Shown here in pieces: positions 1 through 39,587 of a stretch of DNA of 39,587 nucleotides. Where the stretch lies: NCBI GenBank assembly GCA_944324235.1, contig CALUVN010000018.1:1-39587 (forward strand), read 5' to 3'. This DNA comes from Candidatus Gastranaerophilales bacterium. GTDB taxonomy: Bacteria; Cyanobacteriota; Vampirovibrionia; Gastranaerophilales; Gastranaerophilaceae. The notes beneath the pieces were generated by a model. It saw only the letters and a list, made by a program, of their open reading frames with translations. It made no database searches and had not been told where the DNA came from. Position 1 is the stretch's first letter. Each line of letters starts with the position of its first letter. The position numbers and the translations under genes are program-made.

Positions 1-16
1 TGTTTGCGCTGTTTGC

Positions 17-2656
17 TTACGCCATATCTTCAGTCGGACCGTTCATAACCTGAATGCCGAATTTTGTTCTGAATAAGTGTTTTACAGTATCAGCCTGAAT
101 TTCATACATCATTTTATTAAACAGGTCATAAGCTTCACGCTTGTATTCAATCAGAGGGTCTTTTTGACCGTATGCACGCAAGCCGATTCCGTCACGGAGC
201 ATATCAATATTATGAAGGTGGTCTATCCATTTGTTGTCTACAACTCTGAGCAGAATATCGCGTTCAAGATTTCTGATTACATTATCATGCGAGAATGCAA
301 CCTGCGGGATATAGTTTTCATCATACTGTGAAACTATATCATTGTAGAAGTTTATCACTTCAGTTTCGTGTTCGCGATAGGCTCTGATTGCAAAATCCTT
401 AACCTTGTCATAAATTGCATCAAATCTCAAATTCTGAACATCAGAAACTTCCAACCCTGAAAGCTGAGGAATTACGGAGTGCAACTCTTTCATCATAGTC
501 TGCAAGTCTTCATATACATAATCTTCAGGGTGCTGTTCCGGAGCAATATAGCTTTTTAGAATTCTGTCGATTTCGCGTTCAATCATATAATAAACATCTT
601 CACTCAAATCTTTTCCAAACAAAACTTTACGGCGTTGAGCGTAGAATTTTTCACGCTGAATATTCATAACGTCATCATATTCAAGAACGCTCTTTCTTGC
701 GTCGAAGTGCATTGTTTCAACTTTCTTTTGAGCAGATTCAATCTGGCGTGTGATAAGCGGAGATTCAATCGCCATTGATTCTTCAACGTTAAGCATATTC
801 ATCAATGCGGTAATTTTTTCACCGCCGAAAATTCTCATCAATGTATCTTCCAGAGATAAGAAAAATCTTGTAGAACCAGGGTCTCCCTGACGTGCAGCAC
901 GACCTCTTAACTGATTGTCAATACGGCGGGATTCGTGGCGTTCTGTACCGATTACGTGAAGGCCTCCGGCTTCGACAACCTTTTTATGTTCTTCTTCCGT
1001 AATCTTTCTTGCAGCAGTTAATGCCGCATCTTTTTTAGCTTCATAATCAGGTGTATTTTCAGGTGTAACTCCCTGATTGTCAAGTTCTTCTTTTGCCATA
1101 TACTCTGCGTTACCGCCGAGCAGAATATCAGTACCGCGGCCTGCCATATTAGTCGCAATAGTTACTGCACCGACACGGCCTGCCTGTGCAATAATATAAG
1201 CTTCGCGTTCGTGGTGTTTTGCGTTCAAAACATGGTGCGGAATATTGCGCTCTTTCAACAGGTGAGAAACATATTCCGATTTTTCAATACTGATTGTACC
1301 GACCAGAACAGGTCTGCCCTTTTTATGCTGCTCTATAATGTCATCAACAACAGAAAGATACTTTTGTCTTTCGGTTTTGTAAATAACATCAGGATAATTA
1401 ATTCTGATATCAGGCTTGTTTGTAGGAATAGCTGTAACTTCAAGGTTATAAATTTTTCCGAACTCAGCCTCTTCAGTCATTGCAGTACCTGTCATACCTG
1501 AAAGTTTAGGGTACAATCTGAACAGGTTTTGGAAAGTAATGCTTGCAAGAGTTTGCGTTTCATCCTGAATAGGCACGCCTTCTTTTGCTTCAACTGCCTG
1601 ATGAAGTCCGTCAGACCAGCGTCTGCCTTCCATTAAACGGCCGGTGAATTCGTCAACTATTATTACTTCGCCGTCTTTTACTACATAATCAGTATCGCGG
1701 ACAAAAAGTTCTTTCGCCTTTAACGCCTGCAAAAGATGATGCGCGTACTGGGTATTAATATCAAACAGGTCTTTAATACCAATAAGCTCTTGTGCTCTGT
1801 CAATACCGTCTTCTGTCAGGATTACGTTTTTATTTTTTTCATCAACTTCATAGTCAACATCTTTTTTCAACTGCGGAGCAATTTTTGACATCAAAACATA
1901 AGTTTCTGCGGATTTTTCAAGTCGTCCGCTTATGATAAGCGGTGTACGCGCCTCGTCAATCAAAATACTGTCAACTTCGTCTATTATCGCATAATTAAAC
2001 GGACGTTGAACAAGCATTTGAGGGCTTGCAGCCATATTATCACGCAAATAGTCAAATCCGAATTCGTTGTTTGTCCCGTAAGTTATATCGCATTGATAAG
2101 CTTTTCTTTTGTCTTCAAAATCATCAGCGTTACGTCCGCCTGAAAGGATTACGCCGACGGTAAGCCCCAAAAATTTATAAATTTTGCCCATCCACTCGCT
2201 GTCACGTTTTGCAAGGTAATCGTTGACCGTAATTACGTGAACACCTTTACCTGTCAGGGCATTTAAATATGCAGGAAGAGTTGCCACAAGAGTTTTACCT
2301 TCCCCTGTTCTCATCTCTGCAATGTGACCGTTATGGAGAAAATATCCGCCGATTAACTGAACGTCAAAATGGCGCATATTAAGAACACGTTTACCTGCTT
2401 CACGAACAGTTGCAAACGCTTCAGGCAGAATCTTATCAAGAGCTTCTTTTTCCAGAATTCTATCCTGTTTGAAATTATCAGATGTCGGACGTTTAGCTAA
2501 AATAGCTTTAAACTCATCCGTTTTCGCCCTCAATTCATCATCACTCATTGCTTCAAACTGCGGTTCAAGAGCATTAATGTGGTCAATAATCCCCATTATG
2601 CTTTTAACTTTTCTCTCGTTAGGATCACCCAGAAGTTTCAGCAGCAAGCTTATCAT
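17..2656 (-). CDS. secA: Preprotein translocase ATPase SecA
   Basis: This is the motor ATPase that pushes unfolded preproteins through SecYEG at the cytoplasmic membrane. The protein is about 879 residues, close to normal SecA length. The Walker A region MRTGEGKT lies near residue 115, followed by the DEVDSILIDEARTPLI helicase motif and the IGTERHESRRIDNQLRGRAARQGD motif of the second helicase half. I chose the internal ATG at 2656 because GGAGAGG sits about 10 nt upstream of it; the longer reading from 2695 lacks a comparable site. The C-terminus ends in MNGPTEDMA, so the cysteine-rich zinc tail that binds SecB in proteobacteria is absent. The gene appears to stand alone. Identification is secure. 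Confidence 0.98.
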   Translation of the reverse strand: MISLLLKLLGDPNERKVKSIMGIIDHINALEPQFEAMSDDELRAKTDEFKAILAKRPTSDNFKQDRILEKEALDKILPEAFATVREAGKRVLNMRHFDVQLIGGYFLHNGHIAEMRTGEGKTLVATLPAYLNALTGKGVHVITVNDYLAKRDSEWMGKIYKFLGLTVGVILSGGRNADDFEDKRKAYQCDITYGTNNEFGFDYLRDNMAASPQMLVQRPFNYAIIDEVDSILIDEARTPLIISGRLEKSAETYVLMSKIAPQLKKDVDYEVDEKNKNVILTEDGIDRAQELIGIKDLFDINTQYAHHLLQALKAKELFVRDTDYVVKDGEVIIVDEFTGRLMEGRRWSDGLHQAVEAKEGVPIQDETQTLASITFQNLFRLYPKLSGMTGTAMTEEAEFGKIYNLEVTAIPTNKPDIRINYPDVIYKTERQKYLSVVDDIIEQHKKGRPVLVGTISIEKSEYVSHLLKERNIPHHVLNAKHHEREAYIIAQAGRVGAVTIATNMAGRGTDILLGGNAEYMAKEELDNQGVTPENTPDYEAKKDAALTAARKITEEEHKKVVEAGGLHVIGTERHESRRIDNQLRGRAARQGDPGSTRFFLSLEDTLMRIFGGEKITALMNMLNVEESMAIESPLITRQIESAQKKVETMHFDARKSVLEYDDVMNIQREKFYAQRRKVLFGKDLSEDVYYMIEREIDRILKSYIAPEQHPEDYVYEDLQTMMKELHSVIPQLSGLEVSDVQNLRFDAIYDKVKDFAIRAYREHETEVINFYNDIVSQYDENYIPQVAFSHDNVIRNLERDILLRVVDNKWIDHLHNIDMLRDGIGLRAYGQKDPLIEYKREAYDLFNKMMYEIQADTVKHLFRTKFGIQVMNGPTEDMA

Positions 2657-2755
2657 ATTAATTTTTCCTCTCCATTTTGTCTGATATATTCCCATACTAG
2701 CATGGACACAGAAAAAAAGGTATTGCCTTAAGGAAAAAATAATATTTCAGACAGG

Positions 2756-3394
2756 TTACCAGTGTCTGTGATGATGGTGATGCCTTGGCGGAGGAGGCGG
2801 AACAGGATGAACATGATAATGCGGCGGCGGACAATATGCCGGACCGATAAGAAGTCTCATCAAATTTACGAATGTATTAACGTTCTTGACTTTCATATAA
2901 TCGTTCATTACAGCCCTGTATTCGCTGTAATTCATAGTGTTCGGATTTGTTCTTTCGTCATTATAAAGCCTTGAAACAGCATTAAATTCTGCCGCATCAC
3001 TATTCATCTGGTAGTTGTTATAAGGATAAATATTGTTCATATTCCAGTTGTTACGCTGGGTGCGAACAACTTCGTTTGCAGAAATTTCGCCGTTTCTGTC
3101 AGCATCAAGTTCGCCGAAAACCTGCCCCATTGATTTGTTATAGCTGAAATTTGACATATCGCCGACAACAAAACAATCAGGAACACTTGTCACAACCGGC
3201 TGAGGAACAACTACCGTATAAGGAGTTACAGGCGGCGGATAGAAGTATATTTGTGCGTCGGCCTTTTCCATAGGTGCTGCTACTGCAAGAGCAACAACTG
3301 CAGCACCGGCAGCATTTTTCAGTTTATTAGTTTTGGAATTTTCACCTGCGAAATGAGGTTTTGTCTGATAAGTGTTGATTGATGCAATTTTCAT
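2756..3394 (-). CDS. Exported EF-hand-like protein with His/Pro-rich tail
   Basis: Function unknown, about 212 residues. The N-terminus carries an F-A-G motif at residues 15-17. A hydrophobic stretch follows (AAGAAVVALAVAAP) and ends in a signal-peptidase-like ADAQ site near residue 48, so this looks like an extended signal peptide. A single EF-hand-like loop, DADRNGEISANE, near residue 96 suggests calcium binding. The last ~20 residues are Pro/His rich (PPPPPRHHHHHRHW) and could bind metal. The start at 3394 is preferred over a GTG two codons upstream because AAGGAG lies 9 nt before it. A -10-like TATAAT is at 3424-3429. The EF-hand is seen directly; the export is inferred. Confidence 0.75.
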   Translation of the reverse strand: MKIASINTYQTKPHFAGENSKTNKLKNAAGAAVVALAVAAPMEKADAQIYFYPPPVTPYTVVVPQPVVTSVPDCFVVGDMSNFSYNKSMGQVFGELDADRNGEISANEVVRTQRNNWNMNNIYPYNNYQMNSDAAEFNAVSRLYNDERTNPNTMNYSEYRAVMNDYMKVKNVNTFVNLMRLLIGPAYCPPPHYHVHPVPPPPPRHHHHHRHW

Positions 3395-3487
3395 AAACAC
3401 TAACTCCTTTTTTAGACCACACTATTATATTAAATTGCTAAATACAAAAATGCGGCATTTGTTAACTTATTGTTACACAAATAATAA

Positions 3488-4000
3488 TTATTCCATCACA
3501 ACACCAAATCTTGTACGTGCGTAATTATCGCCGCCAAGGTCTTCATATCTGGCTTTAGCGTCAGCATCATATATAATTCTTTGACCGTCTTTGTGGATAA
3601 TCAACTCTTTACTAAATCCGCCCATTATATTTTTCATTTCGACGGAATCAACTTTTTCAACATCTTTTAAATCTTTACTGAGAGATTCCAGCATTGCGCG
3701 GACAGAAGTGTTATTAACAAGACGTTCGGTACGAATTGCCTGCTTTAATTCTGCCTTTTCATTATTGTTATAAATTGACTGTGCTGCAAAAGTCAGAACA
3801 ACACCTGCGAGGAAAGGTTTAACGTATTGTTTGGCTGTGCCGACAAAATCTTTCAAATTAGTTTTAGGCAAATCACCTTCATTTTTAGGTTTTTCCTCTC
3901 CTGCATAAAATTCATCCATTTCAGAGCCGAATGATGGCGCTGCTGCAGGTTTGAAATTTTGTAATCTTTGTGATGCGAAATTTACAGGGGTAATGTTCAT
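3488..4000 (-). CDS. Small lineage-type membrane-associated protein
   Basis: I do not recognise this 170-residue protein. It starts MNITPVNFASQ and carries two N-terminal F-A-S/F-G-S motifs (residues 8-10 and 24-26) like several neighbours. A polar linker leads to one hydrophobic segment, VKPFLAGVVLTFAAQSIY, near residues 61-78, a likely single membrane span. The C-terminal part is a charged helix followed by a short strand-rich end. AAGGAG lies 7 nt before the ATG, so the start is well supported. It is divergent from the coiled-coil gene at 4170 and follows the EF-hand gene's strand, but the gap to that gene (about 90 nt) makes a common transcript uncertain. Confidence 0.7.
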   Translation of the reverse strand: MNITPVNFASQRLQNFKPAAAPSFGSEMDEFYAGEEKPKNEGDLPKTNLKDFVGTAKQYVKPFLAGVVLTFAAQSIYNNNEKAELKQAIRTERLVNNTSVRAMLESLSKDLKDVEKVDSVEMKNIMGGFSKELIIHKDGQRIIYDADAKARYEDLGGDNYARTRFGVVME

Positions 4001-4169
4001 TGTTAATCTCCTTTATTTGGGTCTATGGAGAAGATAAACCGCATAAAGATTATTTTTTGCTACAAAGTTAACAATTATTAAGTTTTGTTAAATTTTTATA
4101 GTTTTCTGAAATTTCGCCTCATAATTTTTGTTTATATATTTAATGAAGTAATGAGAGAGGCTTTAAATA

Positions 4170-6032
4170 ATGGTAATACGTCCAGGCACACCAAAAATTG
4201 ACCTTAACCTCAAGAAATATCGTAATAATTTCGGCAGTATTACTACTAAAAATTGTAATATCGATATTCGTATGACAAAAGACGGTTCAATAATAGTTCC
4301 TAATGCTTCTCAGAAAAACTCTGCTAATCAGGTTTCTAATAATCAGCCACAAAGCACAAATTTGTTTACTCAAATTACCGATGCCATGAATTTGTTAAAT
4401 AGCTTGGGATCAAATTTTAACACATCCGGCAGCGGCCAAGCTTATAATGATAATACCACAAATCAGTCTGCATCCCAAACTCCATCAACTACCGTATCTG
4501 GGGGAGGAGGGGCTATAAGTTACAACGGAGGATCTTATTCTGGTTATGCAGAAGGGATTTCTTCAAACAGTTCAAGCCCTATTAATTCTAGAACGCTTGC
4601 AAGGGTTGCCGACGATATTCAATGGCATGACTGGTTTATGTCTTCAACTGATTATTCTGTATTAAAAACCGATCTTACTAATGAATCTGTAAAAATTAAT
4701 CAATCATTAGCCCAAGCTCAAGCAGATTATAATTCGTTAGCATCTCAAAAAACGACTGCTGAATCAAATGTAACAAGATTACAGAGTGCTGTTTCCTCTG
4801 CCGGTACGGAACGCGATAATGCTAAAACAAATCTTGATAACAATAAAAGTAATTTGAATTCTTCTATTAAAGCACGTGATACACTTGATGAACAATTAGG
4901 TTCTGTTAATGAACAGTATAAAAATGATTGTGAAGAGGTAAAAACTCAGGAACAAAATAAATCTTCTGCTCAACAAGAAGTTTCTTCTGCAAAATCATCT
5001 AAAAGTCAGGCTCAATCTGCTGTAACAGCAGCAGAACAATCTTTACAATCAGCGGAAACTACTCTTGCTAGTACCCCTGAAACTCTGGAAGATGGTAAAC
5101 CTAATCCTCAGTATGCAACTGCAAAAGCCGCTGTTGAACAGGCAAAAGCTCAAAAACAACAGGCTGAAAAATCTCTTGAACAGGCCGAGCAAGCTTTAAA
5201 TGACGCGCAACAAAAACTTGACACTACAAATAATAATTTGGAAAAAGCACAGACTGCAAAGCAATCAACTCTTGATTCTTTAAAGGAAACCGATTCCCAA
5301 TATAAGGATATGGCAGAAAAATGTGAAAAAATGCAAAATACAGTCGAGCAAAACCAGGAAAGTTATGATACTTCTCTTGAAACGTACGACGATGTTAATT
5401 GTAATTATGAACGTTTAAACAGTGAACTTGAAACCCAACAGGGAATTTTGACACAATATGAAGCTATGGAAAGTAAAATTAATTCTTTAAAACAGGCTGC
5501 AGAAACCGTTAAAAATCTTGAAACTCAACTAGACGAAAAAATTAAAGCTCAAGAACAGTCTGAAGCTGGTATGACGGACGAAGAGAAGGCTAATATTGAA
5601 AATGATCTTATAAGTAATTCTCAAACAGAAGGTTGCTCTGCAAATAAAACACCATTAGAAAATTTAATATCTTGCAAGGATGTTGATTTAAGTCGTGTTG
5701 CAAATGCCACTGTATTAACACAAGGCACACATATTTCCGGGAAATCCGCAGAAGATCTTGCAAATGAGGGATATATCCAAAATAGTGACGGCTCATTTAC
5801 AGATCCCCGAACAGGTGTCACAATAGTGAACTTTACAGGAGATAATTCTCACTGGTCATCAACAAATGTTCTAACCTCTCCTGGTGAAGTTAATGAATTT
5901 TATAATCATAATCTGGCAGGACGTGATTGGCAGGGAGCCGTAATTGCTGCCAACAGGGCTGAATTGCAGAATAATATTACGCTAACCGGTTTTGATGAGT
6001 CTGGTAAACCAATGTTCAAATGGAAAGATTAA
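4170..6032 (+). CDS. Large coiled-coil protein with N-terminal F-G-S motif
   Basis: This 620-residue protein has no recognisable enzymatic domain. Residues 21-23 form the F-G-S motif in an N-terminal region that starts MVIRPGTPKIDLNL. A Ser/Asn/Gly-rich low-complexity linker follows to about residue 135. Roughly residues 165-470 are a long Gln/Ala/Glu/Lys-rich coiled coil with heptad-like spacing (for example AKAAVEQAKAQKQQAEKSLE). The last ~130 residues form a compact domain (TDPRTGVTIVNFTGDNSHW, then NHNLAGRDWQGAVIAANRAE). No signal peptide is visible. GAGAGG lies about 9 nt before the ATG. A perfect hairpin terminator follows. It may be a structural or surface protein; function unknown. 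Confidence 0.75.
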   Translation: MVIRPGTPKIDLNLKKYRNNFGSITTKNCNIDIRMTKDGSIIVPNASQKNSANQVSNNQPQSTNLFTQITDAMNLLNSLGSNFNTSGSGQAYNDNTTNQSASQTPSTTVSGGGGAISYNGGSYSGYAEGISSNSSSPINSRTLARVADDIQWHDWFMSSTDYSVLKTDLTNESVKINQSLAQAQADYNSLASQKTTAESNVTRLQSAVSSAGTERDNAKTNLDNNKSNLNSSIKARDTLDEQLGSVNEQYKNDCEEVKTQEQNKSSAQQEVSSAKSSKSQAQSAVTAAEQSLQSAETTLASTPETLEDGKPNPQYATAKAAVEQAKAQKQQAEKSLEQAEQALNDAQQKLDTTNNNLEKAQTAKQSTLDSLKETDSQYKDMAEKCEKMQNTVEQNQESYDTSLETYDDVNCNYERLNSELETQQGILTQYEAMESKINSLKQAAETVKNLETQLDEKIKAQEQSEAGMTDEEKANIENDLISNSQTEGCSANKTPLENLISCKDVDLSRVANATVLTQGTHISGKSAEDLANEGYIQNSDGSFTDPRTGVTIVNFTGDNSHWSSTNVLTSPGEVNEFYNHNLAGRDWQGAVIAANRAELQNNITLTGFDESGKPMFKWKD

Positions 6033-6039
6033 TAATAGC

Positions 6040-6069
6040 AAAATCCGGCTATTAATATAGCCGGATTTT
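6040..6069. terminator. Bidirectional hairpin terminator
   Basis: A 12-bp perfect stem (AAAATCCGGCTA / TAGCCGGATTTT) with a 6-nt TTAATA loop lies between two convergent genes. It can serve both, because each side ends in a short T run when read in its own direction. Confidence 0.9.
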
Positions 6070-6086
6070 CTAATTAATTTATATGA

Positions 6087-8249
6087 TTAGTGGCAAAGTG
6101 AGCATTGTCCGCTACAAGTGCAGTTCAAAGCTTCTTTTGCTTCTTCAATTCTTACTTTGATACGTCCGTCTACTGCGATACCTTCGCCTGTTGCTTCTGA
6201 AATCAAAAGCGGGTTGATATCAAGTTCGTCAATGAATTTGAAGTCATTAACGAGTTGTGACAATCTGAGTAATGTTTCTTGAATTTGTCCGATTTGTGCA
6301 GGTTTTGTACCTCTTGCACCTTCTAACAGTTTGTATGCTTTTACTGATTTAATCATTTCTTCAGCGTCAACATCTGTCAAAGGAGCAATTCTGAATGTTA
6401 CGTCTTTCATAACTTCTACGAATACACCGCCTAAACCGAACATCATCATAGGGCCGTATTGAGGATCTGTTGCGATACCGCAAACCATTTCGCGGTTACC
6501 TTTTACCATTTCCTGAATAATTACGCCTTCAAGTCCGTCGAGCAAGCCTTTTGCTTCCAATCTTTCAAGCAAACCTTTGTATTCTTTTCTCAATTGTTCT
6601 TCTGATTTGATGTTTACAACAACACCGCCTACATCGGTTTTGTGTGATGTAGTTTTTGAAGTCATTTTCATAACTACAGGGTAGCCGATTGAGTTACCGA
6701 GTTCAACAACTTCTTCTTCGTTTGTTGCAAGACCGTATTTGCAAGCACGAATTCCGTATGCTTGAAGTACGTCTATTGATTCAAGAGTTGTCAATTGAGC
6801 GCGGCCTTCTTGAATAGAATTTCTGATAATGCTTTCAACTTTAGCTCTGTCTACATCGTAGCAAGGGATTTTACCTTCAGGTCTTTCCATCCAGAGTCTT
6901 TGTTGATTCAATCTGTTCAAACCGTCTGCTGCTTGTTCTGCGTACATAAAGAACGGCATATTAACGTTCATATCAGAAAGTTTTGAGAAGAATTCGTTCT
7001 TAGTCATAAATACGCCGATAACAGGTTTTTGCGGATTTTTAGCTTTAATTTCCATCAAAGCTTCTGCAACATCGATATCTTTCAAGCCAAGGAACGGAAG
7101 ATAGATTGTAATAATCATATCAACATTTTCATCAGCGATAACAGTTTCAAGAGTTTGTTTGTAGTGTTCGATAGGTGCAGATGCAATCATATCGATAGGG
7201 TTTTTAACTGATGCTGCTGCAGGTAAGAAACTTCTCAATTTTTCTTTTGTAGCATCAGAAATTTTAGCCATTTGCATACCGTATTCACATACAGCATCGG
7301 TTGCCATAATACCAGGACCGCCTGAGTTTGTAATGATAGCTACTCTGTCGCCTTTCGGGATAGGGCAGTTTGCAAACACTTTTGCTGTTTCAAACAGGTT
7401 TTGAAGAGAGAATTCTCTGATTACGCCTGATTGCTGCAACAAAGCTGCTGCTGCTTTATCCGCACCTGCAAGAGAACCTGTGTGTGATGAAGCTGCGCTT
7501 GCACCTGCTGCTGAACGTCCTGATTTCAATGCAAGAATAGGTTTCTTTTTAGAAACTCTTGATGCTAATTTTCTAAAGTTTGAAGGGTTTTGGATTGATT
7601 CCATATACAAAAGAATTTGTTTAACGTCATCATCGTTTTCCCAGTATTCAATAGCAGTTTCTGCGTTAACATCAGCCTGATTACCGATTGAGATAAATTG
7701 TGCAAAACCGAGGTTAAGGTCTTTTAATATGTTCAAAATACCGCCGCCGAGTGCACCTGATTGTGAAACGAAACCGATATTTCCGCGTTCAGGAAGAGAT
7801 TCTGCAAAGCAGCCGTCCATTCTGATTTCAGGGTTTGTGTTAACAACACCGAGACAGTTTGGACCAACACATCTCATACCGTATTCTTTAATTTTTTCAA
7901 CTAATTGTTTTTCAAGTTCAGCACCTTCTTTGCCGGTTTCTTTGAAACCTGCTGTGATAATACAAAGACCTTTAATGCCTTTTTCGTGGCACTGGTCAAT
8001 TGTAGATAAAACGAATTTAGAGTTTACAACGATAATAGCAAGGTCAACATCCCCTGGAATTTCGTTTACTGTTGTGTAAGCTTGTAAGCCTTCGATAATT
8101 CCGCCTTTAGGGTTAACCGGATAAATTTTACCGTTGAATTTGTATTCCTGCAATCGTTTCATAATATCAGAACCGATTGTGTGTTCTTTTGTTGACGCAC
8201 CGACTACTGCGATGGATTTTGGTTTCATAATTTTGTCTAACAGTGTCAT
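6087..8249 (-). CDS. ADP-forming acetyl-/acyl-CoA synthetase (fused alpha-beta)
   Basis: This enzyme catalyses acyl-CoA + ADP + Pi to acid + ATP + CoA, giving substrate-level ATP during fermentation. The 720-residue protein has the fused architecture. The N-terminal CoA-binding Rossmann domain opens PKSIAVVGAS. The CoA-ligase domain contains SSHTGSLAGADKA, whose His is the phosphorylated residue in this family. The C-terminal ATP-grasp domain contains KMTSKTTSHKTDVGGV. The last 12 residues, NCTCSGQCSLCH, are unusual: four cysteines and a CxxCH end. AAAGGA lies before the ATG. It is the last gene of a four-gene same-strand group. The exact acid (acetate or longer) cannot be read from sequence. 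Confidence 0.93.
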   Translation of the reverse strand: MTLLDKIMKPKSIAVVGASTKEHTIGSDIMKRLQEYKFNGKIYPVNPKGGIIEGLQAYTTVNEIPGDVDLAIIVVNSKFVLSTIDQCHEKGIKGLCIITAGFKETGKEGAELEKQLVEKIKEYGMRCVGPNCLGVVNTNPEIRMDGCFAESLPERGNIGFVSQSGALGGGILNILKDLNLGFAQFISIGNQADVNAETAIEYWENDDDVKQILLYMESIQNPSNFRKLASRVSKKKPILALKSGRSAAGASAASSHTGSLAGADKAAAALLQQSGVIREFSLQNLFETAKVFANCPIPKGDRVAIITNSGGPGIMATDAVCEYGMQMAKISDATKEKLRSFLPAAASVKNPIDMIASAPIEHYKQTLETVIADENVDMIITIYLPFLGLKDIDVAEALMEIKAKNPQKPVIGVFMTKNEFFSKLSDMNVNMPFFMYAEQAADGLNRLNQQRLWMERPEGKIPCYDVDRAKVESIIRNSIQEGRAQLTTLESIDVLQAYGIRACKYGLATNEEEVVELGNSIGYPVVMKMTSKTTSHKTDVGGVVVNIKSEEQLRKEYKGLLERLEAKGLLDGLEGVIIQEMVKGNREMVCGIATDPQYGPMMMFGLGGVFVEVMKDVTFRIAPLTDVDAEEMIKSVKAYKLLEGARGTKPAQIGQIQETLLRLSQLVNDFKFIDELDINPLLISEATGEGIAVDGRIKVRIEEAKEALNCTCSGQCSLCH

Positions 8250-8271
8250 CTTTTTGTCCTTTCTTTTCTTC

Positions 8272-8547
8272 TTATTTTTTTATTTTTATCAACATTGTTT
8301 CGCAAACTTCGTTTAACTTACTAAAATTTTTTATGGTGTTATTATTTTTTTGATTAGGTTTCACTTCCGCAAATTCACTGTATAAATCAAGATATCCTTT
8401 ATTTTCTGTATAAGTTCCTATGTATCTGCGCACCTGTTTTGCAATTATTAAGTCATTTGATGGTTTATTTTTTCTAACATTTAATCTTCTACTTGGATTT
8501 ACATTAATTTTACCTTGAAAATTCAGAGTTTGCACATTTACAGACAT
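8272..8547 (-). CDS. Small NFQGKI-motif protein
   Basis: A 91-residue protein of unknown function. It begins MSVNVQTLNFQGKINVNP, so the F-Q-G-K motif is at residues 10-13. The upstream neighbour carries the same NFQGKI sequence, so the two are probably diverged tandem duplicates at least in their N-termini. The rest is basic and polar with no membrane segment. I placed the start at the internal ATG (8547) because that aligns the motif with the neighbour. A longer reading starts at 8568 and would overlap the upstream stop codon, so translational coupling is possible either way. It sits 22 nt upstream of the acyl-CoA synthetase start. Confidence 0.65.
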   Translation of the reverse strand: MSVNVQTLNFQGKINVNPSRRLNVRKNKPSNDLIIAKQVRRYIGTYTENKGYLDLYSEFAEVKPNQKNNNTIKNFSKLNEVCETMLIKIKK

Positions 8548-8554
8548 TTGATTT

Positions 8555-8980
8555 TTAAACAACCTCATCTTCTATTTCCATTGTTCTCAAAAATTTACGC
8601 CAGACTTTATCTGCAAGATTTTGCAATTTTTCTTTAAAAGTTTTAGGCTGTTTTGCCAATTTTTCTTCGTGTTCATGAATTACAAGATTTGCTACACTTT
8701 CATATATATCAGCATCATCACTTAAAATTTGTTCGGTTCTCAACGCATTTTTCTTCAATGCATCGCCTTCTTTTTGTGCAATTATACTGACTGATCTGTC
8801 CTGATGATTTTGTTTAATAAACAAATCAAACGGTTTGTCCTTAATTTGAGTTTCCATTGCGTTATATGCTTTGCGCACATATTTTGCAGGAAGATAACTT
8901 AAATCTCCGGGGATTATATTTATTTTTCCTTGAAAATTCTGATTGCTGCTTTTTACATTAGAAATATTTTGTACTTGCAT
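8555..8980 (-). CDS. NFQGKI-motif protein
   Basis: A 141-residue protein of unknown function. It starts MQVQNISNVKSSNQNFQGKI, with F-Q-G-K at residues 16-19. The remainder is soluble, charged and mostly helical. The start at 8980 is chosen because AAAGGAG lies 5 nt before it; upstream codons in frame belong to the end of the radical SAM gene. The gap to that gene is 10 nt, and the following small gene starts within a few bases of this stop. The spacing indicates one transcript with the radical SAM gene and the synthetase. Confidence 0.72.
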   Translation of the reverse strand: MQVQNISNVKSSNQNFQGKINIIPGDLSYLPAKYVRKAYNAMETQIKDKPFDLFIKQNHQDRSVSIIAQKEGDALKKNALRTEQILSDDADIYESVANLVIHEHEEKLAKQPKTFKEKLQNLADKVWRKFLRTMEIEDEVV

Positions 8981-8990
8981 TTTTACTCCT

Positions 8991-9626
8991 TTATGAATAT
9001 CCGTTAGGAATCCATTCTCTGACTCGAAGTTTTGCACCTAAATCTTCGCTGATTTTTTGACAAGCTTCAATATCAAGATGTCTGCCTTTATAATTTTCTA
9101 CAATGCTGGTAACAGTTTTGATACCTGCATCAGAACAACATTTTATAAATTTTTTTACCTCATCATAGGCATTATCAAATTTCGGACGGGAAAGTTCATC
9201 ATATTCTGCACTTGTCGGAGCATTCAAGCTTACTGAAATTTCATCAATCAAACCGGCAAGTTCAGGTACAATATTTTTTTTATAAACAAAATTTGCATGC
9301 CCGTTTGTATTTATTCTTATTTTAATTTCGGGGTAATTTTGCTTTATCCATTCAGCGGTTTCTTTGAGTATATCAAGCTTTAGCATAGGTTCGCCATAAC
9401 CGCAAAATACCGCTTCATTTTTAAAAGAAGTTCCTGCTTTTTTTAAAACACTTTGGAATTGTTCAATGACATCTGATGCTGTAAAATCTTCCGTATCAAG
9501 CCAGAGTTCCTGTCCGCAAACATCATCTTTGTCACTTCTCAGGCAAAAGATACAATTATTTGTGCATCGGTTTGTTAAATTTATATAGATTTTATTATCT
9601 AATAAATAAACTAATGTATTTGCCAT
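8991..9626 (-). CDS. Radical SAM protein (TatD-associated type)
   Basis: This protein is expected to bind a 4Fe-4S cluster and cleave S-adenosylmethionine. The cluster motif is CTNNCIFC (Cx3Cx2C) near residues 21-28. A glycine-rich GYGEPMLK SAM-binding motif and the INTNGHA strand follow. At 211 residues it is short, a core radical SAM barrel without an extra domain. The LTNRCTNNCIFCLR start resembles the small radical SAM family often found beside TatD nucleases, although no tatD is in this window. The start at 9626 has AAAGGG upstream and is preferred to 9647. It heads a close-packed group with two NFQGKI proteins and the acyl-CoA synthetase. Substrate unknown. Confidence 0.88.
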   Translation of the reverse strand: MANTLVYLLDNKIYINLTNRCTNNCIFCLRSDKDDVCGQELWLDTEDFTASDVIEQFQSVLKKAGTSFKNEAVFCGYGEPMLKLDILKETAEWIKQNYPEIKIRINTNGHANFVYKKNIVPELAGLIDEISVSLNAPTSAEYDELSRPKFDNAYDEVKKFIKCCSDAGIKTVTSIVENYKGRHLDIEACQKISEDLGAKLRVREWIPNGYS

Positions 9627-9705
9627 CGTTTCCCTTTCCGATGACAAAATTATTGCACAGGCAAAAATATTTTACAAGAGAGAATTCCGGCGGATTGAAT
9701 AAAAA

Positions 9706-11277
9706 TTATACAGCCTGTTTCTGTGAATTATTTTTAACGGCTTCTGCCAATTTTTCTGCAGAATAATCTGCTGTTCCCGGGAATTCATCCTGACCCGTCG
9801 TTACTTTAGTAATCCAATATTGAACTTTCGGAATCAATGTTGATAATGCAAATGCTGATATTGCAAATCCTACACCCCAGTTAAACATATTAAATGCAAA
9901 GTTTTTATAATTTATTTTATTAAGCAGATTTTCAGTTATATCAACACCGGATTCTTTAGCTACTTTTACAACATGTTTTGCATAGTGATAGACATCTTCT
10001 TTCAAGGTTTCCAGATGTTTGTTATTAACATAGGCAAAAGGATCGCAATGTGCCCCGCCGGTTTCTACATTATAAACGTTATCTATGAATTCCGGAGAAT
10101 TCAAAATACCGCCGCGGAAAATATCTTTCACCTGAGTTTTTGTCAAAATTTCTACGCCTTCAACAGCCGGTTGTAACTTGGCCATTTTTCTTGCAATTTT
10201 TTCGTATCCTGCTGCGTCTGCAGGGAAATCAGCTTTTACTGTTGCAATAAAATCATCCAGATTAATTACACCATTTGTGAATTTTCTATCCATAGAATCC
10301 GAAATTAAGTGAGATTTATGACTATCACCATATATAGCTTCTGCAAATACTTCAGGTTTCATTGTTCCGCCATTTTTTCTCACTTGTTCCATCATTACAT
10401 CATGAATTTGTTTTGCAGCGACAGGATTTAGTCTTGTTTTGCGTCCGCCCTGCTCAAGCATATTAAGCCATCTGTTCATATTAGGCATATTAAACATATA
10501 AAAATATATTGAAGACAGATCTCGCCACAGAACTTCTGTTCTTTCATGATTGTTTCTGGAGCTTACCGCACGACCGCCGGCAATACCAACATCAGTTGAA
10601 AGAAGCTGATATGTCGGATTGTTTTCAAAATTATGCGCTAAAGCGAGCATTGTTTGAACTCCGCCGCCTTCAAAAGTCAAATCCTTATCGTCCTTATTTA
10701 CTTTTGCCAGATAATTTTTCAATTTAATACGTGAATTTTCAAAAACATATTCCCGAGGATTTTCTTTCATATTATCCATATGTTTTTCATGAAGAACTGC
10801 TGTGATGTGCTGGTTGATTTTTGGAACTACAAAACCAACCAAAGCATTGGCAAGCAATATACTTGAACCGACTTTCAAACATTTGAATACACCAAGAGTT
10901 TTTTGAGTAAATCGCGGATATGTACGTAAGAAATTCAGCAACGGATTTCTTACTTTATCTTTACCGACATCAAATGCTGCTGTTGGAAGGTTCAAAATCT
11001 TTTTGCCAAAATAATCATTCATAGCATTAAAACCTTTTACACCGCCAAACCAGAAGGCTGCACCTATTGCTTCTTCCGTAAAACGTTCTCTTGCCTCTTC
11101 AAAACCGCCCCGTTTGTATGCCTGAATTGTTCTGCCGCCTGTAACAAAAGTTTCCAACAAAATCAATGGCGCCATTGTATGACTTGCCAGACCGCGGACA
11201 AATCTGCGCGGTGCTGAATATTGATTTATCGTTTGAGGGTTTGAATTAATTAAAGTCGGTTGTATTGTTGTCGGCAT
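9706..11277 (-). CDS. Large lineage-type membrane protein
   Basis: I do not recognise this 523-residue protein. Hydrophobic stretches are near residues 30-46 (SHTMAPLILLETFV), 135-155 (GSSILLANALVGFVVP) and 465-490 (FNWGVGFAISAFALSTLIP). The middle ~250 residues are soluble and charged. There is no signal peptide and no known catalytic motif. The N-terminus (MPTTIQPTLINSN) is polar like neighbouring lineage proteins but lacks the F-x-G/S motif. No clear ribosome site is seen before the ATG. It is divergent from the membrane-type gene at 11539, and the shared spacer holds a 15-bp inverted repeat. Confidence 0.7.
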   Translation of the reverse strand: MPTTIQPTLINSNPQTINQYSAPRRFVRGLASHTMAPLILLETFVTGGRTIQAYKRGGFEEARERFTEEAIGAAFWFGGVKGFNAMNDYFGKKILNLPTAAFDVGKDKVRNPLLNFLRTYPRFTQKTLGVFKCLKVGSSILLANALVGFVVPKINQHITAVLHEKHMDNMKENPREYVFENSRIKLKNYLAKVNKDDKDLTFEGGGVQTMLALAHNFENNPTYQLLSTDVGIAGGRAVSSRNNHERTEVLWRDLSSIYFYMFNMPNMNRWLNMLEQGGRKTRLNPVAAKQIHDVMMEQVRKNGGTMKPEVFAEAIYGDSHKSHLISDSMDRKFTNGVINLDDFIATVKADFPADAAGYEKIARKMAKLQPAVEGVEILTKTQVKDIFRGGILNSPEFIDNVYNVETGGAHCDPFAYVNNKHLETLKEDVYHYAKHVVKVAKESGVDITENLLNKINYKNFAFNMFNWGVGFAISAFALSTLIPKVQYWITKVTTGQDEFPGTADYSAEKLAEAVKNNSQKQAV

Positions 11278-11320
11278 ACTTTACATTTTCCACACATATC
11301 ACATGCTACTTAATGAATGT

Positions 11321-11356
11321 AAATACAAAAATTTGCCTGTACAAATTTTTGTATTT
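11321..11356. repeat. 15-bp perfect inverted repeat in a divergent spacer
   Basis: AAATACAAAAATTTG and CAAATTTTTGTATTT are separated by CCTGTA. The site lies 44 nt upstream of the minus-strand gene ending its spacer at 11277 and about 180 nt upstream of the plus-strand gene. Both neighbours diverge, so it cannot be their terminator. It may be an operator or an RNA hairpin in the leader of the minus-strand gene. Confidence 0.6.
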
Positions 11357-11538
11357 TAATATTAATTAGCTTTTTCTATTGATACACCTTGATTTCGGGC
11401 ATTGTAAATCTTACTTAACATTTGCACTGCTTTTAGTGTAGCACAGATTATAATTAAGATTTGTTAATTTTTTATTCAAATTAGCAATAGTTTTTTTTAT
11501 GTGTTTTATGTATTATGTAGAAGAAAGAAGATGACATT

Positions 11539-12384
11539 ATGGTATTTCAATCTGTTACAAATTATCCAACATTAAACAATAGTTCTGCATATAAAAATTT
11601 TACAAGTAAAAATTTAAATCAACAGCAAGAATTTTCAGCTTTAGAGCACCAAACTGAAAAAAAACACGTCAAAGCAGGTGCTTTTTTAGGTTCTGCCCTT
11701 GGTGTGGCGACAACAACGGCTATGATTGCAAAAAAACAGGGGTACTCCTTAAACCCTATGAAAATTATGTCGTCTAAACTAAAAAATTGGGCAATTTTCA
11801 ATATTAATAAAGACAAAAAGGTTAAATATGAGACAGGAGAAATCCTCTCACTCGGTGCTGCATCTGTTGCAGGCGGATTTGCAGGCGGCGCAATCACCGA
11901 TGACAAAAAGAATATTAAAGCTAAAGCACGTGAAAGTTTAAATCAGCTTGTCGGGAATATTCTAATACCAATAGGAGCTATAGGCGGCACTGGACTGGTT
12001 TATTCCGATATGAAGTTAAAATCAGGAAAAAGCATTCAAAAAATTGTTACAGATGCAATGCCTCAGCTAAAAAGCACAAATAAAGCCGCAAAGATTATAA
12101 ACGGAGTAGTAAAAGCTATTCCGACACTTACAGTAACTGCTGCAGCTCTTGTTACAGGTATTGTAACCGGCAACAAAGTTTCTAATTTTATTAATGAAAA
12201 AATTTATAAAAAAGAAATAGAAAGAGATATAAAAGCGACAGACTTTGCACCGCATCTCGATGATGTCTGCCTTGCAGCATCAATAATGGCGCCTAAATCT
12301 ACTTTCTGGTCAGCAGTTGCAAGATTTGTACCGGTTGTACTGACTGTTCCGGGATATGAAGCAGGCAGCGCAACCGAAAAATAA
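11539..12384 (+). CDS. Membrane protein with glycine-rich hydrophobic segments
   Basis: A 281-residue protein of unknown function. The N-terminus is polar and contains NFTSK at residues 20-24, a variant of the F-x-G/S motif. Four to five glycine/alanine-rich hydrophobic segments follow (AGAFLGSALGVATTTAMIA; LSLGAASVAGGFAGGAI; LIPIGAIGGTGLVY; TLTVTAAALVTGIVTG), suggesting several membrane spans or amphipathic helices. The last part (DDVCLAASIMAPKSTFWSAVARFVPVVLTVPGYEAGSA) is another hydrophobic stretch. The ribosome site is weak (GAAAGAAG, 10-12 nt before the ATG). No enzymatic motif is visible. Confidence 0.7.
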   Translation: MVFQSVTNYPTLNNSSAYKNFTSKNLNQQQEFSALEHQTEKKHVKAGAFLGSALGVATTTAMIAKKQGYSLNPMKIMSSKLKNWAIFNINKDKKVKYETGEILSLGAASVAGGFAGGAITDDKKNIKAKARESLNQLVGNILIPIGAIGGTGLVYSDMKLKSGKSIQKIVTDAMPQLKSTNKAAKIINGVVKAIPTLTVTAAALVTGIVTGNKVSNFINEKIYKKEIERDIKATDFAPHLDDVCLAASIMAPKSTFWSAVARFVPVVLTVPGYEAGSATEK

Positions 12385-12450
12385 CCTTGCGAGTATTAAA
12401 CTTAAAATGGCTTATTAGTCGTGTATTACCAGTTTTAACAAATGTTTAAG

Positions 12451-12926
12451 TTAGAAAGGTCTCGGCCAATCACAGCCATCTGGATACCATCTAAAATCTG
12501 GATTTGCAGCCCTGCAGGCTTCCGGTGTGGTACATGTTGAAGGGTCTTCTGATGAACAGGTTGGACTGGTACTGCCAGCTCCGCAATAGTATATGTCACA
12601 GAGGCTAAAGGGGTGTCACTAATACTGAACACTGCATTATCCGCCAGCATCTTTTTGTATCCGTTTGCTAATACACTCGCTGCTTTTTGGCGCTGGCTCT
12701 CTAATACTTTATCCTGTACATTGTTAATCAACGTCGGTAATGTCAGTGCTGCCACTACACCGATTATCCCTAGCGTTATCAACACCTCAGCCAACGTAAA
12801 TCCTGATTGGGTTGGATTAGTTTTTCTCTTTCGAGTATTACTTCTTGGTTCGGGTTAATCCCGCATGGAGAGCTTAAACTAGTTTGCCCCCCCCCCGAAA
12901 TTAGCTCTGCATCTACATTTTAACAT
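12451..12926 (-). pseudogene. Type IV pilin-like gene, decayed (frameshift and 5' stops)
   Basis: The core reads QSGFTLAEVLITLGIIGVVA, a textbook prepilin peptidase site (G before F) and pilin N-terminal helix. It is broken in two ways. First, the in-frame region upstream has TAA at 12855-12857 and TAG at 12879-12881 and no start codon after them. A good AGGAG/ATG start exists at 12926 in the same frame, followed by a G10 run (minus strand, 12887-12896). Second, near 12597 the coding sense moves by one frame: the alternative frame reads DIYYCGAGSTSPTCSSEDP and continues with paired cysteines to WPRPF and a stop at 12451-12453. That tail looks like a real pseudopilin globular domain. An assembly error cannot be excluded. 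Confidence 0.8.
12887..12896. repeat. G10/C10 homopolymer tract
   Basis: Ten consecutive C on the plus strand (G on the minus strand) lie about 30 nt downstream of the ATG at 12926, which has a good ribosome site. Such tracts slip easily. No tract length joins this ATG to the pilin reading frame, because the pilin frame itself contains TAA at 12855-12857. Confidence 0.85.
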
Positions 12927-13005
12927 GTTTACACTCTCCTTTGCTGTCTTAGTATACTTTTATATTATAACGCTTTTTTAGCACTGCCCCAAGGGGTGAA
13001 TAGCA

Positions 13006-13040
13006 AAAAATACCCGAGAGATAAACTCTCAGGTATTTTT
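13006..13040 (-). terminator. Terminator of rpsP
   Basis: The hairpin AAAAATACC-C-GAGAG / CTCTC-A-GGTATTTTT with a 5-nt ATAAA loop and one C-A mismatch lies just after the rpsP stop. On the minus strand it ends in a T run. Confidence 0.85.
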
Positions 13041-13060
13041 TATATAAAAAACATTTCAAC

Positions 13061-13459
13061 TTACGCTTCAGTAGCAGCTGTTTCTTCAGCAGGAGCTTCT
13101 GCGGCTGCAGCGGCAGCGGCTTTAGCTTCTTCTTCGGCTTTAGCTTTTGCTTCAGCTTCAGCAGCAGCTTTTGCCTGTGCTTTTTTAGAAAGTTTAACTG
13201 TTTCTTTCTTTTTATAGTTCAATGTACCGTCAGCGTTACAGTTTTTGATTAAGTAAGCAACAGTTTCTGTCGGTTGAGCACCTTTTTTAACCCAATCTTG
13301 AGCTGCAGCAAGGTCTAATTGCATAACTTTTGTTTTAGGGTTGTAGTGACCTAATTCTTGAATAGGTTTGCCTTCACGTTTTGTTGTTGAATTAATAACG
13401 ATGATTCTGTATGTAGGGTTCTTTTTTGCACCCAATCTTTTTAATCTGATTTTTAACAT
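13061..13459 (-). CDS. rpsP: 30S ribosomal protein S16
   Basis: A component of the small ribosomal subunit. The first ~80 residues are typical S16 (MLKIRLKRLGAKKNPTYRIIVINSTTKREGKPIQELGHYNPK). The protein is 132 residues because of a ~50-residue Ala/Glu/Lys-rich C-terminal extension, which is low-complexity and highly charged. Such tails occur in S16 of some phyla and their role is unclear. AAGGA lies 9-10 nt before the ATG. It is a single gene with its own terminator; the usual rimM/trmD neighbours are absent here. Confidence 0.97.
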   Translation of the reverse strand: MLKIRLKRLGAKKNPTYRIIVINSTTKREGKPIQELGHYNPKTKVMQLDLAAAQDWVKKGAQPTETVAYLIKNCNADGTLNYKKKETVKLSKKAQAKAAAEAEAKAKAEEEAKAAAAAAAEAPAEETAATEA

Positions 13460-13499
13460 TTTAATTTGTCCTTCTCTTTATTTTTAAGTTAACTATACT

Positions 13500-13520
13500 G
13501 TCATTACACAGTGTAATGAC
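13500..13520. promoter_or_regulatory. 21-bp perfect palindrome upstream of rpsP
   Basis: GTCATTACAC-A-GTGTAATGAC lies 41 nt before the rpsP ATG. A -10-like TATAGT (minus strand) begins just downstream, so the palindrome would overlap the -35 region. It may be an operator. It has no T run, so a terminator is less likely. Confidence 0.45.
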
Positions 13521-13655
13521 CATGAATGCTTATCGCACCGGCATCGCCACCGCCGCTTGCGGCTCTGCCTTGAACCGGGCTAAAGAGGAATTACCCTGTT
13601 CCACTTTTAATAAAACACAAAAAAATTCTCTTAGCAAGTGTGTTTTAAGAAATAT

Positions 13656-13687
13656 AAAAACGCTGAAACCCTTATAAGATTTCAGCG
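13656..13687 (-). terminator. Terminator downstream of the 13712 gene
   Basis: Arms CGCTGAAA and TTTCAGCG are separated by 11 nt and followed on the minus strand by TTTTTAT. It lies 25 nt after the stop of the minus-strand gene. Confidence 0.8.
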
Positions 13688-13711
13688 AAGAATAAGTTAG
13701 GATTACAAACT

Positions 13712-14071
13712 TTATTTTGTTGAAAAAGCGGTCAGCTTTTCGCCAAGCTTGCCTGCCCAGCCTTTGCACATATCGGTTAACCCGCCTACACCCTTTGAAA
13801 GATTAGGATGTTTTGCCAAAAATCCTTTGAATTCTTTTGATATTACCGTTCCTGCCTGCTTATACAATCCCGGCTTAAAAATTAAGGCCAAAAGCATTGC
13901 TGCTGTAGTTATACCTCCTGTTACGGCAAGTGTATTTTTTATCGTACTGCATCCTGAATTTTCAGGCTTGTTAGGGATTAATCCAGGCCTCCAGCCGCAA
14001 TCGTACGGATTTCGTCCTGGAATGTAATGATATCTTTGAGGATAGCCCAACATAACTCCATATTCTGACAT
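13712..14071 (-). CDS. Small single-span protein
   Basis: A 119-residue protein of unknown function. The first ~45 residues are Tyr/Pro/Arg rich (GYPQRYHYIPGRNPYDCGWRPG). A hydrophobic segment, TLAVTGGITTAAMLLALIF, at about 47-65 is a probable membrane span. A basic and glycine-rich helical tail follows. Its clear AAGGAG before the ATG at 14071 and its own terminator support it as a real gene. It is divergent from the FliI-type ATPase gene. Confidence 0.7.
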   Translation of the reverse strand: MSEYGVMLGYPQRYHYIPGRNPYDCGWRPGLIPNKPENSGCSTIKNTLAVTGGITTAAMLLALIFKPGLYKQAGTVISKEFKGFLAKHPNLSKGVGGLTDMCKGWAGKLGEKLTAFSTK

Positions 14072-14086
14072 AACATAACTCCTTTT

Positions 14087-14144
14087 ACACTATTAACAAA
14101 TAACCTACTTACTTTTATAAAGTTTTTGATTTTTTTAATAGTGT
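14087..14144. repeat. Widely spaced 10-bp inverted repeat
   Basis: ACACTATTAA (14087-14096) and TTAATAGTGT (14135-14144) are perfect complements 38 nt apart in the spacer between divergent genes. They may be two binding half-sites. They also might be chance in an AT-rich spacer. Confidence 0.4.
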
Positions 14145-14178
14145 TAACTTTTCTCTAAATTGTTACATTAGTTAATAT

Positions 14179-14207
14179 TTGTTCTTTCGAAAAAATATCA
14201 TTATAAT
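14179..14207 (+). promoter_or_regulatory. Sigma-70 promoter predicting a leaderless transcript
   Basis: -35 TTGTTC (14179-14184), a 17-bp spacer and -10 TATAAT (14202-14207). Only 7 nt separate the -10 box from the ATG at 14215, so transcription should begin at or next to the start codon. AAGG lies only one base before the ATG, too close to act as a ribosome site. Confidence 0.65.
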
Positions 14208-14214
14208 TAAAGGT

Positions 14215-15561
14215 ATGCAGGATTTAGACACATCACGATTAGATCACCTCAAAGAGCAGGTTCGAAGTAAACTTGATTCAACGCAATTATACGGGTTCAA
14301 GGGAACTGTATCAAAACTGCTCGGGCTTACTGTTGAGGTTAAGCTGCCGGGGTTGAAAATTGGCGATTTATGTTTTATTGAAACATACGATGGCCGAAAA
14401 AAGCCTGCTGAAGTCGTTGCATTCAAAGGGGAAGCGGCACAGCTTCTTTTGCTGTATGACGGTGAAGGGATTGGACAGGGAAGTCTTGTAACAACAACAG
14501 GACGTCCGATTATTATACCTGTAGGGGATTTTCTTCTTGGAAGGCTTATAAATCCGATGGGAGATCCGATTGACGGAATGCCGATGGATACAACCGGCGC
14601 ACTGTGGCGACCAATAGAAGGCCCGCCTCCGGGACCTTTTGAACGGCCGATTATCACGGAAATCTTCTCAACCGGAGTAAGGGCTATTGATTCTTGTATG
14701 ACAATGGGCTGCGGACAACGTCTGGGCTTATTTGCCGGCTCCGGCGTAGGTAAAAGTACACTGCTGGGTATGATTGCAAGAAATTCAGATGCAGACGTAA
14801 ACGTTGTTGCACTAATCGGAGAACGCGGCAGAGAAGTTAAAGAATTTGTTGAAGACGCGCTTGGAGAAGACGGTATGAAAAAATCCGTACTTGTATGTTC
14901 AACAGGAGACCAGCCGCCGCTAATCAGACAGAAAGCACTGTTAACCGCAACTGCGGTTTGTGAATATTTCAGAGATCAGGGTAAAAAAGTATTCTTAATG
15001 ACAGATACCGTAACACGTTGTGCAATGGCAGGCCGTGAGGTTGGTTTGTCAATCGGAGAACCGCCGACAATGAAAGGTTATCCGCCGTCAATTTTCTCAT
15101 GGCTGCAAAAAGTTCTTGAACGTGCGGGAAACAGCCCGAGAGGTTCAATCACGGCATTATATACAGTACTTATGGAAGGAGATGATATTTCCGACCCTAT
15201 CGTCGATATTGTACGTGGTATTGTTGACGGACACATTTTCCTTTCCCGTAAAGTTGCGGAAATGAACCATTATCCGGCTATTGACGTTTTAGGAAGTATT
15301 TCAAGGCTTATGTCTGCAATTGCAACACCTGAACACAAAGAAGCGGCAGGTAAAATGAGAAAAATTCTAGCAATGTACCGTGAAAACAAAGACTTAATCG
15401 ACGTAGGGATGTATCAACCGGGTTCAAACCCGAAACTTGATATTGCAATTGAAATGATGCCGCAGGTTAACGCATTTCTGCAGCAAAGAACCACTGACAT
15501 CGTTAGTATGGACACAACTATCGGAACTCTTGTCGATATGATGAAAAACGTAGATATTTAA
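14215..15561 (+). CDS. fliI: FliI/YscN-type ATPase (orphan)
   Basis: A homologue of the ATPase that energises flagellar or type III export, related to the F1 beta subunit. The protein is about 448 residues. It has the Walker A region GLFAGSGVGKSTLLGM near residue 170, the ALIGERGREVKEF motif, the Walker B region VFLMTDTVTRCAMAGREVG and the MKGYPPSIFSWLQKVLERAG segment. No other flagellar or secretion gene is in the window, so its partner apparatus is not visible. I chose the ATG at 14215 because it follows the promoter closely and matches the family N-terminus. A TTG reading from 14179 would use the -35 box as its start codon. The assignment to flagellar fliI rather than another FliI-like ATPase is less certain. 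Confidence 0.85.
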   Translation: MQDLDTSRLDHLKEQVRSKLDSTQLYGFKGTVSKLLGLTVEVKLPGLKIGDLCFIETYDGRKKPAEVVAFKGEAAQLLLLYDGEGIGQGSLVTTTGRPIIIPVGDFLLGRLINPMGDPIDGMPMDTTGALWRPIEGPPPGPFERPIITEIFSTGVRAIDSCMTMGCGQRLGLFAGSGVGKSTLLGMIARNSDADVNVVALIGERGREVKEFVEDALGEDGMKKSVLVCSTGDQPPLIRQKALLTATAVCEYFRDQGKKVFLMTDTVTRCAMAGREVGLSIGEPPTMKGYPPSIFSWLQKVLERAGNSPRGSITALYTVLMEGDDISDPIVDIVRGIVDGHIFLSRKVAEMNHYPAIDVLGSISRLMSAIATPEHKEAAGKMRKILAMYRENKDLIDVGMYQPGSNPKLDIAIEMMPQVNAFLQQRTTDIVSMDTTIGTLVDMMKNVDI

Positions 15562-15593
15562 TTTTTCCCATTATGGATTTTATCCTATTTATA

Positions 15594-15650
15594 GCTCTAT
15601 ATTCTAGTAATATCAAGTATTTCTGGTGATTTTTGTATCAATGTGACACA
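15594..15650. repeat. Imperfect repeat R1 (possible element boundary)
   Basis: This stretch shares GCTCTATATT, ATATCAAGT and TGACACA, in the same order and nearly the same spacing (offsets 0, 16 and 50 versus 49), with 30463-30518. It lies just after the FliI-type gene and just before the recombinase remnant. The wider spacer 15562-15924 also holds an AT-rich inverted repeat at 15670-15688 (TTTACAAAA / TTTTGTAAA) and the promoter at 15783, but no gene. Confidence 0.55.
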
Positions 15651-15782
15651 TTATTTGTAAAGCAAAATTTTTACAAAAATTTTGTAAATTTTATTATTTT
15701 TATTTGTCAAATCAACCTTAAAACTTGTGGCAGTATGGATTTTCAGGTCAATTGCACTTAAGGAGTAGGTGAAAATACAGAC

Positions 15783-15811
15783 TTGTGGCCTATTAAAATC
15801 ATCGTTATAAT
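15783..15811 (+). promoter_or_regulatory. Promoter for the HYRSK-motif gene
   Basis: -35 TTGTGG (15783-15788), a 17-bp spacer and -10 TATAAT (15806-15811). An AGGAG ribosome site follows at 15836-15840, but no start codon is at the expected distance from it. Confidence 0.65.
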
Positions 15812-15924
15812 GTGAATATTTAAAATTTACACTATAGGAGAAAAGAAAAAAGGAAAAACTCAAAAATTTTTTTAACATAATTTCAAACAACAACAGAATT
15901 TATACTACGGAAGACATCGGAGAA

Positions 15925-16338
15925 ATGTCTGGTAACGAATTTGCACAAAATGAAAAAGCTATCGATTATCAAATGGAAAACTTAGGTGTTCCACGTAGAA
16001 ATGATTTAGTTAATAATTCAGATGTTATATTTGTACATTCTTATACCCGTTCTGACGGCAGAAAAGTTAAATCTCACTATCGTTCTAAAAATGGAATGAC
16101 AGGTGCGGCTTCAAATATAGAGCAACCAACTATGTTAGAAGGTGGTATAACTTATAATGATTATCCAATAAATGAAAACGCAACAATTGGGGATTATTTT
16201 CAACATCAGATCAATAGTACAAATGGCTTCTTAAATGAAAAAATTCTTAATTTTTTGATTAATATGGGAGGCTATCCAATGAATCAAAATGATGCAGTTG
16301 AGTTATGGGATATGGCTTCTGATTCAACGGGAATATAG
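15925..16338 (+). CDS. HSYTRSDGRKVKSHYRSK-motif protein, start uncertain
   Basis: At least 137 residues of unknown function. It contains the Tyr/Arg-rich motif HSYTRSDGRKVKSHYRSK near residues 38-55, which I associate with proteins of mobile elements. The rest is polar. The ATG at 15925 has GGAG only 2 nt before it, which is too close. The same frame is open and looks coding upstream to 15850 (KEKLKNFFNIIS then RIYTTEDIGE). The AGGAG at 15836 lies 9 nt before codon 15850, which is AAG rather than ATG, so the original start may be mutated. The stop lies 2 nt before the recombinase fragment. Confidence 0.6.
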   Translation: MSGNEFAQNEKAIDYQMENLGVPRRNDLVNNSDVIFVHSYTRSDGRKVKSHYRSKNGMTGAASNIEQPTMLEGGITYNDYPINENATIGDYFQHQINSTNGFLNEKILNFLINMGGYPMNQNDAVELWDMASDSTGI

Positions 16339-17153
16339 AATTGTTTAATGCTGTTCAAAATCTGCTACTTTTAAATGCAACAGCGCGCAAACATACTACA
16401 AATGCAAAAGTTGGAACTCTTTTATCAGGATTGCTTTATGACGATAAGGGAAAGCTTATGTCTCCGACTTATAGCAAAAGCGGTAATAAGTTATACAGAT
16501 ATTATATTAGTCAAGCATTAAAAGACCCCAGCAGATGCGAGCGAGGTGATATTACTAAAATTTCAGCAGGTGAAATTGAAATGTATGTAAAAGACGATTT
16601 GACAAAACTTTTGCAAGATACATTATTTATCCAGAAATATTTAGAAAATTATTCAATCGAACAACAAACCAGTATTTTAAATACAATGCACGAATTTAGC
16701 CCTGATAAAGTATTTATCAGAACTGTTATAAAAAGGGTTGATTTGAACTTAAATTTAATCAAAATCAGCTACAACATAAATTATATAATCCAATATTTTG
16801 CGACGCTGGCATTTAATGCAAAATTTACATACACCCAAGAAAATGAGGAGATTTACACAAGAGAACAAAATGTCAGAATATCATTAACCACACAAAGGCA
16901 GAATAAAATTATTATACCGGGGAAAGCTAATTATGATATGAAACTTATTCAGGCAATAGTAAAAAGTTTTTGGTATAACAAACTTGGCGCGGAAAGACGA
17001 CTACCGCCAGAAGCTAGAAATGGAAACAATAAGCGCTTACGTAAACTAAGATTTCTGCCACCGGAAATTATAGAAAGCATAATGAACGGAACCCAAGATC
17101 CGGAATTGAATGTAAAAAAGCTTATTGCAATGGCAGATAAATGTTGTAAGTAA
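16323..17153 (+). pseudogene. Large serine recombinase, C-terminal fragment
   Basis: The reading starts at FNGNIELFNAVQNLLLLNATARK and continues KVGTLLSGLLYDDKGKLMSP, TYSKSGNKLYRYYISQALK. These are the hallmarks of the 'recombinase' domain of large serine recombinases, and LRFLPPEIIESIMNG near the end matches their C-terminal helix. The N-terminal resolvase domain with the catalytic serine is missing: the frame is closed by TGA at 16320-16322 and the preceding ORF is unrelated. There is no good start codon except TTG at 16341, and no ribosome site. It is therefore a decayed integration gene. The distal helix-turn-helix region also looks shortened. Confidence 0.8.
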
Positions 17154-17163
17154 AATTTAAAAA

Positions 17164-17961
17164 CTAAGATTGTAAAATGTATGAAAAGTTTTTATCTTTG
17201 CTATATAAAAAAATGGTATTAAAACTTGATTTAAATTTATAATTAGATATTTTTCTTGTAAAAGAACAATAGTTTCCAATTCTGCTTGAAGGCACTGCAA
17301 TTAATAAATAGCACTCATCACATTGTGTTTTATATTGTTCAACTTTTTCATTCTTTTTATTTATATATGCTTGTAATTCATCAAAAGGATCAAATTTTAC
17401 CATCCCTGTATTATTAACATGACAATCATATTTTTCAGATGAAAATGAGTGGGAAGTAGCAACCGTTATTTGATAATATTCATTCTTGATTTGAATCCAT
17501 TGCTTAATAAAATATTTTTCTTTGATATTGTTAATATTATTAGAAATAAATTTTTTGATTTTTTCTCTGAATATTTTTTGAGGTGGTAATTTTGAAAAAC
17601 CTGGATTGTAAGATGCTTCAAAAATATCTTTCAAATGAAGACTATTTTTTCTTGGATCATATTTATCTATTATTATAGAAATAGAAAGATTATTTTCTTT
17701 TTTTATTTCTTGGCATATTTTATTTCCAATTCTAGTTAATATCCTAGAAAAGTCTAAGTGGTCGTGTTGAACATAAAAATTCGTAACTTCTATACCTAAA
17801 GTTCTGTTATCTTGAGTTTTTAGTAAAAAATCAGGTGATTCATGTTCTATTTTTTTTACAATTTTTTTTGTTAAACACCAGTTATTACCAGTGGTGGTAT
17901 TTAAAAAGTTATTTAATATTTGAATTTCTTCTTCTTTTTTTATTTTATTTTTATCTGCCAT
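17164..17961 (-). CDS. Candidate PD-(D/E)xK-like nuclease of the island
   Basis: A 265-residue protein not assigned to a named family. Near residues 44-61 it reads SPDFLLKTQDNRTLGIEVTNFY, which resembles the D...ExK core of restriction-type nucleases in spacing, but with T in place of the usual lysine. The middle is Lys/Asn/Ile rich, and the C-terminal part holds CDECYLLIAVPS. No membrane segment is seen. It is convergent with the recombinase fragment (10 nt apart). It has no ribosome site; a promoter with its -10 box 6 nt before the ATG predicts a leaderless message. The nuclease assignment is tentative. Confidence 0.6.
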   Translation of the reverse strand: MADKNKIKKEEEIQILNNFLNTTTGNNWCLTKKIVKKIEHESPDFLLKTQDNRTLGIEVTNFYVQHDHLDFSRILTRIGNKICQEIKKENNLSISIIIDKYDPRKNSLHLKDIFEASYNPGFSKLPPQKIFREKIKKFISNNINNIKEKYFIKQWIQIKNEYYQITVATSHSFSSEKYDCHVNNTGMVKFDPFDELQAYINKKNEKVEQYKTQCDECYLLIAVPSSRIGNYCSFTRKISNYKFKSSFNTIFLYSKDKNFSYILQS

Positions 17962-17967
17962 TTTAAA

Positions 17968-17996
17968 ACTATATTTAAATTAATCTTGTAAGTCAA
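17968..17996 (-). promoter_or_regulatory. Promoter predicting a leaderless transcript
   Basis: On the minus strand, -35 TTGACT (17991-17996), a 17-bp spacer and -10 TATAGT (17968-17973). Six bases then precede the ATG at 17961. No Shine-Dalgarno sequence is present. Confidence 0.65.
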
Positions 17997-18046
17997 ATTT
18001 CTTAGAGTTATATAATATATTGTTTTATAAGACAATATTAAATTTT

Positions 18047-18185
18047 AAAAGGACCTTTTTATTTGAAGAAAGAAAATTTGAGTAAAAAAATGAAATGCTC
18101 TTAGTTTTATCTGATAGCACACAGTGCGCAAATGTGCAGTATTTAAGATAGCGCAACCACTACGATGACTTGCAAAATTGTGATA
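18047..18185 (+). repeat. Island repeat copy A
   Basis: AAAAGGACCTTTTTATTTG, then GAAAGAAAATTTGAG, matches 30232 and 32350. A second block (18118-18183), with TGCGC, TTGC/GTGCA, ATAGCGC, AACC and ATGA.TTG..AAAATTG in order, matches 32446-32515. Similarity to copy C stops where C enters the ssrA-derived core. It lies in the gene-free spacer between two minus-strand genes. Confidence 0.7.
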
Positions 18186-18223
18186 TATTGTAGTTGAAAA
18201 ATGTACAAGGGGTTCTTAAAAAG

Positions 18224-21200
18224 TTAGTTCATAATAAGTTGATTAGAATTTGTTTTTTGACTTTTATCCCATTCATCACGAATTTGCAGTGCTTTAATTT
18301 TGATTTTTTCAACTAATTCATATTTTTTAACTTCATTAGATGTAGTAATAGAACTTTCTGGATAAATATTATATTCATTTAATTGTTGAATAATATACTC
18401 AATAGCTTTATTTTTATTTTTATAAAATTCACTTCCTCTAATTCTTATAAATTGCCACCCTAATCTTTCTAAAATAGTTTGTCGTTCCATATCTTTTCGT
18501 ATTTTTTCTTCACTACTATGAAACATTTCTCCATCACATTCTATAGCAATTTTTTTATCTTTATAACATATTACTAAATCTATTCTATAAGCTCCAACAG
18601 CCCATTGTTGTTTTATATTATAACCTTTTGCTACAAGAATAGAACACACTTCTTCTTCAAAAGGTGAATCTGCTTTTTCTCTTATTTCTTCTTGTCTGTG
18701 TATAAAATTATCTGGATTTTGCACATATTCAAGAAGTTGCTTTCTAAGATCATTACATTGTAAATCTTTATTTAGATCTAATGAATGTATTACCCACATT
18801 TGATCCTTAGCTCGGCTTGCTGCGACATTATATCGTTGTTTCCGAGATTGTCCTGCTCCTTCAGATGCTAATTTGAGTATTCCATCATCTTCATTGCTAT
18901 CAACTATTGATAGAAACATAACATCTCTTTCATCACCTTGAAAGCTTGAAGCATCCCCACATAATATTTTGTGATGTTCTATATCTGTAATATCTATCCA
19001 TTTTTGAATTAAAGATTGAATTTTTATAGCCTGTTCTTTTCCTAGTAAAGAAATAACTCCAATTGTTGAATTTTTGTATTCAGGAAGTTCTATGCAAGCT
19101 TTAATTAAACTTACAATAGTTAAAGCTTCTTCATTATTAATTTTCCCAATTCTTTGTCCATCAACTTTATAAGATATGGTTGGAGGACAAAGAATTGAAC
19201 TATTTGCTTCGCGTAAAGGCTTAATTTTGTAATCATATGATAATTTATTACTAAATCCTATTATTTGTGGTACGCATCTAAAATGTTCTTTTAACATTAA
19301 AGGTTGGAATGTTGTTCCAACAATGTCATATAATGAAGAATTTGCTTCATATAAGTGAGAAATAGGAATCACATTTTTGATATGTATATTTATTAAATTT
19401 TGTAGTTTTTCATTATTAATGCCTATTGCCATTGGACTTACCTGATTATCATCTCCTACAATAATAACCTTTTTTCCCATATATACTATTGATAAAGCTG
19501 TAACATCGGATTGACTTGCTTCATCTACAATTATTACATCAAATATATTTTCACCAGGTTTCAGTGTTTCTAAGGCTTTGTATATAGGCATTATCCATAC
19601 AGGAACTGATTTTTGACATTTTGTCATAAGTTTTTTCGCTTCTCTACGATACATAGGTGCGTTTTTACCAGTACCTTTACCTATTTTTTTTATTGTTTGT
19701 TTCCAACCTTGTAAGGCTTGTTGGATATCTAATTCAGCTTCGGTTTTTAATAGTAAATGATACCACGCACTATATTCACATAATTTTAAAGTTTTTTGGC
19801 GTAATTTTTTTCCAAAAAGTATATTTTGTTTTTGTAATTCATCTAAAGATTCAGCGTGAAGTTCTTCTAATTTATTTTCAAAATATTTATACTTCCAAGC
19901 TTCTTCAATATTGTTTGGGACATTTGATAATCCGTGAATGCCTTTTCTCTGTTTAATTTCAAATGCCCACTCTGGCGCATATTCATTTATTTTATTTAGA
20001 AGAATTTGGCGTATATTTTTTAAGTTTTGTTTATTATATATTATATTCAACTTGTTGAAAAAATCTTTATACTTTGCTGTATCATAGTGGTCAATAGCAT
20101 CTATTAAATTTTTCCATAAAGTAGAAGTATGTAAATTATTTTTTTGTATAATATTTTTTTGTTTTTGTAACTTTTGTTTTGTATCAGCTAGTTTTGTATA
20201 ATTATTAATAATTTCGAAATAATAAGGCCAATCAACGAAAAATTTAAAAAGTTTTTTTGTTTTAATAAATTCTGTATCAGTTAGTTCGTCAATATTTAAG
20301 ATCTTATTATAATCAAAACCGATGATATCTAATTCTTTTAAGATTTTAATGGTACAGTACTCATTAAAATTTATGTAGCGTATAATTTCATTTTTTAAAG
20401 ATAGTGCAAATTCTTCTGGTTTTTCCTTGTTATATATTTTAAATTTTGAGTAATTATTTTTTATAATAAGTGAATTTAAATATGTATTTAATTCTTCACG
20501 ATTTTTCTTTAAATCTAAATCCTTTATTACTATAATACAGTCTTCAAAAGAATTTATTTCTTTTCCATTTATTCTAAATCCATTTATAATATTTTTATAT
20601 TTAAGTTTATTTATCAAAGATAACTTTTTAGAGTTTTTTAAAAGTTCGACCATCTTTTCTAAGATAGATTTTAATGGATATAAACTTTCTATTGAAGTTT
20701 CTTTAAATTTGTATGTAATTTTTTTTCCTATAGATTGTACTTCAAGAGTTTCAGCACTACTAACAGTTTTTTCTATAAGTTTGATTAAGTTTAACCATTT
20801 TTCTCTATAATTTCCACCTTTTTTACCATCAATAGTTGCTTCAATTTTCCAAGAATCAATTTGTAGGTTTTTTAATAAATTTGTTATTGTGTTTAAATTA
20901 TCAATATTGATTTTATCTAATTTTATTTGATTATAGTTTATTTGTACATTTTTTTCTTGTTGTATTTTACTGATTCTATTTATTTTGTTTTTAATATCTT
21001 GTACTGTTTGATCAAAATCAATAGGTAAAAATAAAAAATCAAGATTTGTAAGATTTTTACATATATCAAGCTCGTCTTCGTTTTCTTTGGTTAATTCAAT
21101 ATTGCTTGAATATAATTGGCTTAATTCCTCCATTGTTAAAGGCATTATGCCGTTTGAATCCTTAATTAAATTGCCAGGAATTAAATTAGCTAAATTATTG

Positions 21201-22780
21201 TTATTTGAAATAAACTTTGCAGCCTCTAAAGGCGAATAGCCTTTACCATTGCATGTAATTACATCAAATTCTTTATTTCTAATGTTATATATTTTTTTTC
21301 GGATGTTTGTTAACTGATTTATTATTGCAGAACGTTCTTTTTTAATTTCTGTAATTTTATTTTTAAGTTCAAATGATGTATGCATAGACATATATTCTGT
21401 AATGCCATCTATAGATTTTTCCATATCTATATTTTTGTCATCTAAAAGTGAGACACAAAGATTTTGTAAACCTAGAGGAACTTTATCTTTTAAAACTTTT
21501 AAGGCTTTTTGTGTATGGCTTGTTACTAAAACATTTTTGCCTTGTGCTAAAAAATGACCTAATAAATTTGCAATAGTATGAGTTTTACCTGTTCCAGGAG
21601 GCCCCTGCACTAAAACTGCATTGTATTTTTCTATTCGTTTTGCAATTTCAAGTTGTTCTTTATTTGCTTCTTTTGCAAGTAAAATTTCTTCACTTTCTCC
21701 ACTTGTAGAGGCTAATAATTCAGTTATCGAGGGTTCTTCATTATCGTTTTCAATTTCTCGTTTACCTCCATTTACTAATTCTAAAATATGAGTGGGTATT
21801 TTATCTTCTTTTTCTATATTTTCAATAATTTGTTCAATGGTTTTTACACTACCGTCAATTCTTTTTCTTAAAAATAAAACGGGTTCAATTTTAATGAAGA
21901 TTTTATCATCATCATTTATGGTTTCATCTTTTTTGCTAATAAATTTACAGTATGAAGATAGTTTATGTGTTAAAGTCTCTAGATAATCATAGGTATTATT
22001 TCTATCTAGTGGATGATAAAATTGTTCTTTTAATTCAATACTTGCTTCTTTGAGTATATCAAAATTTATATCAGATGAATCAATATTATTCAAAATAGAA
22101 GTATATAGTTCGGGTTCAATCTCAGTATCTACTATTTTTATTGTGTTATTTTTAGAATCAAACTCAGTGGATACTCTTTTTAGTAAAATGGGATGTTTTA
22201 TATTTTTATTATCTCGTTGGTAAACCATTCCATTACCAAGCATAAGTTCAAAGGATTCAGAATCTCTTTCTAAATCTATATGTAACGTGTATAAAGTGTT
22301 AAAAAATTCTCTAGTTTTACTTATGATAAGTTGTTTTTCCACCCACTTATCACGTTCATTTTTCCACTTATCAAAAAGAAAAACTCTAGATTTATCAGAA
22401 TTAAAATAATTATAGACAGTTCCTGTAGATTTAGATATGGTCTTCTTTTCAATTAAAGAAATTTTTTTTTGATAATTATCCCATCCAGATTCGAGCCATT
22501 CGTTTAATTCATTTGGAGGAATAGGACATTTTTCAAATTCTGGTTTATGTACAACAATTAAATTATTATTAATTTCAATTGAAGAATCGTCAATAACACG
22601 ATCTCTATAAAAAACAAAAATATTTTTGTTATCTTCTGGTATGTTTTTATATAAATATTGCCATTCTTGTTTGTTAATATTTGTTATAGTATTTAATCGA
22701 AAACTACACAGATCTTTCAAATACTTATATAATGATAAAACTTTATTTTTATTATCATCATTAGCGTGTTCAATAACCAT
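18224..22780 (-). CDS. SF1 helicase with C-terminal Vsr/DUF559-like nuclease
   Basis: A 1518-residue probable phage-defence or nucleic-acid-processing enzyme. An N-terminal ~350-residue region of unknown fold precedes a DNA2/NAM7 (COG1112)-like superfamily 1 helicase. Walker A is VQGPPGTGKTHTIANLLGH (~395) and the DExx box is VIIVDEASQSDVTAL. GDDNQVSP and VAASRAKDQMWVIHSL complete the set. About 600 residues of Lys/Asn/Ile-rich, probably helical, insert separate the two helicase halves. The C-terminal ~110 residues are a Vsr-fold nuclease: SPFEEEVCSILVAKGY, YRIDLVI, IAIECDGEMFH, RLGWQFIRIRGSEFY. The helicase class resembles that of the Mokosh system, but that system uses other partner domains. 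It has no ribosome site and is predicted leaderless. Confidence 0.88.
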   Translation of the reverse strand: MVIEHANDDNKNKVLSLYKYLKDLCSFRLNTITNINKQEWQYLYKNIPEDNKNIFVFYRDRVIDDSSIEINNNLIVVHKPEFEKCPIPPNELNEWLESGWDNYQKKISLIEKKTISKSTGTVYNYFNSDKSRVFLFDKWKNERDKWVEKQLIISKTREFFNTLYTLHIDLERDSESFELMLGNGMVYQRDNKNIKHPILLKRVSTEFDSKNNTIKIVDTEIEPELYTSILNNIDSSDINFDILKEASIELKEQFYHPLDRNNTYDYLETLTHKLSSYCKFISKKDETINDDDKIFIKIEPVLFLRKRIDGSVKTIEQIIENIEKEDKIPTHILELVNGGKREIENDNEEPSITELLASTSGESEEILLAKEANKEQLEIAKRIEKYNAVLVQGPPGTGKTHTIANLLGHFLAQGKNVLVTSHTQKALKVLKDKVPLGLQNLCVSLLDDKNIDMEKSIDGITEYMSMHTSFELKNKITEIKKERSAIINQLTNIRKKIYNIRNKEFDVITCNGKGYSPLEAAKFISNNNNLANLIPGNLIKDSNGIMPLTMEELSQLYSSNIELTKENEDELDICKNLTNLDFLFLPIDFDQTVQDIKNKINRISKIQQEKNVQINYNQIKLDKINIDNLNTITNLLKNLQIDSWKIEATIDGKKGGNYREKWLNLIKLIEKTVSSAETLEVQSIGKKITYKFKETSIESLYPLKSILEKMVELLKNSKKLSLINKLKYKNIINGFRINGKEINSFEDCIIVIKDLDLKKNREELNTYLNSLIIKNNYSKFKIYNKEKPEEFALSLKNEIIRYINFNEYCTIKILKELDIIGFDYNKILNIDELTDTEFIKTKKLFKFFVDWPYYFEIINNYTKLADTKQKLQKQKNIIQKNNLHTSTLWKNLIDAIDHYDTAKYKDFFNKLNIIYNKQNLKNIRQILLNKINEYAPEWAFEIKQRKGIHGLSNVPNNIEEAWKYKYFENKLEELHAESLDELQKQNILFGKKLRQKTLKLCEYSAWYHLLLKTEAELDIQQALQGWKQTIKKIGKGTGKNAPMYRREAKKLMTKCQKSVPVWIMPIYKALETLKPGENIFDVIIVDEASQSDVTALSIVYMGKKVIIVGDDNQVSPMAIGINNEKLQNLINIHIKNVIPISHLYEANSSLYDIVGTTFQPLMLKEHFRCVPQIIGFSNKLSYDYKIKPLREANSSILCPPTISYKVDGQRIGKINNEEALTIVSLIKACIELPEYKNSTIGVISLLGKEQAIKIQSLIQKWIDITDIEHHKILCGDASSFQGDERDVMFLSIVDSNEDDGILKLASEGAGQSRKQRYNVAASRAKDQMWVIHSLDLNKDLQCNDLRKQLLEYVQNPDNFIHRQEEIREKADSPFEEEVCSILVAKGYNIKQQWAVGAYRIDLVICYKDKKIAIECDGEMFHSSEEKIRKDMERQTILERLGWQFIRIRGSEFYKNKNKAIEYIIQQLNEYNIYPESSITTSNEVKKYELVEKIKIKALQIRDEWDKSQKTNSNQLIMN

Positions 22781-22786
22781 ATATAA

Positions 22787-22795
22787 ATTATATCA
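22787..22795 (-). promoter_or_regulatory. Extended -10 promoter, leaderless helicase gene
   Basis: The minus strand reads TGATATAAT, an extended -10 (TGn-TATAAT), and then 6 nt before the helicase ATG at 22780. The -35 region is poor, as is usual for extended -10 promoters. No ribosome site exists between the box and the ATG. Confidence 0.6.
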
Positions 22796-22904
22796 TAAAA
22801 ATATAAAATAGAAGCTTTTTGTGAGTTACGTAATCAAATTAGAATATTTAGATTAGATCGAATAACAGTTTTAGAAGTCTTGGAATAACTCAATTTGGGT
22901 ATTT

Positions 22905-23768
22905 TTAATCTTTTATTAACTTTAGAGATAGTATGTATAAAAAAATATAGATGCAACAAATTTTTACACAAAATATGAAAATATGAAATTGCTGATGTAT
23001 AATTGTTGTTTCAATAAAAATGAATGTTATTAATTTTATAAAAAATATTATTAATTCTTTTGTAGTAACTGTTTGTGTTTCATTGCATTTCTTAGGTTTA
23101 TCTTTTTTTGTGCAATCATTATAATTATTTATAATTGTTTTATTAGTTGGGTTTATTGATAATGCATCTTTTAATAGTTCTTTTATTTGCTCATTTTTAC
23201 ATTTACGGTTATTTGCGTATAAAAATATTGCATAATTGTTGAGTGCTGTTTCATATAAAGGATTTAATCGTAAACTCTCTAGATATGATTTTTCTGCTAA
23301 ATTATATCTTTTAGTTTCAGCGTAAATATCAGCTAATGCACAATGGTAATGAGCATCTGTTGGTGCTAATTTTAATAAATAGATTATAAACTTTTCTGCT
23401 TTTTTATATTGTTTTAATTTTGATAATGATATTGTTATACAATATAGGGCAACTTCATTTTTAGGATTGATAGCCAAAATTGATTCTGCAGTTTTAATTG
23501 CGGAGTTGTAATCTGTCTTTAATACAAAAATTTGTGTGAGAATACCAAGATAAAGCTCATTTTCAGGGGAAAAACTTAAAGAAATTCGAATTTGTTCTTC
23601 TGCTAATTCATATTTTTGTAAATACGCATTTGCTATTGCCATTATAGAATATGCTCTAGCATCTGTTGGTAAACTTGTTAATATTTTACTTACTAATTTT
23701 ATTGCGAGCTGATACTTACCTAAATTTATTGCTGTATCAGCTCTTTTATACATTAAATCTATATCCAA
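22905..23768 (-). CDS. TPR protein with C-terminal membrane anchor
   Basis: A 287-residue protein. Residues ~1-200 hold about six tetratricopeptide repeats (for example AYSIMAIANAYLQKYELAEEQIRISLSFSPEN and the NPLYETALNNYAIFLYANN type), a protein-binding superhelix. The last ~60 residues are strongly hydrophobic (IIFFIKLITFIFIETTII and FIFCVKICCIYIFLYILSL), predicting two membrane spans. Its start lies 2 nt after the stop of the AAA+ ATPase gene, so the two are translated from one message and probably act together, the TPR protein tethering or feeding the ATPase at the membrane. No ribosome site of its own is obvious. Partnership is inferred from gene order. Confidence 0.85.
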   Translation of the reverse strand: MDIDLMYKRADTAINLGKYQLAIKLVSKILTSLPTDARAYSIMAIANAYLQKYELAEEQIRISLSFSPENELYLGILTQIFVLKTDYNSAIKTAESILAINPKNEVALYCITISLSKLKQYKKAEKFIIYLLKLAPTDAHYHCALADIYAETKRYNLAEKSYLESLRLNPLYETALNNYAIFLYANNRKCKNEQIKELLKDALSINPTNKTIINNYNDCTKKDKPKKCNETQTVTTKELIIFFIKLITFIFIETTIIHQQFHIFIFCVKICCIYIFLYILSLKLIKD

Positions 23769-23770
23769 AT

Positions 23771-24661
23771 TTAATCCCTTTTGTTTAAATAATTTAAAAC
23801 TGCATCATATAGTCCGCTTTGATTACTATATTTAACATAATTTTCAGCTGTTTGAAGCCATTCAAGTGTAGTTGGATAAACCTGTTTAATAGCATCTATT
23901 AAATCATTTGTAGTTATTGGTTCTTTTTTACCACTTTGTATTGCTTCTTTGATTTTTTTATCTATTGCTAGATTACACACAGCTACTATATCTGCAGCTG
24001 AATATTTGGCGGTGTGATACGCTAGTTTATTATAATCAATATTTGCAATAGGTTTACCGGACAAGAATATTTTAAAAATTTGATTACGTTCAGCATTATC
24101 AGGCGGTGGTACAAAAATTGTTTTATCAAATCTACCAGGTCTTCTAAGTGCGGTATCAACATACCAAGGTACATTTGTTGCGCCTAAAACCATAATTGAT
24201 GAATTATCAGATGAAAGTCCATCTAGTTCGTTTAAGAATTGATTAACAAGTGTTCTTGCATAAACATTATCACCTGTTCGCATTCTATCATTTCCTAATG
24301 CGTCAATTTCATCAATAAAAATGACAGCTGGCGATTTTCTTCTTGCTAATTCAAATGTTTCATGTAGTTTCCTTTCGGAGATTCCAACATGCATATCTAG
24401 AATATCAACAATTGATAAGTTTAAAAATGTTGCTCCGCATTCGTTTGCTGTTGCTTTGGCAATGTAAGTTTTGCCACAACCTGGAGGACCATATAATAAA
24501 ATTCCACCGCCAGCCTTTTTTCCATATTGGATGAATAGCTCTGGATTTTTAAATGGGTAGATGATATTGAGTTTAATTTCTTCTTTCAAATCTTCCATGC
24601 CACCAACATCATTAAATGTTATTGTAGATGTTTCAATAACTGATTCATAATCCTGTTCCAT
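23771..24661 (-). CDS. AAA+ ATPase (CDC48/FtsH-type module)
   Basis: A 296-residue single-module AAA+ protein that should remodel or unfold a protein target. It opens with TFNDVGGMEDLKEEIKLNI, typical of the CDC48/FtsH/Vps4 clade. Walker A is GPPGCGKT near residue 57, Walker B is VIFIDEIDALG, sensor 1 is GATNVPW, and the second region of homology is RRPGRFDK with arginine fingers. A short helical lid follows. There is no protease domain and no membrane span. AAGGAG lies 6 nt before the ATG. The palindromic operator at 24716 overlaps its promoter region (-10-like TATAAA at 24703-24708). It pairs with the TPR/membrane gene downstream. Confidence 0.92.
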   Translation of the reverse strand: MEQDYESVIETSTITFNDVGGMEDLKEEIKLNIIYPFKNPELFIQYGKKAGGGILLYGPPGCGKTYIAKATANECGATFLNLSIVDILDMHVGISERKLHETFELARRKSPAVIFIDEIDALGNDRMRTGDNVYARTLVNQFLNELDGLSSDNSSIMVLGATNVPWYVDTALRRPGRFDKTIFVPPPDNAERNQIFKIFLSGKPIANIDYNKLAYHTAKYSAADIVAVCNLAIDKKIKEAIQSGKKEPITTNDLIDAIKQVYPTTLEWLQTAENYVKYSNQSGLYDAVLNYLNKRD

Positions 24662-24712
24662 TTTAAACTCCTTATAATTTGTGTAAATCTGTAATAATTG
24701 TTTTTATATTAA

Positions 24713-24747
24713 CATAACAATATGACAAAAGTGGTCGTATTGTTGTG
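24713..24747. promoter_or_regulatory. Operator palindrome, copy 1
   Basis: AACAATATGAC and GTCGTATTGTT are arms of a near-perfect palindrome (one mismatch in 11) with a 7-nt AAAAGTG spacer (24716-24744). Similarity extends three bases further on each side with one further mismatch. The minus-strand TTGTCA of this palindrome sits where the AAA gene's -35 would be. A related copy is at 28324. The WYL regulator gene in the same island is a plausible binder. Confidence 0.7.
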
Positions 24748-24765
24748 TATTTTATCTGTCCGTTT

Positions 24766-24800
24766 TTGACATATGAATATTGTACAGTTATAATGTACAA
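24766..24800 (+). promoter_or_regulatory. Consensus promoter with palindrome over its -10
   Basis: -35 TTGACA (24766-24771), a 17-bp spacer and -10 TATAAT (24789-24794) are both perfect consensus. A second palindrome, TTGTACA-N7-TGTACAA (24780-24800), straddles the -10 box, so the promoter is probably strong and repressible. GTAC-N9-GTAC recalls cyanobacterial-type LexA sites, but the spacing differs. Confidence 0.8.
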
Positions 24801-24816
24801 ACTAGGAGTGATATTT

Positions 24817-25245
24817 ATGAAATTTTTAAAATTATTTGCAACGTTATCTTTAGTATTTTTTACACTTTCAGCATATGCCGGATCAATTGATTACGGATAT
24901 AATGCACATGGAGACTATGTTCCAACCTCTATCAATGGCAAAAGAGTTCAATATGGGTACAATGCTCGTGGCGATTATGTTCCTACTTCTATCGGTGGTG
25001 AAAGAATTCAGTATGGATATAATGGGCGAGGAGATTATGTTCCAACATCTATTGGTGGTGAAAGAATTCAATATGGCTATAATGCACGTGGTAATTATGT
25101 TCAAACATCTATAGGCGGACAACAAATTCAATATGGTTATAATGCACAAGGAAATTATGTTCCAACCGCTATTGGTGGAAGTCAAATCCAGTATGGTTAC
25201 AATGCTCTTGGTAATTATGTTCCAAAAGCTATTGGCGGATATTAA
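24817..25245 (+). CDS. Secreted 20-residue tandem-repeat protein
   Basis: A 142-residue protein with a standard signal peptide (MKFLKLFATLSLVFFTLSAYA, cleavage after AYA). After GSID it consists of about 5.9 tandem 20-residue repeats of the form YGYNARGDYVPTSIGGERIQ (60-nt period, from 24892 to 25242). Tyr, Gly and Asn positions are invariant, and the later copies drift (NYVPTAIGGSQIQ). The repeat should form an extended beta structure. GGAG lies 8 nt before the ATG at 24817. It is the only plus-strand gene in this block; its stop is 4 nt from the stop of the UvrD-RecB gene. Role unknown: envelope component, adhesin or accessory of the neighbouring module. Confidence 0.85.
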   Translation: MKFLKLFATLSLVFFTLSAYAGSIDYGYNAHGDYVPTSINGKRVQYGYNARGDYVPTSIGGERIQYGYNGRGDYVPTSIGGERIQYGYNARGNYVQTSIGGQQIQYGYNAQGNYVPTAIGGSQIQYGYNALGNYVPKAIGGY

Positions 25246-25249
25246 TCTA

Positions 25250-28200
25250 TTAAATTATATCTAACTTGCATAGATGTTTATAAGCACAATTTTTACACGC
25301 TCCATTTTTATCTTCTTTTATTGGATCAAATTGGAGTGTGTTTATTTTTTCATAAACTGATTTAATAAGGTTTTCGATATAATCCATATCTTCTTTTATG
25401 AGAGTTTTATAAACATTTTTGCTATGATTTTCAACATAAATTAAACCGACTTTTGAAACTTTTTTACCGGTTGCTTTTTCAAAAGCATATTTGTAAAAAC
25501 ATAATTGATTGTAATAATTTTCTTTATCTTCACCAATCGCAACTTTTCTTTCGCTTACAGGATTACCTGTTTTGTAATCATATAATTCATAAGTGTCATC
25601 AGAGTTTTTTTCAATCCTATCAATTTTTCCAGTTATTGTGTATTTATCAATTCCAATGCCATTAAAAGTATATTCAACTTCCGCTATTCTTGAAATTGGT
25701 ATTGACACAAAATGTGGATAATAACTGTTAATTAAGGATGTGCCTTGCTTCTCAAATTTTTCTTTCATTTCAGGTGAGGTAAATCTGGAATTATCCAAAC
25801 CTGTTTGAAGTTCTTTTTTAATTTCTTCTATTTCTGGGTATTTACCTGTCTGTTTTGCAATTTTTACTGCGTTTTCTAACAATTTGTGTATTGTAGAACC
25901 GTAGTTTGCATAATCCCAATCTCCTTCTTCGACATCTATTTCTAAGACTTTTAGGTAGAAGAATTTTCTCGGACACACAAGATAATCATTTAATCTGCTT
26001 GGAGAAAGCACGATATTTTTTACTCTTTCTTCAATTTCAGATTTGAAGGCATTTTTATTATCATAGACTTCTCTTGAAATACTTCTTACAAATTCCTTTG
26101 TAAAATCATCTTCTTTATAATCAAATTGTTGGCCGTCAAAATCATAATCCGTAAAATCAGCAAGATATTTTGTAATCTGCTGAGGTTTATTATCGCACAT
26201 ATCAGCAAATGATAGACAAAGTGAATGTTTTGCTCTGGTAATTCCAACAAATAGTAATTTTGTTAATTCACTATCTTTTTTCTCTTGTGCAGTAACTTTA
26301 TCATACACAGGCTCTGTAATTAATTTGTATTCACCTGGCATTCTAAAGTCTTCCCAACTTTTTGAAATCAAATTTGGAAGATAAACATATTCAAATTCTC
26401 TACCTTTAGATCCGTGATATGTAGTCAATTGTACGGCATTTTGGATTAATGTATCTTTATCAAGACAAATATCAATATCGTTTTGCAAACATTCATCTAA
26501 ATAGTCAACAAAATCAGAAATACCTGTTGTTAAATTAAGATTTGCAAAATCAGTAGCTTCTGCAAGAAGTTTTTTTATTCCTAACAAATTCTCACTACGG
26601 TTTAATTCTGTTTTATAATAATATTCTAAAATTCCTGTTCTGTTTAGAATTTCGATTATTGTATTTCTTAAATCATTCGTTACTGCGTATTCTTGTAAAT
26701 AGAAAAATGTATCTAGGAAGCTTTGAATTTTTTCAGGATTTTTCCAATTACTTAAAGTTTTCATCAATGAAATAAAATCTTTTGGCGTATCTTTTTTCAA
26801 TAATCTTTTTTCATGCAAAATTTTATTGTAATCTTCCAAGTCAATTTTAAAAGGCTCAGATAAAATTAGCCCGAATAATTTGTCACTTGATAAAAGGTAG
26901 TTATTTAAAGCTTTTAGATAAAAATATATAACGATTGATGATTTTATTGCAAAAATACTTTTGCCTTCATCTATTTGGAATGGAATGTTTTTTGATTTTA
27001 ATAATTCTCCAAATGTTTGTAATTCTTCACGTTTTTTCGCAATAATCGCAATTTGAGATAATTCTTCGGGACAATTTTCTGATTTAACTAATTTTTCAAT
27101 ATCTTCAGCAATGTAATTAAATTCTTGCAAAGTATCACCAAATTGCAATCTTTTTATTTTCTTATCTTTTTTTATGATTTGCTCTGATTTTGCAGTAAGT
27201 TTTTTATTAATATTTTTGGATTTGAATTTATCGTTATTTTCTAGTCTTGATTTATCTTGTTGGATAACTTCATAACTAAAATCAAGAATTGATTGAGTTG
27301 AACGGTTATTTTCTTCAAGGCAAATAACTTTTGTATCTGGATATTTGGTTAGGAAGTTTTCGATATTATCAGATTTAGCACCCTGAAAACCGTATATAAT
27401 TTGATCATCATCCCCTACTACTAAAATATTTTTATTATCGTTGCCTTCCATTAAGTGGAAAAGAATTTCATTTTGCAAATCGTTTGTGTCTTGGTATTCA
27501 TCGACAAGGAAATATTTATATTTGTTTGAAACTTCTCGTAAAAAAGTAATATCTTCTTCAAATGCAGAAAGCACAAACGTAATCATATCTGAAAAATCAA
27601 TAAGACTTAGTGAATACATTTTTTCAGAATATAATTCATATAATGTCCATAATTCTTTTGCTTTTTCAATATTAGTTTTTATTTTTTCTATTTCATCGTA
27701 TCTGCCTTTATTTCTTGTTTCTCCTCTTGATTCTCGCTCATAAATCTCAGCTTCAAGCTCTTTTATTCTCGGCATAAGAGTCGGATTGGTCTCAATTTGT
27801 TCAAAATAATCATTTCTTGTAATTCTTTGACTTTTAAGTTTTTCAATATATGATATGAATTTTCCGGCAAAATGATATTTATCAGCACGATTTGGGACAA
27901 AATATTCTAGGTTTGCTCTATCTATACAGTCTTTCATTAACTTAATTTTTTCTGTCTCAGTAATTAGTCTGACTCCAACCCCAAGAGAGAATTGTGACGG
28001 ATATAGCTTAATAATATCATTACAAAATGAGTGATATGTGTAGATATCTACAGAAGATGCAATAACTCCCATTTTTTTAACAAGTCTTTGTTTCATTTCG
28101 TTAGCTGCAGCATCGGAAAATGTAAGACACAAAATAGAGCTTGGTTCAATCCCTTCCGATAACATTTTTTCAATTCTATGAATTATAGTAAATGTTTTTC

Positions 28201-28288
28201 CTGTTCCTGGTCCTGCAAGGAGCATAATTGGTCCGTTTAAATTATCTATTGCTTCTTGTTGTTTTGTAGTTGGTTTTATTTCAGCCAT
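25250..28288 (-). CDS. UvrD/PcrA-type helicase fused to RecB-family nuclease
   Basis: A 1012-residue helicase-nuclease for DNA end processing or phage DNA attack. The SF1A helicase has LLAGPGTGKTFTIIHRIE (~25), TYHSFC, VDEYQDTN, GDDDQIIYGFQGA and TTYHGSKGREFEYVYLP, with FVGITRAKHSLCLSF as motif VI. The C-terminal ~250 residues are a PD-(D/E)xK nuclease of the RecB/AddB/Cas4 type: SPSRLNDYLVCPRKFFYLK, GKIDRI, ELYDYKTG, and CKNCAYKHLCK. The first Cys plus the last three could hold a 4Fe-4S cluster. GAGGAAG lies before the ATG. The operator palindrome at 28324 overlaps the promoter. The WYL gene precedes it on the same strand. Confidence 0.93.
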   Translation of the reverse strand: MAEIKPTTKQQEAIDNLNGPIMLLAGPGTGKTFTIIHRIEKMLSEGIEPSSILCLTFSDAAANEMKQRLVKKMGVIASSVDIYTYHSFCNDIIKLYPSQFSLGVGVRLITETEKIKLMKDCIDRANLEYFVPNRADKYHFAGKFISYIEKLKSQRITRNDYFEQIETNPTLMPRIKELEAEIYERESRGETRNKGRYDEIEKIKTNIEKAKELWTLYELYSEKMYSLSLIDFSDMITFVLSAFEEDITFLREVSNKYKYFLVDEYQDTNDLQNEILFHLMEGNDNKNILVVGDDDQIIYGFQGAKSDNIENFLTKYPDTKVICLEENNRSTQSILDFSYEVIQQDKSRLENNDKFKSKNINKKLTAKSEQIIKKDKKIKRLQFGDTLQEFNYIAEDIEKLVKSENCPEELSQIAIIAKKREELQTFGELLKSKNIPFQIDEGKSIFAIKSSIVIYFYLKALNNYLLSSDKLFGLILSEPFKIDLEDYNKILHEKRLLKKDTPKDFISLMKTLSNWKNPEKIQSFLDTFFYLQEYAVTNDLRNTIIEILNRTGILEYYYKTELNRSENLLGIKKLLAEATDFANLNLTTGISDFVDYLDECLQNDIDICLDKDTLIQNAVQLTTYHGSKGREFEYVYLPNLISKSWEDFRMPGEYKLITEPVYDKVTAQEKKDSELTKLLFVGITRAKHSLCLSFADMCDNKPQQITKYLADFTDYDFDGQQFDYKEDDFTKEFVRSISREVYDNKNAFKSEIEERVKNIVLSPSRLNDYLVCPRKFFYLKVLEIDVEEGDWDYANYGSTIHKLLENAVKIAKQTGKYPEIEEIKKELQTGLDNSRFTSPEMKEKFEKQGTSLINSYYPHFVSIPISRIAEVEYTFNGIGIDKYTITGKIDRIEKNSDDTYELYDYKTGNPVSERKVAIGEDKENYYNQLCFYKYAFEKATGKKVSKVGLIYVENHSKNVYKTLIKEDMDYIENLIKSVYEKINTLQFDPIKEDKNGACKNCAYKHLCKLDII

Positions 28289-28323
28289 TTATCTTCCTCA
28301 TTTCTGTAAGAAAATTATATTTG

Positions 28324-28352
28324 AACAATGTGACAAAAATGGTCGTTATTTT
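28324..28352. promoter_or_regulatory. Operator palindrome, copy 2
   Basis: AACAATGTGAC-AAAAATG-GTCGTTATTTT has the same left arm and the same 7-nt spacing as 24716-24744, with a weaker right arm. It lies 36-64 nt before the UvrD-RecB start and overlaps the last bases of the WYL gene. A -10-like TATAAT (minus strand, 28314-28319) is next to it. Read on the minus strand, both sites give TTTTGTCAYATTGTT and then ATATAA. Confidence 0.65.
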
Positions 28353-29313
28353 AATATTTTTCTAAATTTTCTTTCAAATAATTTTTGTATGCTTCTCTTA
28401 AATTTTTAGGCGCTAAAATTTCACAGTTTTTGCCCCATTTAAAAACATGCCACATAATTTCTTTATCTCCACTTGCTTTAAAGTTGACCAAAAGGTTTCC
28501 ATTTTCGTCTTTTTTTATTTTTTGTGTAGGATGAAATTTGTACTGTTCGGCATCATCTGCAACTTCTTTTGAAAATTTTAATTTAACGTCTAAAATTTCA
28601 CCTTGATAAACCCCAAAGGATTTATTTGAATATTCATCTAAATTAAATTTTGCTCTATCAAATTTATTGTTTGTTAATTCTAGTTTTTCAAACTTGTGTA
28701 AAAGATAGTTGTATATTCCATCTCCTTTAGCTTTTTCTCTAGCAATAAGATGGATTTTTTCACCGTAAATTATTCCAAGAGGTTCAATTAATCGCTCTTT
28801 ATTATGATAAATTCCCTTTAAAACGGTTGATTCTTTAATAGATTTTCTGACTAATTCAAACACGTCTAAACTTATTTTGTATTGAGGAGTTTGACGTACA
28901 GCTAATCCTTCTGTCTGTAAAATCATTTCAATATTATTTTCTAAATGAGTGATATTTTTTCTGTTTAGTGCTTTAATTTTTTCAACAGTTTTTGTAATTT
29001 CTTCAACTAGTTGAGGATTTTTCGTTAAGCTTTGCAACTGTTCTATGTTTGCAAGTTCTTTTGGTGAAAAAGAAATTAAATTGCTGATAGAAAAATTGGT
29101 AAATCCCCAATGTTTTTGGTTGTCATCGACTTCGATTTCATCAATTTGAGGGAAAATACAAGTTAAGCTATCTCGCATTCTTTCTGCAGTTCTTCTTGAA
29201 ACATTATATCTCTCGGCAATCTCAGATAATGTAACCCCTTGAATTTTTGATCCCATATAAACAGCTAAATCTAAAATATCTGAAACCCTTGAATATCTTG
29301 GTTTATCTTCCAT
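28351..29313 (-). CDS. WYL-domain transcriptional regulator
   Basis: A 320-residue regulator, length normal for the family. The N-terminal winged helix-turn-helix includes GVTLSEIAERYNVSRRTAERM. The middle holds the WYL-type ligand domain (KGIYHNKERLIEPLGIIYGEKIHLIARE), and the C-terminal part (EIMWHVFKWGKNCEILAPKNLREAYKNYL) is the WCX extension. WYL proteins such as BrxR and CapW control phage-defence operons and sense nucleic-acid signals. The start at 29313 is set by GAGGG; a TTG reading six codons longer exists. It is followed by the helicase-nuclease gene and shares that gene's strand. It is the likely repressor at the two palindromes, though its own promoter lacks that site. Confidence 0.92.
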   Translation of the reverse strand: MEDKPRYSRVSDILDLAVYMGSKIQGVTLSEIAERYNVSRRTAERMRDSLTCIFPQIDEIEVDDNQKHWGFTNFSISNLISFSPKELANIEQLQSLTKNPQLVEEITKTVEKIKALNRKNITHLENNIEMILQTEGLAVRQTPQYKISLDVFELVRKSIKESTVLKGIYHNKERLIEPLGIIYGEKIHLIAREKAKGDGIYNYLLHKFEKLELTNNKFDRAKFNLDEYSNKSFGVYQGEILDVKLKFSKEVADDAEQYKFHPTQKIKKDENGNLLVNFKASGDKEIMWHVFKWGKNCEILAPKNLREAYKNYLKENLEKY

Positions 29314-29469
29314 AAGCCCTCTTTCTTTCAATATTTTTGTTCAAAAGTAGTTCTTCATCACTTGCCAGTTAGGCTCTTACAAGTATGTATTTTGGGTTAC
29401 TGTTTATTTCGATACCCAGAAGTCTCATTCAAGTAACTTATCGTAAGACTTCTTAGACTGATTATACCA
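29314..29469 (-). promoter_or_regulatory. WYL gene promoter and structured ~140-nt leader
   Basis: Minus strand TGGTATAAT (29461-29469) is an extended -10. The leader that follows has an AGAAGTCT/AGACTTCT stem (29418-29425 with 29446-29453), a GGGT...ACCC stem and a CTTG...CAAG stem. I do not recognise a known riboswitch class in it. Confidence 0.45.
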
Positions 29470-29512
29470 TTTTTTCATAAATAATTCTAATAATTAAATT
29501 TTCCCATTAACA

Positions 29513-29542
29513 ATAAGGGCTTTAATTGTTTAAAGCCCTTAT
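29513..29542 (-). terminator. Terminator of the zinc-ribbon gene
   Basis: ATAAGGGCTTTAA and TTAAAGCCCTTAT form a 13-bp stem with a 4-nt loop, 11 nt after the stop codon. The T run after it is weak. Confidence 0.7.
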
Positions 29543-29553
29543 AAATTAATATT

Positions 29554-29973
29554 TTAGTCAAAAACGGAGGTTGCACTACATCTTTCACTCTTTTTCAAGT
29601 TTTGCTTGTTTTCACGTATGTAATCTCGAATTTTGTGGTAATAATCACTTACTCTGTTAAAGGCAATTTTTTCATTGCAATTAAGACAATAAAATTTGAT
29701 AACGTGGCATCCTGAAAGAATTGATGCTCCGCAAAAATATGGGATTAATTCAGTTTTTCCACATATTGGACATTTTATTTTTGGAAAAATTGAGCTATTG
29801 ATTTCAAAAGATCCCAACCAAATAATTGCAACATCTAGAGGCATTCCCTCTTTAAATTCTAATTTGTCATCACTAGAAAAAATGTGAGGGTATAATTCTC
29901 CAACATTGTAGGCCTCTTTTGCCTCTGTAGTTTTGCACAATTCATCAGCTTCTGTTTTAGTTAAGTAATTTTT
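29554..29973 (-). CDS. SAM-riboswitch-controlled zinc-ribbon protein
   Basis: A 139-residue protein of unknown function. The N-terminal ~60 residues are acidic and helical, beginning MKNYLTKTEADELCK. Then KCPICGKTELIP and FYCLNCNEK provide two CxxC pairs about 30 residues apart, a likely zinc ribbon. The tail is basic and helical. The start at 29973 follows AAAGAGG; a longer reading to 30015 has no ribosome site. A SAM-I-type riboswitch lies upstream in the same transcript. The segment ATCTCTTT between the two could pair with the AAAGAGG ribosome site, suggesting translational control. It sits at the outer edge of the defence block. Confidence 0.7.
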   Translation of the reverse strand, partial: KNYLTKTEADELCKTTEAKEAYNVGELYPHIFSSDDKLEFKEGMPLDVAIIWLGSFEINSSIFPKIKCPICGKTELIPYFCGASILSGCHVIKFYCLNCNEKIAFNRVSDYYHKIRDYIRENKQNLKKSERCSATSVFD

Positions 29974-30026
29974 CATTCTTACCTCTTTCTTTTTTGAGTA
30001 CCAACATACCCACAAAGAGATACTTT

Positions 30027-30108
30027 ACTCATCATACAAGCTTTAGCACCTGATTTAATAGGTTGCTGTACGATCATCGGGCTTGTCCCTAGCGTACTCT
30101 TTATGAGT
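30027..30108 (-). ncRNA. SAM-I (S-box) riboswitch
   Basis: On the minus strand, P1 is ACTCAT/ATGAGT. The element then reads AAAGAG, GTACG, CTAGGGACAAGCCCGATGAT, CGTAC, AGCAACC, a loop, and AGGTGCTAA. These match the S-box core (GGGAC..GCCCGATGA, GCAACC, GGTGCTAA), and P2 (GTACG/CGTAC) and P3 (ACCT/AGGT) both pair. It precedes the zinc-ribbon gene by about 55 nt. A minus-strand extended -10, TGATATACT (30115-30123), places the transcription start near the first base of P1. Confidence 0.88.
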
Positions 30109-30114
30109 ATTGAT

Positions 30115-30123
30115 AGTATATCA
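30115..30123 (-). promoter_or_regulatory. Extended -10 promoter of the riboswitch gene
   Basis: TGATATACT on the minus strand lies about 7 nt before P1 of the riboswitch. The -35 is weak. Confidence 0.5.
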
Positions 30124-30231
30124 AATCCATACGACAAATCCGGACACCATTCTTGAAAGCTTGTAAAATGCTATAATTGTAATTATTAAATATATAGAAC
30201 TATACTACTTTAAATAGAATAATTAGATTAT

Positions 30232-30291
30232 AAAAGGACCTTTTTTATTTGCAGAAAGAGAATTTGAGCTTAAAAAAGTAAAATTCTCTTA
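30232..30291 (+). repeat. Island repeat copy B
   Basis: AAAAGGACCTTTTTTATTTG followed by CAGAAAGAGAATTTGAG matches 18047 and 32350. In one frame it reads IIKGPFLFAEREFELKK and then VKFS and a stop; copy C reads TKGLFLFAKREFAIP and a stop. These may be the last codons of a lost integrase. The surrounding stretch 30124-30613 has no gene. Confidence 0.6.
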
Positions 30292-30359
30292 AAATAAAAT
30301 GTTTAAAATTCTCTAAAAACCTCGAAAGCCTGCACTTTGTGGGAATTTTCGCACTAAAA

Positions 30360-30380
30360 AAGAGGCCTATTATGCCTCTT
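30360..30380. terminator. Hairpin next to the ssrA-like fragment
   Basis: AAGAGGC and GCCTCTT with a 7-nt CTATTAT loop, flanked by A and T rich bases. It sits just before the ssrA-like 3' end, as the true ssrA terminator does at 32669. Confidence 0.65.
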
Positions 30381-30390
30381 ATTTATAAAT

Positions 30391-30424
30391 ACTGGAGACA
30401 GTGGGAGTCGAAACAATGTCCAAA
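30391..30424 (-). repeat. Degenerate copy of the ssrA 3' end
   Basis: ACTGGAGACAGTGGGAGTCG, then AAACAATGTCCAAA, matches 32710-32743 (ACTGGAGACGAGGGGAGTCG, then AACCCCTGTCCAAA) with substitutions in the acceptor/T-arm positions. It is not long enough to be a functional tmRNA. It looks like a remnant attachment site. Confidence 0.75.
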
Positions 30425-30462
30425 GATTTCTCCATTTTAGCATATTGCATACTTATAGTATT

Positions 30463-30518
30463 GCTCTATATTTCACTTATATCAAGTGGTTTCAAGGTTT
30501 TCTTATCATTCTGACACA
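30463..30518. repeat. Imperfect repeat R2
   Basis: This partner of 15594-15650 shares GCTCTATATT, ATATCAAGT and TGACACA in order. It lies 40 nt beyond the ssrA-like fragment. Confidence 0.55.
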
Positions 30519-30613
30519 CTTAATTTAATAAACAACTCCAGGAAATATAAAAGATCCTAAACGTAGGATATCTAATTAGACCTAATATGACCTAATGATA
30601 TTTTATTTGATTA

Positions 30614-31855
30614 TTAAAATTCTTTTAGTAATTTAGTACAATTCTTTTGTACAACAGATAAAATGTTTTTCCCAATTTCGTTTTCAAAGCTGTTTATAAC
30701 ACCACTCACAATATCAGGAAGAGTTTCACATTGATTTTTTATCACTTTTTTTAATTGAGTAAAGCTGATATCATTTTCATTTGCTAATTTTTCAAAGTGT
30801 CTTAATAAAATCTCATCATGTTTATAATGTCCACCAATTTTCATTGCCATTTTGTTTGACAATCCAGGGTAAACTTCGGAACAGAGAATATCGTATGCAG
30901 GTGCAAATTTTATTTCTCCATTGTCATAATGCAGAATAGAAAAATTCTTGCCATGAGCGTCATTATTTCCTATTAAATAATTAAAAATCATTAATTGAAT
31001 AAACTGATTAATTGCAACGGCAGGCTGAGATGTAACTCTTAAAATTTCAAAACATCTTTTAAAATCAACCCCACCTTCTGATTGGTACTTATACGCACTT
31101 GGAATATTAGAAGCCTGACAAAAATCTTCTTGGTGAATTCTTTTTATTTTATTATCAATTACTTCTCTATCGTATCTTTGAATTAAAAAATATTTTGTTT
31201 TGTTTGCATAACCGATTTTGACATCTGGAACTTTTATTCCTAACTTTTCAGCAGCTTTTATACATATAAATTCATTTTCAATTGTTTCATTAAATCCGTT
31301 TATTGCAGGTTTTATAATATGGCTTGTCGGTACATTATCTTTTGGAATTCCAATTTGTCCATTAACAACAATTATGGAGGTTTTATCCTGTGCACCGGCT
31401 AAAGATAATCTCATATCTTCAATCCCTGTTGCTAATGGCTTTTGAGGTAGTTCATTTATAAACTTTTCCAGTTCATCATCTGATAATGATGTATAATTAA
31501 TTTCATAAGATTCTTGCAAATATTTTGAAGATGTTTGCTCATCATCACTATCAAAGAACGAAACAGCCCCTGCACAATCATAACCTATTGCTTGCAATAT
31601 AGAAAAATCATTTTTAGGATTAATTCCATATTTTTTCCCGATAGTAATTCTTGTATGTTCGCTTTCAGGTAATAATCCATTAAAAAAGCCTCTACATTGT
31701 TTGTTTTCAAAAGGCTCTTTTTGAATTGGCAAACTTAGAGATAGGATTCTATCAGTATTGTTAGAATATTGGAAATTTACACCACCGTAGCCGTCTTTTT
31801 CTAATATTCCGATATGTTTATCGTTTAAAAATACATTCAAAGAATTACTCAACAT
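30614..31855 (-). CDS. hipA: HipA-family toxin kinase
   Basis: A 413-residue serine/threonine kinase-like toxin; in E. coli HipA inactivates glutamyl-tRNA synthetase and promotes dormancy. The N-terminal couple_hipA part has FNGLLPESEHTRITIGKKYGI. The kinase-like region shows SLAGAQDKTSI, the catalytic loop YLIGNNDAHGKNFSI (Asp, Asn) and FAPAYDILCS with the metal-binding Asp. Length is near the family norm of about 440. Its ATG overlaps the end of hipB by 11 nt, so the two are translationally coupled. It sits in its own ~2-kb segment between island repeats B and C, with lysine/asparagine-rich composition like the rest of the island. Confidence 0.93.
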   Translation of the reverse strand: MLSNSLNVFLNDKHIGILEKDGYGGVNFQYSNNTDRILSLSLPIQKEPFENKQCRGFFNGLLPESEHTRITIGKKYGINPKNDFSILQAIGYDCAGAVSFFDSDDEQTSSKYLQESYEINYTSLSDDELEKFINELPQKPLATGIEDMRLSLAGAQDKTSIIVVNGQIGIPKDNVPTSHIIKPAINGFNETIENEFICIKAAEKLGIKVPDVKIGYANKTKYFLIQRYDREVIDNKIKRIHQEDFCQASNIPSAYKYQSEGGVDFKRCFEILRVTSQPAVAINQFIQLMIFNYLIGNNDAHGKNFSILHYDNGEIKFAPAYDILCSEVYPGLSNKMAMKIGGHYKHDEILLRHFEKLANENDISFTQLKKVIKNQCETLPDIVSGVINSFENEIGKNILSVVQKNCTKLLKEF

Positions 31856-32084
31856 CTACCTCATAAATTTTTTCAAAAGGAGACTTCATATCTATTACAA
31901 TTCCTAAAGCATTACAAACATCTATAACTTTCCCAATTTGTGCAGTTTTTTTCCCGTTTTCTAAATCAACGAGAAATCTTACTCCAACATTAGCTGCAAT
32001 TGCCACATCAGCTTGTGTAAGATGATGTGCCTTACGCATCTTCTTTATAAATTCTCCTAATTTTTTAGTATCTGTAATATTCAT
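31845..32084 (-). CDS. hipB: HipB-family antitoxin/repressor
   Basis: A 79-residue XRE-type DNA-binding protein. The helix-turn-helix is MRKAHHLTQADVAIAANVGVRFLVDLENGKK near residues 16-46, and PFEKIYEV forms the tail typical of HipB. It should neutralise HipA and repress the operon. It is first in the hipBA transcript and overlaps hipA by 11 nt. Three identical-arm operators (TTTTACC-N4-GGTAAAA) lie upstream, one of them ending against the ATG and covering the only weak ribosome site (AGG). Confidence 0.93.
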   Translation of the reverse strand: MNITDTKKLGEFIKKMRKAHHLTQADVAIAANVGVRFLVDLENGKKTAQIGKVIDVCNALGIVIDMKSPFEKIYEVDVE

Positions 32085-32201
32085 TTTTACCTATCGGTAA
32101 AATTTTACTATATTTTTACAAAAAAATCAACTTTTTTACCGTTCGGTAAAAATCATTGTTTTAAAATACTATTTAATTAAAAATTTTACCGATAGGTAAA
32201 A
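32085..32201 (-). promoter_or_regulatory. hipBA promoter with three operators
   Basis: TTTTACC-N4-GGTAAAA occurs at 32085-32102, 32134-32151 and 32184-32201, with spacers TATC, GTTC and GATA. Start-to-start distances are 49 and 50 nt. Minus strand -35 TTGATT (32125-32130), a 17-bp spacer and -10 TAAAAT (32102-32107) sit between the first two, so bound HipB would block the promoter. The next 148 nt (32202-32349) hold nothing clear. Confidence 0.85.
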
Positions 32202-32349
32202 ATGTTCTCTTTGTTATTTTATCTTTTTATCAAATTTAGTAATTAATTTTTATTTTTTAGACATATTTTTGTAATGTCCTTTTTCTCGGGAAAACGAAAG
32301 TCTAACAAATATCCAATTAGGCTGAAATATACACTACAAAAGCTTTTAC

Positions 32350-32526
32350 AAAAGGACTCTTTTTATTTGCCAAAAGAGAATTTGCGATTCCTTAACTCAA
32401 AATTCTCTAAATTCTCTCTTTCTAAATTCTCTTAATTTCACTAAATTACGTACTGCGCGCGTATTTGCACTATATAAAATAGCGCTAACCCTTGCTATGA
32501 TTGGTAAAATTGGAGACGAGGGGAGT
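32350..32526 (+). repeat. Island repeat copy C ending in ssrA core
   Basis: AAAAGGACTCTTTTTATTTG and AGAGAATTTG match copies A and B; the block at 32446-32515 matches A. It ends in TGGAGACGAGGGGAGT (32511-32526), identical for 16 nt to the ssrA 3' end at 32711-32726, exactly 200 nt away in the same orientation. The 16-mer is the likely crossover core of an earlier insertion. Confidence 0.8.
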
Positions 32527-32620
32527 GTCTTGGTCGCTCGCATTTAACGGCAATTCCGCGATTTGTAGCGGGTTTTCAACCCTTACAAATCGGCTTCAGC
32601 CTCAGCTCGCTCCCGCTCGA

Positions 32621-32649
32621 CCCCCTGACAAGACTTTGTCTTGTAGGGG
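32621..32649. repeat. GC-richer hairpin in the post-ssrA spacer
   Basis: CCCC-CTG-ACAAGAC-TTT-GTCTTGT-A-GGGG. It lies in a locally GC-rich stretch (32530-32650) unlike its AT-rich surroundings. The stretch contains CTCGCTCCCGCTCGACC, the complement of the AGAGCGGGAGCG type found at 39449. Confidence 0.5.
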
Positions 32650-32668
32650 TTCTCAATTTCACAATCTT

Positions 32669-32711
32669 AGTAATAAAAAAGGACTACCTAAAGCAGTCCT
32701 TTTTTATTACT
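32669..32711 (-). terminator. Terminator of ssrA
   Basis: AGTAATAAAAAAGGACT and AGTCCTTTTTTATTACT form a perfect 17-bp stem with a 9-nt loop. It begins directly at the tmRNA 3' end and ends in a T run on the minus strand. Confidence 0.93.
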
Positions 32712-33106
32712 GGAGACGAGGGGAGTCGAACCCCTGTCCAAAATGGATCTAAACAAACTTCTACGAGTGTAGATACTTATTTTCTCAACTGATTCGGGAA
32801 AGTATCATTACCCTTAAATCAGCCCTAGGTTTTATTTGAGGGAAACTCTAAACCCTTGACGGTTATCTTGATACCGCTACCGTCATCGCGGTACTGCGGC
32901 TTGCATAATGGACCCATATCGCCGGCAAGCTGGGCTATATGAGTAGCTAATTAGCGACTACGCAGCCAATGCATATGCTCTTGGGCTGAAGTCTGCTTTA
33001 ATTACATTGTTAGCATTTAATTTAGTTTGCTCGTTGATAACCGAGAACAGCGCTCGGACTCGCAGCCTGTTTCAATCTGGCATCCTGTCAAATCCAAAAC
33101 GTCCCC
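32711..33106 (-). ncRNA. ssrA: Transfer-messenger RNA (tmRNA)
   Basis: It rescues stalled ribosomes and tags the unfinished protein for degradation. The 5' end GGGGACG (33100-33106) pairs with CGTCTCC at 32712-32718, and the T arm GGGGTTCGACTCCCC is next to it. The 5' side reads TTTTGGATTTGACAGG, the tmRNA signature. The tag reading frame runs from GCT at 33014 to TAG at 32958 and encodes ANNVIKADFSPRAYALAA, ending in the proteolysis signal ALAA. CCA is not encoded after the discriminator A. Length is about 396 nt, in one piece. Its 3' end is the apparent insertion target of the island. Confidence 0.97.
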
Positions 33107-33138
33107 GTATTCACTATTTTCAATGTCCTGTATCTTTT

Positions 33139-33167
33139 ATTATAATCTATTATTAATTCATTTTCAA
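33139..33167 (-). promoter_or_regulatory. ssrA promoter
   Basis: Minus strand -35 TTGAAA (33162-33167), a 17-bp spacer and -10 TATAAT (33139-33144). The start would be near 33132, leaving a ~25-nt leader for RNase P to remove. Confidence 0.8.
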
Positions 33168-33201
33168 CTCTCTGGCAAAAAAAATTTTTACAGGGTTTAC
33201 T

Positions 33202-33921
33202 ATGTATATGAAAATTCAACAATATAATAATCAACAAAGTTTTACATCAAGGCTTAATCCTGTTAAACCATTCCAAATCAATACTAAATTAGGGAAGCTT
33301 AATTTCTCCGAAATTAAAGTTAAAGAATTACCAAAAGGTAATCAGTTAGATGAAATCGCAGATTTTTTCTGTACTAATTTTGCTTCCTTTACCAACGACC
33401 CTTACTGGTTGGCGTATAGGAGCAAGAAAAACAAAGATTATATCCGTAACGGCTTTGTGAGTTATATAAAACCTAAAATTAAATACGATGACGGCAGTTT
33501 TACTATGCTTGCAGGATGTGATGAAAAAGGTAAATTACGCGCTGCCTGTATTTCTTACAGCTTTGACGAAGTACCTTTAGCAGCTGCTAACACCCTCTAT
33601 GTTGACTCTCTTGCCGTCGACAAAAAATTCCGCGGGCTCGGGCTTGGCAAAACTATGCTAGAAAAAACAATAGACATTAATAAGAATACATTTACTGATG
33701 TATTTCTCAAAGGTGAAGTTAAGGCTGCAGGATTTTACGAAAAAATGGGGTTTGAAAAAATGACTCCTGATAATCTGCGGCAAAGACAGGTCATAGAAGT
33801 TATTGCTGCACACGGAGACGGCGACGGTTATCCTGATTATGTTCATTTCTTCACAAAACATTTGCAGCAGGACAAACCTCTATGGTACGAGATTATTAAC
33901 AAATTAGTATTCAGACGCTAA
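33202..33921 (+). CDS. GNAT-family N-acetyltransferase with N-terminal tag
   Basis: A 239-residue acetyl-CoA-dependent acyltransferase. The GNAT fold is shown by TLYVDSLAVDKKFRGLGLGKTMLEKTI near residues 132-158 (R-G-x-G-x-G/K acetyl-CoA loop), and KAAGFYEKMGFEKM is the usual C-terminal GFYEKMGF motif. The first ~30 residues are a polar extension with SFTSR (residues 13-17), matching the F-x-G/S N-terminal motif of unrelated proteins in the window. CAGGG lies 6-7 nt before the ATG; a second ATG two codons on is possible. It overlaps the convergent XRE gene by 4 nt. Substrate unknown. Confidence 0.87.
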   Translation: MYMKIQQYNNQQSFTSRLNPVKPFQINTKLGKLNFSEIKVKELPKGNQLDEIADFFCTNFASFTNDPYWLAYRSKKNKDYIRNGFVSYIKPKIKYDDGSFTMLAGCDEKGKLRAACISYSFDEVPLAAANTLYVDSLAVDKKFRGLGLGKTMLEKTIDINKNTFTDVFLKGEVKAAGFYEKMGFEKMTPDNLRQRQVIEVIAAHGDGDGYPDYVHFFTKHLQQDKPLWYEIINKLVFRR

Positions 33922-34322
33922 GAATGAATCTGAAATGTGCATTTTGTACAGTGCGCTTTAGGATGTAAAACTAAATTATCTTCTAAATCATACATTCTGG
34001 CAATCCTTGTAACCAGCGGCGCTCCGCATTGAGGACATTTTAGTCCGCCGGCTCCGTTTAAGATGAGTTCCTTCAGGCTTTCTATAATTTCTAATGATAC
34101 AGATTTGTTAGAAAAATCTTTTTCCAGCTTTTTTATCTCTTCAGGATTACATCTCAAACCTTTTGCCAGACTTTGACGTATTGTAACCGGCAAAAATAAT
34201 TCTTTGCCTGACTCTATGTCTTCTATCAATTCAAGGTCAAGATTACAGGTCATTGCCAACCCTCGCGGGGAAAGGCCGAGCTTATCTCTTTTTTGCTGTA
34301 CAAATTGTGCTAATGTTTTCAT
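33918..34322 (-). CDS. XRE-like helix-turn-helix protein with zinc ribbon
   Basis: A 134-residue protein that is probably a regulator. Residues ~1-65 form an XRE-like helix-turn-helix (FVQQKRDKLGLSPRGLAMTCNLDLELIEDIESGK). A helical linker leads to two CxxC pairs, LKCPQCGAPL and HCTKCTFQ, that should bind zinc. No ribosome site is obvious before the ATG at 34322. The strong hairpin just upstream belongs to the preceding gene. It does not resemble a toxin-antitoxin partner, and the neighbouring GNAT gene is convergent. Confidence 0.78.
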   Translation of the reverse strand: MKTLAQFVQQKRDKLGLSPRGLAMTCNLDLELIEDIESGKELFLPVTIRQSLAKGLRCNPEEIKKLEKDFSNKSVSLEIIESLKELILNGAGGLKCPQCGAPLVTRIARMYDLEDNLVLHPKAHCTKCTFQIHS

Positions 34323-34336
34323 AGTTTTTATTATAT

Positions 34337-34372
34337 AACAAAAGCTCTCTTTTTTGAAAGAGAGCTTTTGTT
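34337..34372 (-). terminator. Terminator of the 34402 gene
   Basis: AACAAAAGCTCTCTTT and AAAGAGAGCTTTTGTT form a perfect 16-bp stem with a TTTG loop, 30 nt after the stop of the minus-strand gene. Confidence 0.9.
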
Positions 34373-34401
34373 GACATTTAAGAATATATTTATAATAGAG
34401 A

Positions 34402-35556
34402 TTATTCTTCTATATCTTCCGGTTTTTCACCAAGCTTGACAGAGATATCAGACCATCTCCACATAAGTTCTTCACCCGGCATTGGACCATACGGTTCAAA
34501 GAAGAATACTGATTGAGGCTCATCGCCAGGTCTGATTGAACCTTTATCTACATCCTGACCGTTTGTAATGTCTCTGCGCAACAGAATTCCATTACCTTTT
34601 GTTAATGTTGTTTCTTTATCAAGTCTGTAACCGTCTGCTGTTGATGGTTTTTGTGAAGCACTTCCGCGAGGAACTTTGTGTTCTAAGTATAAACCGCCGT
34701 TTTGAGATTTAGAAATTCCTAATTCTCCGTAAGTCATGTTTTTACCAGGAACGATTGCTTCTTCCTCATCATCCCATCCGTATGTTGTTCTGTCATAAAC
34801 AGGTTTTTCTTCAGATGATTTTTTACCCTTGAGGTCATATACATTCAGAGCATTATTCCATTCATCTTTACCTATCATACGGGTGATGATATCGCCTTGT
34901 CCTTCTGTGTTAATTCCTACTTCTTCCATCATATCTTTCATAATATCAAATACTTCGGAATCATATTTTCTTGGAACATAAACGGTGTCACCAGGAATGT
35001 AAATAGGATATTGGATAGTATCATGTTTTACAATTGTATCAGTTTTTGGAATGTATACAGTATCAGTTTTCGGCACAAATACGGTATCTACCTTTGGTAT
35101 GTAAATAGTATCATTTTTACCAGGGATAACAATAGTATCTGTTTTATTCACATATATTGTATCAGTTTTAGGTATATAGATAGTATCATTTTTACCAGGA
35201 ACTTCTACATAAGTTGTATCGTGAATAATTTTATCCATCCATACGGTATCAGGTTTTTGCCATACAGGGAAGTATAAGGTATCTTTTGGATTATGAATAT
35301 TGGTTATATCAGTAATATCAATATTTATATCATCATCGCAGCTTGTCATTACACCGCCTGCAATCGGTGTCATTAAAACAGCAAGAGCCATTGCTTTTGT
35401 TGCTTTAGAAAAAGCGTTGTTAGATACGTTATTTTCAGGAGTGTTTTTTCTTACTCCTGCAGGATTTGTTTGTGTTGTTGCCGGTTTATTGTTCTTATTT
35501 GTTTTGTTAGAACGAAAACCTTGAAAGCTTACATTGCTTATCGCATTAATTGGCAT
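34402..35556 (-). CDS. DTIYIPKTDTIYV-repeat surface-type protein, paralogue 1
   Basis: A 384-residue protein. The N-terminus MPINAISNVSFQGF has F-Q-G at residues 11-13. A hydrophobic segment, AMALAVLMTPIAGGVMTSC, ends in a lipobox-like Cys at residue 73 followed by DDDIN. Residues ~95-200 are a tandem array of ~9-residue DTIYIP/KTDTVYV units. The C-terminal ~180 residues form a domain shared with the 37580 protein (YDSEVFDIMKDMMEEVGI; GWDDEEEAIVPGKN). An excellent AAGGAGG lies 9 nt before the ATG. The repeat style and the acidic residues after Cys resemble Bacteroidetes surface lipoproteins. Lipidation is uncertain because the signal is internal. Confidence 0.8.
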   Translation of the reverse strand: MPINAISNVSFQGFRSNKTNKNNKPATTQTNPAGVRKNTPENNVSNNAFSKATKAMALAVLMTPIAGGVMTSCDDDINIDITDITNIHNPKDTLYFPVWQKPDTVWMDKIIHDTTYVEVPGKNDTIYIPKTDTIYVNKTDTIVIPGKNDTIYIPKVDTVFVPKTDTVYIPKTDTIVKHDTIQYPIYIPGDTVYVPRKYDSEVFDIMKDMMEEVGINTEGQGDIITRMIGKDEWNNALNVYDLKGKKSSEEKPVYDRTTYGWDDEEEAIVPGKNMTYGELGISKSQNGGLYLEHKVPRGSASQKPSTADGYRLDKETTLTKGNGILLRRDITNGQDVDKGSIRPGDEPQSVFFFEPYGPMPGEELMWRWSDISVKLGEKPEDIEE

Positions 35557-35596
35557 GTGTTGTAACCTCCTTAACTACTTGTGTGTATGATTATAC

Positions 35597-35654
35597 TAAA
35601 AAGAAACATAATTTTCTTTGCTAGTAATTTTACCAAAAAAAATATGTTTCTTTT
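35597..35654. repeat. 12-bp inverted repeat at the 35556 promoter
   Basis: AAAAGAAACATA (35597-35608) and TATGTTTCTTTT (35643-35654) are perfect complements 34 nt apart. A minus-strand -10-like TATAAT (35588-35593) lies beside it. It is a candidate operator pair. Confidence 0.5.
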
Positions 35655-35769
35655 AAAAGTATTGATATTAGCTGTTTTTAAGGATAAATTTCGTTTTTAC
35701 AAAACGTTACAATTAACATATAGAACAGACTCAATTTTAAGTAAGCAGACCGCAGTTACATAGTTTTAA

Positions 35770-36792
35770 CTATTCTGCGAGCTTTTCACGAACCAGACGT
35801 TCTATTTCGTTCAAAATATCCGGATTTTCCGATAAAAACTCTTTAGCTTTATCACGGCCCTGTCCTAATTTTTCATCATTAAAACTGAACCATGCACCTG
35901 CCTTTTTAACAATATCAAGATTTACTGCAACATCAAGAATATTACCGATTTTACAGATACCTTTACCAAAGATAATATCAAACTCTGCAGTTCTGAAAGG
36001 CGGTGCAACTTTATTTTTCAACACTCTGACTCTTACGTGATTACCCACATCGCCATCTTCACCTTTAACACCTTCAGTACGTTTAATTTCCATACGAACA
36101 GAGGCGTAATACTTCAGAGCGTTACCACCGGTTGTAGTTTCCGGATTTCCGTACATAACACCTATTTTCATTCTTAACTGGTTAATAAAAATTACTGTAG
36201 TATTAGTTTTGCCGATAACACCGGTCAGTTTTCTGAGAGCTTTTGACATCAAACGTGCTTGAAGTCCCATTTGCTGGTCTTCCATAGAACCTTCAATTTC
36301 TGCTTTTGGAACAAGAGCAGCAACTGAGTCAACGACTACAACATCAACAGCGCCTGAACGAACAAGTTCTTCTGTAATATCAAGAGCTTGTTCACCTGTA
36401 TCCGGCTGTGAAATTAATAAATCATCGACCTGAACACCTAAATTTCTTGCGTATTCCGGATCAAGAGCATGTTCTGCATCAACGAAAGCCGCAATACCGC
36501 CGCGTTTTTGGCATTCTGCAACAATGTGCTGAGCAAGAGTTGTTTTACCTGAACTTTCAGGACCATAGATTTCTATAATACGGCCGCGAGGAACTCCGCC
36601 GATTCCAAGAGCGACATCCAGAGCTAGTGAACCTGTTGGTATAGCGTCAACATTAACGGTTGTTTTGTCGCCCAATTTCATAATTGAGCCTTTTCCGTAA
36701 TCTTTTTCTATTTTTTCAATTGCTAATTTAAGCGCTTTACTTCTTTCATCAGAAGTATCAACTGATTGAGCTTCTTTTTCTTTTACTGCCAT
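35770..36792 (-). CDS. recA: Recombinase RecA
   Basis: RecA performs homologous strand exchange and stimulates LexA self-cleavage. At 340 residues it is standard length. Motifs are [11 protein letters not shown], the Walker A region [12 protein letters not shown] near residue 75, the [17 protein letters not shown] segment, [18 protein letters not shown] and the L2 loop [26 protein letters not shown] lies about 10 nt before the ATG. It follows the MerR-like gene by 32 nt and is probably cotranscribed with it. No internal intein or extension is present. Confidence 0.98.
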
Positions 36793-36824
36793 TATTCAAA
36801 ATCCTTTTCGATATTATTTGTATC

Positions 36825-37322
36825 TTAATCCCAGCTGTGACGTTCTTTTTTTCTATAAAGTCCCAAGCCTACAGGTTTATATGCACTGAGATCATTTTTC
36901 AACTGGTAAATTTCTTTATTTAATGAAATAATTTTCTGTCTGAGGGTTTCATTATCTGTTTTACAACGGATTAATTCAACAACAACTTCATCCATGCCTT
37001 CCAATTTTTCATCTATCACACGGGAGATTGTTTCATTCAAATTCTTTTCCATATCCTGCAAGGAATTAAGAATACTCCTTACGGCGGAAACCTGTTTATT
37101 TTCGACAGGAGCTATCGGATTTGTTACTGCATTTTTCTGTGCCTGAACTTTTCTAAGGTTTTTAACTTCGTCATAAGAGAAGTATGTCTGACCTTTGTTG
37201 TTTTTACGAGGTAATATGGAGGCACGTTTGCATAACTCCACTATTTCTTTATTATCCGCATTCAATATATTTCTGACTTCTTGCGGTGATAAAGTTTTCT
37301 CCCTTAACTCTTGTTTTAACAT
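36825..37322 (-). CDS. MerR-like helix-turn-helix protein with coiled coil
   Basis: A 165-residue DNA-binding-type protein. Residues ~10-60 (LSPQEVRNILNADNKEIVELCKRASILPRK and QTYFSYDEVKNLRKV) have the MerR winged-helix layout. Residues ~85-150 form a coiled coil (SILNSLQDMEKNLNETISRVIDEKLEGMDE; DNETLRQKIISLNKEIYQLKNDL), probably for dimerisation. The tail is basic. GAGGG lies 9-10 nt before the ATG. It is the first gene of a transcript with recA, which suggests a role in DNA maintenance or recA control; that role is only inferred from position. Confidence 0.8.
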   Translation of the reverse strand: MLKQELREKTLSPQEVRNILNADNKEIVELCKRASILPRKNNKGQTYFSYDEVKNLRKVQAQKNAVTNPIAPVENKQVSAVRSILNSLQDMEKNLNETISRVIDEKLEGMDEVVVELIRCKTDNETLRQKIISLNKEIYQLKNDLSAYKPVGLGLYRKKERHSWD

Positions 37323-37388
37323 GTGTTTTATCCCTCAAACTTTTCCCATTTACATTCTAGTATTTATATACGAAAAAAACAAATAATT

Positions 37389-37402
37389 TTACAATGTTGT
37401 AA
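37389..37402. promoter_or_regulatory. Short palindrome in the recA-operon/37580 spacer
   Basis: TTACAA-TG-TTGTAA lies 67 nt before the MerR-like gene and 180 nt before the divergent gene. It may be an operator; a LexA role cannot be claimed from sequence alone. Confidence 0.35.
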
Positions 37403-37579
37403 CAAGACTTAATATATTGTTCTAAAGGGTATATAAAATTTCTTGCTTAACACTTCTTAATACAAAACAAAAAAAAGGCAATTCTTAAATTCAAATTTTT
37501 TTTATTAAAATATCACGGGGAAATTTAAAATTTCTAAAATTTATTGGGGAAACAAATCGAGGAAAAAAAGGAGATTATT

Positions 37580-39013
37580 ATGGCACTAAACGGAGTTAAT
37601 GGAGTTAGCACTCAACAAACACAGGCACAAACACAACCATTCAAGTTTTCATTCCAAAAGGAAACTGCAGCAGACAAACTTCAAAAGTTACTTGCTGAAC
37701 AAAAGAAAAAATATGATGCAATGACACCTGAACAAAAAGCAGAATATGATAAAAAAGCAGAAGCAGCATTGATGAAATCCATTGAAGAAGCTCAAGAAGC
37801 TAATAAAGAAAAAGGATTTTTCGGAAAAATAGCAGACAGTTTCAAAAAAGATTATAAAGACGTTGACAGCGTTGGTGATTTTGTTAAAGCAACAGTAAAC
37901 AGAGCAAACCGCTCAGGCGCAACAGCTATTCTCGGAGTAGGTTTAGGCTTACTTGGCGGCGCAGCACTTTTAAAAGGAGTTAAAGGACTTTCTGCAGCAT
38001 CAAAAACATTGGCAGCTGCATCTGTTCTTCCTGCTGCAGCAGTTATGACAAGCTGTTCTGACGATATTTTAAACGAAGACATAGATGTAACATGGAAAGA
38101 TGAAATCCCTGTAAAACCACGTACTATCACTAACACAGTTGAAGTTCCTGTTATAAAACACGATACAACTTATATTGACAAACCATATCCTGTACACGAT
38201 ACAATTTATGTAGACAAACCTCTTCCTGGGGATACAGTATATCTTCCTGGTGACACAATTTATGAAAAATTACCTGGTGATACAATCTACGTAGATAAAC
38301 CAATATATCTTCCTGGAGATACAGTATATCTCCCTGGCGAACCTATAATCGTTAAAGATACAGTATATGTACCACAACCAGCTGATACTATTACAATTGA
38401 AGTTCCGGGACCTGTAGTACACGATACAATTTATCAAACAATTACATTACCGCCTGATACAATCACAATGAGACCTGATTGGCACTCAGAAGTTAACTAC
38501 TACATCGACGATATGATGGATGAACTGGGTGTAAAAAAAGAAGGCGAAGGCGAATTCACAGAATCATTCGTAACTTATGATGAACATAACTCAAGAGTTG
38601 CTAAATACATTCTTGACCCTCAAGCATCCGCTAGAGACGGAAGCACACTGAGATACAACAGAACATTCATCAACTGGGATGATGAAGCCGGTACTATCAC
38701 TCCGGGCAAAAACGAAGAACACGGTAAAGTTGATGTATCCATCTCTGAAACAGGCGACGGCTTACACATCTTAGATCAAGGTCAAGGCGTACAAACAATG
38801 GATCTCAACAGAGAAGGAAATCTCTATATGGTTCAAAACAAAAGCGGTGAATCTACAAGCCCTTATGAACCAACACCGTTACTCCAAGAAGGCGGTTTCT
38901 TATCAAGAGGCGACTTTGAAAACTCCATCAAATGGAACTGGCAAACAGGTGCTATGGGTCACTTCACAAACGCAGTCAGAAAGAAAACCGACGCTCCTAT
39001 CAAAGGTGAATAA
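37580..39013 (+). CDS. DTIYVDKPxxLPGDTVY-repeat surface-type protein, paralogue 2
   Basis: A 477-residue paralogue of the 34402-35556 protein. The N-terminal ~110 residues are a charged helical region with FSFQK at residues 23-27. Two hydrophobic stretches follow (GATAILGVGLGLLGGAALL; TLAAASVLPAAAVMTSC). The second ends in the same VMTSC(S)DDI lipobox-like site at Cys159. Then come DTIYVDKP and LPGDTVYLPGDTIYE repeats and a C-terminal domain with NYYIDDMMDELGVKKEGEGE and NWDDEAGTITPGKNEEHGK, both recognisably shared with paralogue 1. AGGAG lies 7 nt before the ATG at 37580; a longer reading from 37544 lacks a site. Confidence 0.8.
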   Translation: MALNGVNGVSTQQTQAQTQPFKFSFQKETAADKLQKLLAEQKKKYDAMTPEQKAEYDKKAEAALMKSIEEAQEANKEKGFFGKIADSFKKDYKDVDSVGDFVKATVNRANRSGATAILGVGLGLLGGAALLKGVKGLSAASKTLAAASVLPAAAVMTSCSDDILNEDIDVTWKDEIPVKPRTITNTVEVPVIKHDTTYIDKPYPVHDTIYVDKPLPGDTVYLPGDTIYEKLPGDTIYVDKPIYLPGDTVYLPGEPIIVKDTVYVPQPADTITIEVPGPVVHDTIYQTITLPPDTITMRPDWHSEVNYYIDDMMDELGVKKEGEGEFTESFVTYDEHNSRVAKYILDPQASARDGSTLRYNRTFINWDDEAGTITPGKNEEHGKVDVSISETGDGLHILDQGQGVQTMDLNREGNLYMVQNKSGESTSPYEPTPLLQEGGFLSRGDFENSIKWNWQTGAMGHFTNAVRKKTDAPIKGE

Positions 39014-39035
39014 TAATCTCCCGATTATATATGAC

Positions 39036-39066
39036 AAAAAGCTCTCTAGTACTAGAGAGCTTTTTT
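39036..39066. terminator. Bidirectional terminator
   Basis: AAAAAGCTCTCTAGT and ACTAGAGAGCTTTTT form a 30-nt perfect palindrome followed by T. It separates convergent genes, the surface-type protein and rpmB. Confidence 0.93.
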
Positions 39067-39089
39067 ATTGGTAAATTTTAATCTTAACT

Positions 39090-39281
39090 CTAAACAGCCT
39101 TAACAACTTTGTTAGCTTTCAAACAAGAAGTACAAACTCTGATTCTTTTTGTTTGACCATTGATAACTGCTTTTACAGTTTGAAGGTTAGGTTCTTGAGT
39201 GTGTACAATTTGTTTATGTGAGAATGTTAATTTAGCTGCTTTAATCGGTGCTTTACCGCAGATTTCACAATGTTTTGCCAT
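39090..39281 (-). CDS. rpmB: 50S ribosomal protein L28
   Basis: A component of the large ribosomal subunit, 63 residues. MAKHCEICGKAP and RVCTSCLKANK give the two CxxC pairs of the zinc-binding (C+) form of L28, and VHTQEPNLQTVKAVINGQTKRIRVC is the conserved core. AAAAGG lies 7-8 nt before the ATG. A single gene. Confidence 0.97.
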   Translation of the reverse strand: MAKHCEICGKAPIKAAKLTFSHKQIVHTQEPNLQTVKAVINGQTKRIRVCTSCLKANKVVKAV

Positions 39282-39587
39282 GATTGATTTTCCTTTTCTA
39301 GCTAGTCGTATAATACAATGATATATTAAAAAACTATTTTTGCAAGTGCCATGTTAAATTTTGTGAATAATGAATGCTGAAGTCTTATTGTCTGATTTAC
39401 TTAATCCGACTATAAAAGAAAAATTATTTGAGGACAATAGCGTGAGTAGAGCGGGAGCGTGTCCCGAAAATGATTTTTATTTTAGGGTTTCAATTAACCC
39501 CTCACCCTACCCCTGTCTTGGATTTGCTCCACGCTCACGGAGACTCGACAAAAAGCCTGCGGCTTAGTAGTCTCGTTCCGTTCGCTA
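39282..39587. other. Gene-free end of window with a GC-richer repeat-like stretch
   Basis: From about 39440 the composition becomes GC-richer than the flanks: AGAGCGGGAGCGTGTCCCG, then a TTAGGG...ACCCCTCACCCTACCCC run and short hairpins such as GCCTGCGGC. A reading frame opening at 39370 (MNAEVLLSDLLNPTIKE) has no ribosome site and runs into this stretch. It may be the 5' end of a gene interrupted by a repeat, or chance. No other gene is supported here. Confidence 0.4.

Follow-up and report, generated by a model that had tools for sequence, protein, structure and literature searches.

A SAM-I riboswitch ahead of a zinc-ribbon accessory gene in a Gastranaerophilales bacterium

Few riboswitches have been studied as well as SAM-I, which is regarded as a regulator of the methionine pathway. 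In the SAM-I riboswitch of the Xanthomonas campestris met operon, the Shine-Dalgarno (SD) sequence is sequestered without SAM and is freed by uncharged initiator tRNA (PMC7270179). Across the RF00162 family as a whole, a recent model reported no significant covariation between aptamer and expression platform (PMC13273304). In the open-access literature, we found no report of SAM riboswitches in Melainabacteria or of SAM-I on phages.

Here, we describe a SAM-I riboswitch that precedes a gene for a small zinc-ribbon protein in a 39,587-nucleotide stretch of DNA from a Candidatus Gastranaerophilales bacterium (contig CALUVN010000018.1; the whole stretch analysed is called the window). We consider it very probable that this riboswitch belongs to a SAM-I subtype of accessory and mobile genes, one that would switch the zinc-ribbon protein off at high SAM and on as SAM falls. 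A whole bacterial family that carries SAM-I only on accessory genes, with recognisable copies in phage genomes, gives this familiar riboswitch an unfamiliar setting.

The aptamer and the gene behind it

The window was searched with cmscan (Infernal, Rfam 15). A full-length match to RF00162 (model positions 1-108) lies at 30109..30026 on the minus strand and scores 55.9 bits (E 2e-10) against a gathering score of 44.4 bits. No second SAM-I riboswitch was found in the window or elsewhere in the 1.94-Mb genome. The features of the aptamer and its gene are as follows.

30115..30120, minus strand: -10-like hexamer TATACT just 5' of the aptamer (from sequence, weak evidence)
30026..30109, minus strand: SAM-I riboswitch aptamer with reduced P4 (cmscan match to RF00162 above gathering)
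30081..30085, minus strand: pseudoknot strand CAAGC in the P2 loop (pairing with 30041-30037)
30037..30041, minus strand: pseudoknot strand GCUUG (pairing with CAAGC of the P2 loop)
30026..30032, minus strand: P1 3' strand ATGAGTA (pairing with 30109-30103)
29554..29976, minus strand: controlled gene, a 140-aa zinc-ribbon protein with two CxxC pairs, stop codon included (ORF)
29513..29542, minus strand: inverted repeat ATAAGGGCTTTAA-ACAA-TTAAAGCCCTTAT, 3' of the gene (from sequence)

The original prediction, made from the letters alone, had named an S-box core with P1-P3 and proposed an Infernal search with RF00162 as its check. Both held: the covariance score is good rather than poor, and the core (AAGAG, GGGAC..GCCC..AUGA, GCAACC and GGUGCUAA) is present together with P1-P3. 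An alignment shows the SAM-binding core (J1/2 AAGAG, GCAACC, AGGUGC) to be conserved in the window aptamer and its relatives. The window aptamer can also form the pseudoknot between the P2 loop and J3/4 (CAAGC/GCUUG), and by inspection this pairing covaries in relatives (CAGGC/GCCUG in L027 and L029, CUAAGC/GCUUAG in L039). In the tandem G-A pairs of the P2 kink-turn, the window aptamer has U for the first G (GCUAGGG), where most relatives read CGAGGG with GA/UGA. This U is mainly common to the window copy and its two closest relatives, and it could make for a weaker aptamer. Judged by sequence and predicted structure, the window's element is a genuine SAM-I riboswitch, and we infer that it binds SAM. 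Upstream, TAnnnT occurs at a comparable position in 21 of 37 related leaders, and the transcript probably starts at the aptamer.

The controlled gene begins at ATG 29976. It had been described as encoding a 139-residue protein with two CxxC pairs; the pairs are there, and the length is 140 aa. C69xxC72 and C97xxC100 are invariant in an alignment of 13 members. The earlier statement that this is not a methionine gene also stands, as the ORF encodes a zinc ribbon with no metabolic homology. Because dN/dS was 0.14 (against the G123 homologue), 0.42 and 0.11 in three pairs, the gene is judged to be maintained under purifying selection. The protein matched no family above cut-off in Pfam, NCBIfam, PADLOC (0 families) or PHROGs. 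Its AlphaFold2 model (pLDDT 89, pTM 0.85) found no Foldseek match at E<=0.001 in the PDB or a viral library, and a fold search gave generic zinc-ribbon matches only, the best to NrdR (Z 3.8). NrdR, RNA polymerase and Cren7 were not counted as relatives. Behind the gene, the inverted repeat has a poor U tail and was not called by the terminator scan; it probably marks the end of the transcript.

Alternative helices in the leader

Between the aptamer and the start codon, the leader carries an element, here called E, that can pair in two directions.

30097..30109, minus strand: aptamer 5' arm TACTCATAAAGAG, the P1 5' strand plus J1/2 (13/13 complementary to E; covariation in 36 leaders)
30014..30022, minus strand: anti-SD segment TATCTCTTT (duplex with AAAGAGGTA, -10.1 kcal/mol)
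30007..30019, minus strand: element E, CTCTTTGTGGGTA, its 3' half anti-P1 and its 5' half anti-SD (complementarity)
29981..29988, minus strand: SD region AAAGAGGT, 4 nt upstream of the ATG (pairs with the anti-SD)

The original prediction had pointed to a possible pairing of ATCTCTTT with AAAGAGG that would hide the ribosome site. This pairing is real, with a duplex energy of -10.1 kcal/mol where shuffles average -4.2, and it is formed by the 5' half of E and the bases that precede it. What the prediction had missed is a second covarying helix, needed for a switch, in which the aptamer's 5' arm and E are perfectly complementary over 13 nt, two G-U pairs included.

Across 36 leaders, the pairing of arm and E holds in 389 of 455 cells. 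When E was permuted among the 27 unique rows, the observed value was reached in 0 of 20,000 permutations, and the P1 half of E alone, which is not SD-like, gave the same result (0/20,000); with eight class representatives, p was 2e-4. These p-values overstate the evidence because the leaders are related rather than independent. The letters themselves change in step. P1 differs between gene classes (ACTCAT, ACCTAT) and E tracks it (AUGAGU, AUAGGU), and within the core the series AUAAAG, AUAGAG, AUGGAG is matched in E by CUUUAU, CUCUAU, CUCCAU (L050, L096, L106, L098). The last of these loci (L098, 2489-2642) has an aptamer with a very long P3 extension of ~60 extra bases and retains the covarying AUGGAG/CUCCAU pair.

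A duplex of E with the SD is possible in every tabulated leader. It exceeds shuffles in 21 of 35 and lies within the shuffle range in the other 14, mainly of the class we call MEQQ. Here, too, both sides change together, in phage loci (GTCCTC/GAGGAC in L136, TATGCTC/GAGCATA in L135) and in a further covarying pair, ACGCTC/GAGCGT. Element E was absent from the leaders of the excisionase-like class (L038, L039).

The anti-SD/SD helix and the anti-anti-SD helix are thus mutually exclusive and both supported by covariation, the arrangement of a translational SAM-OFF switch. With SAM bound, P1 would form and leave E free to pair with the SD, so that translation is off. Without SAM, the 5' arm (the P1 strand plus AUAAAGAG) would capture E and expose the SD, so that translation is on. 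The predicted logic is off at high SAM and on at low SAM, a direction that we infer from the two helices. For the window RNA, RNAfold gave -36.4 kcal/mol for the state with arm and E paired and -33.7 for the aptamer with E on the SD, a difference of 2.7 kcal/mol in which SAM and pseudoknot energy are not counted. With the two states this close, the energy of the ligand and the pseudoknot could decide between them. Folded without constraints, the predicted ON state still has some of the SD region weakly structured.

By inspection, many relatives also carry an intrinsic terminator with a 5' arm able to pair with the P1 3' strand, which would add a second lock, on transcription. No such terminator was found in the window's copy, which has the translational lock only. 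An element complementary to the 5' arm also lies near the start codon in 2 of 10 canonical leaders from the same phylum (metH, L113; metK, L126), and the platform is therefore not unique to accessory genes. From this comparison, it is probably an older translational SAM-I design rather than an invention of these mobile elements.

Gene associations, mobile context and purpose of the switch

The gene and the riboswitch go together wherever we found the gene. Among 288 genomes of the family, 13 contain strong homologues of the zinc-ribbon protein (14 in all), and each of the 14 is immediately preceded by RF00162 in the same orientation. In 84,980 species genomes there were 20 loci, every one with an RF00162 match above gathering just upstream. 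The combined scans comprise 21 distinct loci, and in 21 of 21 the riboswitch lies directly upstream; whether homologues keep it had been raised as a check on the original prediction, and no homologue free of a riboswitch appeared. Where taxonomy was stated, the 20 loci belong to Gastranaerophilales/Melainabacteria or to uncultured cyanobacteria MAGs, several of them sampled from the rumen or other gut environments. When 292 genomes from across the phylum were sampled, the protein turned up in the family Gastranaerophilaceae only, and no homologues were found in viral contigs. At four loci (L056, L060, L062, L066), a DUF2130 gene lies directly 3' of the zinc-ribbon gene, and there the two possibly form one operon; DUF2130 genes also occur near IS1595-type riboswitch loci.

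Same-class relatives carry the riboswitch on metK, which would fit a rearrangement that left a metK riboswitch next to a gene it has nothing to do with. The 21/21 association, the covarying expression platform and purifying selection all stand against such a leftover. We dropped this explanation on the conserved association and regard it as extremely improbable.

The same genomes show what else the riboswitch precedes. All 32 SAM-I riboswitches above cut-off in the 288 family genomes lie ahead of accessory, non-methionine genes, and none ahead of metK. By class, read from the downstream ORF, the targets are the zinc ribbon (14), the MEQQ protein (9, the ninth at L084), FGase (PF05013; 3), an IS1595-type transposase (PF12762; 3), a short excisionase-like protein (2) and a phage-type protein (1). 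The structure model of the MEQQ protein is of low confidence (pLDDT 70), and the phage-type family has no match in PHROGs. In the rest of the phylum, riboswitches precede metK, metH, metX-like and glutamine amidotransferase genes, as read from the proteins. The window's own genome has a metK without a riboswitch, and neither the MetE catalytic domain nor the MetH activation domain, the two that were searched, had a match in it. For this reason the host is probably a methionine importer, in which SAM tracks imported methionine. Most likely, the accessory or mobile genes are released when methionine or SAM runs low in such a host.

The zinc-ribbon protein might simply aid methionine/SAM homeostasis through salvage, import or zinc-saving, under a normal feedback switch. 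Canonical SAM-I switches do work as feedback, one accessory class is an N-formylglutamate-amidohydrolase-like enzyme that might salvage formyl-methionine, and methionine synthases were not detected in the host. On the other hand, strong matches to the gene occur in only 13 of 288 family genomes, it has no metabolic homology, and elsewhere the subtype sits ahead of transposases and phage genes. We hold ordinary metabolic control as a tentative explanation.

Mobile DNA carries the subtype as well. Pattern scans of IMG/VR yielded ten contigs with it, seven of them confirmed by cmscan, and the readable genes behind these riboswitches encode small unknown proteins or belong to the IS1595 class. The genome of Ruminococcus phage NatCom_28274, which is listed as complete, has the riboswitch (59.9 bits) ahead of a hypothetical protein near a DNA methyltransferase. 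Elsewhere it sits in a tail operon beside Baseplate_J (L134), where the riboswitch and a 91-aa gene are inserted within the phage operon (4200-4644). The L135 copy adjoins a terminase and a C5 DNA methylase, and a D12 methylase is present on L129. Within the family, a Mu-type transposase gene follows immediately after the MEQQ gene in G239 and G076; in G159 the MEQQ gene has Cas9 as a neighbour, and in G100 it is flanked by GmrSD and a DNA methylase. The leader had no match in PLSDB plasmids. One further record labelled Bacteriophage sp. (L133, MT835503) has trpB-like and glutamate-dehydrogenase-like genes and a riboswitch before a 114-aa unknown gene; it is probably a bacterial contig.

SAM is the substrate of DNA methylation. 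Counter-defence, or a balance of restriction and modification, would have a Lar-like zinc ribbon or another small protein made when SAM is too low for protective methylation. Phage-borne members do lie near DNA methyltransferases (L129, D12; L132; L135, C5), yet methyltransferases are common on phages. The zinc ribbon resembles Lar weakly (best E 0.0014, in 10 of 13 members), but the window protein reaches 17.2 bits where the NCBIfam cut-off for TIGR03655 is 39.6. MqsA is defined by a zinc domain and an HTH-XRE domain beside an MqsR toxin gene; the protein shows similarity to the zinc domain (E 1e-4) and no HTH match. Both scores are well short of the curated cut-offs and could stem from the CxxC pattern alone. 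We find this account rather doubtful.

The presence of the subtype on phages and prophages suggests that the sensor is a tool of mobile elements at least as much as of host defence, and it appears that part of the mobile DNA senses host SAM levels. One possible extension, put forward tentatively, is that phages, prophages and islets of gut bacteria share a mobile SAM-I module that releases small effectors when SAM drops. The effectors could be restriction-alleviation, counter-defence or defence proteins, and SAM could drop through starvation, through competition from methyltransferases or through a SAM-degrading enzyme of a rival phage. A family with SAM-I on accessory genes only, together with the copies in phage genomes, makes it testable whether mobile elements monitor SAM to time accessory genes.

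The window itself had been placed at the edge of a defence island. Nearby genes do match defence-type models (WYL, UvrD/PD-DExK, an IetA-like AAA, a helicase-nuclease), and the zinc-ribbon gene adjoins WYL, UvrD-nuclease and HipA genes, the HipA neighbour having matched through generic PDC-M03A models. No complete known system was shown, however, and the riboswitch unit looks monocistronic. Because the zinc-ribbon gene ends before the inverted repeat (29542-29513), there is no sign that the riboswitch controls the defence-type genes. Given this repeat, we also gave up the idea of a switch driving the entire defence cluster.

An infection sensor in a defence island, which the original prediction had raised as speculation, would open as SAM-degrading phage enzymes or a burst of DNA methylation lowered SAM, with the zinc-ribbon protein as the defence. 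The defence-type neighbours fit this, as do related loci near Cas9 (G159), GmrSD with a DNA methylase (G100) and DUF4007 (G254). Yet the riboswitch and its gene look like a unit apart from their neighbours, phages and prophages themselves carry the subtype, and the zinc-ribbon protein has no PADLOC, Pfam or NCBIfam match above cut-off. We think this role unlikely. For the purpose of the switch, we would place nutrition first, counter-defence second and defence third.

Several other observations concern the neighbourhood. The WYL regulator, UvrD-PD-DExK fusion, IetA-like AAA with TPR and 1518-aa helicase-nuclease (MTES_1575) form a cluster at 17164-29331, which may be an undescribed defence cluster; relatives of the TPR and AAA genes recur near G123. 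A secreted-looking protein with repeated YGYNAHGDYVPTSIGG units is encoded at 24793-25245, and relatives of it lie near several riboswitch loci (cluster C5, 7 loci). At 0.3 kb from the zinc-ribbon gene, the 3' end of tmRNA recurs as a degenerate copy. The repeat (30390-30413 and 32708-32731, 2 mismatches in 22 specified bases) flanks the HipA gene and an HTH gene, and it resembles an attachment-site repeat bounding an islet of 2.3 kb at the tmRNA gene. A second ARAGORN tmRNA call, of the permuted type (32394-32801), shares bases with the real tmRNA (33106-32708); we take it for a probable artefact.

Comparison with described zinc ribbons and riboswitches

The zinc-ribbon protein is close to no described family. 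Its best structural alignment, to an NrdR-type zinc ribbon, covers residues 65-108 (Z 3.8, rmsd 2.0 A over 44 residues); it lacks the ATP cone of NrdR, and a Z under 8 means that only the zinc-ribbon arrangement is shared. With Lar (TIGR03655/PF14354) and the MqsA/YgiT zinc domain it has in common a CxxC...CxxC zinc ribbon and weak profile similarity, whereas it adds an N-terminal part of ~65 residues and a C-terminal helix and has no HTH. Our best guess, from this Lar- or MqsA-like zinc domain, is a modulator that binds nucleic acid or protein.

Compared with SAM-I as modelled in RF00162, the riboswitch has the same core sequence, P1-P3 and pseudoknot and a covariance score above gathering. 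It differs in governing a zinc-ribbon accessory gene rather than methionine or SAM genes, in a P4 that is nearly gone (17 model positions are missing there) and in the U at the first kink-turn G. Like the SAM-I riboswitch of the X. campestris met operon, it appears to be a translational SAM-OFF switch with an anti-SD element; unlike that switch, it is predicted to use the 5' arm of its own aptamer to capture the anti-SD. In contrast to the RF00162-wide model (PMC13273304), the covarying helix between 5' arm and anti-SD offers a concrete coupling of aptamer and expression platform.
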